Shown piece by piece: positions 1 to 64,000 of a DNA stretch of 64,000 bases (its first letter is position 1; each line of letters starts with the position of its first letter). The translations under genes and the position numbers were made by a program. The notes beneath the pieces were generated by a model that worked only from the letters and a program-made list of their open reading frames with translations, was not told the DNA's origin and did not search any database. The stretch comes from SAR116 cluster bacterium. Lineage in GTDB: Bacteria; Pseudomonadota; Alphaproteobacteria; Puniceispirillales; Puniceispirillaceae. Location: assembly GCA_004212735.1 (NCBI GenBank), contig SHBD01000001.1, positions 1 to 64,000 on the forward strand, in the 5' to 3' direction.

Positions 1-954
1 GGTGTCGAACATGCCGTTCTGCATCTTCTCTATTCGCGCTTCTTCACCCGGGCGCTGAGCGAGGTTGGCTATCTTGACCTTGCCGAGCCGTTTTCCGGAC
101 TGATGACACAGGGAATGGTCTGTCACCAGACTTATCAGGACAAGGATGGCAAATGGCTGTTCCCCACCGAGGTCATACAAGACGGTGACGGCTGGCGGCA
201 TGGTGAAACAGGCAAGAGCGTCAAAGCTGGCAGAATTGAAAAAATGAGCAAGTCCAAGCGCAATGTCGTTGATCCGGAAATCATCATCGAATCCTATGGT
301 GCCGATACCGCCCGCCTGTTCATGTTGTCAGATTCGCCGCCAGAACGTGACATGGAATGGACTGAATCAGGCGTCGAGGGTGCGTCGCGCTTTCTCAAAC
401 GTATCTATCGCATGGCCAATGATGACTCGCTGCCCGCCAAAGGGACCCCGCCACCGACAGAGGGTGACGGGATGGAGTTGGTGCGTGCCGCCCACAAAGC
501 CATTTATGGTCTATCACAGGATATCGAGGGGTTTCGGTTTAACCGCGCCGTTGCACAGCTTCATACATTGGCAAACGCCATCACCGAGACCAAGGGTGCG
601 TCTCCCTTTATCGCGGCTGCACGCCGCTTCGCCATCGAGACATTGGTGCAGCTAATTTCCCCCCTCGCGCCGCACATTGCCGAAGAGATGTGGAACGCGC
701 TGGGGCATCAGACAATGTTGGCAGACAGCGGCTGGCCCACAGCCGACGAAAGCCTGATTGCTGATAATGTGATCAAGATTGCCGTGCAGGTTAATGGCAA
801 GCTGCGGGACACCATCACGCTGCCGCGCGATTGCCCGAAGCAGGACGCCGAGGATGCGGCACTGGCATCACCCACGATAGTGCGATATCTTGACAAACAG
901 GTTCCCAAACGGGTGATCGTCGTTCCCAATAGGATCATCAATGTCGTGGTTTAA
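1..954 (+). CDS. leuS: Leucyl-tRNA synthetase, C-terminal part (5' truncated by window)
   Basis: Charges tRNA-Leu with leucine in the cytoplasm. The reading frame is open from base 1 (GVEHAVLHLLYSRFF, a class Ia LeuRS signature), so the gene begins before the window. Within the 317 visible residues, the KMSKS catalytic loop (KMSKSKRNVVDP) is at residues 81-92. The anticodon-binding helical domain follows, then the small C-terminal domain (IAVQVNGKLRDTI). The stop TAA lies 14 bp inside the next gene, lptE. leuS-lptE-holA next to parB is the usual alphaproteobacterial order. Transcription runs toward the origin, unlike most genes of this arm. Confidence 0.98.
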   Translation, partial: GVEHAVLHLLYSRFFTRALSEVGYLDLAEPFSGLMTQGMVCHQTYQDKDGKWLFPTEVIQDGDGWRHGETGKSVKAGRIEKMSKSKRNVVDPEIIIESYGADTARLFMLSDSPPERDMEWTESGVEGASRFLKRIYRMANDDSLPAKGTPPPTEGDGMELVRAAHKAIYGLSQDIEGFRFNRAVAQLHTLANAITETKGASPFIAAARRFAIETLVQLISPLAPHIAEEMWNALGHQTMLADSGWPTADESLIADNVIKIAVQVNGKLRDTITLPRDCPKQDAEDAALASPTIVRYLDKQVPKRVIVVPNRIINVVV

Positions 955-1435
955 AACGCTATCCCTGATGCTGCTAATACTGACCGTCACCGCCTGCGGT
1001 GACTTCAAGGTTCGCACATTGTCACATAATGAGGTTGACCAGATCGCCAGCATTCAGGTGGCCGGCTCATCGGGACGGATCGGACAGATTTACACTCGCC
1101 AGCTCAAAGATCAGCTGATGATCGATCCCGGAATCACCCCCACCCATCGGCTCGAATCCAAGCTTTCAGTCAGTTCGGCCAGTGCCTTGTCGGTTGTTGG
1201 CTCATCATCAAACCTGAAAAAAATGACGATGTCCGCATCGTTCACGCTGACCAACCTCACAACCGGTAAAATGGAATTGACTGAGTCAATCTCAACGAAG
1301 GCGACGCTTGGTGCCATTTCTTCCTATTATGGACAGGATGTATCCGAGACACAGGGACAGGAAAGGCTGGCAAAACTTCTGGCTGACCGTGTTGCCAATC
1401 GGATGCAGCTGTTTTTCATCGCCCGTGATAACTGA
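941..1435 (+). CDS. lptE: LptE-like LPS-assembly lipoprotein
   Basis: Small 164-residue lipoprotein that by family and position should be LptE, the outer-membrane partner of LptD that plugs the LPS translocon. A lipoprotein signal peptide is visible, with a hydrophobic stretch at residues 6-17 and lipobox LTVTAC placing the lipidated Cys at residue 19. The rest is a soluble, Ser/Thr-rich domain with no catalytic motif, as expected for this divergent family. It overlaps leuS by 14 bp, and its stop overlaps the holA start (TGATG), so the three genes are translationally linked. AGGA at 931-934 supports the ATG. Assignment rests mainly on the signal peptide, size and synteny with leuS and holA. 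Confidence 0.75.
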   Translation: MSWFKTLSLMLLILTVTACGDFKVRTLSHNEVDQIASIQVAGSSGRIGQIYTRQLKDQLMIDPGITPTHRLESKLSVSSASALSVVGSSSNLKKMTMSASFTLTNLTTGKMELTESISTKATLGAISSYYGQDVSETQGQERLAKLLADRVANRMQLFFIARDN

Positions 1436-2460
1436 TGAAAGTGCCACCACGGCAAATACCGGGCTTTCTCAGACAACCGCCAGCTGACATACGCGCGGCC
1501 CTGCTTCACGGACCAGATGCCGGGCTGATCGCTGAACGTAGCAAAGCGCTGGCGCTGCTCTATGCAACCGATCCAGATGATGTCTTTTCTGTCACCCGTC
1601 TCGAGGGTGATCAACTGGCGCGGGAGCCTGGTCTAATCGCCGATTCTGCAGCCTCAATAGCAATGTTCAGCGACCTCCGCCTCGTCATGGTAAAGGGCCG
1701 GGGTAGCGAGTTGCTCGAAGCCTGTAAACTGGCTTTGGCCGCGGATCTTAACCACTCATTTCTGGTGGTTGAGGCGAGCGATACGACAACAAGACATGCT
1801 CTGGTCAAGCTCTTTGAGGGAGCAAGCAATGCCGCTGCAATTGGCTGCTATGAGGACAGCGATGCCGATATTGCCGGACTGGTCCGCGAGATCATGACAC
1901 GCGATAAAATCACGATTGCCGATGACGCTATTCGCTTGATCGCCTCCAGGCTTGGCAGCAATCGCATGGCCTCCAGAATGGAAATAGAAAAGCTGGCGCT
2001 GTTTGCCGGACAGGGCGGGTCACTCTCGCTTGACGACGTTGCGCTGTCTCTTGGCGACAGCGCAACCCTAACCATCACCGATATTGCCAGTGCCACGGCC
2101 GGTGGCAACAGCACCATGCTGAAACAGGCTCTTGCCAAGGCGTGGCATGAGGATATGAGCGCGATTATGGTCCTGCGGGGTTGTCAGGGTTATTTTCGGC
2201 AAATCGAGATGGCGGCGCTGGCAATGGCAAATGGTGCGGCAGCGACAGCGGCCATCCGGACATTGCGTCCGCCAGTCCATTTCAAATTACAGGCAAAAAT
2301 GACAGAACAGATACAGCTTTGGCGTGATCCCCATGGTGGTGATGCGCTAAACCGGCTTCAGGACGCCGAGCTGACAATTAAATCTGGCGGCCTTGATGAA
2401 CGGGTAATTTGTTCGCAATGTCTGTTGGGGTTGTTGTTGCGGGCACAGAGCCTTCGCTGA
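1435..2460 (+). CDS. holA: DNA polymerase III delta subunit
   Basis: Clamp-loader delta subunit, 341 aa, which opens the beta clamp during replication. The N-terminal fold typical of HolA is recognisable (residues 18-40, LLHGPDAGLIAERSKAL), as is the AAA+-like body without a functional Walker A. The C-terminal collar domain follows. Length matches the family (330-345 aa). The ATG overlaps the lptE stop. It converges on parB with an 11-bp gap and no obvious hairpin terminator between them. Position between lptE and parB is conserved in alphaproteobacteria. Confidence 0.92.
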   Translation: MKVPPRQIPGFLRQPPADIRAALLHGPDAGLIAERSKALALLYATDPDDVFSVTRLEGDQLAREPGLIADSAASIAMFSDLRLVMVKGRGSELLEACKLALAADLNHSFLVVEASDTTTRHALVKLFEGASNAAAIGCYEDSDADIAGLVREIMTRDKITIADDAIRLIASRLGSNRMASRMEIEKLALFAGQGGSLSLDDVALSLGDSATLTITDIASATAGGNSTMLKQALAKAWHEDMSAIMVLRGCQGYFRQIEMAALAMANGAAATAAIRTLRPPVHFKLQAKMTEQIQLWRDPHGGDALNRLQDAELTIKSGGLDERVICSQCLLGLLLRAQSLR

Positions 2461-2471
2461 TCCGTTTTTCG

Positions 2472-3425
2472 CTATATCGCGCCCAGATTGATAAGAACAG
2501 TCTCCAGCTGTTCACGTGAGCAATTCTTCAGATGCACAGAGCAATTGTCCCTGTCCTCGTCCCACTCGATCGTCACAGTGACACCCGTGGCGGCGCTTGC
2601 CTTATTCTCGAGATCTCGAATATCAGCAGATTTTTCTGGCCGGGTTTTTGCGGCATGTGATCCATCACCCCTTTTTGCCAGTGCCTCAGCTTGGCGGGCT
2701 GACAGTCCCTTTTTCACAATCTGCCGGGCCAGTGCCGCGCAATCCTTGTGATTGATGATGGGGCGAACCTGTCCCATCGAAAGCAGACCTTCCATCACCA
2801 TGTCCTGAACTTTTTCAGGCAAGCTCAAAAGGCGTAGGAGGTTGGTAATATGACTCCTGGATTTTCCAATTATTTCAGATAATTGCTCTTGTGTATATTG
2901 ATGATGGTCCAGTAATTTCTGATAGCCCTGCGCCTCTTCAATAGCCGATAGATCAGCCCGTTGGATATTCTCGATAAGCGCAATTTCATAGGCCTCGGCA
3001 TCCGAAAATTCTCGCACGATAGCCGGCACAACATGGAGCTGTGCCAACTGCGCCGCACGCCATCGCCGCTCACCTGCGATCAGTTCAAACCGTGTCGGTC
3101 GATCGGGGCGTGGACGAATCAGAATTGGCTGAACAATTCCTTTCTGGCGGATTGAATCTGCCAATTCAGCCAACGCATCCTGGGCAAAGACACGCCGTGG
3201 TTGCCACGGGCCTGTATTGATCCACTCGATTGGAATTTCACTCAAACCAGTAAGCCTGTCGGGGGCCGCATTCGTCACATCACCATTTGACACAGCGATG
3301 CCAGCGGCAGCGGCCACACCTACATCACCAAGCAAGGATGACAGACCCCGCCCGAGGCCACGATTGCTCGCTGGGGTGCTGCCTTTTTTGGTGCTTGGGT
3401 CTTTGGTTTGTTTTTTATCAGTCAT
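2472..3425 (-). CDS. parB: Chromosome partitioning protein ParB
   Basis: CTP-dependent DNA clamp that loads at parS and spreads to organise the origin region for ParA-driven segregation. I place the start at the ATG 3425 (MTDKKQTK), which overlaps the parA stop by 4 bp, giving 317 aa. The frame is open further upstream, but that part lies inside parA. Visible features are the N-terminal GLGRGLSSLLGD motif that contacts ParA, the CTP-binding box with GERRWRA (about residues 118-124), the ENIQR box (about 150), and an HTH (QLSEIIGKSRSHITNLLRL) that binds parS. A short C-terminal dimerisation domain ends the protein. Two perfect parS sites lie 1.3 and 5 kb upstream, so target and binder are in one locus. 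Confidence 0.97.
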   Translation of the reverse strand: MTDKKQTKDPSTKKGSTPASNRGLGRGLSSLLGDVGVAAAAGIAVSNGDVTNAAPDRLTGLSEIPIEWINTGPWQPRRVFAQDALAELADSIRQKGIVQPILIRPRPDRPTRFELIAGERRWRAAQLAQLHVVPAIVREFSDAEAYEIALIENIQRADLSAIEEAQGYQKLLDHHQYTQEQLSEIIGKSRSHITNLLRLLSLPEKVQDMVMEGLLSMGQVRPIINHKDCAALARQIVKKGLSARQAEALAKRGDGSHAAKTRPEKSADIRDLENKASAATGVTVTIEWDEDRDNCSVHLKNCSREQLETVLINLGAI

Positions 3426-4198
3426 GCGGCGTGCCTTTCCTGCGTCAACACCTCGGCAGCCAACGCCGCGTAGGCCTGTGATCCAGGGCATTTCAGATCA
3501 TACATCAAAACGGGCTGTCCAAATGATGGCGCTTCTGATACCCGCACATTGCGGGGAATCACCGTGTCATAGACTAAATGCCCCAGATGCCCACGCACAT
3601 CATTGGCCACCATCGACGACAATCTGTTGCGCGTGTCATACATCGTTAGAACAATACCCTGCATTAACAAATGCGGGTTGAGGCTAGCGCGAACTGCTTC
3701 AATCGTGTGCATCAGCTGCGTTAGGCCCTCAAGCGCATAAAATTCACATTGCAAAGGAACCAGCACAGAGGTTGCGGCCGTCAGGGAATTTACTGTGAGC
3801 ATCCCCAACGATGGTGGACAATCAATAATAACATATTGATAATCATCACAAATTTCAGAAATCCCATCGGCCAGCTGATATTCGCGGCGTTCCATATCCG
3901 TCAATTCGACCTCTGCTGCGGATAAATCCACGACGGCCGGGATGATGTCCAATCGTGGCACCAGGGTAGATTGAACAGCCTCCCGCGCCGAACATTCGGA
4001 TGTGACCAGCCGATAGCTGTTAAATTTACGGTCGACAATGCCAAGCCCGGTGCTGGCGTTGCCCTGTGGGTCGAAATCAATCAACAGAACCTTGCGCCCA
4101 CAAGCGGCAAGCGCCGTCGCCAGATTGACCGACGTTGTGGTTTTGCCAACGCCACCCTTTTGATTGGCAACAGCGACAATTCGCGGTGAGGCAGCCAT
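3422..4198 (-). CDS. parA: Chromosome partitioning ATPase ParA
   Basis: Deviant-Walker ATPase that forms the nucleoid gradient along which ParB-parS complexes move. The start is taken at ATG 4198 (MAASPRIVAVANQKGG). Earlier in-frame starts would lie inside rsmG. The P-loop KGGVGKTTTSVNLA with the signature lysine is at about residues 15-28. Walker A' (LLIDFDPQGNAS) and Walker B (YVIIDCPPSLG) follow. At 258 aa it is a chromosomal-type Soj without an N-terminal HTH. It is separated from rsmG by one base and overlaps parB (ATGA), forming an mnmG-rsmG-parA-parB operon transcribed away from oriC. Confidence 0.97.
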   Translation of the reverse strand: MAASPRIVAVANQKGGVGKTTTSVNLATALAACGRKVLLIDFDPQGNASTGLGIVDRKFNSYRLVTSECSAREAVQSTLVPRLDIIPAVVDLSAAEVELTDMERREYQLADGISEICDDYQYVIIDCPPSLGMLTVNSLTAATSVLVPLQCEFYALEGLTQLMHTIEAVRASLNPHLLMQGIVLTMYDTRNRLSSMVANDVRGHLGHLVYDTVIPRNVRVSEAPSFGQPVLMYDLKCPGSQAYAALAAEVLTQERHAA

Positions 4199-4199
4199 T

Positions 4200-4844
4200 T
4201 TACAGCTCCGTACTGGGGTGGCGAGACGTGTCGAGCTCAAGGACCGCACCATCCTCACTCGTTACACTTGGATAAATGCGATACTCTATAGTGGGGTAGC
4301 TTTGTAAAACGGTCAATTCCTCTTGTAGTGATGCTCCCTTTAAAAACAGACATCTCTCAACAGATGGCAATTGTCTTTCCAGTAATTTCAGAAGTCGTTC
4401 GACAGAGGCCAACGCCCGTGCTGTTACAATATTGGCTCCCAATGTCGGAATTGCCTCAATCCTGGCATTCTTGACTCTGGCAGTCAGACCCAGTTCGCGG
4501 ATGACTGTTTGCAAAAAGACCGTTTTGCGCTGGTCTGATTCAACCAAGGTGAGGCTATTGCCAGTGATGATTGACAGCACAAGCCCGGGAAAGCCTGCAC
4601 CACTGCCGATGTCGAGAATGTGGGCATCATTTTCGGGAAGAAAAGATACCAGCTGCGCCGAATCAAGAACATGCCGGCGCCACACATCGGCCAGCGTTGA
4701 CGAGGAGACAAGATTGATCCGTGGTTGCCATTTTTCTAGTAGCGCTAAATATAATGTTAATTGGTCAATTGTTTCACGTGAAACATTAAGTTGATCGACC
4801 ACACCCTGATCAAGCGGGATTTTCCCAGCGACGCTCACCCTCAT
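4200..4844 (-). CDS. rsmG: 16S rRNA (guanine-N7) methyltransferase RsmG
   Basis: SAM-dependent methyltransferase (GidB) for m7G527 in the 530 loop of 16S rRNA. It is 214 aa, in the family range. The SAM-binding motif [17 protein letters not shown] is at about residues 71-87. It is preceded by [23 protein letters not shown], a strongly conserved RsmG segment. The start overlaps the mnmG stop by 4 bp. A perfect parS lies in the 5' part of the gene and is read in frame as VSRET (about residues 21-25), so this stretch of the N-terminal helix is dictated by the ParB target. Confidence 0.96.
4770..4785. promoter_or_regulatory. parS site 1 (ParB-binding centromere, inside rsmG)
   Basis: TGTTTCACGTGAAACA, a perfect 16-bp palindrome identical to the widely conserved chromosomal parS consensus. 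It is about 7 kb from the inferred oriC and 1.3 kb upstream of the parB start. It lies in the rsmG coding region. Confidence 0.96.
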
Positions 4845-6745
4845 TGAGCCTCACCGGCCAATTGAGATGTAGGCTCACCCGAGGTGGTAGGTGGTCCAGG
4901 CGGTATCCGTTTCAGGTGCCGGAGCACCGCAAGAACAGCCGCCGGCGTCATACCGGGTAGTCGATTCGCCTGAGCAATCGTATCAGGGCGATGGCGTCTC
5001 AGCAGATCTCGAGCTTCGGCTGACAGGCCCCCAACAAGAGAAAAGTCCAACTGCACAGGGATTTTCATTGCCTCGTCACGCTTCAGCGCATCAATATCTG
5101 CGCGTTGACGTTGCACATAGCTGGCATACCTGCAATCCGCTTCCAACTGCTGATGAAGCTGGGCCGGGATCTGGCCAAGATCCGGCCAAACTGCCTGCAA
5201 TTGTGATAATGTAATGCCCTCAAGCGAGAGAAGTTCGGCTGCGGAGCGCGCTGCCCCATCGCGCGGCACAGGCAAATCATGCGAGCGCAGCATCTTTGGC
5301 GTTGCCGAAAGGGCGGCAAGTTGATCCCGCGCCCTGCTAAGCCGCGAGGATTTTTCTGTCCATGCCGCGATGCGCCGTGCGCCAACACAGCCAAGCGCAA
5401 CACCACGTTCGGTTAATCGCTGATCGGCGTTGTCGGCCCGCAATAACAGCCTGTATTCAGCGCGTGACGTGAACATTCGGTAGGGCTCAGGAGCGCCCTT
5501 GGTTGTCAGGTCGTCAATCATCACCCCGATATACGCATCAGCACGATCCAAAACAAAATCAGCAACGCCACCAGCAGCAGCCAAGCTTGCATTTACGCCA
5601 GCGACCAATCCTTGCGCTGCGGCTTCCTCATATCCAGTCGTGCCATTGATCTGCCCAGCCAAAAACAAGCCCGGCAGTTGGCGCAGACCAAGGGTGCGAG
5701 TGAGCGCTCTTGGATCAATGAAATCATATTCAATGGCATAGCCATATTGCATGATCTTTGCCGATTCCAGCCCTGGGATTGAGGTAACCAGCGCGTCCTG
5801 AACGCCGCGCGGCAAGCTGGTTGAAATGCCGTTTGGATAAACAGCGGGATCATCCAACCCCTCAGGCTCCAGAAACAGCTGATGCGAGGTTTTGTTGGCG
5901 AAACGGTGGACCTTATCTTCGATTGATGGGCAGTAGCGTGGCCCCTGGCCGGAAATCTGTCCGCTATAGACCGCCGATAGATGGATCGATTCGGCAATGA
6001 TCTGATGTGTTTTGGCCGTTGTTCGGGTGATACCACATTCGATCTGCGGCACGTTGATCTGGCTCGTTAACGTTGAAAAGGGGATCGGCGGGTTATCTGC
6101 TGGCTGCATTTCCAACGAATTCCAAGCAATCGTCCGACCATCAAGGCGTGGCGGGGTTCCGGTTTTCAAGCGCCCCACCGGCAAATCAAGCGCCCGCAAA
6201 CGCGCAGCCAATGCCTTTGAGGGTGACTCGCCTATCCGGCCAGCTGGCGTTTTTTCTGCTCCCAGATGAATCAACCCGTCAAGAAATGTCCCTGTTGTCA
6301 AAACAACGGCACCTCCGCGAATGATTGCACCAGCCTCTGTAACAATGCCACGGCATTCGCCGGCCTCTACATGAAGATCACCAACAGCTGCTTCAATGAG
6401 CGAAATGCCCTCCTGTTCAGCTAGCAGTGCCTGAATGGCGGATCGGTAAAGCTGTCTGTCCGCCTGCGCCCGGGGACCATGCACCGCCGGACCACGAGAC
6501 TTGTTCAGCATGCGAAATTGAATGCCGGCACGATCTATCGCTTGTCCCATCAGCCCGTCAAGCGCATCAATTTCACGGACGAGGTGGCCCTTGCCAAGCC
6601 CTCCAATCGCGGGGTTGCAGGACATTTCACCAATTTTTGACAGTTGCATGGTGACCAGTGCCACGCGCGCACCCATTCGTGCCGCAGCAGCAGCAGCCTC
6701 GCTGCCGGCATGGCCTCCCCCAACAACGATTACATCGTAGCTCAT
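4841..6745 (-). CDS. mnmG: tRNA uridine-5-carboxymethylaminomethyl synthesis enzyme MnmG
   Basis: FAD/NADH enzyme that, with MnmE, installs cmnm5 at U34 of tRNAs reading NNA/NNG codons. The FAD Rossmann motif [14 protein letters not shown] is near the N-terminus. The MnmG signatures [19 protein letters not shown] and [11 protein letters not shown] are present, as is [17 protein letters not shown]. The C-terminal helical domain contacts MnmE. I prefer ATG 6745 ([11 protein letters not shown]), giving 634 aa, because the only upstream in-frame start is a TTG four codons earlier. The gene sits 48 bp downstream of mnmE, its partner, and overlaps rsmG, giving one operon. Confidence 0.97.
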
Positions 6746-6793
6746 CACTATGTCCAATCGGCTATCATATTCAGTGTTATGCCCAGCTTTGAA

Positions 6794-8131
6794 TTACTTT
6801 CCAATGCAAAAGGAAGAAAAAATGGACTCGAGAAGATCTTCAGCGTCAATTTCGCCAGTAATCCGGCCAAGAGCCGTGGCAGCCGAGCGAAATTCCTCTG
6901 CAACCAGTTCCGGAGTCTGTTCAAGACTTACCGCCAACCCTGCTTTGAGACCACGTATAGTCGCCTCCAACGCCTGCCGGTGGCGCGCCCGGGTGATAAT
7001 AGCACTGGTATGTGCGCTGTTGGCCCGTACAACCTTTGCAGCCAGATGATCAAGAAACTCATCAAATCCGCAATCATCGGCAAATGACATCAGAAGCGCA
7101 TTGGCGGGCGGCATCCCCACAATCCCCAAATCCGTTTTATTGACAACCAGAATATGTTCCGGCCCGGCAATTTCAGCAAGCGACTCATATTCTCCCCGCC
7201 ACTCATCGGATGATCCATCGACAACGATGATTGTATAATCGGCATCACCGGCGGCGGACAGCGCGCGGGATATACCCTCGGCTTCAACCGCGCCTGTGTT
7301 CTGGCGGATACCCGCAGTATCAGTGAGAATTACCGGAACCCCGCCGATATCAAGGCTGACTGATACAAGATCCCGTGTTGTTCCAGCCTCATCCGAAACA
7401 ATGGCCACCGGCCGATTGGCAATCCGATTTAGCAGGGTTGATTTGCCGACATTAACCGGGCCCAAAAGCGTGATCTGAACACCATCACGAATAATCTCGC
7501 CAATCCTGTTGTCGTTAAGACAGCCAGAAATTTCGGCAATTAATGTCTTAGCCCCCTCGCTGATTGACCCCACCACAGATGGGGGTATCTCCTCGTCAGG
7601 GAAATCAATGACGGCCTCCAGTTCAGCGGCGATCTTGATGACAGCTTGCCGCCATGCTGTCACCGGATCACGTAACGCGCCCCGCATCTGAGACCAGGCC
7701 TGCGCCAACTGCCGGTGTGTATCAGCATCAATGATATCGGCGAGGCTCTCAGCACCCAGCAAATCTATCTTGCCATTATGAAACATGCGATGGGTGAACT
7801 CTCCCGCATCCGCCGGCCTTAATCCAGACAGGCTCGCCAAAACACCAAGCAGCGTCCGGGTAACTGCAACGCCGCCGTGACAGTGTATTTCGACCACATC
7901 CTCACCCGTGCTTGATCGTGGCGCAGCCATGAATAGCAATAACGCCTGATCAATCACTGCGCCTGACCCATCAGACAATGTCTGGAGAGAGAAACAGCCA
8001 GGCCTAGGACATTTTGCAGCCAGCGCATCTGGAACACCAGCCGCCTGATCACCGCTGATACGAATCACAGCAATGGCCGATTTTCCAGGCGGCGTTGCCA
8101 ACGCAAAAATGGTGTCGGTCTCCCTCCCCAT
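6794..8131 (-). CDS. mnmE: tRNA modification GTPase MnmE
   Basis: GTPase partner of MnmG, 445 aa. The N-terminal tetrahydrofolate-binding domain carries TIFALATPPGKSAIAVIRIS and HCHGG. The G domain lies in the middle: G1 GPVNVGKSTLLN, G3 DTAGI and G4 NKTD. The protein ends with the diagnostic C-terminal FCIGK, whose Cys is required for the modification. It is divergent from ogt, with about 140 bp between starts. It is first in the operon leading to mnmG, rsmG, parA and parB. Confidence 0.97.
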   Translation of the reverse strand: MGRETDTIFALATPPGKSAIAVIRISGDQAAGVPDALAAKCPRPGCFSLQTLSDGSGAVIDQALLLFMAAPRSSTGEDVVEIHCHGGVAVTRTLLGVLASLSGLRPADAGEFTHRMFHNGKIDLLGAESLADIIDADTHRQLAQAWSQMRGALRDPVTAWRQAVIKIAAELEAVIDFPDEEIPPSVVGSISEGAKTLIAEISGCLNDNRIGEIIRDGVQITLLGPVNVGKSTLLNRIANRPVAIVSDEAGTTRDLVSVSLDIGGVPVILTDTAGIRQNTGAVEAEGISRALSAAGDADYTIIVVDGSSDEWRGEYESLAEIAGPEHILVVNKTDLGIVGMPPANALLMSFADDCGFDEFLDHLAAKVVRANSAHTSAIITRARHRQALEATIRGLKAGLAVSLEQTPELVAEEFRSAATALGRITGEIDAEDLLESIFSSFCIGK

Positions 8132-8270
8132 CAGGGTTGCTCCAAATTCTCTTTCACTGGACTACAAATCTCCCTAGACTTATCTTTAATCCAACCTTTC
8201 AGCAAGTTTGTTTGTCTGGGTGCTGTTCCTTGATTGGTGGCTAACACTTAACCATAAACAGGAAATTGTG

Positions 8271-8771
8271 ATGATGAACCATTTTCAAACAAGTTTTCAC
8301 TCACCCCTTGGCTGGATACGTGCGGTCAGCAACGGCACCTCCCTCATTCGCCTAGATTGGGATCAGACCCGTTGGGACGACCCAGATAAACCCGATGATG
8401 TTTCACGTGAAACAATCGGCCAGCTAAAAGAATATCTTGCTGGCGACAGGGTTGGCTTTGAGTTGCCAATTAACCCTGAGGGAAAATCAGCAATCGCGCG
8501 GCATTGGCTAGATGTTATGATGCATATCCCGTATGGTAGCACCCTTAGCTACAAGGAATTTGCCATTGCAGCGGGAAAACCAAAGGCGCCACGCGCGGCT
8601 GGCACCGCTTGTGCCTCCAACCCGATTCCGATCATTTATCCCTGCCACAGGGTGGTAAAATCAGATGGAACAATGGGGCATTATGGTGGGGGAAGCTCAT
8701 TACCACCTGACAATGCAGATAATCTTGCCCGTAAAATGGCGTTGATTTCCCTTGAGCGCCAATTTTCCTAG
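8271..8771 (+). CDS. ogt: Methylated-DNA--protein-cysteine methyltransferase
   Basis: Suicide repair protein that takes the alkyl group from O6-alkylguanine in DNA onto its own Cys. The active-site motif [10 protein letters not shown] is present, preceded by the DNA-binding helix with the arginine finger ([13 protein letters not shown]) and followed by MGHYGGG. The ATG at 8271 with AGGAA at 8260-8264 gives 166 aa. The frame is open upstream only through TTG. It lies between mnmE and rho, a pair that is closer in several relatives. Codons 43-48 or so are a perfect parS read as VSRET. Its stop overlaps the rho stop (CTAG), so the two genes converge with no spacer. Confidence 0.93.
8399..8414. 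promoter_or_regulatory. parS site 2 (inside ogt)
   Basis: Second perfect TGTTTCACGTGAAACA, identical to the site in rsmG and 3.6 kb from it, and about 3.4 kb from the inferred oriC. It is in frame with ogt and again encodes VSRET. Confidence 0.96.
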
Positions 8772-10027
8772 CTGTTCATCTGATCAAAGAAATCATCATT
8801 GCTCTTGGAGTTCTTGAGTTTATCAATAAGGAACTCCATCGCGTCAACCGGCCCCATCTGCATCAAAATGCGGCGCAAGACCCACATTTTGGCAAGTGTT
8901 CCCTTGTCAACAAGCAGCTCTTCCTTGCGTGTTCCAGAGCGGGTAATATCGATGGCTGGGAAAGTACGCTTGTCTGAAAGCTTGCGATCGAGAATAACCT
9001 CACTGTTGCCGGTCCCCTTGAATTCCTCAAAAATAACCTCGTCCATCCGTGATCCGGTTTCGATCAGGGCGGTCGCAATAATCGTCAATGACCCACCTTC
9101 CTCGACATTCCGTGCCGCTCCAAAGAACCGTTTTGGCCGCTGGAGTGCATTGGCGTCAACACCACCGGTCAAAACCTTTCCGGAAGATGGCACAACCGTA
9201 TTATAGGCCCGTGCGAGGCGGGTAATGGAGTCAAGAAGAATCACAACATCACGTTTATGCTCAACCAGTCTTTTGGCCTTTTCTATAACCATTTCAGTAA
9301 CTTGAACATGTCTCGATGCGGGTTCATCAAAGGTTGAGGAAATCACCTCGCCCCGAACAGAGCGCTGCATATCAGTCACCTCCTCAGGCCTCTCATCGAT
9401 CAGCAAAACGATAAGATAAACCTCGGGATGATTTTCCGAAATTGCGTGCGCGATACTCTGCAGCATCATTGTCTTACCGGTTCGTGGCGGTGCGACAATC
9501 AAACCGCGCTGGCCCTTGCCCATCGGTGACACGAGATCAATTACGCGCGGAGTATTATCCTTTTTATCCGGATTGAATGCCAGCTCTAGCGTCAGTTTAT
9601 CTTCAGGATAGAGAGGCGTTAGATTATCGAAATTAATCCGGTGCCGAACCGCACTTGGTTCTTCGAAATTTATTGTTTCAACTTTTAGCAGAGCAAAATA
9701 CCGTTCGCCGTCTTTAGGGGCACGGATTTCGCCTTCAACCGTATCCCCTGTGCGCAAACCGAAACGCCGCACTTGGCTTGGTGACACATAGATATCGTCT
9801 GGGCCCGGCAGATAATTCGATTCTGGAGCCCTCAAAAAACCAAAACCATCCGACAAAACTTCAAGCACACCGCTACCATAAATTGCCACATCATTGTCAG
9901 CAAGCTGCTTTAGAATGGCAAACATCATATCCTGCTTACGCAGAGTGCTTGCATTTTCGACTTCCACCTCTTCAGCGTATGCCAAAAGGTCAGCCGGCGA
10001 CTTTTGTTTAAGTTCCTGGAGATGCAT
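8768..10027 (-). CDS. rho: Transcription termination factor Rho
   Basis: Hexameric RNA helicase that ends transcription at Rho-dependent sites, 419 aa. The N-terminal helical domain begins [20 protein letters not shown]. The cold-shock-like primary RNA site follows (GFGFLRAP). The ATPase core has Walker A ([12 protein letters not shown]), Walker B ([17 protein letters not shown]) and the Q/R loops ([20 protein letters not shown]). All are intact. It is separated from hemJ by about 130 bp that holds a small inverted repeat (CCTACG at 10095-10100, CGTAGG at 10108-10113) in the leader. This may bear on rho autoregulation, but the case is weak. Confidence 0.98.
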
Positions 10028-10158
10028 GACATCAACTCAATGGATAATGGATGTGGAGGGAAAACAGGACAGAACCGAATGACTATCCATCACGCCTACG
10101 CCAAACACGTAGGACCCTAGATAGTAATCTTTGCCACGAAGATGTCAACAAACCAAAA

Positions 10159-10587
10159 TCAAAATGGTTTTGCCACCGCCATGATCACGATGACCACCAT
10201 TAACCCTGTCGGTACCTCATTCCATATCCGATAGCTTTTAGAAGATAATGGTTTCTCATCATTTTCGAGCATCCGCCTCATCTTGGAAAATTTTCCATGA
10301 CACGCCGCCATTAGCACAACACCAAAAATCTTCACATGCATCCAGCCCTCGGATAACAAGCCGGGATTAAGGACAAGCATCCAAACCCCAAGACCGAATG
10401 TTACAATCATCGCCGGGTTCATGATTGCTTTGAGCAAGCGCCGTTCCATGACTTTGAAAGTCTCCGCCCGCACAGAGCCAATATCAGTCTCAGCATGGTA
10501 GACATAGAGGCGTGGCAAATAGAGCAACCCAGCCATCCAGCTCATAACCGCGATCAGATGGAACGCTTTAACATATTCATATCCCAT
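10159..10587 (-). CDS. hemJ: Protoporphyrinogen IX oxidase HemJ
   Basis: Membrane enzyme oxidising protoporphyrinogen IX to protoporphyrin IX, used by most alphaproteobacteria instead of HemG/HemY. It is 142 aa with four predicted membrane helices. The family N-terminus has conserved His (YVKAFHLIAVMSWMAGLLYLP) and the LPRLYVYH segment. A short cytosolic stretch with KMRRMLENDEKP and a final helix follow. It starts one base after the hemE stop, so hemE and hemJ are one transcript. Confidence 0.93.
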   Translation of the reverse strand: MGYEYVKAFHLIAVMSWMAGLLYLPRLYVYHAETDIGSVRAETFKVMERRLLKAIMNPAMIVTFGLGVWMLVLNPGLLSEGWMHVKIFGVVLMAACHGKFSKMRRMLENDEKPLSSKSYRIWNEVPTGLMVVIVIMAVAKPF

Positions 10588-10588
10588 T

Positions 10589-11617
10589 TTATGACTTTCT
10601 AACCCATCGAATCATCTGTTCGACGTTACAGATTGGTGTTGGCGGCGTAATTCCATGTCCGAGGTTGAAGATATGCGGCCGATCATTAAAACTATCAAGT
10701 ATATGATCAATTGATTTTGTCATATCCGAACCGCCGACAAGCAAACTAAGTGGATCCAAATTTCCCTGTACCGGCATGTTGTTCGGCAGGACGTTATTAA
10801 CCCACACGACGTCAGTCATATGATCAATCGCCAGCGCGTCGATTTCTGCCTCTTCTGCATAAGCGATGATCCCTTCACCAATGCCTTTTGGAAAACCAAT
10901 AATTGGCTGTTTTATGCCTTGTTTTCGCAATGCTTCTATAATTCGGCGAACTGGCGCAATAACAATTTGGTCACGCCGTTCTGCGGGTACCGCACTTGCC
11001 CAGCTGTCAAACAACATCAACACATCGGCACCGGCTCTGGCCTGCACCATTAAAAAATGGATTGTTGCTTCTGTCACATAATCAAGAAGTGCTTCAAATT
11101 CTTTTGGATGGGACCATAGCCATTGCCTCGTATCAGCAAAATCACGCGATGATCCACCTTCAATCATATAGGTGATGACAGTCCACGGGGCCCCGGCAAA
11201 ACCAATCAGGGCCTTCTCAGCGGCCAGTTTTGATCTTGTCAGTTGAACAGCTGTTCCAACAGATGCTAGGCGTGTGCCAATTGTATCAAGCAACGCCTCG
11301 TCGAGTCGCATATCAGCAGTCCAAGGCGTCAGTTGAGGACCAGTGCCAGGAATGAAATGTACATTCCTGTCAAGCGCCCAAGGAACCATTAAAATGTCAG
11401 AAAATATGATAGCTGCATCAAAATCAAATCGCTGGATCGGTTGTAAGGTTACCTCACAGGCCTTGTCTGGATTCAGACAGAAGGAGATAAAATCTGTCTG
11501 GGCTTGCCTGACCACGCGATACTCCGCAAGATATCGGCCTGCCTGTCGCATCATCCAAAGCGGTGGCCTTGATAGTTTCTCACCTGCTAAAGTGTTCATG
11601 AGTGGGGATGATATCAT
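10589..11617 (-). CDS. hemE: Uroporphyrinogen decarboxylase
   Basis: Cytoplasmic enzyme decarboxylating uroporphyrinogen III to coproporphyrinogen III, 342 aa as usual. The substrate-binding N-terminal motif PPLWMMRQAGRYLAEYR carries the invariant Arg residues. The second signature is GFAGAPWTVITYMIEGG. The catalytic Asp region (FSDILMVPWALD) and the C-terminal FNLGHGITP are present. It is the first gene left of the inferred replication origin and is transcribed away from it, exactly as in Caulobacter. ATG 11617 is the most upstream start; a second ATG six codons in cannot be excluded. Confidence 0.98.
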   Translation of the reverse strand: MISSPLMNTLAGEKLSRPPLWMMRQAGRYLAEYRVVRQAQTDFISFCLNPDKACEVTLQPIQRFDFDAAIIFSDILMVPWALDRNVHFIPGTGPQLTPWTADMRLDEALLDTIGTRLASVGTAVQLTRSKLAAEKALIGFAGAPWTVITYMIEGGSSRDFADTRQWLWSHPKEFEALLDYVTEATIHFLMVQARAGADVLMLFDSWASAVPAERRDQIVIAPVRRIIEALRKQGIKQPIIGFPKGIGEGIIAYAEEAEIDALAIDHMTDVVWVNNVLPNNMPVQGNLDPLSLLVGGSDMTKSIDHILDSFNDRPHIFNLGHGITPPTPICNVEQMIRWVRKS

Positions 11618-11674
11618 TAGGATCTCATTACTAAATAGATATTGGTATATATAGGTAGATGTTTTAGTAGTGCT

Positions 11675-11683
11675 TGTGAATAA
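11675..11683 (-). promoter_or_regulatory. DnaA box (TTATTCACA)
   Basis: Reverse-strand match to TTATNCACA with no mismatch, 58 bp from the hemE start codon, inside the candidate origin. Confidence 0.75.
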
Positions 11684-11836
11684 CAGCGTTTGCCCAAAAA
11701 ATCGCTATTCATCCACAGCCTTATCCCCATTTTTTCGTTTTGAATAGGTATATTTTTCAACATTATGCGATGTTAATCGCGACATTAAGATCTCGGTGTG
11801 ATTTTTTTGTCCACAGTTTTTAAACGTTAGAATTGA

Positions 11837-11845
11837 TGTGGATAA
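11837..11845 (-). promoter_or_regulatory. DnaA box (TTATCCACA)
   Basis: Reverse-strand copy of the strongest DnaA-box sequence. It lies 22 bp from a forward 8-of-9 copy at 11807-11815, separated by the AT-rich TTTTTAAACGTTAG stretch. Confidence 0.8.
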
Positions 11846-12004
11846 ACCAGCCCGTCATTAAATCTCTGGCATTTCATCCCCACAGCCGATCGGGTTGTAC
11901 CTGTGGTTTTACCGGATTTGTACACAAGAGGTCGTGACCCGAGCGAAGGCTGATTTTTGTGGATGATGAATTGGGGTGACAAGGTGCTGAGGAGAGGATA
12001 ATTT

Positions 12005-12838
12005 TTGCGAATGATGGCGACACCAAAAATTCATATTCACCTTGTATCCGACTCAACAGGTGAGACCGTTCATCAAATTTCGCGGGCGTGTCTGGCACAA
12101 TTCCCTGACGTTAAAACAACCGAGCATGTGTGGACACTTGTGCGCAGCCAGCAACACCTCGAGGCTATTTTTACCAGCCTTGAGCGTTATCCCGGGATAT
12201 TGCTGATGAGCATTCTCGACACTGATCTACGACGCAGGATCGAAGAAAAATGCGAAGCTTTGCTTGTACCACATGTCTCGGTGCTTGACCCGGTGGTTGA
12301 TCTTTTCGGCACTGTTCTTGGCCAAAGCTCGCGAAATAAGCCTGGTGGTCAGCGTCAGCTTGATGGTGATTATTATCGTCGGATCGCGGCGATAGATTTT
12401 GCCGTTAGCCATGATGATGGAATGAATATGGGTGCGTTGAAGGATGCCGATATTCTGCTTGTTGGTGTATCACGTTCCTCCAAGACACCGACCTCAATGT
12501 ATCTTGCTCACCGTGGCTACAAGGTTGCGAATTATGCGTTGGTACCCGGAATTCCATTCCCGATGCATCATCTCGATGGTTTGAACATTCTTGTTGTGGG
12601 GCTGACCAATGATCCAAAACGGTTGAGCCTTATCCGCCGCACTCGGCAGATTGCAATGTCTGACGATGCGAATGAGGGCTATGCGGATCTTGAGGCCATT
12701 ACCGAGGAGGTGCGCCAAGCGCGCCGCTTGTTCACTCTGAACCAATGGCCGGTTATTGATGTTACCCGGCGGTCCATTGAGGAAACAGCAGCGGCGATCA
12801 TTCAGGTCCACACCACTTGGAACGAAGGTCAGCACTAA
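12005..12838 (+). CDS. ppsR: Pyruvate, phosphate dikinase / PEP synthase regulatory protein
   Basis: DUF299 bifunctional ADP-dependent kinase/phosphorylase that switches PEP synthase or pyruvate phosphate dikinase off and on. The N-terminal signature IHLVSDSTGETV and the P-loop-like GVSRSSKTPTSMYLA (about residues 154-168) are both present. At 277 aa it is full length. Start choice is open. GGAGAGG at 11991-11997 is 7 nt from TTG 12005 but 13 and 16 nt from the ATGs at 12011 and 12014. This is the first gene right of the origin, as in Caulobacter and Rickettsia. The target dikinase is not in this window. Confidence 0.94.
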   Translation: MRMMATPKIHIHLVSDSTGETVHQISRACLAQFPDVKTTEHVWTLVRSQQHLEAIFTSLERYPGILLMSILDTDLRRRIEEKCEALLVPHVSVLDPVVDLFGTVLGQSSRNKPGGQRQLDGDYYRRIAAIDFAVSHDDGMNMGALKDADILLVGVSRSSKTPTSMYLAHRGYKVANYALVPGIPFPMHHLDGLNILVVGLTNDPKRLSLIRRTRQIAMSDDANEGYADLEAITEEVRQARRLFTLNQWPVIDVTRRSIEETAAAIIQVHTTWNEGQH

Positions 12839-12842
12839 CGCT

Positions 12843-13481
12843 ATGCAAAAAAAGTTTTCTCTGCCAAGGGGGGCGCTTGTTCTGGCCTCGCAAAGTTTGA
12901 CCCGCCGCAAAATGCTGGCTGATGCGGGCATTCATTTCATTGTGCGTGCGGCACATGTTGATGAGGAAGGTTTACGTGCCTCGGCCACGGCCTCTTTAAT
13001 GCCGGCAGCGGATATTGCCGTCCTGCTTGCTGAGATGAAGGCGCGAAAAGTGGCGCATGATAATGATGATCACCCCTCCGGCTTTGTCCTCGGTGCTGAC
13101 CAGATTCTTGTTTGTGATGATCAAATTCTTGGCAAACCCAAGACACATGAAATGGCGGCGTCGCACCTCCAGCTTTTGTCTGGAAAGACACATCAACTCT
13201 TAACCGCCGCGGTGATCTACCGCGATGGTGAGCGGATTTGGCATCATATCGAAGCCCCGTCACTGACAATGCGGCCACTGACCGATGAGTACATTGATCA
13301 CTATTTGCAGGCTATCGGCGATGCCGCCCTTGCCACTCCGGGATCTTACCAGATTGAAGGATGGGGCGCACATCTGTTCAGCAGTATCACAGGGTGTTCC
13401 TACGCAGTGCTTGGTCTTCCTATCTTGCAGGTTCTGGCCTTTTTGCGGGGTCATGGGTTGGCGTTGCGAGGGCAAGAATGA
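12843..13481 (+). CDS. maf: Maf-family nucleotide pyrophosphatase
   Basis: Hydrolyses non-canonical or modified nucleoside triphosphates to monophosphates (house-cleaning). ATG 12843 (MQKKFSLPRG) gives 212 aa; an earlier in-frame start would lie inside ppsR. The N-terminal LVLASQSLTRRKMLADAGI matches the Maf signature, with SQS in place of the usual SxSPRR. The catalytic GADQILVCDDQILGKP is in the middle, and TPGSYQIEGWGAHLF is in the C-terminal half. It follows ppsR by 4 bp and overlaps coaE by 4 bp. Confidence 0.93.
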   Translation: MQKKFSLPRGALVLASQSLTRRKMLADAGIHFIVRAAHVDEEGLRASATASLMPAADIAVLLAEMKARKVAHDNDDHPSGFVLGADQILVCDDQILGKPKTHEMAASHLQLLSGKTHQLLTAAVIYRDGERIWHHIEAPSLTMRPLTDEYIDHYLQAIGDAALATPGSYQIEGWGAHLFSSITGCSYAVLGLPILQVLAFLRGHGLALRGQE

Positions 13482-14071
13482 TTGTGGTTGGCCTGACTGG
13501 TGGCATAGCTACAGGAAAATCCACGACTGCAGATATGTTTCGTGAGCGATGCATTGCCGTGTTCGATGCAGATCAGTGTGTGCATGACCTTCTTGGGGTT
13601 GGGGGGGTGGCGGTGGCCAAGATTTCTGCAGCTTTTGGCGATGATGTTCTGGGTAGAGATGGGGCTATCGATCGTAATCGTCTGGGGCAGCGTGTTTTCC
13701 AAAATCCGGATGATCGTAGTATCTTGGAGAAGATTCTCCATCCGCTCGTTGCCGATGACCGCGAGGAGTTTCTGGCGCGGCATCGTCAGAATAACGCGCA
13801 GATGGTGGTTCTTGACGTTCCTCTTCTTTTTGAGGCGGGAACACATAATCTGTGCGATCTGGTTGTCGTTACAAATGTGCCGCTTGAAATCCAGCGTGAA
13901 CGGGCGCTGTCCAGAGATGGGATGACAGGTGACAAATTGACCGGAATCCTGAATAGTCAAATACCACTCAGTGAAAAGGTGGCAAGGGCTGATTTTGTCC
14001 TCGACACAGGAACGGATTTGCATGTGACCCGCCAGCAGCTGTTTGATTGGCTTGACCAGCTGTTGACTTAA
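13478..14071 (+). CDS. coaE: Dephospho-CoA kinase
   Basis: Last step of coenzyme A synthesis, phosphorylating dephospho-CoA. ATG 13478 (MIVVGLTGGIATGKST) overlaps the maf stop (ATGA) and yields 197 aa. The P-loop GGIATGKST is at residues 8-16. The DADQCVHDLL substrate motif and the LDVPLLFEAG signature follow. The shikimate dehydrogenase gene (aroE) found between maf and coaE in Caulobacter is absent here. Confidence 0.96.
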   Translation: MIVVGLTGGIATGKSTTADMFRERCIAVFDADQCVHDLLGVGGVAVAKISAAFGDDVLGRDGAIDRNRLGQRVFQNPDDRSILEKILHPLVADDREEFLARHRQNNAQMVVLDVPLLFEAGTHNLCDLVVVTNVPLEIQRERALSRDGMTGDKLTGILNSQIPLSEKVARADFVLDTGTDLHVTRQQLFDWLDQLLT

Positions 14072-14112
14072 GGAAGCAATTTGGTTTTGTGGCGAGCAGG
14101 AATGGAGTTGTA

Positions 14113-14823
14113 ATGCGCGAGATTGTTCTGGATACCGAAACGACGGGAATAAGCGCGGCTGATGGCCATCGCATTATTGAAATTGGCGCGCTGGAACTGG
14201 TCAACCACACTCCTACCGGCAACAACCTGCACCTTTATATCAATCCTCAACGTGACATTGAGGACGGCGCTTTTGCTGTCCATGGCATCAGCTCCGAATT
14301 TCTTGCCGACAAACCTGTCTTCGCTGATATCGTCGAACAATTCATGCAATTTGTCGGTGAAGATCAGATGGTAATTCACAACGCCAGCTTCGACATGGCC
14401 TTCATAAATGCGGAGCTAGCGCGCCTCTCATTGCCGGAATATCCGATGTCACGGGCTGTTGATACGCTGGCCATGGCACGCAAGAAATTTCCCGGAGCAC
14501 AGGCCAACCTTAATGCCTTGTGTCGCCGATTTGAGATTGACAATAGTCACCGTGATCTTCACGGCGCATTGGTTGACGCCGATCTCTTGACCGAGGTTTA
14601 TATTGAATTGCTTGGCGGTCGCCAGCCAAATCTGTCACTTGATGTAGCGCGGACTGAACAACAGGAACAACAACAAGCCAACGAAACGCCTATCGCACAG
14701 TCAGGCTTTAGCATGCGGCGCGATGCTGCGAAGTTCTCCAGATCGCACATGCCCTCGGATGCCGAGCTTTCGGCGCATGAGGGTTTTCTCAAGGAAATCG
14801 AAGATCCAATCTGGAAACGCTGA
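14113..14823 (+). CDS. dnaQ: DNA polymerase III epsilon subunit (proofreading exonuclease)
   Basis: 3'-5' exonuclease of the replicase, 236 aa. ATG 14113 with GGAG at 14104-14107 is preferred over an upstream GTG. Exo I DTETTG (residues 7-12) is at the N-terminus. Exo II is NASFDMAFINAEL, and Exo III is HGALVDADLLTEVY, carrying the DEDDh His and Asp. The Gln-rich linker (about residues 177-190) and the C-terminal tail that binds PolC/DnaE follow. It converges with secB. Confidence 0.97.
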   Translation: MREIVLDTETTGISAADGHRIIEIGALELVNHTPTGNNLHLYINPQRDIEDGAFAVHGISSEFLADKPVFADIVEQFMQFVGEDQMVIHNASFDMAFINAELARLSLPEYPMSRAVDTLAMARKKFPGAQANLNALCRRFEIDNSHRDLHGALVDADLLTEVYIELLGGRQPNLSLDVARTEQQEQQQANETPIAQSGFSMRRDAAKFSRSHMPSDAELSAHEGFLKEIEDPIWKR

Positions 14824-14857
14824 GAAAGAGCTCTCAGGCTGCTGACGGATCAGCGCT

Positions 14858-15364
14858 TTATTGCGTGGTCTCTGCCGCCGCTTCCTGCTGCTTTGCCAGA
14901 TTATGTTGATACACCGCGACAAAATCGACAGGCTGGATGTTCAGAGGCATAAAACCCCCATCACGTGTGACGTCGGAGACGATGGCGCGGGCGAAGGGAA
15001 ATAGCAAACGTGGTGCTTCAATCATTACCATTGGATTGACATCTGCCGCCTCTGTACCCGGGCAGGACACAATGCCGGCATAAGTCAAATCAACAAGAAA
15101 AAGCGCTTTTTCATCGGCTTTGGCCTTTGCTCCCAGATTGAGCATAACTTCGTATTGTGCATCGCCAAGTGGCCGAGCTCCGACATTCACTGTGATCTCA
15201 ACATCGGGCTGGTTTGGCGACTCCATCAGAATCTCTGGCGCATTCGGATTCTCGAAGGAAAGATCTTTGATATATTGTGCGTGAACAACGATCTGCCGGT
15301 TGGCCGTCGGCTCACCATTCTGTTTCGCATCTGTCGATTTGGCTTTCTTGTTATCTTCACTCAT
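14858..15364 (-). CDS. secB: Protein-export chaperone SecB
   Basis: Tetrameric cytosolic chaperone that keeps preproteins unfolded and hands them to SecA. It is 168 aa. The conserved core YIKDLSFENPNAPEIL is at about residues 31-46. AGIVSCPG and the LLFPFARAIVSDVTRDGGF segment complete the family profile. The N-terminus is Lys/charged-rich and the C-terminus Gln/Ala-rich. It is transcribed toward dnaQ and away from fxsA; the order dnaQ-secB-fxsA-tim44 is conserved in the class. Confidence 0.97.
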   Translation of the reverse strand: MSEDNKKAKSTDAKQNGEPTANRQIVVHAQYIKDLSFENPNAPEILMESPNQPDVEITVNVGARPLGDAQYEVMLNLGAKAKADEKALFLVDLTYAGIVSCPGTEAADVNPMVMIEAPRLLFPFARAIVSDVTRDGGFMPLNIQPVDFVAVYQHNLAKQQEAAAETTQ

Positions 15365-15491
15365 ATGACGGCCTCCTCAGGGAACCAGAACCTAATTGAC
15401 AGCGACATAGCATGGAACGAGCTCCAGCGGCAAGCATGCAGCAACCTTGCTTTCTGAGGGCCGGCCAGACGATTATCTGCCGCGTGATGAG

Positions 15492-16025
15492 CTATTTCAG
15501 TTTTTGTGCTGGATCGTCGGCTTTCTCCTCCGCCTCGCCCTCAATGATGGTATCGTCGTCGCGCTGTTGCCTGGACCATTGTGGGCTGTGACTGGTATTG
15601 CCACCGGCATCTTGACCGGCATTGCGAAACCCGGCATTTCCAGTTCCCGCAAAGCTACGAAACCGCGCGTTTTTGAGAAGCCTGCTCATAATTGCAAGAC
15701 CAACAATCGTCCGCAGCCCCGGAACAAACAACAACAGGCCGAGCCCGTCTGTGACATACCCCGGGATCAGCATCAATATGCCGCCGATAAGCAAGGACAG
15801 GCTTTCCGCCACCGCGGCAAGAGGTGCTTCACCACGTGTCACCTGATGTCTCAGATTTGCCATTACATTTGCTGCCTGGCTTCGCAGCAGCCACAATCCC
15901 ACAACTGCGGTGAGAAACACACCGATGAAAGTCAAAAGACCACCGATTTCACCCCCAATAATGATGAATGCCGTGACCTCTGCCCATCCCCAGAGGATAA
16001 TTAGGGTTAAAATGAGCAGGCCCAT
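15492..16025 (-). CDS. fxsA: FxsA family membrane protein
   Basis: Small inner-membrane protein of the FxsA family (in E. coli, high copy relieves phage T7 exclusion by F; native role unclear). It is 177 aa with hydrophobic segments at about residues 2-20, 26-46 and 75-100. The family motif LLIGGILMLIPGYVTDGLGLLLFVP is distributed through the third. The C-terminal 50 residues are hydrophilic and acidic. It is divergent from the Tim44-like gene across 153 bp. Confidence 0.88.
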   Translation of the reverse strand: MGLLILTLIILWGWAEVTAFIIIGGEIGGLLTFIGVFLTAVVGLWLLRSQAANVMANLRHQVTRGEAPLAAVAESLSLLIGGILMLIPGYVTDGLGLLLFVPGLRTIVGLAIMSRLLKNARFRSFAGTGNAGFRNAGQDAGGNTSHSPQWSRQQRDDDTIIEGEAEEKADDPAQKLK

Positions 16026-16178
16026 CGGCTTTCCTCTTTGATGTTTTCATTGATCATGGGTTTTCGTACGGTGGTATGATGTTAAATTAAATAGGCTGGA
16101 CGCTAGTCCTGTGCTAGATATTGAGGCAAACAATAACCATATGCAAATAATCCAACATGTATAACGCAGGTGAACAAC

Positions 16179-16814
16179 GTGCCGTTTATCGATATTCTCA
16201 TTTTCGCGGTGATCGCGGTGTTGCTGGTTCTACGGCTAAGGTCGGTGCTGGGGCAAAAAACAGGCTATGAGGATCAAAGCCGTGGCAAGGAAACGGCTGA
16301 GCGATTTGAGCAGAAGCCCATACCGATTCGGCCCGATGTACAGGCGGCGGCCAACGATGGCCATGGCATGGATGCGTTGCGGCGTGCCGAACCCTCTTTC
16401 TCGGAAGCACAATTTCTGGACGGGGCAAAAGCCGCGTTTGGCATAATCCTCTCCGCTTATGCCGAGGGTGATATGGCCCAACTCAAGCGCCTGCTCAGCT
16501 ACGACCTTCTGCAAAGCTTCACCCAATCCATCCAGCAGCGTGCGAGCGATGGCGAAGCATTATCCATCACCATCGAGGATATATCGCATGTCAGCATCCT
16601 GAACGCGCAGGTGTTTGATAACATCGCGTCGGTCACTGTTGATTTTCATTCCACCCAAACGCGCATGATTACGGATGAGGGTGGCAATGTGATTGATGAT
16701 GAAGGCACTGGAAAGCTGGAGCTTGTTGATATATGGACCTTTGAGCGTGATTTGACGCTTTCTGATCCCAACTGGAAACTAGCTGAAACCGAGAGCCCAG
16801 AAGATGAGGCCTAG
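16179..16814 (+). CDS. Tim44-like domain protein (TimA-type adaptor)
   Basis: Alphaproteobacterial relative of mitochondrial Tim44, anchored in the inner membrane by one N-terminal helix (FIDILIFAVIAVLLVLRL). The following RSVLGQKTG is typical. After a charged linker the Tim44-like domain begins near FLDGAKAAFGIILSAYAEGD and ends in a domain that closes with WKLAETES. GTG 16179 is chosen because AGGTGA at 16168-16173 is 5 nt away; GTG 16170 would overlap that site. The usual neighbour mltA is missing: Smr follows directly after 21 bp. Confidence 0.88.
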   Translation: MPFIDILIFAVIAVLLVLRLRSVLGQKTGYEDQSRGKETAERFEQKPIPIRPDVQAAANDGHGMDALRRAEPSFSEAQFLDGAKAAFGIILSAYAEGDMAQLKRLLSYDLLQSFTQSIQQRASDGEALSITIEDISHVSILNAQVFDNIASVTVDFHSTQTRMITDEGGNVIDDEGTGKLELVDIWTFERDLTLSDPNWKLAETESPEDEA

Positions 16815-16835
16815 GGTTCGGGATGCGGAACAACC

Positions 16836-17402
16836 ATGCGCAAAAAGGATCACGGCAAGCCTGAGAATGACGAGCAGCTTTGGGAAATTGTTACCCGTCA
16901 AGTTAATCCTCTGAAATCAGCTCGTTATGCTGGGGCGACTGAAAAAGCCGCACACAGCCACAAGCCAGTCGCACCACGCAAAATTGTTGGCAGGGCCAGT
17001 GCGCCGGTGATGGGGAGTAGCCCGACACCGTCTCCAAAAGCCACGCCAATTGATTTGCGTGACGGCGACCATGCTGGCCTTGACAGAACAACAAGGCGAA
17101 AACTTTCCAGAGGAAATCTGCCGGTTGAGGCACGGCTCGATTTACATGGGCATAATGCGCAGCAGGCCGAAACCCGACTCCGTTCCTTTATTCAGCAATC
17201 CATAATTCTTGGATATCGCTGTGTCCTTGTGATCACTGGCAAGGGTGTTCGTGGTGAGGGTGTCCTGCGCCGTCATGTTCCCCTTTGGTTGAAGCAGCCA
17301 CCACTTGACAATGTTGTTCTGGCCATTTCGGACGCCACACCAAAGGATGGTGGTGCCGGCGCCATCTATGTCATGTTACGCCGCACCCGGTCACCAAAAT
17401 GA
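16836..17402 (+). CDS. Smr domain protein
   Basis: 188-residue protein with a basic, low-complexity N-terminal half and a C-terminal Smr (MutS2-type) nuclease domain. The LDLHGHNAQQAE motif (about residues 103-114) and ITGKGVRGEGVLRR (about 138-151) define the family. Smr domains bind or nick branched DNA or cleave RNA; the substrate of this short alphaproteobacterial type is not established. Its stop overlaps the following XRE regulator (ATGA), so the pair is co-translated, as in rhizobia. Confidence 0.88.
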   Translation: MRKKDHGKPENDEQLWEIVTRQVNPLKSARYAGATEKAAHSHKPVAPRKIVGRASAPVMGSSPTPSPKATPIDLRDGDHAGLDRTTRRKLSRGNLPVEARLDLHGHNAQQAETRLRSFIQQSIILGYRCVLVITGKGVRGEGVLRRHVPLWLKQPPLDNVVLAISDATPKDGGAGAIYVMLRRTRSPK

Positions 17403-17785
17403 CACCCTTTGGCCTGAAAATGCGAGATCTGCGCGCGGAAAGAGGATTAACGCAGCAACAGCAGGCAGATTATCTCGGAGTGTCAAAGGCGTATATTTCA
17501 GCTCTTGAAACTGGCTCACGTGGTCGCCCCTCCGGGCCTTTTGTTGATCAGATATGTGCCTGGCTTGGCCTCATTTGGGATGACGCTGAGGTCTTGAAAA
17601 TGTTGGCAGCCATGTCCCATCCAAAACCGACAATCGACGCCAGCAAATGTAGTGCTGATGCCGTATATCTGGCAAATTTGCTCGCTCAGAACATTCACCG
17701 CCTCAGCGTAGGTCAATGTGTAGAGGTGACGGCCATGGTAGAGCGCCACTTGCAGATACGAGAATCCAGGGATATGTCCGGGTAA
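17399..17785 (+). CDS. XRE-family helix-turn-helix regulator
   Basis: 128-residue DNA-binding protein. The N-terminal HTH is clear: MRDLRAERGLTQQQQADYLGVSKAYISALETGSRG, broken at residues 8-42, with helix 3 in VSKAYISALE. The C-terminal half (LLAQNIHRLSVGQCVEV...) has no recognised ligand domain. It is coupled to the Smr gene by a 4-bp overlap. A small regulator in this position is common in alphaproteobacteria; its target genes are unknown. Confidence 0.85.
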   Translation: MTPFGLKMRDLRAERGLTQQQQADYLGVSKAYISALETGSRGRPSGPFVDQICAWLGLIWDDAEVLKMLAAMSHPKPTIDASKCSADAVYLANLLAQNIHRLSVGQCVEVTAMVERHLQIRESRDMSG

Positions 17786-17876
17786 ACAAATGACAGACAG
17801 ATCTTTTTCCGATATTTGATCATGTGATAGAAATGGGAAGCGGCTGTTGTAGTCTTTTAGATGCGGTGCTGCTGTC

Positions 17877-18437
17877 ATGGAGATGAGACCAATGTCGCCA
17901 GAAATAATGAAGGGCCACGTTCCCAAACTTTCGATTGAGTCAGTCGAACGTCTGTCGACGGGTGATTTGCATGAATTATGTGACGCAGCAGAGGCGGGCA
18001 TCATGTCTGGCGGTGGTTTTGGCTGGTTGTCGCCACCGCCGAAATCCGTCATGGAGGATTACTGGCGCGGTGTTTTGATGATCCCCGAGCGCCATCTTAT
18101 CGTGGCGCGCCTGGACAAGGTTATTGCCGGTAGCTGCCAAATTCTGCGACCACCCCGGAACAACGAAGCGCAGGCTTTCACCTGTCAGCTGACGACTTTT
18201 TTTATCGCGCCCTGGGCACGTGGCCATGGCCTTGCCCAGATGATTGTCGCCGAAGCTGAGGCGTTGGCAAAGTCTGAGGGTTTTTCAATGATCAATCTTG
18301 ATGTTCGGTCAACGCAGGATCGGGCCATCCAGTCTTTTGAGGCGCGCGGCTTTACCCGCTATGCCACCAATGATGTGTATGCACGTGTCGACGGTGATTT
18401 TGTCCCCGGGTTCTATTACCGCAAGGAGTTGAAGTAA
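17877..18437 (+). CDS. GNAT family N-acetyltransferase
   Basis: Acetyl-CoA-dependent acetyltransferase of unknown substrate, 186 aa. The acetyl-CoA loop is in TFFIAPWARGHGLAQMIVAEAEALA (motif A, R-G-H-G-L-A at about residues 117-122). Motif B follows in MINLDVRSTQDRAIQSFEARGF. The N-terminal 30 residues are less conserved. The stop overlaps the start of the HIT gene (TAATG), so the two are one unit. Confidence 0.88.
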   Translation: MEMRPMSPEIMKGHVPKLSIESVERLSTGDLHELCDAAEAGIMSGGGFGWLSPPPKSVMEDYWRGVLMIPERHLIVARLDKVIAGSCQILRPPRNNEAQAFTCQLTTFFIAPWARGHGLAQMIVAEAEALAKSEGFSMINLDVRSTQDRAIQSFEARGFTRYATNDVYARVDGDFVPGFYYRKELK

Positions 18438-18799
18438 TGTCCTATGATCCATCGAACATCTTTGCGCGCATCCTGCTTGGTGAATTGCCGTGCAAAAAGA
18501 TTGCTGAGGATGAGCACACATTGGCCTTTGAGGATATCAACCCACAGGCCCCCGTTCATATTCTGGTGATCCCAAAGGGTAGCTATGTTGACTGGTCTGA
18601 TTTCACCCGCAACGCCTCCGACGTGGAGCAGAGCGCCTTTACGAAAATGATTGGTCATGTGGCTAATATTGCGGGCATCACCGATAGTGGCTACCGGGTT
18701 ATCTCCAACAGTGGCAATGACGGCCATCAGGAGGTGCCGCACCTTCATATGCATGTTCTGGGGGGCGCGGCAATCGGCCCGATGGTCAGCAAACGCTGA
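18437..18799 (+). CDS. hinT: HIT family nucleotide hydrolase (HinT type)
   Basis: Purine nucleoside phosphoramidate hydrolase of the HINT branch, 120 aa. It starts IFARILLGELPCKKIAEDE, the HinT signature. The histidine triad is HLHMHVLGG with the catalytic His in the middle (about residues 103-111). AFEDINPQAPVHILVIPK is also typical. It is co-translated with the upstream GNAT gene. Confidence 0.94.
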   Translation: MSYDPSNIFARILLGELPCKKIAEDEHTLAFEDINPQAPVHILVIPKGSYVDWSDFTRNASDVEQSAFTKMIGHVANIAGITDSGYRVISNSGNDGHQEVPHLHMHVLGGAAIGPMVSKR

Positions 18800-18898
18800 A
18801 TCCTAACATATTGAAAATGCTACTATTCTAATATACTTGCAACTTCACATATCCCTGCCCATCATGACAGTCTGATCGCAAGGGAGTGTGAAGAGAAA

Positions 18899-20416
18899 GT
18901 GCATTCACGAATAGCTACAGTTGCATTTCGTGGCATTGAAACCATCGATGTTGAAGTTCAAGTTCATATTACAAATAGTTTGCCATCAATGGCCATTGTT
19001 GGTCTTGCCGACAAATCTGTCGCCGAGTCCAAGGAACGGGTAAGGGCGGCGCTTTCCTCGCTTGGGTTGGCACTACCCTCCAAAAGGATAGCCATCAATC
19101 TGTCGCCTGCCGATGTTTTGAAAGAAGGTGCACATTTTGACTTACCCATTGCGGTGGCGTTGCTGGTGGCAATGGGGGTAATGCCCGAGGACAGTGTCAT
19201 TGATTGCCTGATTTTGGGTGAGTTGTCGCTCAACGGGTCCCTACAACCTGTGTCTGGTGTTCTGTCCGCAGCTCTTGCCGCCTCAGCAAGTGACCGTCGT
19301 TTGATTTGTCCGGCGGCCTGTGGTGGTGAGGCGGCATGGGCTGGGTCGATTGACGTGATTGCGCCGAATGATCTGACCTCGTTGCTCAACCATCTCCGCG
19401 GGGCGCAGGCTCTCACCCCACCAAGCCCGCATGTTGAACCTGACCAAAGCACGCCTCTTGATATGGCGGATCTCAAAGGACAGGAGACTGCCCGCCGGGC
19501 GCTCGAAATTGCCGCAGCCGGTCGTCACAACTTTTTGATGATCGGTCCGCCCGGTGCTGGCAAATCCATGTTGGCGGCGCGTCTTCCGGGTCTTTTGCCG
19601 GCGCTTGACGCAAGAGAGGCGCTTGAGGTGACGATGCTGCATTCTGTGGCTGGTCAGTTGAGTGCGGGCGGCCTTATACAGCAGCGTCCCTTTCGTGAAC
19701 CCCATCATTCGGCATCCATGGCGGCGCTGGTTGGTGGTGGTGCGCGGGCAAAACCAGGAGAAATCTCGCTGGCCCATAACGGGGTTCTATTTCTTGATGA
19801 ATTAGCGGAATTTTCAAGGCCTGTTCTTGATGCCCTTCGACAACCGCTGGAAACAGGACAGGTGGTGGTGGCCCGGGCCAATCATCACGTGACCTATCCA
19901 GCAAGGTTTCAGCTGGTTGCCGCTATGAATCCCTGCCGCTGTGGTTATTTGGGGGACCCTGCACGTGCCTGTAGCCGCGCTCCGCAATGTGGACGAAATT
20001 ACAGCGCTCGGATCTCCGGCCCTATGTTGGACAGGTTTGATATAATCATTGAGGTGCCGGAGGTAAGTGGTCAGCTCCTGTTCTCGACCAAAGCGGCCGA
20101 AGCCTCATCCACCATCGCTGCGCGCGTGGCAGCGGCTGCAAAATTCGCTGAAAACCATGAAGGTCTGATGGCTGATGTTGCAGATAATGATCCGTCCTCC
20201 CCATCAGATACAGCTTTGGATTTTGGCAGATACCTGTCGGCGGAAGCAGCTGAACTGTTGCGTCTCGCAGTGGAAAAACAGCAGCTATCGGCGCGAGGTT
20301 TTTACAAGGTGATCCGCGTGGCGCGGACTATTGCCAATCTTGGTCAGTCGCAACAAGTGGGGCGCGAGGATGTGGCTGAGGCACTCGCCTACCGCATGAT
20401 GCCATTGCTGGCGTAG
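18899..20416 (+). CDS. comM: YifB/ComM family Mg-chelatase-like AAA ATPase
   Basis: 505 aa, full length. The N-terminal ChlI-like domain opens [20 protein letters not shown]. The AAA+ core has Walker [12 protein letters not shown] at about residue 218, Walker [11 protein letters not shown] and the zinc-like [10 protein letters not shown] segment. The C-terminal lid domain ends in [13 protein letters not shown]. In naturally transformable bacteria ComM is a branch-migration helicase for integrating DNA. Its role in non-competent species is unclear. The start is GTG 18899. Its 3' end overlaps gshB (opposite strand) by 28 bp. Confidence 0.93.
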
Positions 20417-21357
20417 GTGTGCTTATTTTTTTCAATGGCGTCCCAGGTCGTGCTGGCGATATTCACCCCTGACAAACTCTCTATCTCGCGAATTCCTGTG
20501 GGTGAGGTGACATTTATCTCTGTCAGATAGTCACCGATGATGTCAATACCTACAAACAATAGCCCTCGTCGGCGCAGCTCAGGGCCGATCGTTGAGCAGA
20601 TTTCCTTGTCGCGCGAGGTCAATGAAGTTGCACCGGCGGTGCCGCCAACATGGAAATTTGACCGGGCCTCCCCCTCGTCGGGTATTCTATTGACAGCGCC
20701 CACAGCCTCACCATCGACAAGAATCACCCGCTTATCACCTTTTCGGACCGCTGGGATATAGGCCTGAACCATCACTGGTTCGCGCGATTGCGCAAAAAAC
20801 ATCTCGAGAAGCGAGTTCAGATTCTGGTCTTCAGGCGTCAGCCGGAACACGCCAGCGCCACCATTGCCAAAAAGTGGTTTGACGATAATGTCCTTATGCC
20901 GCTTGCGAAAATCAGCAATAGCGGCAGGATTACGACTGATCAGCGTGGCTGGCATCAGCTCGGGATAGAGGGTCACCAACAGTTTTTCCGGGGCATTGCG
21001 CACTTCTGCCGGATTGTTCACCACCATTGTCGAGGCCGGCAGCATCTCAAGGATATGTGTCGCTGTGATATAGGCCATGTCAAAAGGCGGGTCCTGGCGC
21101 ATTAGAATGACATCGAAATCCGTCAATGCGCGCTCTTCCATTGGCCCGCCATCGAAGTGATTGCCAATTTCATCCCTGAGGTTGAGGCTGTGACCGGTTG
21201 CCTGAACTACACCCTCGACAAGGGACAGCATGTCCGGCGTATAGCACCACAGATGATGTCCACGACGTTGCGCCTCCAAGCCGAGCGCAAAACTGGAGTC
21301 ACCGCGAATATCAATCGCCGCAACGGGATCCATCTGAATGGCAACGGAAAGACTCAT
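20389..21357 (-). CDS. gshB: Glutathione synthetase
   Basis: ATP-grasp ligase adding glycine to gamma-glutamylcysteine, 322 aa. It begins [20 protein letters not shown], as GshB does. The [16 protein letters not shown] segment and [19 protein letters not shown]-grasp loop follow. The metal-binding [13 protein letters not shown] lies at the C-terminus. No gshA is in the window. The position beside the yraN/rsmI/lpoA cluster is common in proteobacteria. Confidence 0.97.
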
Positions 21358-21362
21358 CTGGT

Positions 21363-21968
21363 CTAGTCGCGTTTGTCAGATTCAATAATGATGTAGTTCA
21401 CAACTTGCTGCGCAAACCGGAGTTCCTGCGCATGCGTAACCACCATGTTCATCTCGCTGACATTACTGGCCACACCTGAGAGATAGACGGTGCCATTAAC
21501 AACATCAATGCTGTAATTGAGCGACGAAATGTTAGGGTCAGCGATCAGCTTACCGCGTAACTGGGCGCTTGCGGCAAGGTCCTTTGCCACATCCTTGATG
21601 GAGGATTTGTCGGTAACCTGAATTTCATTGACGACTTCGCGAACACCTTTGATCTCCCATGCCAGCTTGGTTGCCAGAACTTTTTCGTCAGGTGTTTTGA
21701 CCTTGCCAGTTAACAGCACCGCACCATCATTTACGGTAACATCAACAACCGTAGACAGGCTGGCATCGGCCTTAATGAATTTATCGTGCAGCTTGGTGAA
21801 AATCACGCCATCCGAAACCGATGTCGAAATTCCCTTTTCGGTGGTCGATGCGGCAACGGCTGCGCTGCCAACGCCAATAACTGCGCCGGCGCACCCCGAT
21901 AGGGCAAAGCTGGCAAGCAACAACAGAACAGGGACAAGAGGAACTGCGTTTCGGTTGGGGCTGTTCAT
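21363..21968 (-). CDS. dolP: BON-domain lipoprotein (DolP/YraP type)
   Basis: 201-residue lipoprotein with signal peptide [16 protein letters not shown] (lipidated Cys near residue 26) and a second small-residue stretch. Two BON domains follow: about residues 55-120 (LHDKFIKAD...[14 protein letters not shown]) and 130-195 ([15 protein letters not shown]...[12 protein letters not shown]). In E. coli DolP binds anionic lipids at division sites and supports outer-membrane integrity, and its gene lies in the yraL-lpoA-yraN-diaA-dolP cluster. The same set is present here, rearranged, which supports the assignment. The gap to gshB is only 5 bp. Confidence 0.87.
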
Positions 21969-22053
21969 GGATGTTTCCTGACCATCGAAGAGGATGTTTC
22001 ATCTAATTTGCCGTTTTGCGAATCATGGGTCAAGCGCTTTGCACCACCTCGGG

Positions 22054-22515
22054 TCAGTCGTCATCAAACCAGGCATTTTTAATGTGCAGCCACCATTTAG
22101 GCCATGCCGCTGGGTCTGTCTGCAAAAGAATGACGTCAAAACGCCATTCAAATCTGCGTGAGATTTGACGGCTGCTGACAAACAGGGCCGCTGCGCGTGT
22201 AATGCGTTTTTTCTGTTTTTGGGTCAGTCCATACCATTGTGTCTGCCTATGCCGGTACTTCACCTCGACAAAGGCCAGCGTGGATCCACGACGGGCAACA
22301 ATGTCCAACTCGCCGGCGCTGCAGCGCCAACGTCGGGCAAGGATGCGGTAACCTGACAGTCTCAAAACAAAGGCAGCAATGGCTTCAGCTATCCGCCCGG
22401 ATACTTCAGCAGCTTTATGGCTGGGTGAGGGGCGGCCGGATTTGGGGCGACCGGATTTGGGGCGACCGGGCACAGGCCTTTGCCCGGCTGGTGGCCTAGT
22501 CTGATGGCGTGGCAT
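22054..22515 (-). CDS. yraN: YraN/UPF0102 nuclease-like protein
   Basis: 153 aa. The restriction-endonuclease-like core is visible as GELDIVARRGSTLAFVEVKYR (around residues 67-87), with the D..E.K catalytic arrangement of the family. Its cellular function is not established. The first 30 residues are Arg/Pro/Ser-rich and contain a GRPKS repeat generated by a 15-bp tandem DNA repeat. This is unusual for the family. The start overlaps the 3' end of rsmI by 20 bp. Confidence 0.9.
   Translation of the reverse strand: MPRHQTRPPAGQRPVPGRPKSGRPKSGRPSPSHKAAEVSGRIAEAIAAFVLRLSGYRILARRWRCSAGELDIVARRGSTLAFVEVKYRHRQTQWYGLTQKQKKRITRAAALFVSSRQISRRFEWRFDVILLQTDPAAWPKWWLHIKNAWFDDD
22430..22470. repeat. 15-bp tandem repeat in yraN 5' end
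   Basis: Units GGGCGGCCGGATTTG (22430-22444), GGGCGACCGGATTTG (22445-22459) and a partial GGGCGACCGGG (22460-22470). On the reverse strand they encode the GRPKS repeats of the YraN N-terminus. Confidence 0.9.
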
Positions 22516-23347
22516 TAGTCATTTTCAGCGCCAGTTGGTAGATTGAGCGTTTCGGCAGGCCGGTTCTGTCAGCAATGGATTTCACGGCATCGCGCAGGCT
22601 CCGCTGGCGCAGCTCCTCCTGCAGCATCAATGTCACATCGACCTCGTCGAAAATAGTGTCATCAGTCTGCCGCCCCTCAACAAGAACGACAATTTCACCC
22701 TTTATACTCTCTCGCTGCTCAATCATGGAAATCAGGTCAGGCAGGGGCGCGCGGATCACCTCTTCATGAATTTTGGTCAATTCGCGTGCAACCACCGTCA
22801 ATCGGGGGCCAAGAATATCTGCCATCAACGTCAGTGATTTCAGCAAACGCCGCGGTGTTTCAAACCAGATGATTGTCATCGGCAAGTCAATGACATCCGT
22901 AATCGCCGATTCGCACGCCTTTTTGGTTGGTGGCAAAAACCCGGCAAAGGTGAACTTGTCGCTTGGCAGACCAGATACGGTGAGCGCAGCAAGAGGGGCG
23001 CTTGGCCCGGGAACGGCTGTTACCGTAAAGCCATGGTCATGGCAGCTCGCGACTAATTTGTATCCGGGGTCCGAAATCAATGGTGTTCCAGCATCGCTGA
23101 CGAGGGCGATGATCTTGCCATCACCTATGTCAGCCAGCAGCCGTGGGCGCATGGTTGCGCCGTTGTGATCATGATAGGGAACAAGTTTTGCGGTGGATGT
23201 CAGGCCAGACAGCGCCAACAGCTTGCGCGTCATCCTCGTATCCTCACAGGCGATGATGTCCGCTCCCTCAAGCGTGCGCGCGGCGCGCTCGGAGAAATCA
23301 CCAAGATTGCCGATCGGCGTAGACACTATCACCAGACGTCCGGACAT
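22496..23347 (-). CDS. rsmI: 16S rRNA (cytidine-2'-O) methyltransferase RsmI
   Basis: SAM-dependent enzyme that 2'-O-methylates C1402 of 16S rRNA, tetrapyrrole methylase fold. ATG 23347 (MSGRLVIVSTPIGNLGD) gives 283 aa, the usual length; the frame stays open upstream but that part has no family similarity. The markers are IACEDTRMTRKLL, ALVSDAGTPLISDPG and AVPGPSAPLAALTVSGLP. The C-terminus overlaps yraN. It is divergent from lpoA over about 128 bp. Confidence 0.96.
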   Translation of the reverse strand: MSGRLVIVSTPIGNLGDFSERAARTLEGADIIACEDTRMTRKLLALSGLTSTAKLVPYHDHNGATMRPRLLADIGDGKIIALVSDAGTPLISDPGYKLVASCHDHGFTVTAVPGPSAPLAALTVSGLPSDKFTFAGFLPPTKKACESAITDVIDLPMTIIWFETPRRLLKSLTLMADILGPRLTVVARELTKIHEEVIRAPLPDLISMIEQRESIKGEIVVLVEGRQTDDTIFDEVDVTLMLQEELRQRSLRDAVKSIADRTGLPKRSIYQLALKMTNATPSD

Positions 23348-23475
23348 TGACGGAGTTCCACTTGGGTCGATTTGACCTTGGATGGCACTATTGCCACACC
23401 GACTCACTCTTAGCGCATTAATCACATTGGTGCAAAAACGTCTGCGTGATACCATTGCGCCCGAGGAGATTTCAC

Positions 23476-25137
23476 ATGCGTCAGCCGTTCTATCAATGGC
23501 TTGTAATCTGTCTGTTTCTGGGCCTTGCGGCGTGTGGCGGAACAGTACCGTCCGGCCCCGCATCGATCAGCGGCGAATCTACCGACGAAGCAGCCGCGCC
23601 CGTGGCAAAAGGTGACGCCAAATTGGCGTCCGCCGGGTCTGAGACATCTGCGGAGGATCAAGGCACAGCTGATGAAGTCGAGCTGGCAATGGCGGGGTCC
23701 TCGGTGACACCACCACAGCCCAAACCCCGGACAGATCCATCGCTGGTTATCAAGCCCGGTGATGCCAGCGCGGAGGAAAGCGAGTCGGTAACGAAGAAAC
23801 TGGCCCCAGAGGATGGTGCAACCACACTTAATGTGGTTGAGGCCGAGACGACCGAAAAACCGTTTACCGAACAAAATACGGATGACGTTATCAACAACAT
23901 CATCTGGAAGATCCAATCTGAGGTGGCGCGCAAGCCCAAAGAACCAGAGGCAAAAGTGCCAGAAGGCCAGGACCCCTCGCTTGCGGATGATGCGCTGGAG
24001 GCCGCGTTTGCGCTACTCGCCCAAAAGGCCAAACCAGCTGCCACTGATTTACCAAAACGCGAATGGTCCGCAAAAAAAGCCGAGGGCGTAACCCGCATCG
24101 CTCTTTTGCTTCCGATCACGGGCGTCTATCAGCAAATGGGTGAGGAACTACGCAAGGGCGCAGAATTGGCGCTGTTTGCCACACGTAATCCCACTGTTGA
24201 GTTGATGGTGTTTGACACGATGGGCGGCCAGCGTGGTCGCCGCGCCGCCGAGGGGGCTGTCGCGGCACAAAGTGACATAATAATTGGCCCGCTGTTTTCT
24301 GGCGCGGTTGCCGAAGCACGGACCATTGCCGACGCCGCGAACATTCCCATGCTGCTTCTCTCCAACAATGCACTTGTCGCCTCCAGAGGTAGTTGGCTGA
24401 TGGGCTATCTGCCGGAACAACAGCTTGATTTGCTGCTGGGCTATGCAATCGCAGATGGAAGACAGCGTTTTGCGATCATCGCCGAGGACAGCGCCTTTGG
24501 AAAGCGGTTGGCTTCGCATGCCCAGAGGCGCCTTGTGCAGTCGGGCCTTCCCGCAAAAGATAGTATGGTTCTGCTAGAGCAGGCGCTTAAAAGTGAGGAT
24601 TTGCTGAAACGCGCGATCAGGAAATTCTCGCGCTATATGCCGCCTGTCGAGGGTGAAGCTGTTCCTGAAAAACCTCCTGTTTTCGATGCGTTGATTTTTG
24701 CCGGTGGTGCTGAATTTGCGCTGCGAACAGCGCCTGTCCTTGCCTATTACGACCTTGGCAGTGATGCCGTGATGTATCTTGGAAATGCGCAATGGAATCA
24801 GCGCCGAATCCTGTCTGAACCATCGCTGCAAAACGGGCTTTTCGCCTTCCGGCCAAGCAACACGGATGATCAGTTTGTGGCAAAATGGACGGCTGTGTGG
24901 CCAGATAGGCCGGGGCTTTTGTCACGATTGAGCTTTGATGCTGTTGCGCTTGCCGAAGTTCTGGCCGGTAAGGACCGCTCAAGTTGGCAAAGAGAATTGC
25001 TGTCGAGCGTGGGTTTTAACGGTTTCAGCGGGGCTTTCCGCTTTCTGCCGGGAGGCAGCAATGTGCGGGCTTTTGAACTGCGCCAGATCATCGATGGCAC
25101 AGGCAAATTGCTGCAACCAGCTCCCGACAAGATATAG
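23476..25137 (+). CDS. lpoA: LpoA/LppC family penicillin-binding protein activator
   Basis: Outer-membrane lipoprotein related to LpoA, which stimulates PBP1A. ATG 23476 with GAGGAG at 23463-23468 gives 553 aa. The lipobox LGLAAC (Cys about residue 20) is followed by a long acidic, Ala/Glu-rich linker to about residue 190. The C-terminal domain (ITRIALLLPITGVYQQMGEELR onward) has the periplasmic-binding-protein fold typical of LppC. The N-terminal TPR part of E. coli LpoA is replaced by low-complexity sequence, as in many alphaproteobacteria. It converges on hemW with 3 bp between stops. Confidence 0.87.
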   Translation: MRQPFYQWLVICLFLGLAACGGTVPSGPASISGESTDEAAAPVAKGDAKLASAGSETSAEDQGTADEVELAMAGSSVTPPQPKPRTDPSLVIKPGDASAEESESVTKKLAPEDGATTLNVVEAETTEKPFTEQNTDDVINNIIWKIQSEVARKPKEPEAKVPEGQDPSLADDALEAAFALLAQKAKPAATDLPKREWSAKKAEGVTRIALLLPITGVYQQMGEELRKGAELALFATRNPTVELMVFDTMGGQRGRRAAEGAVAAQSDIIIGPLFSGAVAEARTIADAANIPMLLLSNNALVASRGSWLMGYLPEQQLDLLLGYAIADGRQRFAIIAEDSAFGKRLASHAQRRLVQSGLPAKDSMVLLEQALKSEDLLKRAIRKFSRYMPPVEGEAVPEKPPVFDALIFAGGAEFALRTAPVLAYYDLGSDAVMYLGNAQWNQRRILSEPSLQNGLFAFRPSNTDDQFVAKWTAVWPDRPGLLSRLSFDAVALAEVLAGKDRSSWQRELLSSVGFNGFSGAFRFLPGGSNVRAFELRQIIDGTGKLLQPAPDKI

Positions 25138-25140
25138 CGC

Positions 25141-26313
25141 TCACCTTGTGATATCGGCCAAAAGGCTGTTCAAAAGAAGGCGACCCTCGGCGGTTGTGGC
25201 GAGGCGGTCACCATTGTGATCTTCCAAAAACTGCAACAAGCCAGCCTCGAAATGCGTTGCCAGCCTGTTCTGATCAAGCCATAGCTGGCGTGGCCCACAT
25301 TTTTGCTCGATGAGATTTAGATCAATACCAGTTTTCAGTCGTAGCCCCATCATGAGCATCTCGTTTGCCCATCCCATCGGTGTCTCCACACACTCTGTTT
25401 CGATAGCATGGCCTTTGAGTGCAGTCATTTCCAACCATGATTGCGGGCTGCGCCGGGTGGCAAGGCCGACACGTTGCCCTTGACGGTCAAAGCGGCTATG
25501 AGCACCGGGGCCGATGCCAAGCCAATCATGCGCCTGCCAATAGGTCAGATTGTGCCGACATTCATGTCCATCGCGCGCATAGTTCGACACCTCATAGGCG
25601 GCAAGTCCAGCCTCTTCCATTGTGGCATTTGTCATTTCGAACAGACCTGCAACCACATCGTCCGATCCGGTAAGCACATCACCCTGACGCTGCCGTGTAT
25701 AAAAGACCGTTCCCGCCTCTATGGTCAATTGATATAGCGAAAGATGATCTAGCCCCAACCCCAACAATTGCCGCAAGGTTGCCTGCCAGTTGACTGGTGT
25801 CTGGCCTGGCAGGCCATAAATGAGGTCGATTGATACCCTTTCAAAAATTGTTTGCGCCAACGCCAATGCGGCCAGTGCCTCGGTCACGGAATGCTCCCGC
25901 CCGAGAAAGTGTAGTTGCGCCGGATCGAGCGCTTGAATGCCAAGCGAGACACGGTTCACCCCGGCGGATTTGAAGCCGGTCAGTTTTGCGGTCTCCACCG
26001 AGGTCGGGTTGGCCTCGGCGGTGATTTCGATATCTGTGGCAAAGCCAAAAATCTGCTCGGCCTCGGCAAGTATTGCCGCGATCAGATCAGGTGGCATCAG
26101 GCTTGGCGTTCCCCCGCCGAAGAAGATGCTGCGCAGCTTCGATGGCTGCTCTAGGTGACTGGCTAGATGGCGCATCTCGGCAAGCATCCCCGTCTGAAAT
26201 GCTGCATAATCAACCTGTGAGCTGACATGCGAATTGAAGTCACAATACGGGCATTTTGCCTTGCAGAAGGGCCAGTGAACATAAAGCCCAAGTGACTGAT
26301 CCTCCCGGCTCAT
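25141..26313 (-). CDS. hemW: Heme chaperone HemW (radical SAM)
   Basis: 390 aa. The cluster motif [10 protein letters not shown] (CxxxCxxC, residues 17-26) is intact, and [13 protein letters not shown] follows, as in HemN/HemW. The N-terminus lacks the extra sequence of HemN, and the C-terminal HemW domain is present. HemW is a heme-trafficking chaperone rather than a coproporphyrinogen dehydrogenase. The start overlaps the rdgB stop by 4 bp, giving the operon rph-rdgB-hemW. Confidence 0.94.
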
Positions 26314-26918
26314 TTTCCAAAGCTGGCACGAAGCAGCTGGGCAAAGGCGTCGGCACGGTGGCCAATCGCATGTTTCTGGTCGGGGTCCATCTCACCAAAG
26401 GTGAGGTCATAGCCTTCAGGAACAAAAATCGGGTCATACCCAAAGCCGCGATCACCCCGCGGTGGCCAGATAAGCTGGCCGTCGATACGGCCCTCAACCG
26501 TGACATCAAAATCATCGGGCCAGACAAGTGAGAGTGAACAGATGAAATGGGCCCGGCGATCAGTTGATGCGGTCTTGGACAATTTTGTCTCAACCTTCTG
26601 CATGGCAATGGCGAAGTCTTTATCTGGCCCGGCCCATCGCGCGGAATAGATACCGGGCGCCCCCCCCAGTGCGTCAATAACCAAACCTGAATCATCGGCA
26701 AGGGCAACGAGGCCAGACGCCTTGGATGCGGCTCTGGCTTTCAAACGCGCATTGCCGACAAAGCTATCTTCGGTTTCCTCGGGCTCATCGAGGCCAAGCT
26801 CGCCGGCGCACAGCACCGTGACTCCCTGATCGGCGAGTAGCGCGCGTATTTCGCGCAGCTTACCCTGGTTGTGTGTTGCCACGACAAGTTTGTTTTCAGT
26901 GAACAGCCGGGTTTGCAT
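26310..26918 (-). CDS. rdgB: dITP/XTP pyrophosphatase
   Basis: Removes deaminated purine nucleotides (ITP, dITP, XTP) from the pool, 202 aa. The N-terminal [14 protein letters not shown] has the Thr-x-Asn substrate motif. [22 protein letters not shown] carries the catalytic Asp pair, broken here at residues 70-91. The C-terminal [10 protein letters not shown] and HRADAF complete the pocket. It follows rph by 4 bp and overlaps hemW. Confidence 0.97.
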
Positions 26919-26922
26919 GTCG

Positions 26923-27651
26923 TCAGGGTGCCATTTTCTGAACGGCGCTGGTCTGCAGGCCGAACAACTCGGCGCAACCGATGTCTGCGAGATCCAGCAT
27001 GCGGTTTAATTCATCGCGCGAATAAGGGCGCTCCTCACCGGTTGCCTGTATCTCGACAATGCCCCGCTCGGCGCTGAGGATGAAATTGGCGTCAATTTCG
27101 GCATGACTGTCTTCATCGTAATCCAGATCCAAAACCGGCTCGCCCTGATAGACGCCGCAGGAAATGGCTGCAACCTGATCGATCAGCGGTTGTTTGGTGA
27201 TCAACCCGTCGAGTAACAAACGATCACAGGCAATCCGTAGTGCCACCCACGCGCCGGTAATGGAGGCGGTCCGGGTGCCACCATCGGCCTGCAACACATC
27301 ACAATCGATTTTGATCTGGCGCTCACCAAGCGCCTTCAGATCAGTAATAGCGCGGAGCGAACGGCCAATCAGACGCTGAATTTCAAGTGTGCGCCCACCC
27401 TGCTTGCCACGCGCCGCCTCGCGATCGGTGCGTGTGTGTGTCGAACGTGGAAGCATTCCATATTCAGCCGTAACCCATCCCTTGCCGGCATTGCGCAGGA
27501 ATGGGGGAACACGTTCATCAACCGATGCCGTACACAGGACATGCGTGTTCCCGAATTTCGCCAAACAGGAGCCTTCTGCATGCAGGGAAAATCCAGGTTC
27601 GAGTGTGACATTGCGGAGCGCGTCGTTGGTGCGGCCTGAGGGGCGGGTCAT
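26923..27651 (-). CDS. rph: Ribonuclease PH
   Basis: Phosphorolytic 3'-5' exoribonuclease that trims tRNA 3' ends, 242 aa from ATG 27651 ([15 protein letters not shown]). An AAAGAGAG Shine-Dalgarno-like stretch lies just upstream. The core shows [33 protein letters not shown] and [16 protein letters not shown] with the metal-binding Asp residues. It is divergent from hrcA across 208 bp, the classical alphaproteobacterial arrangement. Confidence 0.97.
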
Positions 27652-27700
27652 GAAACTCTCTTTCAATTTGGTAGCCATAGTTGGTGCCAGTTTTAGACAG

Positions 27701-27738
27701 GTGTTAATAGGGTGTACTGGTGTTAATTGGGTGTACTG
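27701..27738. repeat. 19-bp direct tandem repeat in the rph-hrcA divergent region
   Basis: GTGTTAATAGGGTGTACTG at 27701-27719 is followed at once by GTGTTAATTGGGTGTACTG at 27720-27738, with one mismatch. It lies 50 bp from the rph start and 120 bp from the hrcA start, in the only space for both promoters. No CIRCE element (TTAGCACTC-N9-GAGTGCTAA) is present here. Confidence 0.85.
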
Positions 27739-27859
27739 GCAAATCACTGCTTATTGGGTTACCCCTGCGTTCAGGTCAGCGCAAGCGGTTTTGTGTTTGC
27801 TGCCGATCCCGGCAATCACCCCATTGACCGCCTCCATCGGTCTTCATAACATCAAGGCC

Positions 27860-28918
27860 ATGTCTGAAGTTTTGCAAAAAGACCTCTCGCCGCGTGCAAT
27901 GGAGATTTTCAACACTCTGGTGGGCGCCTATATTGAGGGCGGTCAGCCGGTGGGTTCAAAGACCCTGTCGCAGCTGATGACCCTTGATTTGTCACCTGCC
28001 TCAATCCGCAGCAACATGAGTGACCTTGAAGAAGCTGGTCTATTGTTTGCACCGCATACCTCGGCGGGACGCATTCCTACCGAGACCGGATTGCGGCTCT
28101 TTGTCGATGGGCTAATGGAGTTCAACTCCGACATTTCCGAGAAGGAGCGTCTGTCAATCGATGGCGAATGTGCGGCGCGCGGGATCAGCATCAATGAGTT
28201 GTTGGAAAAGACAAGCAAGACGCTGTCCGGCCTGTCTAGATGTGCCAGCCTTGTGCTGTCTCCGGCAAGCAATGCCGAGTTGCAGCATTTCGAGTTTGTG
28301 CCGATCGGCGAGCGGCGCGCTCTTGCTGTTCTGGTGCGCACCGATGGGCAGGTTGAAAACCGGATCATTGATCTACCAGCCGGAGTTCCTCAATCGGCCC
28401 TGATCCGGGCTGGAAATTACATGAGCGCCCGATTGGCTGGTCGGGATATGGAAGCGGCGGCAACCTTGATCCGCAGGGAAATCGCTGAACACCGGGCTGA
28501 GCTTGATGAATTGTCGGCTGAACTTGTTGAGCAGGGTGTTGGTCTGTGGTCAGATGGCAAGGGAGATGAGGGTGCGGCGCTGATCATGCGGGGACAGGCG
28601 AACCTTCTTGATGACGTCAATGCTGGCGAGCAGCTGGAATTGATCAGGGGCCTGTTCGATGCCCTTGAGGCGCGGGAAAATGCGCTGCGCCTGTTGGATG
28701 CGACAAGTGATGGCGATGGCGTCCAGATATTCATCGGTGCAGAAAACAAACTGTTTGCCAATACTGGCTGTTCAGTGGTGATCGCCCCTTACCGCAATGC
28801 CGAGAGGTCAATCGTGGGCGCCATCGGCGTTGTTGGACCGCGCTACATGAATTATGCCCGAATCATCCCTATGGTCGATTACACCAGCCGTGCGCTGGCC
28901 CGCGTCCTGGGCCGATAG
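27860..28918 (+). CDS. hrcA: Heat-inducible transcription repressor HrcA
   Basis: Repressor that binds CIRCE operators of chaperone genes and needs GroEL for activity, 352 aa. ATG 27860 (MSEVLQKDLSPRAMEIF) fits the family; a longer open frame upstream runs through the rph antisense. The N-terminal winged helix is in QPVGSKTLSQLMTLDLSPASIR and the conserved DLEEAGLLFAPHTSAGRIPT. The IDD-like and GAF-like C-terminal part ends in VGPRYMNYARIIPMVDYTS. No CIRCE was found in the window, so its targets (probably groESL) are elsewhere. Confidence 0.95.
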   Translation: MSEVLQKDLSPRAMEIFNTLVGAYIEGGQPVGSKTLSQLMTLDLSPASIRSNMSDLEEAGLLFAPHTSAGRIPTETGLRLFVDGLMEFNSDISEKERLSIDGECAARGISINELLEKTSKTLSGLSRCASLVLSPASNAELQHFEFVPIGERRALAVLVRTDGQVENRIIDLPAGVPQSALIRAGNYMSARLAGRDMEAAATLIRREIAEHRAELDELSAELVEQGVGLWSDGKGDEGAALIMRGQANLLDDVNAGEQLELIRGLFDALEARENALRLLDATSDGDGVQIFIGAENKLFANTGCSVVIAPYRNAERSIVGAIGVVGPRYMNYARIIPMVDYTSRALARVLGR

Positions 28919-28940
28919 ATCACTGCCAGTCAGGTGCATT

Positions 28941-29402
28941 TCACGGTATAAACTGGGCCAGCGAGAGTGACAGGACATCAATATAATAGAGAAATTCCGC
29001 AGGTAGTCGCCGAAGTGCCCAGACAAGAGGGTCAATCGTCAGCGATGAGGGCACAGCCATGATGACTGTCAACAGGATCGCCAGCAATAGCAGAGTGGCA
29101 AAGGTGATTTTCCTGAAAGAAAAAACGCTGCCGCTCATGGTGTCATGTGCGCAGACCGGACATAGCAGCGTCAATCTCCGGGAAAGGCGGCGGTCACCAG
29201 CAATCATCAGGAGCGTGGCGCAGTTCTGACAGGGCGAGATGTGATATTTATCCTTTACGGAGAAACTTGCCGCATCGTCTGACGCTTGTTTGACAAAAAA
29301 CAGGCGGGCGCATTTGTGACAGGAAACAGGAATTCCATAGAATTTCCTGAAAATATCAGGAATTTTGCCAATTGTGGAGCAATGGGGACAGGAAAGCAGC
29401 AT
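28941..29402 (-). CDS. Double zinc-ribbon membrane protein of unknown function
   Basis: 153 aa from ATG 29402. CPHC (residues 5-8) and CHKC (about 28-31) form one ribbon of the MJ0042 type. CQNC and CPVC (about 57-60 and 83-86) could form a second. A single membrane segment (FATLLLLAILLTVIMAVP) follows near residues 101-118, with a short tail. This resembles alphaproteobacterial MJ0042-type zinc-finger membrane proteins of unknown role. It is the last gene of a reverse-strand pair inserted between hrcA and grpE. No Shine-Dalgarno is clear; a hairpin lies just upstream of the ATG. Confidence 0.65.
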   Translation of the reverse strand: MLLSCPHCSTIGKIPDIFRKFYGIPVSCHKCARLFFVKQASDDAASFSVKDKYHISPCQNCATLLMIAGDRRLSRRLTLLCPVCAHDTMSGSVFSFRKITFATLLLLAILLTVIMAVPSSLTIDPLVWALRRLPAEFLYYIDVLSLSLAQFIP

Positions 29403-29413
29403 TTTGAGCCAAG

Positions 29414-29445
29414 ATTCTTGTAGGTGTTTTATCACCAGCAAGAAT
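29414..29445 (-). other. Hairpin in the 5' leader of the zinc-ribbon gene
   Basis: Arms ATTCTTG (29414-29420) and CAAGAAT (29439-29445), with inner arms GGTG (29423-29426) and CACC (29433-29436), separated by a TTTTAT loop. In the reverse-strand transcript it ends 11 nt before the ATG. It is not followed by a U tract, so a terminator is unlikely. Confidence 0.5.
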
Positions 29446-29531
29446 AGGGAATATAATTTAACAAACCCTTAAACCCGACTTTTCTTTTGTGTTCTTTTGC
29501 GGAATTTCTCGCCTTCGGACGTGGCGAATGA

Positions 29532-30464
29532 TCAGCAAGTCGCTTTCGCCTTTGTTTTTTTCGCTGTCTTTGGGGTCACTTTTGCGGCTGCTTTTCTGGC
29601 CACCTTTTTTTCTGCCGTCGCTGCAGAGGATTTTTTTGCCACTTTTTTGCCAGCTTTAAGATCGACGATTTGCGATTCATTCTGGTTGCCGATGGCAGCC
29701 TCCACGATCTTTGGCAACTCTTCGGAAACAACGGATCTGACCGTGTCACGGATCAGTGTTTGTAACGCTTGTTGGTCCATGCTGATGGTGTCGTTCTGCG
29801 TTGCGTCCGTTTGTGATTCTCTGGACTCGACCGCTGGAACAGTGCCGACAGCTGCAGCGATATCCGCCATGACGGCATGCACGTCCGCCTGTGCCTGCGA
29901 AACCAGCCTATTGGCATCTTCTGGCTGCAGCTCATCGTGGGCTGAGGCTGAGGCTGAGGCTGAGGCTGGGGCAGGTGGCTCAATGGGCTCAATGTCGGTT
30001 TTTTGAGGGGTTTTGGTTGCGCTGAGCGTTGTGGTGCCGTGCGTGGCTTGTTTGTCTGTGTCAGTGTTGCCAGCAGCGGCGTTGCCAGCAGCGGCGTTGT
30101 CAGTAGCGGTGTCGTCTGGGGCAAGACTACTAATTGGTTCCGCTGCAATCACTTGTCCAGTGCTGCTTGGTTGTTGCTGCGCAGGTTTGGTTGATGCCTC
30201 TTGCGACGAGTCCCATTCCTCTTCGGCGTCTGCCAGCAGATTCTTTATTCTCTCTTTTAATGGCAGGCCGTCATCGCTGGTGCGTGCTGAACGTGCCTCA
30301 GCATGAATGGCTGCGATGGTTTGCAACTCGGCGGCTGGATTGGACAGAGTCTCATTGGCCGGAGTCGATTTGACGATGGCCAGCATCGGGCCTCCTTCGG
30401 CCACGACCGCCTCTGCTTCCTGATAAAGTGCCTCAATGGATTGTCTGACAGTGGTAGGACTCAT
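29532..30464 (-). CDS. Low-complexity protein with PopZ-like helix and histone-H1-like tail
   Basis: 310 aa, function unknown. Residues 1-95 are acidic and partly helical (LKERIKNLLADAEEEW). Residues 96-190 are Ala/Thr/Pro/Ser-rich and disordered in appearance, with SASASASA and AAAGNAAAGN repeats. A helical segment follows near residues 228-256 (LQTLIRDTVRSVVSEELPK then IVEAAI). It looks like the C-terminal oligomerisation region of PopZ-type (DUF2497) proteins. The last 40 residues are Lys/Ala-rich (KKVAKK, KKVARKAAAK, KTAKKTKAKA), as in histone H1-like proteins. It is reverse-strand, between hrcA and grpE. PopZ relation is only suggestive. Confidence 0.6.
   Translation of the reverse strand: MSPTTVRQSIEALYQEAEAVVAEGGPMLAIVKSTPANETLSNPAAELQTIAAIHAEARSARTSDDGLPLKERIKNLLADAEEEWDSSQEASTKPAQQQPSSTGQVIAAEPISSLAPDDTATDNAAAGNAAAGNTDTDKQATHGTTTLSATKTPQKTDIEPIEPPAPASASASASAHDELQPEDANRLVSQAQADVHAVMADIAAAVGTVPAVESRESQTDATQNDTISMDQQALQTLIRDTVRSVVSEELPKIVEAAIGNQNESQIVDLKAGKKVAKKSSAATAEKKVARKAAAKVTPKTAKKTKAKATC
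29941..29970. repeat. Hexamer tandem repeat (GCTGAG)
   Basis: Four copies of GCTGAG followed by GCTGGG. On the reverse strand they code for the Ala-Ser run of the low-complexity protein. A site of this kind can expand or contract by slippage in 2-codon steps without shifting frame. Confidence 0.9.
30066..30110. repeat. 15-bp tandem repeat, three units
   Basis: GTTGCCAGCAGCGGC at 30066-30080 and 30081-30095, identical, then GTTGTCAGTAGCGGT at 30096-30110 with three differences. It encodes the AAAGN-type repeats in the disordered middle of the reverse-strand protein. Confidence 0.9.
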
Positions 30465-30775
30465 CTATCTGGCCTGTCTTAACAACGCGGGTGTTCCGCG
30501 GTGTGATTTCGCTTGCAAGGGTGCGCCAATGCGAGATTAAAACGATTGGTTGTCAGAGTGACACAATTTCGATTTTGATACAATATCTGGTGTGTGTGGC
30601 GCATTTTACATATAGAATTTGTGGTCTATGATGCCACCGTCTATTCAGGCTTTCTAAACTCCAAAAAAAATCCTGATCTTTGCTTGGATATGGATGCGCT
30701 AGGCATTAAATACTTCTGGAACCTATATCTTCTGTCCGGCCCGCCGGCAGAGGCGACTACGGCAAAGGGAATAAA
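30465..30775. promoter_or_regulatory. Divergent intergenic region before grpE
   Basis: 311 bp between the reverse-strand low-complexity gene and grpE, AT-rich from about 30560. It must hold promoters for both. A weak RpoH-like candidate for grpE is CTTG at 30683-30686 followed after 17 nt by CATTAAA (30704-30710). CCTATAT at 30722-30728 has no matching CTTG. No CIRCE is seen. The open frame crossing into grpE (from 30594) is not convincing. Confidence 0.4.
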
Positions 30776-31432
30776 ATGGCCGAAAATAGCAAAGATGATG
30801 TGTCTGAGACTGAGGCGGACCAGCCTGAAAAATCAGAGGCGTGGCAAGATGTTGTTGAGAATGACACTGGTGAAATAGAGATTAATGCTGAACAGGATGA
30901 CGCGGCTGAAGATGATCCGCTGAGCGTTCTCGTCGCCGAGCGTGACCAACTGAAAGACCAGCTTCTGCGCGCGATGGCCGAAACGGAGAATATGCGTCGC
31001 CGCACCGAGCGGGAAATGCAGTCAGCCCGCAAATATGGACATACCAGTTTTGCGCGCGACCTTGTTGGTGCGATTGACAATCTGGCGCGCGCAATCGAGG
31101 CCACTGACACCACGAATAAAGACGAGTCTGAGGAAAACGTGTCCGAAGAGGCGTTGCAGGGTCTGGTTAAGGGCATCGAGCTCAGCTGGACAGAAATTCA
31201 GTCTGTGATCGAAAAACATGGGATCAAGCGAATTGACCCGGTTGGAGAAAAATTTGACTACAATCTGCATCAGGCGATGTTTGAGATGCCAACGGACGAA
31301 CACGAGGCGGGCATTGTTGTCGAAGTGGTTCAACATGGTTATGTCCTGCATGACAGATTATTGCGGCCGGCCATGGTGGGTGTCTCAAAGGCACCTGATA
31401 GTCCCGCCAAAGAGGTCGATGCGCAGGCGTAA
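30776..31432 (+). CDS. grpE: Nucleotide exchange factor GrpE
   Basis: Releases ADP from DnaK, 218 aa. The acidic N-terminal 45 residues are followed by the long helix with AERDQLKDQLLRAMAETENMR. The beta-domain signature is VGEKFDYNLHQAMFEMPTDE and the C-terminal segment is VVEVVQHGYVLHDRLLRPAMVGVSK. It lies upstream of dnaK in the same direction, separated from hrcA by two inserted reverse-strand genes. Confidence 0.97.
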   Translation: MAENSKDDVSETEADQPEKSEAWQDVVENDTGEIEINAEQDDAAEDDPLSVLVAERDQLKDQLLRAMAETENMRRRTEREMQSARKYGHTSFARDLVGAIDNLARAIEATDTTNKDESEENVSEEALQGLVKGIELSWTEIQSVIEKHGIKRIDPVGEKFDYNLHQAMFEMPTDEHEAGIVVEVVQHGYVLHDRLLRPAMVGVSKAPDSPAKEVDAQA

Positions 31433-31453
31433 AAGCCAGATGAATGACCAGAC

Positions 31454-31481
31454 CTTGTAAGATGAGTTTGCCGCCTTATAT
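31454..31481 (+). promoter_or_regulatory. RpoH (sigma-32) promoter of dnaK
   Basis: CTTG at 31454-31457, a 17-nt spacer, then CTTATAT at 31475-31481. This matches the alphaproteobacterial heat-shock promoter pattern (CTTG, 17-18 nt, CYTATAT). It is about 128 bp before the dnaK start, leaving a leader of roughly 120 nt. Confidence 0.75.
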
Positions 31482-31608
31482 GGAATTTAGAAAATGAAGA
31501 GCATGACAGTGTCACCCGGTGCCAATGGGTGGGCAGGTCGAAATGCCAGGGGAAGCGCAGCGATCAAAATGATTGGTTGTTTCTGTGCGATGAGAAAGGA
31601 GCATGAAA

Positions 31609-33525
31609 ATGGGAAAAGTAATTGGTATTGATCTTGGGACAACAAATTCCTGCGTAGCGGTCATGGATGGATCTGAGCCCCGCGTTATCGAAAACGCTGA
31701 AGGTGCCCGGACCACACCGTCAATGGTGGCCTTTGCTGATGAAGAAGAGCGTCTTGTTGGTCAGCCTGCCAAACGTCAGGCTGTAACCAACCCTGAAAAA
31801 ACCCTGTTCGCGATCAAGCGTCTGATTGGGCGCCGATTCACGGACAAGGCAACAAAGAATTTTGCCAAGCTGGTTCCTTATGAGCTGCTTGGAGCCAAGA
31901 ATGGGGATGCTTGGGTGAAGGTCGATGGTGAGGAATACTCACCAAGCCAGATTTCCAGTTTTGTCCTGCGCAAGCTGAAAGAAGATGCCGAGGCGTTTCT
32001 GGGTGAAAGCGTCACCCAAGCCGTGATCACGGTGCCTGCCTATTTCAATGACGCGCAGCGCCAGGCAACGAAAGATGCTGGAAAAATTGCCGGCCTTGAA
32101 GTTCTCAGGATTATCAATGAGCCCACAGCGGCCGCCCTTGCTTATGGTCTTGACCGTAAGGAGTCAGGGCTGATTGTCGTCTATGACCTTGGTGGTGGTA
32201 CGTTTGACGTATCGGTGCTTGAGGTTGGCGATGGCGTCTTTGAGGTGAAATCCACCAATGGAGACACATTCCTGGGTGGTGAGGATTTTGACCACCAGAT
32301 TATTGAATTCCTGGCCGATGAATTCAAATCGTCCGACGGCATTGATCTGCGCGGTGACAAGCTCGCGCTGCAGCGTTTGAAAGAAGCCGCTGAAAAGGCG
32401 AAAATCGAACTGTCCGCATCACTGCAGACGGACATCAACCTTCCCTTTATCACGGCAGATGCAAGTGGACCAAAACATCTGAATATCAAGCTGACAAGGG
32501 CTAAGCTTGAACGGCTTGTCGAGAAGCTGGTTGAACGGACAATCGTCCCCTGCAAGGCGGCGTTGAAAGATGCGGGCGTGAAGGCATCTGATATCGATGA
32601 GGTAATCCTTGTCGGCGGAATGACCAGAATGCCGAAGATTATTGATACGGTGAAGGAATTCTTCGGAGCTGAACCGCATCGCGGCGTCAATCCCGACGAG
32701 GTCGTGGCATCGGGCGCAGCCATCCAGGCGGGTGTGCTGACAGGCGATGTTAAGGATGTGTTGCTGCTTGATGTGACGCCATTGTCCCTTGGCATTGAGA
32801 CTTTGGGTGGCGTATTCACCCGGTTAATCGATCGGAACACGACCATTCCGACAAAAAAGAGTCAGGTGTTCTCAACGGCCGATGACAATCAATCTGCTGT
32901 GACAATTTCCGTTTATCAAGGTGAACGTGAAATGGCCGCAGATAACAAGCATCTGGGCCAGTTCAATCTGGAGGGAATTGCCCCTGCCCCACGTGGTGTG
33001 CCGCAGATTGAGGTTGCTTTTGATATCGATGCCAATGGTATCGTCAAGGTAAGCGCCAAGGACAAGGCCACCGGCAAGGAGCAGGAGATCAAGATTCAGG
33101 CGTCTGGCGGTCTGGACGATTCGGACATCGAACGGATGGTTGAGGAAGCCGAAGCCAACGCCGAAGAGGATAAGAAGCGCCGCGAATCTGTTGAGACACG
33201 CAATCAGGGTGAAGCGCTCGCCCATGGCGCACGCAAGGCCATCGACGATCTTGGCGACAAGGCTGATCCGGATGCCAAGGCCGAGGTTGAGGCTGGCATT
33301 GAAGCCCTGCAGACCGCGCTTGACGGTGATGATATTGAAGATGTCAAAACCAAGTCTGCCGAGCTGTCACAGGCAATGATGAAGATGGGTGAGGCAGCCT
33401 ATCAGGCAGAACAGGATGCCACCGGCGATGCCGGATCTGGGGACTCCCCGAACTCGGACGATACCGTTGTCGATGCCGAGTTTGAGGAAGTCGATGGCGA
33501 TGCAGCGGCCGGCGACAAGAAGTAA
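31609..33525 (+). CDS. dnaK: Molecular chaperone DnaK (Hsp70)
   Basis: ATP-dependent Hsp70 of the cytoplasm, 638 aa. ATG 31609 ([19 protein letters not shown]) is preferred over ATG 31603 because GGAG at 31598-31601 is then 7 nt away instead of 1. The nucleotide-binding domain shows [22 protein letters not shown] and [10 protein letters not shown]. The linker [16 protein letters not shown] leads to the substrate domain. The acidic C-terminus ends [11 protein letters not shown], the DnaJ/TPR-contact type tail. Its own heat-shock promoter lies upstream and a hairpin terminator follows. Confidence 0.99.
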
Positions 33526-33544
33526 GCCAAACGAAAACCAGTTT

Positions 33545-33578
33545 ACCGGGACAGGTCATCTGTCCCGGTGTCTTTTTT
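33545..33578 (+). terminator. Intrinsic terminator/attenuator between dnaK and dnaJ
   Basis: Stem ACCGGGACA (33545-33553), loop GGTCATC, stem TGTCCCGGT (33561-33569), then GTC and TTTTTT (33573-33578). The nine-pair perfect stem plus U tract is a classical Rho-independent terminator. It ends 21 nt before the dnaJ ATG. Confidence 0.88.
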
Positions 33579-33598
33579 GATGATAGACGGCAGGCACC

Positions 33599-34711
33599 AT
33601 GAGCAAACGTGATTTCTATGAGGTCCTTGGTGTTTCGCGTGATGCTGATGACAAGGCGCTTAAATCCGCCTACCGCAAGCTTGCGATGCAAAATCACCCC
33701 GACCGAAACCCTGATGATGAGGCTGCAGGTGAGCGCTTTCGTGAGGCATCTGAGGCTTATGACATCTTGAAAGACCCGCAGAAACGTGCGGCGTATGACC
33801 AGCTTGGTCATGCGGCTTTTGAGAATGCTGGTGCAGGCGCTGGCGGTGGTTTTGGTGGTGGTGGTTTTGCCGACATTTTTGATCAGATGTTCTCGGAATT
33901 TTCTGGCGGTGCACGCGGCGGTCAGGGCCAGGACCGGTCTGGTAGTGACCTGCGTTACGACATGAATGTCACGCTTGAAGAAGCCTATTCAGGGTTGCAG
34001 AAGGACATCACAATTAATGTTCCGGTATCCTGCGGTAAATGTGATGGTTCTGGCGCCGCCGGCGGCAGCAAGCCCAGCACATGTGGCACCTGCGGCGGTG
34101 CTGGCAGGGTGCGTGCCCAACAGGGATTTTTTGCTGTGGAGCGGACCTGTCATGCCTGTCAGGGTATGGGTCAGGTCATTTCCGATCCGTGCAGGGATTG
34201 TGGCGGTGATGGCCGGGTACAACAAAGCAAAGTGTTGTCAGTCTCCATACCTGCAGGTGTCGATACCGGCACGAGGATCAGGTTGTCGGGTAAGGGCGAG
34301 GCCGGGGTTCGTGGCGGCGCGGCTGGCGATCTCTACATTTTCGTATCAGTGAATTCGCATCCGATCTTCACCCGCGATGGTTCCAACATTTTAACCAAAA
34401 TTCCGGTGCCGATGACGGTGGCGGCGTTGGGAGGCACAATCGATGTGCCGACTGTTGAGGGCAAGATGGCGCGACTGACGATCGAGGCAGGCACCCAGTC
34501 CGGACGGCGTTTCAGAATGCGTGGCAAGGGCATGCCGGTGCTGCGCCGGAGCACAAATGGTGATCAGATTGTCGAGGTTCAGGTGGAAACACCGACCAAC
34601 CTGACGAAAAGGCAGAAAGAGCTTTTGCAGACGTTTTCCGAGGCGGGAAACACCAGCCCGGAAACCTCGAGCTTTCTAGACCGGGTAAAACGTATCTGGG
34701 CTGATAGCTGA
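33599..34711 (+). CDS. dnaJ: Chaperone protein DnaJ (Hsp40)
   Basis: Co-chaperone that delivers clients to DnaK and stimulates its ATPase, 370 aa. The J domain holds HPD in MQNHPDRNPDD (about residues 33-35). A Gly/Phe-rich region follows (GAGGGFGGGGFADIFDQMF). Four CxxCxGxG repeats bind two zincs (CGKCDGSG, CGTCGGAG, CHACQGMG, CRDCGGDG). The C-terminal peptide-binding domains are complete. It is downstream of dnaK beyond a strong hairpin, so its level probably depends on read-through. Confidence 0.98.
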   Translation: MSKRDFYEVLGVSRDADDKALKSAYRKLAMQNHPDRNPDDEAAGERFREASEAYDILKDPQKRAAYDQLGHAAFENAGAGAGGGFGGGGFADIFDQMFSEFSGGARGGQGQDRSGSDLRYDMNVTLEEAYSGLQKDITINVPVSCGKCDGSGAAGGSKPSTCGTCGGAGRVRAQQGFFAVERTCHACQGMGQVISDPCRDCGGDGRVQQSKVLSVSIPAGVDTGTRIRLSGKGEAGVRGGAAGDLYIFVSVNSHPIFTRDGSNILTKIPVPMTVAALGGTIDVPTVEGKMARLTIEAGTQSGRRFRMRGKGMPVLRRSTNGDQIVEVQVETPTNLTKRQKELLQTFSEAGNTSPETSSFLDRVKRIWADS

Positions 34712-34766
34712 CGCCTGTTCTGCCCCCACTGTGATTTTCCAGCAACGGACAAACGCACTTTATGGC

Positions 34767-34794
34767 TTGCCGGCCGCGCCCTGCCACCTATAGT
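34767..34794 (+). promoter_or_regulatory. Candidate sigma-70 promoter for dapB
   Basis: TTGCCG (34767-34772), a 16-nt spacer, and TATAGT (34789-34794), 36 bp before the dapB ATG. It is in the 119-bp gap between dnaJ and dapB. Confidence 0.5.
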
Positions 34795-34830
34795 CTCGGC
34801 TGACGGCAGACAGAACAGAAAGTCACATCA

Positions 34831-35643
34831 ATGAGCGACGCGACAGTGAAAATAGCCATCCCGGGGGCCGGGGGCCGCATGGGCGGCATGTTGATCCGTG
34901 AGATTGCCGCGGCTGAGGATCTACAGCTTGTTGCGACAACGGACCGTCCGGACAGCCCTGCGATTGGTGAAGATGCTGGATTGGTGGCGGGTCTTCGAGA
35001 AAATGGGGTGATCATTGGTGATGATCCGGCGGCGCTGTTTGATCAGGCCGATGTGGTGATTGATTTTTCCAGTCCAGCCGCAAGCTGCGCGCATGCTGAA
35101 CTTGCCGCCAAATCTGGTGTCGCGCTGGTTGTTGGCACCACTGGCCTGGCGCCAGAAGACGAGGCCGTTTTGGAACGGGCTGGTGGGAGAGTAGCGCTTG
35201 TCTATTGTGCCAATACGTCGGTCGGCGTAACGCTGCTTGGCCAGATTGTCGAACAGGTTGCCGCGCAGCTGACCGATGGCTGGGATATTGAGATTGTCGA
35301 GGCGCATCACCATCACAAGGTGGACGCACCTTCGGGAACGGCACTTGCGCTGGGCAGGGCGGCGGCTCGCGGCCGCGGTGTCGAGCTGGAGGGCGTTGCC
35401 GATATGGTACGCAAAGGTCAGACAGGCGCCCGAAAACATGGTGATATTGGGTTTGCTGTGCTGCGTGGCGGCGATGTCACGGGTGAACATTCGGTGATTT
35501 TCTTTGGCCAGTCAGAGCGTGTTGAAATTTCCCACAAAGCGACTGACCGGGCTATCTTCGCCCGTGGTGCTGTGCGCGCAGCCAGATTTGCCGTTGGCGG
35601 GAAGCCCGGTTTTTACACTATGCAAGACGTGCTCAACGGCTAG
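34831..35643 (+). CDS. dapB: 4-hydroxy-tetrahydrodipicolinate reductase
   Basis: NAD(P)H-dependent step of lysine and diaminopimelate synthesis, 270 aa. The Rossmann motif [18 protein letters not shown] is at residues 8-25. The catalytic region is [22 protein letters not shown], with the His pair and Lys. [17 protein letters not shown] completes the signature. dnaJ-dapB is a usual alphaproteobacterial neighbourhood. It converges with tdk and the two overlap by 4 bp. Confidence 0.97.
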
Positions 35644-36215
35644 GACATAGCAATGCGCCAATGATAGCGACACAGCGAGACATATTTCTCGTTACCGCCA
35701 ATCTCGACCTGCGCTCCATCCCGAATCACCTCGCCGGATTCGTTCTGGCGGACCACCATCGTCGCTTTGCGTCCACAATGGCAGATGGTGCGGATTTCGC
35801 GCAGATTGTCGGCGATGGCCAGTAGCCGGGCGCTGCCGGGAAACATATTGCCCTGGAAATCAGTGCGCAGCCCGTAGCACATGACTGGAATATTCAGCTC
35901 ATCGACAATTTCTGCAAGCTGCCAGACCTGATCATCGGTCAGAAATTGTGCCTCATCGACAAGAACGCAATCAATTTTTGTCTGGTCATGATGTCCAGAG
36001 ACAAGCGCCGCCATGTCTGTCGTGTTGGAAAACACAAAAGCGTCCGCGCTCAGACCGATCCGTGAGCCAATGCGGCCTTTGCCATGTCGCCCGTCCAAGG
36101 CAGCGGTCAGCAACATGGTGTTCATGCCCCGCTCCTGATAATTGTGTGACGATTGGAGTAATATGGTTGATTTGCCGGCATTCATAGCCGAATAGGAAAA
36201 ATATAACTTGGCCAT
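35640..36215 (-). CDS. tdk: Thymidine kinase (TK1 type)
   Basis: Phosphorylates thymidine and deoxyuridine for salvage, 191 aa from ATG 36215 ([16 protein letters not shown]). The P-loop [12 protein letters not shown] is intact. The catalytic/Walker B segment [10 protein letters not shown] and the lasso region ([15 protein letters not shown]) follow. The zinc ligands CHCG and the late C..H (SLCRYHW) are present. Two upstream ATGs are possible but do not fit the family. It is divergent from upp over 136 bp. Confidence 0.95.
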
Positions 36216-36351
36216 TGAAATCCATTCCATCCCCGAGCGGCCCATTGTGATGGCAATTCCATTTTTTGTTAACGAAAAACCTGCTTCTGAATGGAAAAAG
36301 CACCACTTTCAAGATAGGTTGCTTTGATGCCTTGCAATCAGGAACTCTATC

Positions 36352-37002
36352 ATGTCAGTCCACACCCAGAATAATGTTCATGTTCTTGTCCATCCGCTTG
36401 TTTCGCACAAGCTGGCGATACTGCGGGCCAAGGAAACACCGCCCCACCATTTTCGGCAAACTCTACACGAACTATCTTGGCTGCTGGCTTTTCCGGCATT
36501 GCAGAAATTGCAGGTGACCCCGGTCGAAGTCCAGACGCCGCTGGAAAGCATGATGGCTGAGACGATGTGTGATCCAAAGCCCTGTCTGGTATCGATTTTG
36601 CGGGCTGGCAATGGCCTGATTGATGGTTTCAGCCAGATATGTCCCGAGGCAAGCGTTGGTCATCTGGGCCTGTATCGTGATCATGAGACGGCCAAGCCGA
36701 TCTCCTATTATTCCAGCCTTCCCGATAAAATGGAAACGCGCCAGGTAATCCTTGGCGACCCGATGCTGGCGACTGGTGGCAGTGCGGTGATGGCCATTGA
36801 AACATTGCAGTCAATGGGTGTGAAGGATATCGTTTTTGCCTGTCTTGTTGCTGCGCCAGAGGGTGTTGCCGCGGTGCATGGGCAATTTCCGGATGTGCCT
36901 ATTGTAACAGCCGCGCTCGACAGAGAGTTGAATGGGATGAGCTATATTTTGCCGGGATTGGGTGATGCGGGTGACCGAATCTATGGGACTGTGCGGTCCT
37001 AA
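36352..37002 (+). CDS. upp: Uracil phosphoribosyltransferase
   Basis: Converts uracil and PRPP to UMP, 216 aa. It opens VHVLVHPLVSHKLAILRAKET. The VSILRAGNGLIDG segment follows, then the PRPP loop ILGDPMLATGGSAVMAI. The uracil-binding YILPGLGDAGDRIYGT ends the protein. AGGAA before the ATG gives a good ribosome site. It converges with cdd, overlapping by 4 bp, and supplies the salvage step for uracil released by the nucleoside hydrolase encoded nearby. Confidence 0.97.
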   Translation: MSVHTQNNVHVLVHPLVSHKLAILRAKETPPHHFRQTLHELSWLLAFPALQKLQVTPVEVQTPLESMMAETMCDPKPCLVSILRAGNGLIDGFSQICPEASVGHLGLYRDHETAKPISYYSSLPDKMETRQVILGDPMLATGGSAVMAIETLQSMGVKDIVFACLVAAPEGVAAVHGQFPDVPIVTAALDRELNGMSYILPGLGDAGDRIYGTVRS

Positions 37003-37397
37003 CCCAGATTTTCTGGCCCAAAACTATGGGGCAACAGTGCGCCGAGTGTGAGGTCGGCCTGCAGGCCGGCGGCGTCACAGATCAGAACATGCGTCATGTC
37101 CGTGGCAAATTCCCGGATGCGCTGTCGGCAACCTCCGCAGGGGGTGCACAGCTGGCTTCCATCACCACCGGAAACGGCAATTTTGATGATCTTTGTTCCC
37201 CCCTGTTGAACCATCATCGCAATGGCTGCTGTCTCGGCACAAATTCCATTCGGATAGGCGGCATTTTCCACATTCTGGCCCGTATGGATGCACCCGTTCT
37301 CATCAAGAAGCGCCGCACCAACCTTGAAACCTGAATAGGGTGCATAGGCCTTTTTGCGGGCATTGGTTGCCGCTGTGATCAAGGCGTCATCATTCAC
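36999..37397 (-). CDS. cdd: Cytidine deaminase
   Basis: Zinc enzyme converting cytidine and deoxycytidine to uridine and deoxyuridine, 132 aa (homotetrameric short type). It has YAPYSGFKVGAAL, the catalytic CAETAAI with the proton-shuttle Glu, and PCGGCRQ carrying the two other zinc Cys. NVENAAYPNGIC is the nucleoside-contact stretch. It is the last gene of the reverse-strand nucleoside operon, 2 bp after the second permease. Confidence 0.97.
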   Translation of the reverse strand: MNDDALITAATNARKKAYAPYSGFKVGAALLDENGCIHTGQNVENAAYPNGICAETAAIAMMVQQGGTKIIKIAVSGGDGSQLCTPCGGCRQRIREFATDMTHVLICDAAGLQADLTLGALLPHSFGPENLG

Positions 37398-37399
37398 CT

Positions 37400-38392
37400 T
37401 CAGCGTTCCTTCACATAAGGCTCGCCGATGGCGCGGGGCGGCATTGCCTTTCCGACAAAGCCGGCGAGCAGGATTACAGTTAAGAGATATGGAAGTGCCA
37501 GAATCAAATCAACCGGCGCCTCGCCAATCAGCGGAACGTCAACACCCTGCAAGCGTGAGGCCACAGCTTCCAGGAAGCCAAAAAGCAGGCACGCGAGCAA
37601 CGCACCTCGTGGCTGCCATTTTCCAAAGATCATAGCGGCAAGCGCGATATAGCCCTTGCCGGCTGTCATTTCGCGGACAAAGCCGCTGCCATGGGCGGTC
37701 GACAGATAGGCCCCGGCCATTCCGCACAGAACGCCGGCAACGATCAGCGCCAGATATCGCGTCTTGGCCACGGAAACACCAGCACTATCCAACGCTTCGG
37801 GCTTTTCCCCCACGGCCCGCAAGCGCAGCCCAAAACGGGTGCGTGTCAGAATGAAAGCGGTGAACAACACAGCAGCAAGTGCTACCCAGACAAGAATGTT
37901 ATGTCCGGAGATGACTTCACGATAAATTGGCCCGATAAGAGGCAGATTGCCAATCTGTTCGGCAAATGGCAGTTCGATTGGCCGGAACCGCTCGGCACGG
38001 GAAAGATTGGGAGTCTGCCCACCCTGTTTAAACATCGCTATGCCAATGGTAACGGTCAGCCCGGATGCTAGAATGTTGATCGCAAGGCCGCTAATCACCT
38101 GATTGCCACGCAGCGTGATTGATGCCAACCCATGCAACAGACCCAGAAGCACAGAAACACCGATTGCGGTCACCAACCCGGCAAGTGCTGAGGATGTCAG
38201 GGTAGCAACCGCAGCGGCAGCGAAAGCTGACATCAGCATTTTGCCCTCAAGTGAAATATCAATTATGCCAGATTTTTCTGAGAAAATGCCTGCCATTGCA
38301 CATAAGATCAGCGGTGTCGCCACGCGCAAGGTGGCGTCGATGGTCAGCAGAAACTGCAGCCATAAATCAGCCACGCCGCCCTCCTCCTGCAT
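37400..38392 (-). CDS. ABC transporter permease, nucleoside type (second)
   Basis: 330 aa, 8-10 hydrophobic segments, of the BPD_transp_2 family used by BMP-type nucleoside importers (YufQ/NupQ branch). Family markers are the early ATPLILCAMAGIFSEKSGIIDISLEG and the GVSVAKTRYLALIVAGVLCGMAGAYLS region, both broken by membrane helices. It starts within the last 26 bp of the upstream permease and is followed by cdd. Inference of nucleoside specificity rests on the operon partners. Confidence 0.9.
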   Translation of the reverse strand: MQEEGGVADLWLQFLLTIDATLRVATPLILCAMAGIFSEKSGIIDISLEGKMLMSAFAAAAVATLTSSALAGLVTAIGVSVLLGLLHGLASITLRGNQVISGLAINILASGLTVTIGIAMFKQGGQTPNLSRAERFRPIELPFAEQIGNLPLIGPIYREVISGHNILVWVALAAVLFTAFILTRTRFGLRLRAVGEKPEALDSAGVSVAKTRYLALIVAGVLCGMAGAYLSTAHGSGFVREMTAGKGYIALAAMIFGKWQPRGALLACLLFGFLEAVASRLQGVDVPLIGEAPVDLILALPYLLTVILLAGFVGKAMPPRAIGEPYVKER

Positions 38393-39494
38393 GACGTGGT
38401 GTTAGAAGAAAGCCCAGAAAATGTGCCAATGGGCGGTTGAACATATAGGCAAGCCCGCCTGAAAACAGGATGATCAGACCCTGAATCAACAAAACCATTT
38501 CCCGTGTAATCGTGGAAAACTCAAAATCGAGCTCAGCACCCCCCTGATAGAGTGCGCCAAACAGCAGACTTGCAAGAACAATTCCCACAGGATGGTTTCG
38601 CCCCATCAGCGCCACAGCAATACCGGTGAAGCCATAGCCCGAGGTAAAGCCGAGAATCGTCCGGTGTTGAACGCCGAGGATTTCATTGATTGCCATCATG
38701 CCGGCAAGTCCGCCGGAAATGGCCATCGTGATGATGATAATGGTGCTCACAGGAATGCCGGCATATTGGGCGGCGCCCGCGCTGTGGCCCGTCGCCCGGA
38801 TGGCATAACCAAGGCGTGAGCGCCAGATCAGTATCCAAACCCCAACGCAGGCCAGCAATGCGACAACAAAAGACAGGTTCAAGGGTGAACGCGCCATCTC
38901 CATGCCGAGGGCGTTGGCGATGTCATGGATGAATGGCAATTCTGCATTTGGCGAGAAGGACCGTGTTTCAGGCGACATTTGCCCCGGCGCTTTCAATCGT
39001 CCGGCCAGCAGCCAGACCATGATCGAGGCCGCCAGAAAATTGAACATGATGGTGGTGATGACGATATGGCTACCGCGTTTGGCCTGCAGATAACCCGGAA
39101 TGGCGCCCCAGATAGCACCAAAGCCGGCTGACGCCATGATCGCCAGCGGTATCAGAACAAGCGCGGGAAGCATGCTGTCAAACATCAGGCAGACCAGCCC
39201 GGCCCCCAACCCGCCAAGATAGGCTTGCCCCTCGCCACCAATATTGAACAGCATCGCATGAAAGGCGACAGCAACGGCAAGACCGGTGAAGATAAAATTT
39301 GTCGCATAATAAAGCGTGTAGCCAAGCGAGCCTTTATAAACAAAGGCACCCTTGATCATCACCATCATCGCCTCAAAAGGGTTCTCACCAATGATGGTGA
39401 CAACGACACCCGAGACGATCAGTGCGGCAAGGACATTGATCAGAGGGATCAACCCAACATCCGCCCAGCGCGGCAAGGCAGGAGGCGCGCTCAT
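38367..39494 (-). CDS. ABC transporter permease, nucleoside type (first)
   Basis: 375 aa integral membrane protein (YufP/NupP branch). The NIGGEGQAYLGGLGAG segment in the first third is a strong marker for this branch. The EAA-like loop lies around AGIPVSTIIIITMAISGG. About ten membrane helices are predicted by eye. It overlaps the ATPase gene by 4 bp and the second permease by 26 bp, so the two permeases are made as a pair. Confidence 0.92.
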   Translation of the reverse strand: MSAPPALPRWADVGLIPLINVLAALIVSGVVVTIIGENPFEAMMVMIKGAFVYKGSLGYTLYYATNFIFTGLAVAVAFHAMLFNIGGEGQAYLGGLGAGLVCLMFDSMLPALVLIPLAIMASAGFGAIWGAIPGYLQAKRGSHIVITTIMFNFLAASIMVWLLAGRLKAPGQMSPETRSFSPNAELPFIHDIANALGMEMARSPLNLSFVVALLACVGVWILIWRSRLGYAIRATGHSAGAAQYAGIPVSTIIIITMAISGGLAGMMAINEILGVQHRTILGFTSGYGFTGIAVALMGRNHPVGIVLASLLFGALYQGGAELDFEFSTITREMVLLIQGLIILFSGGLAYMFNRPLAHFLGFLLTPRHAGGGRRG

Positions 39495-41086
39495 GACCCG
39501 GCTCTCATCTGCGATGTGGTGATGCCATCTTCGGCACCGATGCCCGCCATCATCAGACCAAGCTGTTGCTCATCGGCCTCCTCACGCGCCAGCTCGCCAA
39601 CCATCTGGCCATTATTCATCACCAGAATACGATCAGACAGACTCATGATCTCGTCAAGTTCAACCGAGACAAGAAGAATCGCACACCCCTCGTTGCGCAG
39701 CGCAATCAGTTGTTTGTGAATGAACTCGATCGCGCCAATATCAACGCCGCGCGTTGGCTGGCCAACCAACAGCAATTTTGGTTGGGTTGAAATTTCACGT
39801 GCCAGAACGATTTTTTGTTGGTTGCCACCTGAAAAATTGGCGCTTGCCAGGCTGGGAAGCGGCGGGCGGATGTCAAAACCATGCATACGGTCAGCACAAT
39901 TTTGCTCAAGTGCGGATGGGCTCAACCACCACCCCTGATTTTGCTCATCGGTGCCGCTATAGCCCAGAATCATTGATTCAGCCGCTGAAAAGGGCAGGAT
40001 GATTCCGCATTTGTGACGGTCCTCAGGGACATGGGCCACCCCAAGGCGGCGCAGTTGTGCCGGATCGGATGGCCGCTGTGTGGTGATCTCGTTTGTGCCA
40101 ACACGAAAAGAGCCGCTTGTTGGCGTTGTGATTCCAGAGAGCACATCCAGTAATTCTGATTGCCCATTGCCCGAAACGCCGGCAACGCCGACAATTTCAC
40201 CTTCGCGCAAGGTCAAGGAGATATCCTTTAAATGGTCAATGCCATTGGCCGTGGTCAAACATAGATTCTCTGCCTGCAGAACGGGCACCCCCGGCTTTGC
40301 CGGCGTATGATCTACCTCGAGCAGCACTTTGCGGCCAACCATCAATTCGGCCAGCTCGGCTGGCGATGTCTGAGCGGTTTTGAGATGTGCCACCATTTCA
40401 CCGTCCCGCATCACCGAGACATCGTCTGTGATTGCCATTATTTCTTTTAGCTTATGGGTGATCAACAGGATGGTGACACCCTGTTCGCGAAGCGCCCGCA
40501 AAATGTCAAAAAGCTGTTCGGTTTCCTGTGGGGTCAGGACGCCTGTTGGCTCATCAAGTATGAGAATTTCGGCACCACGGAACAGCGCTTTTAAGATTTC
40601 CACACGTTGCTGTAGGCCAACAGGCAGATTTTCGACAATCATGTCTGAGTCCACCGTCAGACCAAAATCCTCGGACAGTTTGTTCAAAACATTGCGGGCC
40701 TTTTGGGCGCTGGCCTCGATGCTCAGGCTGCCTTCATGGCCGAGCATGACATTTTCCAGAACGGTAAAATTGGGCACCAGCATGAAATGCTGATGAACCA
40801 TGCCGATGCCCTTGCCAATGGCATCAGCTGAATTGCGAATGGTGGTGATTTGGCCATTGACACTGATCAGGCCGCCATCGGCGGCATAGAAACCATAGAG
40901 AATGCTGACAAGCGTTGATTTTCCCGCGCCATTTTCCCCGATGATTCCATGGATATGGCCAGACACGACCTTCAGGTTGACGTCCCTGTTGGCATGAACG
41001 TCGCCAAAACTCTTATTAATTGCGGATAATTCAATAGCCAACGGCGATGTTGAGCCGCCGTTGGCCATCTGTGACGCATCTGTCAT
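39491..41086 (-). CDS. ABC transporter ATPase, nucleoside type (two NBDs)
   Basis: 531 aa from ATG 41086 (one GTG codon precedes it). Two nucleotide-binding domains are fused, as in YufO/NupO and RbsA. NBD1 has Walker A GENGAGKST (about residues 50-58) and Walker B ILILDEPTGVLTP. NBD2 has the degenerate Walker A GVSGNGQSELLD, a normal signature FSGGNQQKIVLAREI and LLVGQPTRGVDIG. The degenerate second site is normal in this family. It is followed by the permease pair. Confidence 0.94.
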   Translation of the reverse strand: MTDASQMANGGSTSPLAIELSAINKSFGDVHANRDVNLKVVSGHIHGIIGENGAGKSTLVSILYGFYAADGGLISVNGQITTIRNSADAIGKGIGMVHQHFMLVPNFTVLENVMLGHEGSLSIEASAQKARNVLNKLSEDFGLTVDSDMIVENLPVGLQQRVEILKALFRGAEILILDEPTGVLTPQETEQLFDILRALREQGVTILLITHKLKEIMAITDDVSVMRDGEMVAHLKTAQTSPAELAELMVGRKVLLEVDHTPAKPGVPVLQAENLCLTTANGIDHLKDISLTLREGEIVGVAGVSGNGQSELLDVLSGITTPTSGSFRVGTNEITTQRPSDPAQLRRLGVAHVPEDRHKCGIILPFSAAESMILGYSGTDEQNQGWWLSPSALEQNCADRMHGFDIRPPLPSLASANFSGGNQQKIVLAREISTQPKLLLVGQPTRGVDIGAIEFIHKQLIALRNEGCAILLVSVELDEIMSLSDRILVMNNGQMVGELAREEADEQQLGLMMAGIGAEDGITTSQMRAGS

Positions 41087-41110
41087 CACGTGATTACAGA
41101 GAATGAAGCC

Positions 41111-42112
41111 TTAGTATGGGCAGCTCTCATCACTGAAATAGTCATGAACCTTCACCTTGCCCGAGATGATGTCGGCCCGCGCTGACTCAATGGCAGCCTT
41201 CATGTCATCTGTGACAAGACTCGCATTGTTCTCGTCAAGCGCCCAGTCAACGCCGCCCTCGGCAAGACCAAGAACATGGACACCGGCTGAGAAATTGCCA
41301 TTTTTGACATCCATGAAGGTTTCATAGGCTGCAACGTCAACGCGCTTGAGCATTGAGGTCAGAACACTGCCAGGCGCCATGCCATTCTGGTTCGAATCAA
41401 CGCCGATGGCCAGTTTTCCGGCATCAGCTGCTGCCTGGATCACACCAGCGCCGGTGCCGCCAGCTGCATGGTAGACGACATCCGCACCGCGGTCGATCTG
41501 TGACTGGGTCAATTCGGCGCCCTTGGCCGGGTCGTTCCATGCAGATGGGGTTGTGCCTGTCATGTTCTGATAAACCTCGGCATTGGCATTGACGGATTTG
41601 ACACCGCCGACATAGCCACAACCAAACCGGCGGATCAGGCCGATATCCATGCCACCCACAAAGCCAACCTTGCCGGTCTTTGAGGCTTTCGCTGCGGCAA
41701 CACCGACAATGTAGCTACCCTCATGTTCCTTGAAGGCATATTGGCGCAGATTCGGTGCATCCAGCCATGACACGTCGATGATAGAGAATTTTGTGTCGGG
41801 AAATTCTGCAGCAACCTTTGAAATGGCGTCTGCTTGGGCAAAGCCCACACCCAGAACAATGGTGGCGCCACGTTCTGCCATACGGCGCATCGCCTGCTCA
41901 CGTTGGGTTTCGTTGGTGACCTCAAATTCCATCACCTCGATGCCGGTTTCGCTGGTGAATTTTTGAACACCGTTATAGACACCTTCATTGAAGGATTTGT
42001 CGAACTTGCCGCCCATGTCATAAATAACAGCAGGCTTCATGTCTGCGGCAACAGCCGTTGTGCTAACCGCTATTGCAGCTGCAGCAATCATAGTTTTGAT
42101 ACGCATCATCAT
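41111..42112 (-). CDS. BMP-family periplasmic nucleoside-binding protein
   Basis: 333-aa substrate-binding protein of the BMP/Med family that binds nucleosides for ABC import. The Sec signal peptide ends near AVAAD (about residue 24), with no lipobox, so it is a soluble periplasmic protein. IYDMGGKFDKSFNEGVYNG is the family N-terminus. KVGFVGGMDIGLIRRFGCGYVGG and the ligand loop in AAGGTGAGVIQAA follow. Three consecutive ATGs open the gene after GGGAG (42116-42120); the exact one used is uncertain. The closing FSDESCPY contains the only C-terminal Cys. Confidence 0.94.
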   Translation of the reverse strand: MMMRIKTMIAAAAIAVSTTAVAADMKPAVIYDMGGKFDKSFNEGVYNGVQKFTSETGIEVMEFEVTNETQREQAMRRMAERGATIVLGVGFAQADAISKVAAEFPDTKFSIIDVSWLDAPNLRQYAFKEHEGSYIVGVAAAKASKTGKVGFVGGMDIGLIRRFGCGYVGGVKSVNANAEVYQNMTGTTPSAWNDPAKGAELTQSQIDRGADVVYHAAGGTGAGVIQAAADAGKLAIGVDSNQNGMAPGSVLTSMLKRVDVAAYETFMDVKNGNFSAGVHVLGLAEGGVDWALDENNASLVTDDMKAAIESARADIISGKVKVHDYFSDESCPY

Positions 42113-42121
42113 TTACTCCCT

Positions 42122-42967
42122 TTATGACGCAGTCTGTGGTTTCAGGCCAATTTCTGTTAGTCGTTCTTGTAGATAATCATCGGCCGTTGTGCCCGGTTTC
42201 AGTAATACCTCGGGCCGCGGATGCAGAAACATCGGCATAGAATAGCGTGATTGGTTCTGCTTGGCATCTGGATTTATCACCCGATGCGTTGTTGATGGGA
42301 AATAATTGTCGCTGGTCATTGCCAGCATATCGCCATTATTGATCGTGATCATGCCGGCGTCACAGGCAATGTCATGCCAGTTACCCGCGGCATCCTTTGC
42401 CTGTAAACCAGGCTTTGATCCGGATAGAAGCAGGGTTATCAGATTTATATCTTCATGTGCCGCCGCCCGTATAGCATCGGGCTCAGCTTCCTCAACGGGT
42501 GGATAATGCAAAATGCGGAGCAGGCTCTGATTGCTGTCGGCCATCATTTCATCAAGTGGTAGGGAAAATCCCGTGCGGATGTCATCTGGCGTTTCCTTCT
42601 GGATCCATGATAACAGCTCTACCCCCAGCGCCTGAAGATCGGCATAAATGGCTGCTGTTGCCGCGCTGAGCGCCTCCGGCAGGGGTGAGTCTGGATAGAC
42701 ATGAAAAAATTCTTTCAGGTCCTTTGTCGGCGAGTCCTTGGCGTTTTCTGAGCGAAAGGCAAAATAGCCGTCATGACGTGGCGGCTGCACCGCAAACTCA
42801 AATTTGTCCTCGTTGGCAAAAAAGCTGCCCCATCCGTCATAGATATCGGCAATTCGCTCCGCCGAAATGGGATGATTGGCGAGGACGGCGAATCCGGTAT
42901 CCCGCAGCGATCTGTGCAAGGCGGCGCTGGCGGTGGGATCCTGATAATCAACAGTTTCAACATTCAT
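42122..42967 (-). CDS. Fe(II)/2-oxoglutarate oxygenase, isopenicillin-N-synthase family
   Basis: 281 aa. A DIOX_N-like N-terminal region (SLRDTGFAVLANHPIS) precedes the jelly-roll core. The iron triad is intact: HED in AAHEDINLITLL (about residues 172-174) and the distal His in STTHRVINP (about 232). The 2OG-binding RYSMP follows. Substrate is unknown. The gene lies between the nucleoside-binding protein and nucleoside hydrolase genes (9 bp and 2 bp gaps), so a nucleoside or base is a reasonable guess. Fungal thymine 7-hydroxylase belongs to the same superfamily. Confidence 0.88.
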   Translation of the reverse strand: MNVETVDYQDPTASAALHRSLRDTGFAVLANHPISAERIADIYDGWGSFFANEDKFEFAVQPPRHDGYFAFRSENAKDSPTKDLKEFFHVYPDSPLPEALSAATAAIYADLQALGVELLSWIQKETPDDIRTGFSLPLDEMMADSNQSLLRILHYPPVEEAEPDAIRAAAHEDINLITLLLSGSKPGLQAKDAAGNWHDIACDAGMITINNGDMLAMTSDNYFPSTTHRVINPDAKQNQSRYSMPMFLHPRPEVLLKPGTTADDYLQERLTEIGLKPQTAS

Positions 42968-42969
42968 GT

Positions 42970-43920
42970 TTAACCAGCCTTTCTCATCTCAGAAATATCA
43001 TCTGCATGTGCCACAAGCCCAAGGAATTTTTCTCGGGCTGCCACGTTATCAACACTTGTGGCAACCTTGACCAGACGCCTGTCTTGGCCCTCATATAGCG
43101 CGGTGCGCCCAATCTCCTCACCATCGCATATGACCGCTATTGGCACCACCTCAAAGCCAAACAGATGTGCATCGGTAATGGCCAGAATGGCTGAGGGGTC
43201 ATGCATGAAACAGGATCTGACCCCTGTTTTGCTTTGATGAAAATCAAAATAGAAATCGGCCGCCCTTCTGAGAAACCCACCGATCTGTGGTGACTGGCTG
43301 GCAAGAAAGGCGAAGTCATCCGGCGTACATTGGGTGCGCTCGGTGACATCAAGTCCCACCATCGTCACATCCCAATCGGCGGCAAAAACCCTGTCCGCAG
43401 CATCCGGATCGTTCCATATATTGGCTTCGGCACAGCCGGTGACATTGCCATGATAGGCGTAAGAGCCGCCCATGATGACAATTGATTTTACATTCCGCAC
43501 GAAATTGGGATCCAGGCTAAGTGCCGCTGCCAGATTGGTCAACGGACCGACAGCGCAAATGGTGATCTCGCCGGGTGCCGCAGCGCAGCTCTCACACAGG
43601 AATTGGGCTGCTGATCGTCCGTCGGCGCTGCCTGCAGGTGTGGCAGCGGGAACAGTGCCAAATCCTTCTGCCCCATGCACAAAATCGGCTGGTGGCTCGG
43701 CTCCACGGATAAGCGGCACAAGCGCGCCGGGCGCGACGATTGTTCGGTAATAGGCCATTTCGGCAAGCCGAAGGGCGTTTCTCGTGGCTGTGTGTGTGGT
43801 CACATTGCCGAAAATGCTTGTCAGACCGATGACGTCAATGCTCTGGTCCGCGAAGGCCATGTGGATGGCCATCGCATCGTCAATGCCGGGGTCGGTGTCG
43901 ATTATGACTTTATGTTTCAT
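42970..43920 (-). CDS. Inosine/uridine-preferring nucleoside hydrolase
   Basis: Cleaves the N-glycosidic bond of ribonucleosides to base and ribose, 316 aa from ATG 43920. The calcium-binding signature is DTDPGIDDA at residues 8-16. FGNVTTHTATRNAL, IVIMGGSY and EANIWNDPDAA are typical. The late HDPSAILA carries the second metal ligand. It lies between the oxygenase and ribokinase genes, and so should feed ribose to the kinase and free base to salvage. Confidence 0.94.
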   Translation of the reverse strand: MKHKVIIDTDPGIDDAMAIHMAFADQSIDVIGLTSIFGNVTTHTATRNALRLAEMAYYRTIVAPGALVPLIRGAEPPADFVHGAEGFGTVPAATPAGSADGRSAAQFLCESCAAAPGEITICAVGPLTNLAAALSLDPNFVRNVKSIVIMGGSYAYHGNVTGCAEANIWNDPDAADRVFAADWDVTMVGLDVTERTQCTPDDFAFLASQSPQIGGFLRRAADFYFDFHQSKTGVRSCFMHDPSAILAITDAHLFGFEVVPIAVICDGEEIGRTALYEGQDRRLVKVATSVDNVAAREKFLGLVAHADDISEMRKAG

Positions 43921-43938
43921 CAAAACCCAATCTAACGA

Positions 43939-44811
43939 TCAATGATCTTGAGTGAATGCTAATACATCTGCGCGAGAAGGTATAGCTGTTGCAGCACCCG
44001 GTCGGGTGACCTGCATTGCCGCGGCAGCACTGGCAATGCGAAGTGTTGTCTCGACCTTCTCGCCGCTGGCGATTCCAGCAAGAAAGTAACCAAAGAAACA
44101 ATCACCCGCACCGGTGGTGTCAATGGGGTCAACGGCGAATGCTGGATGGTGAAACTGCCCTGCCACGCCAACATAGTCAGCCCCGGCACCACCGCGGGTG
44201 ATCACCAGATGCGCCAATCCCAACTCCTTTGGTGCCCGGCCGCTTGCCATGGCAAGCGCTGCCGCCTCACCTTCATTGACGATCAACAAATCGCAATGCG
44301 GCAGAAGCTGCATTGCGACATCCTCTTCGAAGGGTGCAGCACTATAGGCAATCTTTATCCCCCTTGTCTTCGCCGCCTCAACATAGTCGAGGGCACCGTT
44401 GGTCTCGTTCTGCAACAGCACCCAATCCTCTGTCCCACCATCATCAAGCGCCGCCAGCGCCTGTTTCATGTCGATCGCACGATTGGCACCTGGATAGAGC
44501 AGAATTTGATTCTCACCCTCGTCATTGACACTGACGATCGCATGTCCGGTTGGGGCGGTGCTTTCCTGAACAAAAGACATATCAACGCCGCGTCGCGCCA
44601 TCTCTGTGAACAGCCAGTCATCAGCAGGATTTGCTGCGCCTATATGGAAAATTTTTGCACCGGCGGCGGCGAGTGCGATCGATTGGTTGGCACCCTTGCC
44701 ACCAAGCGCCCGCATGAAGGATGAGGTGGTAAGCGTCTCCCCTGCTGCCGGGAAGTGTGATACCCTGTAAACCAGATCAATATTGATCGACCCGAGATTG
44801 AATATGGCCAT
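43939..44811 (-). CDS. rbsK: Ribokinase-like PfkB sugar kinase
   Basis: 290 aa. The N-terminal NLGSINIDLVYRVSHFPAAGET with GGKGANQSIALA is the PfkB first signature. The second, DTTGAGDCFFGYFLAG, has the catalytic Asp and anion hole (about residues 236-250). It probably phosphorylates ribose released by the adjacent hydrolase to ribose 5-phosphate. It is the first gene of the reverse-strand nucleoside operon; a promoter should lie in the 138 bp shared with nth. Confidence 0.9.
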   Translation of the reverse strand: MAIFNLGSINIDLVYRVSHFPAAGETLTTSSFMRALGGKGANQSIALAAAGAKIFHIGAANPADDWLFTEMARRGVDMSFVQESTAPTGHAIVSVNDEGENQILLYPGANRAIDMKQALAALDDGGTEDWVLLQNETNGALDYVEAAKTRGIKIAYSAAPFEEDVAMQLLPHCDLLIVNEGEAAALAMASGRAPKELGLAHLVITRGGAGADYVGVAGQFHHPAFAVDPIDTTGAGDCFFGYFLAGIASGEKVETTLRIASAAAAMQVTRPGAATAIPSRADVLAFTQDH

Positions 44812-44949
44812 GGTTTTGCGCCTTGTTTGTGCCGGAACTGTCCAGCGGCAGAAGAATGGTTCAATTGAAGATTAGCCGTTGTTTAAGGGTGCGTCCAAAC
44901 CTTTTGAATCGGACAGAAAAAACCGGATGAATGCGATTTGGAAGTGAGA

Positions 44950-45606
44950 ATGACGGCAAGAAGCTCCAAAAAAATGCGACTTGATCATGTGGCCACCTGT
45001 TTTGAACGCCTTGCTGCCAATCTGCCGGAGCCGAAGACTGAGTTGAATTTTTCAAACCCCTACACGCTACTGGTTGCGGTTGTGTTGTCCGCGCAGGCGA
45101 CAGATGTTGGTGTCAACAGGGCAACCAAAGGGCTGTTTGCAATCGCCTCAACCCCCGCGCAAATGGTGGCGCTTGGCGTTGATGGCATCAGCCATCACAT
45201 CCGCACCATCGGGTTGTTCAACACCAAAGCGAAGAATGTCCACCGGCTATCGGAAATTCTCATTGCCCAACATGATGGCGCCGTGCCAGAGGACAGAGCG
45301 TCCCTTGAGGCGCTCCCGGGGGTCGGCCGGAAAACAGCAAATGTTGTGCTCAATGAGGCCTTTGGCCATCCAACTATTGCTGTTGACACGCATATTTTCC
45401 GCGTTGGAAACCGCACCGGAATGGCGCCTGGAAAGACGCCTGACCATGTGGAACGTGAATTGGTGCGCCGGGTCCCGGACAAATGGAAGCAAGGTGCGCA
45501 TCATTGGCTGATTCTGCATGGACGCTATGTCTGCAAGGCCCGTAAGCCTGATTGTGGTGCGTGCAGGATTAGCGAGTTTTGCCTCTTCAAGGACAAGATC
45601 GCTTAG
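44950..45606 (+). CDS. nth: Endonuclease III
   Basis: DNA glycosylase/AP lyase for oxidised pyrimidines, 218 aa. ATG 44950 follows GGAAGTGA closely; an upstream TTG is less likely. The helix-hairpin-helix ALPGVGRKTANVVLNEAFG has the catalytic Lys, and the Asp is in VDTHIFRVGNR. The C-terminal iron-sulphur ligands are spaced C-x6-C-x2-C-x5-C (CKARKPDCGACRISEFC). dapB and nth are close in other alphaproteobacteria; here the nucleoside block separates them. Confidence 0.97.
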   Translation: MTARSSKKMRLDHVATCFERLAANLPEPKTELNFSNPYTLLVAVVLSAQATDVGVNRATKGLFAIASTPAQMVALGVDGISHHIRTIGLFNTKAKNVHRLSEILIAQHDGAVPEDRASLEALPGVGRKTANVVLNEAFGHPTIAVDTHIFRVGNRTGMAPGKTPDHVERELVRRVPDKWKQGAHHWLILHGRYVCKARKPDCGACRISEFCLFKDKIA

Positions 45607-46418
45607 GCGTTGGCGTCAAGTAAATTGCCGATCTGCTGCTCACAGCGTTCCTCATCCATCGACTGGCCGACAAATGGTGGACGCCAGGCCCATCCTGTAA
45701 CGACATAATCATCACCATTCAGATACAGATAGAAATCGGTCACACACGCCGCCAGCCGATATTGCCAGATCATTACATCGGCATCGATACGTTCAAAATC
45801 CGGTAGACCAAGGCTTTCACCAAGGTCATCAATGTTTTTTCCGACGATTGTCTTGGGATGAATTGGGTCGGGTGTCTTTGGTTTCTCGATAGCGACAATC
45901 TGGTTCTGGCTGGCTTCCTCGTCCATCGGCACGGCAGCGACTTCGATCTCAGTAAGCGCGTCTTCCAAAGTTGTGATGGCTTCGCTTTCTGCTGCGGTTT
46001 CGGCCCCAGCCACAGAAAGGCTGGCAATTTGCAAGGTGTTGTCATCTGTCAACGTCGTGTCATCTTTATTTGACTCCGCAACTAGTTCTGTTCCTGATTC
46101 TATGACTGGTTCAGAAACTGCTTCTGTCAATGGCACCGGTGCTGGCGGCTCTCCGATTTCATCAGCATCCAGCGCTGTCATGGTAACGGGAGCAGACTCG
46201 GTTGTGATATCTTTCGTTGGTTCTTGCACAACCTGCTGCCAATCGACCTCGTTACCCGATGAGTCTGTCGCCGTTTCAACCGACGCCTGATCCTGTGGGG
46301 TTTTGGACATTGTCGGCAGCCTTGTTTTCAGCGTTTGCGGGCCTGTTTGAATGTTGGTTTGCGGCTGACAGGCCGCGATCAGCGTGACCATTAACACCAG
46401 ACCTAAGAAACGGTACAT
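45603..46418 (-). CDS. Hypothetical acidic lipoprotein
   Basis: 271 aa. The signal peptide MYRFLGLVLMVTLIAAC places the lipid Cys at residue 17. An acidic Thr/Glu/Ala-rich, disordered-looking stretch runs to about residue 180. A compact C-terminal domain (LGESLGLPDFERIDADVMIW then QYRLAACVTDFYLYLNGD) carries two Cys that could pair with a late one (EERCEQQ). The pattern recalls SmpA/OmlA-type small domains, but I do not recognise a family with confidence. Its stop overlaps the nth stop. Confidence 0.7.
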   Translation of the reverse strand: MYRFLGLVLMVTLIAACQPQTNIQTGPQTLKTRLPTMSKTPQDQASVETATDSSGNEVDWQQVVQEPTKDITTESAPVTMTALDADEIGEPPAPVPLTEAVSEPVIESGTELVAESNKDDTTLTDDNTLQIASLSVAGAETAAESEAITTLEDALTEIEVAAVPMDEEASQNQIVAIEKPKTPDPIHPKTIVGKNIDDLGESLGLPDFERIDADVMIWQYRLAACVTDFYLYLNGDDYVVTGWAWRPPFVGQSMDEERCEQQIGNLLDANA

Positions 46419-46629
46419 GGATAACTTATCTCTCTCTTGGCTCTTTTTGAGGAGTCAGGGTGTTTGCTCCGTCATCTTGAGCATAGATGACAGGATTCAT
46501 TCTGTCCAAACATCAAGTGTATGACGTGGGTTTGACGTGGGTTTTTGAGGCCAATTTCAAGCTTGTTGTTGGCTGGTGTTTTCTATAGTGTCTCGCCGGT
46601 TTGAACCTTGTTACCGGATAGTGGGCTTT

Positions 46630-47616
46630 ATGGAAAAGACAATTGATATTTTGGCTGTTGGCAACGCGATTGTCGATGTTTTCTCCACCTGTGATGATGG
46701 CTTCCTTGACCAACAGTCAATTGGCAAGGGAATGATGAATCTGGTCGACGCAGAGCGGTCTGCCGCGCTATATGCAGACCTTGGGCAAAGTGAGGAAATG
46801 TCAGGTGGATCGGCAGCAAATACAGCTGTCGGTGTCGCCGCACTTGGCGGTAAGGCGGCCTTTGCCGGTCGTGTGCATGATGATCCGTTGGGTCATACAT
46901 TCAGTGACGATATCATGAGAGCGTCCGTTGCATTTAATAACCCTCCCCATGTGAGTGGCTCACCAACAGCGTTGTCAATCATTCTTGTCACGCCTGATGC
47001 GATCCGCTCAATGAACACCTATCTGGGTGCCTGTATCGAATTCCAGCCAGAGGATATTCTGCAGGAAGATGCGGCTGCGGCGAACGTCATTTATCTTGAG
47101 GGCTATCTTTTTGATGCGCCGGCAGGCCCGGCGATTTTTGCCCGAGCTGCTGCCCTTGCTGCTGAATTTAACTGCAAAATTTCATTGTCATTATCGGATC
47201 CCTGGTGTGCCGAACGGCACCGGGATGCGCTGACCAATTTTGTTAAGGACCATGTTGATATTCTTTTCTCGAATGAAAATGAGGCAAGCAGTCTGTGTGA
47301 TGCGCCTGTTGAACAGGCAATACCCATAATGATGGACTATGTTGAGGAGACCATTGTAACACGCGGTCCAAAAGGTGCCTTTGCCGGCAGCGCCGCCGCC
47401 CAGATTGAGGCGGCCGCGCGACCGCTTGGCGAGGTTGTCGATACAACCGGAGCAGGAGACCTTTTCGCGGCGGGATATCTTTATGGTCGCACCAATGGAT
47501 ATTCGTTGCAGGATTCGGCCATGATTGCCAGCGTTGCGGCAGGAGAAATCATTTCACATGTCGGGGCTCGCCCGCAGACTGATCTGCGGGCGCTTGTCGC
47601 AAAGACAGTTTCCTGA
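46630..47616 (+). CDS. Adenosine-kinase-like PfkB carbohydrate kinase
   Basis: 328 aa from ATG 46630 (MEKTIDILAVGNAIVDVF); the frame remains open upstream without family similarity. The N-terminal half has MSGGSAANTAVGVAALGGKAAF. The C-terminal signature DTTGAGDLFAAGYLYG supplies the catalytic Asp. This adenosine-kinase-like branch is common in alphaproteobacteria, with substrate not always proven. Near the nucleoside operon it would recapture adenosine. It converges with maeB. Confidence 0.88.
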   Translation: MEKTIDILAVGNAIVDVFSTCDDGFLDQQSIGKGMMNLVDAERSAALYADLGQSEEMSGGSAANTAVGVAALGGKAAFAGRVHDDPLGHTFSDDIMRASVAFNNPPHVSGSPTALSIILVTPDAIRSMNTYLGACIEFQPEDILQEDAAAANVIYLEGYLFDAPAGPAIFARAAALAAEFNCKISLSLSDPWCAERHRDALTNFVKDHVDILFSNENEASSLCDAPVEQAIPIMMDYVEETIVTRGPKGAFAGSAAAQIEAAARPLGEVVDTTGAGDLFAAGYLYGRTNGYSLQDSAMIASVAAGEIISHVGARPQTDLRALVAKTVS

Positions 47617-47634
47617 TTGTCAAGTCGTCCCTGA

Positions 47635-49914
47635 TCAGCGCAGTGCCTCATAGGCCGCAAGCGAGGCAGCCTGCACGATGTCATTGACCGATGCGCCCAT
47701 CTGAACGATCTGAAACGGCTTCTCACCGCCTAGCATCATCGGACCAATCACTGATCCCTCTGCCAGTTTCTGCATCAGCTTGAACGTAATGTTTGCTGAG
47801 TGCAGACCGGGCATGATCAGAATATTGGCAGGACCAGACAGCCGGCAGAATGGATATCGTTGCTGCATCAGCTGATAATCAAGGGCGACATCCGCTGTCA
47901 TTTCGCCATCATATTCAAATTCTGGATTGCGGTCATCAAGGATCGTGATGGCGCGCCGTGCCTCGGCACTGATCAGCGATTCTGGATTACCGAAATTACT
48001 GAAGGACAGCATTGCAATGCGGGGGGTATGACCCATCTGTTTGGCTTTGGCTGCGATTGCCTCAGCAATGTCAGCCAATTGTTCGCCGGTTGGACGTTCA
48101 TTTACCGAGACGTCACCAACAAAAAGAGTCCGCCCTCGCGAGATGATCATCGAGGTGGCGACAAAGTCACTATTGGCCCGTGGCCCGATCACCCGTGTGA
48201 CATGCTCAAAACTTGGGCGGAATGAGCGCGTCAGGCCGGTGACCATGGAATCGGCGTGGCCCTTAACCACCATACAGGCGGCGAACACATTTCTGTCGAG
48301 ATTTACCATGCGCTGGCAATCCCGCCTGAGCGCACCTTGGCGCTGCAGTTTTTCATAGAGAAAATTAATATAGTCTTCATTGTGATCGGAAATCTTGGCA
48401 TTCGTTATGGGAATGGTCTCTGCGCCCTCAAGGCCCAGCTTTTCAATTTTTTCGATAATTCGGTGCTCGCGGCCAATCAGGATGGGGTCGCCATACCCGG
48501 CGTTGCGGAAAGCGAGAGCCGCGCGGATCACCCGTTCCTCTTCACCCTCGGCAAAGACGACACGCTTGCGGTTGGCGGCAATTCGGTCATAGATGACCTG
48601 TAGTGTCGAGGCCGTCGGATCAAGACGTGCTGACAGATCCTTGCGATAAGTTTCAAGATCCTTGATTGGTTTTCTGGCAACGCCGCTATCCATTGCTGCT
48701 TTCGCAACCGCCGTCGAAACCGCCACGATCAGCCGTGGATCAAACGGTGCCGGGATGATGTAATCCTCACCAAACTGCAGTGCCTGCCCACCATAGGCTT
48801 CTGCCACTGACTCCGGAACATCCTCTCGCGCCAGCAAGGCAATGGCGTTGGCTGCGGCAATTTTCATTTCCTCGTTGATCTTGCTTGCCCGCACATCAAG
48901 GGCACCCCGAAAGATATAGGGAAAGCCAAGGACATTGTTTACCTGATTGGGAAAGTCTGAGCGCCCTGTTGCAATAATGGCATCGGGACGGACGGATTTG
49001 GCCTCATCCGGCATAATTTCGGGCACCGGATTCGCCATCGCGAAAATGATCGGTCGGTTAGCCATTTTTTTGACCATATCCTTGGTCATTGCACCAGCTG
49101 CCGACAGTCCAAGGAAAACATCCGCACCTTCAAGCGCTTCAGCCAGCGAGCGCGCTTTGGTGCGCACCGCATGCGCTGATTTCCATTGATTCATTGATGT
49201 CTCACGCCCCTGATAGATGGGACCCGCACGGTCACAGATGATCACATTTTCATGGGGAACCCCCATCGTTTTCAGAAGTTCGACACAGGCAATTGATGCG
49301 GCGCCAGCACCATTGCTGACCACCTTGATGCTGGCCAATTCGCGCTTGGTGAGGTGCAGCGCGTTGATCAAACCGGCAGCGGCGATGATCGCCGTTCCAT
49401 GCTGATCGTCATGAAAGACCGGGATATCCATCTTCTCGCGAAGCTGTTGTTCGATAATGAAACATTCCGGTGCCTTAATGTCCTCAAGATTGATTCCGCC
49501 AAAAGACGGTCCCATCAATGACACCGCATTAATGAAGGCGTCAGTGTCAGAAGTGTCCAATTCCAAATCGATGCCATCGATATCGGCAAACTTCTTGAAC
49601 AGGACGGCTTTGCCTTCCATCACCGGTTTTGACGCGGCGGCCCCGATGTCGCCCAGCCCCAGCACTGCTGTGCCATTGGAAACAACAGCAACCAGATTGC
49701 CCTTTGCTGTGTAATCATAGGCGGTGTCGGGGTTGGCCTCGATCGCAAGACACGGGGCTGCCACACCGGGGGAATAAGCCAGCGAGAGATCGTGCTGGCT
49801 TGTGAGTGGCTTGGTGGCGCTAATCTCCAGCTTTCCGGGGCGCCCGTTCGAATGGAAGGACAGCGCTTCCCTATCGAGGTTTTTCTTGTCGAGGTTTTTG
49901 CTTTTTTTGCTCAT
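47635..49914 (-). CDS. maeB: NADP-dependent malic enzyme with phosphotransacetylase-like domain
   Basis: Converts malate to pyruvate and CO2, 759 aa, equal to the E. coli MaeB size. The N-terminal malic-enzyme domain has [30 protein letters not shown] and the NAD(P) site [17 protein letters not shown]. The C-terminal half (from about residue 430, [18 protein letters not shown]) is the phosphotransacetylase-like domain, probably regulatory through acetyl-CoA. It is divergent from mutS; maeB beside mutS is common in the class. Confidence 0.96.
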
Positions 49915-50077
49915 GGGGTCTCACGGTTGGGTGCTGCTGATGATTCGCTGGTTTCTAGAAGAAAACATTACAAACGGCTTTTAATACAGTCCACCTTTAT
50001 TGGTGGCCAAAAGTGAATGAAATCCATTCTATCTTGGGGGAATGGTGCTACATTGTTGCAGAATTTAGGACTGAAAG

Positions 50078-52756
50078 ATGACTCAACTGCACCCTACAAC
50101 AACATGGCGAAATGTAAAGTCGCCGACACCAATGATTGCCCAGTATCTGGAGGTCAAAGAAGGCCAACAGGATGCGCTGCTCTTTTATCGCATGGGCGAC
50201 TTTTACGAGATGTTTTTTGAGGATGCTGAAATTGGTGCGAGCGTTCTGGGCATCACCCTGACAAAACGTGGCAAAAGCGATGGTGGTGACATCCCGATGT
50301 GTGGGGTGCCTGTCCATGCGGTTGATGGCTATATGGCGCGGCTGATCAAGGCGGGTCACAGGGTTGCATTGTGCGAACAGGTTGAGGATCCTGCCACGCA
50401 GAAACAACGGGGCGGCAAGGGGCCGCTCAAACGTGCTGTTGTCCGTGTGTTTACCCCCGGGACCTTGACCGAGGATGAATTGCTGTCGCCTCGCCGACAT
50501 AATTATTTGGCCGCCCTTGGGCGATCTGGCGAGACCATGGCGGTGGCATGGGCTGACATGTCTACGGGCGATTTTCTGGTCAAGGAAATGCCGGATGCCG
50601 GCCTTGAAACGCTCATTGCACAGCTTGACCCTTCCGAATTTGTCGTGCCAAACAATTTTAGCCGCCCCGACTGGCTGGAGGCAGCGCCTGTCTGTCTATC
50701 GGAACAGGCTCCGGCTCTCTTTGACTCGACGACGGGTCGAAAGATGCTCGAAGCATTCTATCAGGTTGGCAGCCTCGATGGGTTTGGGGATTTCTCGCGG
50801 GCGATGCTGTCGGCGGCCGGCGCGCTGCTTGGCTATATTGAGACAACACAGATTGGCAACATGCCGCCGCTGAACCGTTTGCGGACAATTGCCGATGCTG
50901 CCCAAATGGAAATTGACCCGGCAACACGCCGGTCGTTGGAGCTGACACGCACGCTCGCTGGCGAGTCGCGGGGCAGCCTGTTGCATGCAGTAGACAGGAC
51001 AGTGACGGCGCCTGGTGGCCGCCTACTCGCCGAACGGCTGGCAGCGCCGCTTGGCAATGCCGAGGATATTGTCGCCCGCCATGAACTGGTGGCTTGGTTT
51101 TTGCAACATATGGACATGTGTGAGGAGGTCCGCGCAAAAATGGCCGGACTGTCCGATATGGAGCGGATTATGGCGCGTCTGTCAATGGGGCATGGCGGTC
51201 CACGTGATCTGTCGGGGCTTGCCAATGGTCTTGCCAGCGCCAGCGATATTGTCACCATTGCGACCAACGTAAAGGCGCTTGCCGAGCCGCCACAATTGCG
51301 CGCGTTGTTTGATGCCATCATGATGCCGGCACCGCTTGCTAATGAGCTTAGGCCAGCTTTGGCTGATGATCTTCCCCTGCTTGCGCGCGATGGGGGTCTG
51401 GTGCGTCATGGCTATGATCTTGCTCTCGATGAAATCCGTGATCTCAGGGATGAGAGCCGTCGGCTGATCGCCGCGTTACAGCAGCGCTATAGCGCTGAAA
51501 CCGGTGTTGCATCGCTGAAAATCAAACACAATAACGTCCTTGGCTATCACATCGATGTCCGTGCCACCCACGCTGAAAAGTTGATGCAATCTGAGGCGTT
51601 CATCCATCGTCAGACAACGGCACAGACGGTGCGCTTTACCACGACCGAGCTTGCCGAGATGGAGCGGGATATGGCCAGTGCTTCGGAGCGCGCCTTGGCC
51701 AAAGAGTTGGAGATTTTTGAGACGCTTCGCAGCACTGTATTGCGCCAGGCGGCGGCGATTGCGAAGACTGCGCAGGCGCTTGCCGTGATTGATGTTGCCT
51801 GTGCCTCAGCCGCACTTGCTTTGGCCACCAATCAATGTCGTCCAGAAATACGGACAACGGTTGATTTCCAAATTGAAAAGGGTCGGCATCCGGTTATTGA
51901 GTCAATGCTTGATGGCTCAACTCCTTTTATCCCAAATGATTGTGATCTGGGTGCGGATAATAATCTGTGGCTTCTCACCGGGCCAAATATGGCGGGAAAA
52001 TCAACTTTTCTCCGGCAGAATGCCCATATCGCGATTATGGCGCAGGCAGGTATGTTTGTGCCTGCCGAAAGGGCTGTCATTGGTATCGTTGACCGGATTT
52101 TCAGCCGTGTCGGGGCGGCTGATGATCTGGCACGGGGACGGTCCACCTTCATGGTAGAAATGATTGAAACAGCTGCCATCCTTAACCGGGCCACTGACAG
52201 ATCGCTTGTCATCCTTGATGAAATTGGCCGCGGCACAGCCACCTATGATGGCCTGGCAATTGCCTGGGCAACGCTTGAACATCTGCACGAGATATCGGCA
52301 TGCCGCACTCTGTTCGCCACACATTATCACGAATTGACATCGCTGCAGGATCGGTTGCAGCGGCTGCGCAGCTTTTCCATGCAGGTGCGCGAATGGAAAG
52401 GGTCGATCGTCTTTCTGCATCAGGTGGTTGCGGGTTCTGCTGACCGGTCATACGGGGTTCATGTCGCCCGCCTTGCCGGCCTGCCCACCGCGGTCCTGCA
52501 TCGGGCCGAACAGATACTTGATGAACTCGAGTCCGGTCAGCATGGGGCGGTGGATACAAAAGCGATGAATGACGCGCTTCCGCTCTTTGAAAGTGCGTTA
52601 AATGTCCGGCAGGAAAAGGCGGCATCAACCAACGCTTCAAACCCGGTGATAGATGCACTGGACGACATTCACCCCGACGCTCTGACGCCGAGGGAGGCGC
52701 TGGAATTGCTATACATGTTGAAGGAATTGCGGGCAGCAAAGGCAGGGGAGCGATGA
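50078..52756 (+). CDS. mutS: DNA mismatch repair protein MutS
   Basis: Mismatch-recognition ATPase, 892 aa. The mismatch-binding F-x-E is in GDFYEMFFEDA (about residues 40-50). The lever/clamp domains follow. The ABC-type ATPase has Walker A GPNMAGKST at residues 635-643, the signature region STFMVEMIETAAIL and Walker B LVILDEIGRGTATYDG. The C-terminal HTH/dimer region ends at LLYMLKEL. It is coupled to glnD by a 4-bp overlap. Confidence 0.98.
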   Translation: MTQLHPTTTWRNVKSPTPMIAQYLEVKEGQQDALLFYRMGDFYEMFFEDAEIGASVLGITLTKRGKSDGGDIPMCGVPVHAVDGYMARLIKAGHRVALCEQVEDPATQKQRGGKGPLKRAVVRVFTPGTLTEDELLSPRRHNYLAALGRSGETMAVAWADMSTGDFLVKEMPDAGLETLIAQLDPSEFVVPNNFSRPDWLEAAPVCLSEQAPALFDSTTGRKMLEAFYQVGSLDGFGDFSRAMLSAAGALLGYIETTQIGNMPPLNRLRTIADAAQMEIDPATRRSLELTRTLAGESRGSLLHAVDRTVTAPGGRLLAERLAAPLGNAEDIVARHELVAWFLQHMDMCEEVRAKMAGLSDMERIMARLSMGHGGPRDLSGLANGLASASDIVTIATNVKALAEPPQLRALFDAIMMPAPLANELRPALADDLPLLARDGGLVRHGYDLALDEIRDLRDESRRLIAALQQRYSAETGVASLKIKHNNVLGYHIDVRATHAEKLMQSEAFIHRQTTAQTVRFTTTELAEMERDMASASERALAKELEIFETLRSTVLRQAAAIAKTAQALAVIDVACASAALALATNQCRPEIRTTVDFQIEKGRHPVIESMLDGSTPFIPNDCDLGADNNLWLLTGPNMAGKSTFLRQNAHIAIMAQAGMFVPAERAVIGIVDRIFSRVGAADDLARGRSTFMVEMIETAAILNRATDRSLVILDEIGRGTATYDGLAIAWATLEHLHEISACRTLFATHYHELTSLQDRLQRLRSFSMQVREWKGSIVFLHQVVAGSADRSYGVHVARLAGLPTAVLHRAEQILDELESGQHGAVDTKAMNDALPLFESALNVRQEKAASTNASNPVIDALDDIHPDALTPREALELLYMLKELRAAKAGER

Positions 52757-55569
52757 TGGCTGGTCGTAATGTCAGGAAACCGAAGGTCAGTGACGATCAC
52801 CCTTCTGCCAGCCTGTGGCGCCGGTGGCTGCAGCCCCTCGAGTCAGTGCGTGAGACTTCATCTCCTCCGCTAGATGCTGGAAGTCTGGAAATGGCAATTG
52901 AGCCAGCGATATCTGGCACCGAAGCAAAATTTCGCAAGGCGATGCTTGAAACGATGAAAACGGCCCTGTCCTCTGCGCGGCAGACACTCGCAAGCGAGTT
53001 CGAGACGCAAAATGACGGTGCTGTCTATGTTGGCCGACACGCCTGGATTATGGATCTGCTGATCGGATTCATTGTCACCCAAGCCGGCAGGCGATTTGGT
53101 CTTGATGGCAAGAAGCACAGGATGGCAGTTGTCGCTGTTGGCGGCTATGGGCGTGGCGAACTCGCACCTTTTTCCGACGTTGATATTCTGTTTCTGATGT
53201 CTGAGACGCAGGCACCAGCAATTGAGAAAACAATAGAATTCAGCCTCTATCTTCTGTGGGATTTGGGGTTGAAGGTTGGTCATGCAACAAGGACGGTGCG
53301 CGAAACCGTCGACACGGCGAGAGCTGATCAGACGGTGCTGACCGGTTTGCTGGAAATGCGGAAGATTTCCGGCCATCAGCAATTATATGGGCAGTTGGAA
53401 GGCGCTGTGGTGGACATTATTGCCAAGATGAAGGCCAGTGACTTTGTCGAGCAGAAACTTACCGAGCGGGACCAGCGCCACGCACGTCTTGGTGCCACGC
53501 GCTACGTCGTCGAACCCAACATCAAAGAGGGTAAAGGCGGGCTGCGCGATCTACATACGCTGTTCTGGATTACCAAATTTGCTTATCGGACGAATAATGT
53601 TCTGGACCTTGTGGACCAAATTGTGCTGCGGGACAGCGAGGCACGCCGCTTTGCAGCAGCGCAGCGCTTTTTGTGGACCGTGCGTTGTCACCTCCATCTG
53701 TTTGCTGGTCGCGCTGAGGAGCGGCTCGATTTTGAGGGGCAAATGGCGATCGCACCACTGATGGGATTTTCCGACAGGGGCGGACTGCGCGCGGTTGAGC
53801 GTTTTATGAAGCGCTATTACCTCGCAGCGCGTGATGTCGGCAATCTGACCCGCATCATCTGTGCTGCCGTGGAGACTGATTTTCGCAAGAGGCGCTCGCT
53901 GTGGAGTGGGGGGGTTCTGCTCGGTCAGAATGTTGGCCAGTTTTCCATTCGCGGCGGACGGGTTCACCTTGCCGATGACATCCTGTTTCGTGACGAACCG
54001 GTGCGCATGCTGCGGATTTTCCAGATTGCACAGGATTATGACGCCGATATTCATCCGCATGCGCTAAAACGGATCACCCGCGCCCTTCCATCTATGGGCG
54101 CGCAAACACGCGAGGACAGGGAGGCAAACGAGCTCTTTATCTCGATCCTGACGTCGCGCAAAAACCCTGAGCGGATTTTGCGCCTGATGAATGAGAGTGG
54201 CGTTCTTGGCAAATTTCTGCCTGATTTTGGGCGGATTGTGGCGATGATGCAGTTCGACATGTATCACAGTTACACAGTCGATGAACACACGATCAAAACC
54301 ATCGGTGTATTGCATCAGATTGAGTCGAATGAACTCGCCAAGACAGCACCGGTGGCAACGCATGTGATGCCGGAAATTGAATCTCGGCGGGCCCTGTTTG
54401 TGGCGATGTTTCTGCATGATATGGCCAAGGGACGGGGTGGCGACCATTCCATTCTCGGAGCTGAACTGGCGCTGACATTATGTCGAGGCCTCGGTCTGAC
54501 GCGCGAGGAGACAGAGACCGTCAGCTGGCTTGTCAAATATCATCTGCTGATGAGCAAGACCGCGTTCCGCTATGATTTGAACGATCCGAAAACGATTCAG
54601 GATTTTGCGGATATTGTACAGTCGCCAGAACGTCTGAAACTGCTTCTTGTTCTGACGGTGGCAGATATTCGTGGCGTCGGGCCCAATATATGGAATGGTT
54701 GGAAAGCGGCGTTGATGCGTGATCTCTATTCGCGTGCTGATGCGGTGCTGCGTGGCGCTGATCCTGAGGCCATTTCGGCTGGCTCAGCGATAGAATCGCA
54801 GCGCGCTGTCCGTGAGGAACTTGCCTCTTGGTCGGATGAAGAATTTGCAACGCATGCGTCAAATCTACCAGTGAGTTATTGGTCAAGTTTTGATACGCGC
54901 TCGCAGGTTACGCATGCCGAATTGTCGCGTGAATTTCGCCAGCAGGAGGTGCCGCTTCTGATTGATCTGCGCCCGGAGATTTCCAGACGGATAACCGAAA
55001 TGACAGTTTTGAGCATTGATGATGCCGGCCTGTTCTCGCGGATCGCCGGGGCGGTGGCCAGCAGCGGTGTCACTATTGTGGGGGCCCGAATTGCGACCTG
55101 CTCGGATGGTTCGGTTCTCGATGTGTTTATCCTGCAGACCACGGAAAATGAGGCGGTAAGAGATCCCCTGATTCTCGAACGTCTACAAAAAAATGTTGAG
55201 GAGGCAATCACCGGCAGCTTTCGGGCAAATTCGATGCTCAACGCGCGGTGGCGACAGACACCAAAACGTGTCCGCCATATGCCTGTTCTGTCACGTGTGA
55301 TCTTGTCAAACAAGATCAGCTCGACGCATACGGTCATCGAAATCAACGGACGGGATTTCCCCGGGCTTTTGTATCAGATCACGAAAACCATTGCGTCACT
55401 CGGCCTGCAAATCCAATCTTCGTCGGTCTCCACCTACGGGGAGCGCGTTGTCGATGTATTCTATGTCAAGGATCTGTTTGGTCTGCAAATTCACAACGAA
55501 GCCCGGCTGCAGACAATCAAAGAAAAATTGCTGGCGGTTTTCGACATGGCGAATGAGGTGGCATCTTGA
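52753..55569 (+). CDS. glnD: Bifunctional PII uridylyltransferase/uridylyl-removing enzyme
   Basis: Nitrogen sensor that uridylylates PII at low glutamine and removes UMP at high glutamine, 938 aa. The nucleotidyltransferase motif is GGYGRGELAPFSDVDILFL (about residues 133-151). The EPNIKEGKGGLRDLHTL segment follows. The HD domain has FLHDMAKGRGGDHS. Two C-terminal ACT domains begin near VLSIDDAGLFSRIAG and VIEINGRDFPGLLYQITK. It starts on the mutS stop (ATGATG) and overlaps murJ. Confidence 0.97.
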   Translation: MMAGRNVRKPKVSDDHPSASLWRRWLQPLESVRETSSPPLDAGSLEMAIEPAISGTEAKFRKAMLETMKTALSSARQTLASEFETQNDGAVYVGRHAWIMDLLIGFIVTQAGRRFGLDGKKHRMAVVAVGGYGRGELAPFSDVDILFLMSETQAPAIEKTIEFSLYLLWDLGLKVGHATRTVRETVDTARADQTVLTGLLEMRKISGHQQLYGQLEGAVVDIIAKMKASDFVEQKLTERDQRHARLGATRYVVEPNIKEGKGGLRDLHTLFWITKFAYRTNNVLDLVDQIVLRDSEARRFAAAQRFLWTVRCHLHLFAGRAEERLDFEGQMAIAPLMGFSDRGGLRAVERFMKRYYLAARDVGNLTRIICAAVETDFRKRRSLWSGGVLLGQNVGQFSIRGGRVHLADDILFRDEPVRMLRIFQIAQDYDADIHPHALKRITRALPSMGAQTREDREANELFISILTSRKNPERILRLMNESGVLGKFLPDFGRIVAMMQFDMYHSYTVDEHTIKTIGVLHQIESNELAKTAPVATHVMPEIESRRALFVAMFLHDMAKGRGGDHSILGAELALTLCRGLGLTREETETVSWLVKYHLLMSKTAFRYDLNDPKTIQDFADIVQSPERLKLLLVLTVADIRGVGPNIWNGWKAALMRDLYSRADAVLRGADPEAISAGSAIESQRAVREELASWSDEEFATHASNLPVSYWSSFDTRSQVTHAELSREFRQQEVPLLIDLRPEISRRITEMTVLSIDDAGLFSRIAGAVASSGVTIVGARIATCSDGSVLDVFILQTTENEAVRDPLILERLQKNVEEAITGSFRANSMLNARWRQTPKRVRHMPVLSRVILSNKISSTHTVIEINGRDFPGLLYQITKTIASLGLQIQSSSVSTYGERVVDVFYVKDLFGLQIHNEARLQTIKEKLLAVFDMANEVAS

Positions 55570-57098
55570 TCACCTCATCGCTTGCGCGGTCCTTTGGCCA
55601 GATTGGCGTGCTGACAGCTGCCAGTCGTATTCTGGGTCTTTTGCGGGATATTGTTTTTGCTGCCTTTCTGGGCGCAGGTCCGGCGGCTGACGCCTTTCTT
55701 GTGGCACTGAAGCTGCCCAACATGTTTCGGCGGCTGAGTGCAGAGGGGGCGTTGAGCAACGCTTTTGTACCCAGTTTCGCTCGTGAGGCCAGAGAAAATG
55801 GGGGCGCTTCGGCACTGCGTCTTGCTAGTGAGGTGCAGGCCGTTCTTCTTTTTGTGTTGCTGGCTGTGGTGGTTGTCTTCGAGATCATGATGCCTTCCAT
55901 TGTCATGCTGCTTGCCCCGGGTTTTTCCACGACTCCTGAACGGTTTGCGGCAGCGGTTGCGCTGGCGCGGATCACCATGCCCTATTTGCCAATGATCTCG
56001 CTTGTCGCATTTTGGGCGGCCATTGCCAATGCTCATGACCGGTTTGTCCCGGGCGCGGCGATGCCCATTCTATTTAATGTCTGTATGATTGGCGGGGCTC
56101 TTGTCATTCCCCTCCTGTCGGGAGAGCTTGGGGTTCAAAAGGCAAAGCCTGTGGCCTTTGGGCTGTTGGGGGCGGGTGCGTTGCAGATGGCGGTGATGTA
56201 TGTGGTTCTGCATCGTATGGGAAAAGTGCCGCATTTCAGTTTTGCGCTCAAAACCTCGGCGATCGCCCGGCGAATGTGGCGAAAATTTCTGCCGGCAGCT
56301 TTAGGGGCGTTCGGCATGCAGCTGAATTTGATAGTTGATCTTATTCTGGCCTCGCTGCTGCCGGTTGGGGCCATATCATGGCTTTATTACGCTGACCGAA
56401 TCGTGCAATTGCCGCTTGGTATTGTAGGCATTGCGCTCGGTACGGCTTTGCTGCCGCGCTTTTCACAGGCTGAGGCTGCTGGTGATAATGAAGCCGTTAA
56501 GACAGCGCTTGGTGGGGCCATCACTCTGGGAGGATTTCTGGTGGTGCCGGCGGTAACTGGCCTGATCATTCTTGCCGAACCCATTCTGACCGGCCTGTTC
56601 GCGCACGGTGCTTTTACACGCAATGATGCTGGCATGGCTGGCCTCGCGCTTGTTGCCTATGCCGTCGGGTTGCCGGGCTTTGTTCTGGTCAAGATACTGC
56701 AGCCGGCCTTCTATGCCGCAGGCCGTCCGGGAACGGTGCTGAAGATATCTGCTGTTATGGTCATAACAAACATCGCTGGCTCGTTGCTGCTGATGGGGCC
56801 GTTTGGCCATATGGGGCTTGCCATTGCCACCGCGATTTCTGGCCTGCTGGCAGCTGTAATCATGATGCTGTTGCTTGCTGCGGCGGGCAAAATCAGCCGC
56901 GCGGTGCTGTCACCGTTGGTTCGCATCCTTCTGGCGTCTGGCGTCATGGCGGTGTTGCTATGGTTCCTCAGACCAGTGGTTGCGGATCTGGCATCAGTGG
57001 TGCGCTTGCTTATCCTTGTGGTGGCAGGTGGCGGGACATATTTCGCCGCTGCCGCTCTGTTTGGCGCCGTTCCTGTCGATCTACTGCGTCGCCGGTGA
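55566..57098 (+). CDS. murJ: Lipid II flippase MurJ
   Basis: MOP-superfamily flippase moving lipid II across the inner membrane, 510 aa, about 14 hydrophobic helices. The N-terminus has SFGQIGVLTAASRILGLLRD, with the functional Arg residues (SRxxGLLRD). RRLSAEGALSNAFVPSF and AISWLYYADRIVQLPLGI are family markers. The start is a TTG overlapping the glnD stop, with GAGGTGG just upstream. mutS-glnD-murJ is therefore one translationally coupled unit. Confidence 0.96.
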   Translation: MITSSLARSFGQIGVLTAASRILGLLRDIVFAAFLGAGPAADAFLVALKLPNMFRRLSAEGALSNAFVPSFAREARENGGASALRLASEVQAVLLFVLLAVVVVFEIMMPSIVMLLAPGFSTTPERFAAAVALARITMPYLPMISLVAFWAAIANAHDRFVPGAAMPILFNVCMIGGALVIPLLSGELGVQKAKPVAFGLLGAGALQMAVMYVVLHRMGKVPHFSFALKTSAIARRMWRKFLPAALGAFGMQLNLIVDLILASLLPVGAISWLYYADRIVQLPLGIVGIALGTALLPRFSQAEAAGDNEAVKTALGGAITLGGFLVVPAVTGLIILAEPILTGLFAHGAFTRNDAGMAGLALVAYAVGLPGFVLVKILQPAFYAAGRPGTVLKISAVMVITNIAGSLLLMGPFGHMGLAIATAISGLLAAVIMMLLLAAAGKISRAVLSPLVRILLASGVMAVLLWFLRPVVADLASVVRLLILVVAGGGTYFAAAALFGAVPVDLLRRR

Positions 57099-57192
57099 TA
57101 GAGGCTTGCGGTGTTTGGGGGGTTGACCCCCGACAGCAGAGTGACGATAACCCGTCAAGGAACTTTGAACTGGCCGGCAATGGCTATTGAAA

Positions 57193-58227
57193 ATGGGCGT
57201 GACCATGTCTGCGACAACTGCTCCAAAGAACCGGATTTTTTCTGGCATTCAGCCAACCGGCAATCTTCACCTTGGCAATTATCTTGGCGCCATCCGGAAC
57301 TGGGTTGCGTTGCAGGATGACTTTGAATCGATCTATTGTGTTGTTGATCTGCACGCGATTACGGTGCCGCAGGACCCGGCTCAACTTCGCCAGAGCACGC
57401 GCGAGGTGACAGCCAGCCTGATCGCGGCTGGAATTTCGCCTGAACGGTCAATTCTTTTCAATCAATCGCGTGTCCCGCAGCATGCCCAGCTTGCCTGGAT
57501 ATTCAACTGTATTGCCCGTCTTGGCTGGCTGAACCGGATGACACAGTTCAAGGAAAAGGCGGGAAAGAATCGTGAGAATGCCAGCGTTGGGCTCTATTCC
57601 TATCCGACATTGATGGCCGCTGACATTCTTGCCTATCGGGCAACGCATGTACCGGTGGGTGAGGACCAGAAACAGCACCTGGAGTTGACGCGTGACATTG
57701 CCCAGGCTTTTAACTCTGCCTACGAAGTGGATTTTTTCCCGTTGCCTGAGCCACAGATTTTTGGGTCGGCAACACGGGTGATGAGCCTGCGCAATGGGTC
57801 TGCCAAAATGAGCAAGTCCGATGAGTCTGAATATTCACGGATCAACCTGACAGATGATGCTGACGCGATTGCGCAGAAAATCAGGAAGGCAAAAACCGAC
57901 CCTGAACCACTTCCATCAAGCTCGGAAGGTCTGGAGGGGCGCGCTGAGGCCCAAAATCTTGTTGGAATCTATGCAGCACTTGCCGATGTCTCTGTCGAGG
58001 CTGTTCTTCAGGAATTTGGTGGGCGCGGCTTTGGTGATTTCAAACCGGCTCTTTCTGATCTTGCTGTTGCAAAATTATCACCAATTGGAGAAAAAATGCG
58101 CCAACTACTCGAATCTCCTGAAGACATTGATCATATCTTGGAACAGGGCGCAGCCCGCGCAGAGGTGATTGCTGCGCCGATCATTGACCATGTGAACGAT
58201 ATTGTCGGTTTTCTGGGCCATAAATAG
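57193..58227 (+). CDS. trpS: Tryptophanyl-tRNA synthetase
   Basis: Class Ic synthetase, 344 aa if started at ATG 57193; ATG 57205 is equally compatible and no ribosome site decides. The HIGH-like motif is [14 protein letters not shown]. The KMSKS loop is [14 protein letters not shown]. The C-terminal anticodon-binding helices end in [13 protein letters not shown]. Gap of 94 bp to murJ. In rhizobia a universal stress gene often follows trpS; here a 201-bp gap leads to nfu. Confidence 0.97.
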
Positions 58228-58428
58228 CCAGATGCCCTTAAAATCTGTGAGGTTTTGTGGTAGTGTTATTTCCGCAGGTGTTAAAGGGTGATGGAACATG
58301 GTTTCCGCACAGAATCGCATGACGCGGGCGATAGCTGCGATTTGACACCTAACGCTCGTTATTTCGCCCGAATTTTGAATCGTTAGAGCAACTGCCACGG
58401 CCAAACTTACTGGAGAAAGAAGAAGCAC
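58228..58428. other. trpS-nfu intergenic region
   Basis: 201 bp without a credible gene. It holds a 7-bp inverted repeat, CGGGCGA at 58325-58331 and TCGCCCG at 58364-58370, with a 32-nt loop. TTGACA at 58342-58347 has no well-placed -10. AGAAAGAAGAAG precedes the nfu ATG. The element order suggests a promoter for nfu, not defined further. Confidence 0.35.
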
Positions 58429-58986
58429 ATGTTCATACAGACACAGGACACTCCGAATCCAGCAACATTGAAATTCATGCCCGGTGTGCCGGTGATGGAG
58501 AGTGGAACCGCGGATTATCCGGCTGCCGAAAGCGCTAAATCCTCACCACTGGCAACACGTATCTTCCAGATCGATGGAATAACTGGCGTTTTTCTTGGCT
58601 CGGATTTTGTAGCTGTCACCAAAGCCGAGGAACTGGATTGGTTTGCTTTGAAGCCGTCCATTCTTGCCGGCATCATGGAGCATTTTGCCTCTGGGCTGCC
58701 AGTTGTCGAATCCGTTAGGCAGGATGATGGCCATGCCGAGGATGGTACAGATAGCGAGACAGTCCAGCAGATCAAGCAGCTGCTGGACACAAGGGTTCGT
58801 CCAGCGGTCGCAATGGACGGTGGTGATATCGTCTTCCAAGATTTTGAGGATGGCATAGTCACTCTGCAGATGCGCGGCGCGTGTCAGGGGTGCCCAAGCT
58901 CGACTGCCACATTGAAGATGGGAATCGAGAACATGCTGCGGCACTACATCCCAGAAGTGCGTGAAGTTAGATCTGCTGAGCTCTAG
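58429..58986 (+). CDS. nfuA: NifU-like iron-sulphur scaffold/carrier (Nfu1 type)
   Basis: 185 aa, the bacterial and mitochondrial Nfu1 architecture. An N-terminal Nfu_N domain (FIQTQDTPNPATLKFMPG) is followed by the NifU C-terminal domain (RPAVAMDGGDIVFQDFEDG). The cluster-binding CQGC in GACQGCPSSTATLKMG is at about residues 155-158. It hands 4Fe-4S clusters to client enzymes such as lipoyl synthase and perhaps MiaB, encoded downstream. Conserved near trpS and tsaB. Confidence 0.95.
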   Translation: MFIQTQDTPNPATLKFMPGVPVMESGTADYPAAESAKSSPLATRIFQIDGITGVFLGSDFVAVTKAEELDWFALKPSILAGIMEHFASGLPVVESVRQDDGHAEDGTDSETVQQIKQLLDTRVRPAVAMDGGDIVFQDFEDGIVTLQMRGACQGCPSSTATLKMGIENMLRHYIPEVREVRSAEL

Positions 58987-59031
58987 GGCAGCAAGCGCTC
59001 ATTTTTTATTGCCGTGTTATCGGGGACGCGC

Positions 59032-60207
59032 GTGGCCAGCATTAAGATGCTTTCATTCCCAGACAGGTACCTGCTTCGTGGGATTATGGTGCTTGTAGCC
59101 ATCAGCGTTATGGTGCCCGGTATTTTTGGTGTGGCCCCGCCTCGCTGGTTTGATCATGGCAAACCACAACCGGCAGAACGCAAGGTTGCAGCCACCAAGA
59201 CCGAACAAGCATCAACGGTGATTACCCAAGTTGTAACGCCATCTGTTTCCAACAAGCTGGATCAGACAGAAGCACAAACAGTGAATGAGGCGAACGGCGC
59301 GTCAAATCAGCTGGCTGAGACCAGCGTACCGGATGCGGCGTTTGCCAGTGAGCCACGGACTGACAATTCAAATCAAATCAAGGCAACGCCGATGCCGTTG
59401 TTGGCGGCAAACCAATTTTCAGCGAACAGAATCGAGCAGCCGGCGGTCAAAGCACGCAAGGACCAAAGCGAGGTTCAACTCGCATCGGCCAGTCCAAAAA
59501 TTGCCAAAATAAAGCCAAATCAGCAAAGCCGCCCGTTGTTGGTGGCGCGGGCGTTTGCCAAGCGCATCCCGGCAGAGCATCTGGATTTGGCAACGCCGGC
59601 GCAAAAGGAAAATTTCATCCAGGTGACCCTTCCCTTGATTCTGGCGGCGAATGAGGAAATTGACATGCGGCGTGCCGCAATAAAACGCGCCGCCAGCGCG
59701 GGTGACAGAGCTGCCCTAGAAAAATGGGCACAGCTTTATCGGATCGATTTTGGCAAACAGAGCACCCAGGATATAAAGCAAAAAATCCTTGTGCGCGCTG
59801 ATACAATCCCGGTGGCGCTGGCGCTCGCGCAGGCGGCGGTCGAGTCAGGCTGGGGCACGTCGCGGTTTGCCGTGCAGGGCAATGCGCTTTTTGGGCAATG
59901 GGCGTGGAAGGAATCGGCAGGGTTGAAACCGCTGCAGGCCAGTAATGACAGGGCCGTTGTGCGCAGCTTTCCCAATTTATTCGGGTCGGTGCGGGCTTAT
60001 ATGCATAATTTGAACACGCACCCAAGCTATGAGAATTTGCGCCGACAAAGGGTGCGACTTGCCGACCGGGATGAGCGTGGCAAGGGCTATGCTCTGGCTG
60101 GAAATCTGGATCGCTATGCTGAGATAGGCATGGAGTATGTCGAAAAGCTGCGAACCATCATCCGGGTGAATGATCTCGATAAATATGCGACGGCAAAGCT
60201 GCAATAG
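59032..60207 (+). CDS. Bax-type N-acetylglucosaminidase, membrane-anchored
   Basis: 391 aa from GTG 59032, which has GGGG at 59022-59025; GTG 59014 and ATG 59047 are alternatives. One N-terminal membrane segment (GIMVLVAISVMVPGIFGV) is followed by about 150 residues of Ala/Gln/Thr-rich linker. The C-terminal domain has the Bax/glucosaminidase motif ALAQAAVESGWGTSRFAVQG, with the catalytic Glu, and LFGQWAWKE. SVRAYMHNLNTHPSYENLR and YAEIGMEYVEKLRTII complete it. It probably cleaves peptidoglycan glycan strands in the periplasm. Confidence 0.85.
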   Translation: MASIKMLSFPDRYLLRGIMVLVAISVMVPGIFGVAPPRWFDHGKPQPAERKVAATKTEQASTVITQVVTPSVSNKLDQTEAQTVNEANGASNQLAETSVPDAAFASEPRTDNSNQIKATPMPLLAANQFSANRIEQPAVKARKDQSEVQLASASPKIAKIKPNQQSRPLLVARAFAKRIPAEHLDLATPAQKENFIQVTLPLILAANEEIDMRRAAIKRAASAGDRAALEKWAQLYRIDFGKQSTQDIKQKILVRADTIPVALALAQAAVESGWGTSRFAVQGNALFGQWAWKESAGLKPLQASNDRAVVRSFPNLFGSVRAYMHNLNTHPSYENLRRQRVRLADRDERGKGYALAGNLDRYAEIGMEYVEKLRTIIRVNDLDKYATAKLQ

Positions 60208-60227
60208 TGGCAGCGCAAACTGGTGAT

Positions 60228-61268
60228 TTATTGTTGGTTATCAGGCAGCAGAAACTGCCGACCATACCAGCGCCATCGACCATCAGGCCCTGGCATCGTA
60301 CAATTGATACGGGCGCGTTTGCCGATAAGTGGGCCGGGCAGGCGAATCTCGGCGCGTTGGCCCAGAGTCGTAACATCTAGTTTGCCAAAAATGCTGTTAA
60401 AGCAGCGAAGCTGTTTGGGCGCGTCCATATCCGGCGCCATGGTAAAACCGTAGATTGGCGGATTTTCATCAAGCACCACATCGGCTGGCGTGACATGTTT
60501 GACTTTGAGGGGTAGCCCATTGATGGCAAGTTTCAGCCGGTCAATCGTTCCGTATTGTTCATTCATGGCAAATCGCGGCAACTCGTAATAACCATCATAG
60601 CCGTTCATAATGCCTGAATTCTGGCCAAAGGCGGCGATGAAGCCTGCTTTCTTGACAGCCTCGATGACAGTCAGGTCATATTCGCCATAGGGATAGGCAA
60701 ACAGATCGGGCCTGATGCCCAGTTCGGCGATGAACCGGTCGTTTGAGATGCGCAACTCTTTTTCGACCTGATCAGGAGTGATCATGTGCATATGGGGGTG
60801 CGTTCGGGTCTGGCTGCCGATACCGTATTCGTCAGCCTGCAATTCGCGGAGCTGGTCCCAACTCATATAACCACGACGGTTGCGGTCGACAGGCTGCGTC
60901 GCTACAAAAATTGTTGCGGGAAAACCATAAGCCTGTAGGCGTGGCCAAGCCTCTGTATACACCGAAAGATACGCATCGTCGATTGTGATTGCGACAGTCC
61001 GATCTGGCAGAGATTGCCCGTCCTGTAGGCGGTCTATAATGTCGGCTAGCGCCATTACATTAAAATCACCAGACGCCAGTATCTCGAGATGGGCGTCAAA
61101 TTGCTCAAGCCTGATGTTGGTGGTTGGGTAATCGGTCTCACCAAATCGGTGATACATCAGGACGACCGCATGGTCTGCAGCGTAGGCGCAAAGTGATGAT
61201 AGACCAGCCGTAATCGTCATACCTATGAACAAGACGAGCTGCCGCAGGCAAAATATGAGCTTGGCCAT
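60228..61268 (-). CDS. Secreted polysaccharide deacetylase family protein
   Basis: 346 aa from ATG 61268 with GGGAAA upstream; the frame extends further but without a better start. A signal peptide (LIFCLRQLVLFIGMTITAGL, cleaved near AYAAD) is followed by the NodB-type domain. Motif 1 is TVAITIDDAYLSVY with the metal Asp. Motif 2 is SQTRTHPHMHM, where the expected SHT-like His pair is RTHPH. LFAYPYGEYD is motif 3. A C-terminal beta-rich extension has no assigned family. It converges with the Bax-type gene, 20 bp apart. Confidence 0.88.
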   Translation of the reverse strand: MAKLIFCLRQLVLFIGMTITAGLSSLCAYAADHAVVLMYHRFGETDYPTTNIRLEQFDAHLEILASGDFNVMALADIIDRLQDGQSLPDRTVAITIDDAYLSVYTEAWPRLQAYGFPATIFVATQPVDRNRRGYMSWDQLRELQADEYGIGSQTRTHPHMHMITPDQVEKELRISNDRFIAELGIRPDLFAYPYGEYDLTVIEAVKKAGFIAAFGQNSGIMNGYDGYYELPRFAMNEQYGTIDRLKLAINGLPLKVKHVTPADVVLDENPPIYGFTMAPDMDAPKQLRCFNSIFGKLDVTTLGQRAEIRLPGPLIGKRARINCTMPGPDGRWRWYGRQFLLPDNQQ

Positions 61269-61384
61269 GGTGAAATTTCCCAGAAAATGGTACCCCTTGC
61301 CAACGGAGCATACCGAGTTACATAAACTAATGCCAATGAAACGAGATCTGACATATCCACGTTCGGGCTCAATCTGAGTAGAGC

Positions 61385-62113
61385 ATGACCCTGTCATCAC
61401 CAAAAGGAAATGATGAGGCTGCCGTCAATGTGCCTGCGATATTGGCGCTTGAGGCAAGCGGTGATCTGTTGGCAGTCGCCGTTTGGGCGCATGGGGCGGT
61501 ACGAGCGCATCAAGCACATGTGGCACGGTACGGTCACGCCGCTCACATAGCAACACTTGTTGAGCAGGTGATGGAAAGCGCAGGGGTGCGCTTTGCGGAC
61601 ATCACTCATGTCGCTGCTGGCCGGGGTCCGGGGTCATTTACCGGCATTCGGGTGGCGCTTGCTGCGGCAAAGGGATTTTGTCTGGCAACCGGGGCTGTGG
61701 GTATGGGGATCAACGGCCTAGAGGCGCTCGCCGCGCATCATGCCAGCGGCACCCCTGTTCTGGTGTCGACAGAAACGCGTCGCGGCCCCTGCTACGCACA
61801 GCTTTTTGGAGACGGTGGTAAGGCTTTAACATCAATTTTTGAGACAGAATCTGCCGATATTTTGGCCTCCCTTCCTGCCGGGCTGACGGATCTCGTGATT
61901 GTCGGCTGGCAGGCAGACGAGATAGCTGCGAGCCTCTTGGTAGCAGGATGCGGCATTCGGGTGGTGGCTGTTCATGCAGCGGCACGGGTCGATGCTGCCC
62001 AGATTGCCACCTGTGCCGCCGCGTTGATCAAAGTTGATGATCCCGGTGAGGCGATGACTCCGCTCTATCTGGCGCCAGCCTTTTTGGGGCCCGCCAAACA
62101 GGCAGGGCAATAA
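61385..62113 (+). CDS. tsaB: tRNA threonylcarbamoyladenosine synthesis protein TsaB
   Basis: Non-catalytic partner of TsaD in t6A37 formation, 242 aa. The ASKHA N-terminus is ILALEASGDLLAVAV. The marker GRGPGSFTGIRVALAAAKGF follows, and the C-terminal AMTPLYLAPAF is typical of the bacterial protein. Its stop overlaps the start of rimI, as in relatives. It is divergent from the polysaccharide deacetylase over 116 bp. Confidence 0.95.
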   Translation: MTLSSPKGNDEAAVNVPAILALEASGDLLAVAVWAHGAVRAHQAHVARYGHAAHIATLVEQVMESAGVRFADITHVAAGRGPGSFTGIRVALAAAKGFCLATGAVGMGINGLEALAAHHASGTPVLVSTETRRGPCYAQLFGDGGKALTSIFETESADILASLPAGLTDLVIVGWQADEIAASLLVAGCGIRVVAVHAAARVDAAQIATCAAALIKVDDPGEAMTPLYLAPAFLGPAKQAGQ

Positions 62114-62565
62114 TGGTAGTGGACGTCATTTCTCGGTCTGTACTTCCCGCGATTGCGGATATTGAGGCGGATTTGTTTGAAACTCCGCTGTCATTGTCAG
62201 CACTTGAACGGCTGTTTGATGGCCCCGCATTTATCAGCTTTGCTTCATTTGAAAACGGTGTTCTGTGTGGGTATGTGCTGGCGCATTTGACGCAGGATCA
62301 GGTTGAGATTCTGTCGCTTGGCACGGCGCGAGGGTATCAGCGCCGTGGTCATGCCAATCTGTTGTTGGCCGCAGTGATCAGTGCGACACGTGACGCCACC
62401 TGTTTTCTGGAAGTGGCAGCTGACAATGAAGCCGCACTTGGTCTTTACCGAAAAAACGGCTTTGCCGAGGCTGGGAGGCGCCCCCGATATTATCGGCGAG
62501 GACAAGGAGGAGACCACGGAGGAGACCGGGGGGTTTGTGATGCATTAGTGATGCGCCGCGGCTAG
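62113..62565 (+). CDS. rimI: Ribosomal-protein-alanine N-acetyltransferase RimI-like
   Basis: GNAT enzyme acetylating the N-terminal Ala of ribosomal protein S18 in E. coli, 150 aa. The acetyl-CoA loop is LGTARGYQRRGHANLLLAA (Q-R-R-G-H-A). FLEVAADNEAALGLYRKNGF is the conserved RimI segment, with YYRRG near the end. It overlaps the tsaB stop by one base (TAATG). The fur gene that usually follows is absent. Confidence 0.92.
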   Translation: MVVDVISRSVLPAIADIEADLFETPLSLSALERLFDGPAFISFASFENGVLCGYVLAHLTQDQVEILSLGTARGYQRRGHANLLLAAVISATRDATCFLEVAADNEAALGLYRKNGFAEAGRRPRYYRRGQGGDHGGDRGVCDALVMRRG

Positions 62566-62636
62566 AGCGTCGCCTTTTTCTTGACCCCGCTTTGGCCAAA
62601 TGGTTAGAACGGGACGATTAGTTCACTTTAAATGGC

Positions 62637-64000
62637 GTGACCAGATCCTTGAGCAAAAAACTTTTCGTCAAAACCTATGGCTGTCAGATGAATGTCTATG
62701 ACTCTGACCGCATCACAGATGCACTTGCACCACTTGGGTATCAGACAACTGATGGCCCTGAGGGTGCGGATATGGTGATTCTCAACACCTGTCACATCCG
62801 CGAGAAGGCTTCGGAGAAGGTGTTTTCCGAGCTTGGCCGTTTGCGGATGATGAAGGAAAAGGCACGTGATCAGCAGGGCCGCAATGTGATGATTGCCGTT
62901 GCCGGATGTGTCGCCCAGGCAGAAGGTGAGGAAATCACCCGCCGTGCGCCGTGGGTTGATATTGTTGTCGGTCCGCAGACTTATCATCGGCTGCCCGAGC
63001 TGGTTGCCAAAATTGACCCAGGCACACGCTCTCGCATCGTCGATACTGAATTTCCCGAAGAGGTGAAGTTCGACCTTCTGCCCGGCGAGCATGCGCCGCG
63101 AGGACCGGCGGCATTTCTGAGTGTGCAAGAGGGGTGTGACAAATTCTGTGCTTTCTGTGTCGTTCCCTACACAAGAGGGGCGGAATTCTCCCGGCCGGTT
63201 TCCGCCGTTGTTGCCGAGGCACGCCGTCTAGTCGCGACAGGCACGCGAGAGTTGACGCTGCTGGGGCAGAATGTGAACGCCTATCATGGCGAGGCATCTG
63301 ACGGAAAAACATGGAACCTTGCCAGATTGCTGGCTGAATTGGCCGAGATCGAGGGACTTGATCGCTTGCGCTACACCACCTCACATCCGCTTGACATGGA
63401 TGATGATCTGATCAATGCGCACCGTAATTTGCCGCAATTGATGCCGTATCTCCATCTGCCAATCCAATCAGGTTCAAACCATATATTGGCCGCTATGAAT
63501 CGCCGGCATGAGACCTCTGCCTATCTCGCGATTATCGACAGGTTGCGTAGCGCCAGACCCGATATTGCGATGTCGGGTGATTTCATTGTTGGTTTTCCGG
63601 GTGAGAGCGACCGGGATTTTGCCGACACATTGGCACTTGTCGACAAGGTGGGATATGCGTCCGCCTATTCATTCAAATATAGCCCGCGGCCCGGCACGCC
63701 CGCCGCCAGTGATGACAGACAGGTTCCTGAGGACGTCAAGGCTGACCGGCTGGAAGCGTTGCAGCAGCTGCTTAACGCGCAGCAATTTGCCTTTAATAAG
63801 GCCACCGAGGGTCACCGGATGGATATCTTGGTTGAGAGGCCTGGCCGCCGGGAAGGACAGATGGCTGGACGAAGCCCCTACATGCAGGCTGTGAATTTTC
63901 AAGGCAATGAGGACCAGATTGGAGACATTGTTTCCTGTGTGATCACGCAGGCAAAACAAAAAAGCGTGTCTGGAGAGCTTGATAACCTGAAGGGGGCAGC
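62637..64000 (+). CDS. miaB: tRNA-2-methylthio-N6-dimethylallyladenosine synthase MiaB (3' truncated)
   Basis: Radical SAM methylthiotransferase acting on i6A37 of tRNAs. The frame opens at GTG 62637 and runs past the window end without a stop; at least 454 codons are seen. The auxiliary cluster Cys residues are in [16 protein letters not shown] and AGCVAQAEG. The radical SAM motif is [15 protein letters not shown] (CxxxCxxC). The TRAM domain begins near [12 protein letters not shown]. The start has no clear ribosome site, and TTG 62649 is an alternative. It is separated from rimI by 71 bp, with no fur gene between. Confidence 0.96.

Follow-up and report, generated by a model that had tools for sequence, protein, structure and literature searches.

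The 387-bp gap between hemE and ppsR, at positions 11618-12004 of the analyzed DNA, is almost certainly the chromosomal origin of replication (oriC) of this SAR116 alphaproteobacterium and is of the hemE/ppsR type. As an origin the locus is ordinary for alphaproteobacteria and is here placed in this genome; the part worth following is a short track at its hemE end rather than the origin itself. This three-base-phased track, 5'-T(A/T/G)G-3', occupies the position of DnaA-trios beside the hemE-proximal DnaA box, and the prospect that it is a DnaA loading site is, as judged from sequence, about even. The window referred to below is the whole stretch of 64,000 nucleotides, which forms the start of contig C1 (260,785 bp) in a 2.49-Mb draft genome of 66 contigs. 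The locus and its surroundings comprise:

3422-4258, minus strand: ParA-family ATPase gene (chromosome partition; best NCBIfam match ParA_partition at 8.5e-31, below cut-off)
4771-4784, no strand assigned: parS GTTTCACGTGAAAC, inside rsmG (motif search)
8400-8413, no strand assigned: parS GTTTCACGTGAAAC, inside an ogt-like gene (motif search)
10589-11617, minus strand: hemE, flanking gene (NCBIfam TIGR01464, above cut-off)
11618-12004, no strand assigned: oriC gap between divergent hemE and ppsR (from sequence, boxes and skew; layout common to relatives)
12005-12838, plus strand: ppsR (DUF299/COG1806 kinase-phosphorylase family), flanking gene (NCBIfam NF003742, above cut-off)

The first-pass annotation described the gap as gene-free and AT-rich, with flanking genes transcribed outward. 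The first description stands insofar as no gene is called inside, but a 103-aa plus-strand open reading frame antisense to hemE extends 37 bases into the gap edge. The other two were borne out, with a GC content of 39.5% in the gap compared to 45-58% in 2-kb windows across the whole window, and with hemE read on the minus and ppsR on the plus strand. The PpsR equivalog model scores below its own cut-off on the latter gene. On the ppsR side the next genes are maf, coaE, dnaQ and secB, in the order given previously; on the hemE side lie hemJ, rho, the ogt-like gene, mnmE, mnmG, rsmG and the ParA-family gene. The ogt-like methyltransferase gene (8208-8771), found between mnmE and rho in this origin-side cluster, is one of the two that carry a parS.

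Cumulative GC skew along C1, with the window joined to the rest of the contig, has its minimum some 300 bp away from the gap, at 11322, in agreement with the earlier proposal that this is oriC; on that side only 11.6 kb separate the gap from the nearest contig end. Skew was also sampled in two relatives with single-contig genomes (42 stretches of 20 kb in G017 and 16 in G010). In G017 the hemE side has negative and the ppsR side positive skew, and the sign switches between stretches 1471001-1491000 and 1492001-1512000, with the gap located at about 1.4915 Mb. Negative values begin at about 0.26 Mb and last up to the gap; positive values continue from there to the end of the sequence and on through 0.2 Mb, with two stretches departing from the pattern (+0.002 and -0.017). 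The second change, near 0.2-0.26 Mb, lies roughly half a chromosome from the gap, as expected of a terminus. Similarly, skew in G010 changes sign at its own gap, in the same orientation as in G017 and without departures among the 16 sampled stretches. The whole draft genome contains just two parS sites at ≤1 mismatch (4771 and 8400), 3-7 kb from the gap, and exact parS sites were likewise found beside the gap in the stretches read from G017 (two) and G010 (eight, with another far away). Both parS sites of the present genome are intragenic, each under an in-frame VSRETI peptide; the eight of G010 fall within about 5 kb beside the origin (L101 3525-8427), compared to two here.

DnaA boxes at no more than one mismatch from the consensus TTATCCACA are distributed along the gap as follows:

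11675-11683, minus strand: DnaA box TTATTCACA, adjoining the track (8/9 against TTATCCACA; box present here in 5/5 genus members)
11709-11717, plus strand: DnaA box TCATCCACA, 34 nt from the first box (8/9; same spacing in 5/5 genus members)
11721-11729, plus strand: DnaA box variant TTATCCCCA (8/9; variant present in 16/28 gaps)
11807-11815, plus strand: DnaA box TTGTCCACA (8/9 against TTATCCACA)
11837-11845, minus strand: DnaA box TTATCCACA, perfect (9/9)
11958-11966, minus strand: DnaA box TCATCCACA (8/9 against TTATCCACA)

Measured against TTATCCACA, the gap thus holds one perfect box and five 8-of-9 boxes, and four more boxes have two mismatches. Two perfect boxes had been reported previously, a count that applies under the looser TTATNCACA (to TTATTCACA and TTATCCACA) but falls to one under TTATCCACA. 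The clustering itself is clear: six boxes at ≤1 mismatch were found where 0.16 are expected, none of 2000 dinucleotide shuffles reached six, and the gap is the densest box cluster on C1, every other 380-bp stretch of the 260,785 bp having at most two. In the relative G017 the gap has only three boxes at ≤1 mismatch, and one other sampled stretch of that genome (L075) likewise has three within 380 bp. Among the box forms of SAR116 gaps the variant TTATCCCCA ranks second in frequency, with 21 occurrences in those 16 gaps compared to 9 for the next variant, and may represent a second class of DnaA site.

Overall, the skew minimum, the box cluster, the nearby parS sites and the gene arrangement in relatives uphold the oriC reading. 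Many bacteria initiate replication beside dnaA, and this general frequency is what speaks for an origin at another place, such as next to dnaA (C1:94855-96330, about 83 kb off), with the gap being merely a DnaA-regulated intergenic region; such an origin is highly improbable given that C1 92000-98500 has two scattered boxes at ≤1 mismatch (94432 and 95678) compared to six in the gap, and that skew is positive on either side of dnaA, unchanged there, while the cumulative minimum of the contig lies at 11322.

The hemE-gap-ppsR arrangement was present in 28/28 SAR116-family loci holding both genes, the present one included. These came from the best 30 ppsR loci among 48 matches in 47/61 genomes, two of the 30 being left out with hemE absent from the fetched stretch. 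The arrangement is also kept in 15/16 further loci from the order, the remaining one being cut by a contig end and dropped, and in 34/40 loci across the class (one per family). The class loci were chosen among the plus-strand matches of a search in which 166 of 241 genomes had a match; six loci without hemE in range and two gaps longer than 800 bp were dropped from the class counts. Such conservation agrees with the origins of Caulobacter and Rickettsia (PMC1914354). The Caulobacter origin sits between the same two genes, hemE and a DUF299/COG1806 gene, as the first-pass annotation had stated, and Cori of Caulobacter crescentus and other alphaproteobacterial hemE/COG1806 origins share with the present gap their flanks, DnaA boxes and an AT-rich stretch (PMC1914354). 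Five CtrA sites and one IHF site are described for Caulobacter (PMC1914354); in the present gap, neither TTAA-N7-TTAA nor a match to one degenerate IHF consensus was found. The two G-boxes and five weak W-boxes of Caulobacter (PMC10797057) contrast with the TTATCCACA-like boxes found here.

Control through CtrA or GANTC sites was considered and rejected for this gap: GcrA is encoded in the genome, yet the gap has neither GANTC nor TTAA-N7-TTAA. The closest CtrA-like pair, N8-spaced at 11773, is altered already in the nearest relative (G003). Across gaps, TTAA-N7-TTAA was counted 4 times in 43 order gaps compared to 2.9 expected, and 3 times in 32 class gaps compared to 1.1 expected. Raw counts of GANTC were 13 in 15,938 bases of order gaps versus 78 in 13,774 bases of class gaps, and GcrA is present in 18/21 genomes of the SAR116 order.

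At the hemE end of the gap, two further features adjoin the first box:

11630-11655, no strand assigned: AT-rich stretch, predicted DNA unwinding element (from sequence; AT-rich block in the same place in relatives)
11656-11670, plus strand: DnaA-trio-like track TAG ATG TTT TAG TAG, putative in function (from sequence; phased track in relatives)

Four spacer nucleotides, TGCT, separate the track from the box at 11675. The first-pass annotation was silent on a trinucleotide track beside this box. Within the genus the hemE side has a fixed layout: an AT-rich block comes first, then a track phased on G, a spacer of 4 nt and a minus-strand box, with a second, plus-strand box exactly 34 nt past the first in all five members. 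In the basal unwinding system (BUS) of Bacillus subtilis a box is followed by DnaA-trios, 3'-GAT-5' (PMC8287927). The present locus shares with it the box, the short spacer (4 nt, in the 0-16 nt range), the trinucleotide track and the adjoining AT-rich region, and the G of 3'-GAT-5' is kept in most trios (4/5 in the window). Unlike the constant A of B. subtilis, the middle base here is A, T or G and rarely C. Under the rule of at least three consecutive NAN trios (PMC8287927), the register next to 11675 falls short, since TAG, TAG and TTT give two. Trios without a middle A are frequent among relatives; for example, G017 reads TAG TTG TTT TCG TAG and other genera read TTG TTG TTG.

The trios were first read by eye in aligned relatives and tested afterwards. 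Each gap was scored by its best six consecutive in-phase (A/T)NG trimers, with the middle base free and with boxes masked for the strand test. The plus strand scored higher than the minus strand in 35/43 order gaps (1 reverse, 7 ties; p = 1e-9), a value that overstates the evidence because these gaps are related sequences, not independent ones. The class sample, which takes a single genome from each family, offers the fairer test, and there the plus strand prevailed in 24/32 gaps (4 reverse, 4 ties; p = 2e-4). A NAN score had no such strand preference (11 plus versus 17 minus in the order, 7 versus 14 in the class). T(T/G)G alone, which leaves out A-middle trimers, favored the plus strand 19 to 2 in the class but hardly so in the order (20 to 10, p = 0.1). 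Taken one at a time, with boxes unmasked, the gaps gave a modest signal, only 21/43 in the order and 10/32 in the class scoring above shuffles of themselves (p<0.05). The reversed-sequence control was elevated (4.14 and 3.97, compared to 3.20 and 3.47 in shuffles), presumably because it keeps the three-base period. Before box masking, the minus strand of order gaps had an excess of TTG-TGG pairs, probably due to the boxes themselves (TTGTGGATAA), which were masked afterwards.

A three-base register emerged around TAG in the class gaps. Comparing in-phase (±3) with out-of-phase (±4, ±5) neighbors, we found TAG at 28/232 versus 4/456, TTG at 16/232 versus 5/456 and TGG at 13/232 versus 5/456. 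TCG was not enriched in phase next to TAG in these gaps (1/232 versus 2/456), and their minus strand had no significant in-phase enrichment next to TAG. The same neighbors were weaker in the order gaps (TAG, p = 0.03; TTG, p = 0.01; TGG, p = 0.18). Among order windows scoring at least 4 (37/43 gaps, 179 trimers) the middle base was A in 36%, T in 44%, G in 18% and C in 2%; among class windows at the same threshold (27/32 gaps, 133 trimers) the values were 30%, 33%, 35% and 2%. C makes up 17% of bases in order gaps and 23% in class gaps, compared to the 2% of track middles.

These patterns bear on whether the track works in the manner of Escherichia coli, with box-held, IHF-bent DnaA binding a T-rich single strand via TTGT/TTATT rather than via trios. 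In E. coli oriC an AT-rich DNA unwinding element (DUE) precedes the R1 box, whose sequence on that strand is TGTGGATAA. The present gap resembles that arrangement, its AT-rich predicted DUE standing next to a TGTGGATAA-type box that is likewise read on this strand, and TTGTTG repeats include TTGT, a motif bound by E. coli DnaA on single-stranded DNA (PMC10797057). On the other hand, TTGT needs no register, whereas TAG, TTG and TGG are enriched in the class at ±3 from TAG over ±4 and ±5; no such register is named for the TTGT/TTATT motifs in the parts of PMC10797057 that describe them, and no match to the one IHF consensus used occurs in the gap. We regard an E. coli-like mode of action as rather unlikely.

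Coupling to a box was assessed in the gaps scoring at least 4 of 6. A correctly oriented box lay within 12 nt after the track in 40% of order gaps (37 gaps) and 43% of class gaps (27 gaps), compared to 9% at random; with the opposite orientation the figure was 4-5%, and on the 5' side of the track it was 0.00. Over half of the scoring gaps had no box within 12 nt of the track at ≤2 mismatches, and the next correctly oriented box for these uncoupled tracks was at least 53 nt off or absent. Alternatively, the track could belong to the promoter or leader of hemE and be conserved for expression of that gene rather than for DnaA loading. In the order gaps the distance from track to hemE is indeed steady (interquartile range 27-38 nt), steadier than that to the nearest box, and where ppsR is absent it is the hemE side that is kept. 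Across the class, however, the distance to hemE ranges from 15 to 262 nt while 14/27 tracks lie -1 to 13 nt from a box, and the 43% coupling involves a box on the 3' side only and in a single orientation (0.04 for the opposite one), which makes a role confined to hemE expression unlikely. The notion that the track is steadier relative to the box than to hemE was itself discarded, as it fails once the search range for boxes is unlimited.

Two further sets of genomes extended the comparison of the DnaA-trio-like track. Family f4 of the SAR116 order, which had no ppsR match in the nine genomes examined, was not used in framing the idea. The origin-like layout upstream of hemE persists in this family (L186-L194), where the next long reading frame is of about 200 aa; an AT-rich region was found there in 9/9 genomes and boxes at ≤1 mismatch in 8/9. 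The track was stronger on the plus strand in 9/9. Within one f4 genus the same place reads TAG TAG TAG TAG TAG in one genome and TTG TTG TTG in another, a difference that would be expected were A and T equivalent at this place, and TTG was not enriched next to TAG in f4 (2/72 versus 4/144). The second set, chosen mainly for divergent DnaA, consisted of 30 genomes, of which 25 had a ppsR match and yielded 20 gaps; two were already in the class sample, leaving 18. Here (A/T)NG favored the plus strand 8 to 3 with 7 ties and T(A/T/G)G did so 13 to 1, only 3/18 gaps scored at least 5, C occupied 7/43 middles, and no significant in-phase TAG neighbors were detected in the 18 gaps. Given this weak result, the track is common in the class and not universal. 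As a contrast outside the class, we took 20 regions upstream of dnaA from non-alphaproteobacterial genomes (19 usable). Ten of the 19 had no box at ≤1 mismatch, so that many of these regions are probably not origins, and they offer no guide to the middle-base rule.

We then turned to the protein that would read the track. DnaA of this genome aligns without gaps over the single-strand-binding segment to a chain of 8btg, which we take to be the B. subtilis BUS structure from its match to the residues named in PMC10721633. In B. subtilis, Asn187 contacts the amino group of the middle adenine, and Arg202 and Glu228 contact the G (PMC10721633). At the aligned positions the present DnaA has Tyr, Lys and Glu, and thus lacks Asn187 as the reader of the middle base. 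Among 77 other alphaproteobacterial DnaA proteins (60 proteins typed plus 17/18 of a further set), position 187 is Tyr in 51, Phe in 9, Ser in 5, His in 4, Trp in 4, Val in 3 and Asn in 1, while Lys202 and Glu228 occur in 77/77. Outside the class, 20 DnaA proteins have Thr (6), Ala (5), Gln (5), Ser (2), Asn (1) or Leu (1) at position 187, so that Asn or Gln is found in only 6/20. All 20 of these also have Lys or Arg at position 202 and Glu at position 228, and the two residues are therefore not special to the class. In this sample of aligned proteins, loss of the amide at 187 is likewise not class-specific; the aromatic residue is. The link between residue and track is imperfect, as the DnaA of SAR116 genome G007 has Asn187 and yet its gap reads TAG TTG TTT TAG TGG. 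Replacing the middle A by C keeps activity in B. subtilis, and G or T lowers it (PMC10721633). The alphaproteobacterial middle base, with A, T or G and little C, is suggestive of nearly the reverse preference, as far as gap sequences can indicate.

Taken together, it is possible, though we hold this only tentatively, that many alphaproteobacterial origins open via an array of degenerate DnaA-trios with a conserved G and with A, T or G, seldom C, at the middle position, the array being read by a DnaA without the Asn187 amide that retains Lys202 and Glu228. In the present genome, DnaA would bind the cluster of boxes in the gap, and from the minus-strand box at 11675 a DnaA filament would extend onto the plus strand of the track at 11656-11670, opening the AT-rich stretch at 11630-11655. 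Helicases would then load and two forks depart in opposite directions, and ParB acting at the two parS sites would separate the new origin regions. Deviant DnaA-trios, for instance ones without a middle adenine, were suspected by Pelliciari and colleagues in 2021 (PMC8287927), and degenerate alphaproteobacterial trios, if true, would be of this kind. No alphaproteobacterial DnaA-trios were found in the titles and opening abstracts of the DnaA-trio literature since 2019, though an earlier listing may exist in supplements or in the 2016 Nature paper. In the parts examined, papers naming both Caulobacter and DnaA-trio gave no alphaproteobacterial trio, the relevant text of the paper naming both DnaA-trio and Alphaproteobacteria concerned other groups, and the one with Sinorhizobium in its title merely cited the 2016 trio paper. 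By title, none of the literature on SAR116 and replication origins dealt with a SAR116 origin.

Placing the origin provides a replication map for an uncultured marine group, and a zero point for coverage-based estimates of growth rate and for analyses of gene dosage and strand. The DnaA-trio rule with its fixed middle adenine comes from Bacillus, and many alphaproteobacteria appear to use the trio device with another reading rule and another base-reading residue. A different alphaproteobacterial rule would allow a direct test of how DnaA recognizes origin DNA, and would alter how origin-finding programs search for the unwinding site in this class.
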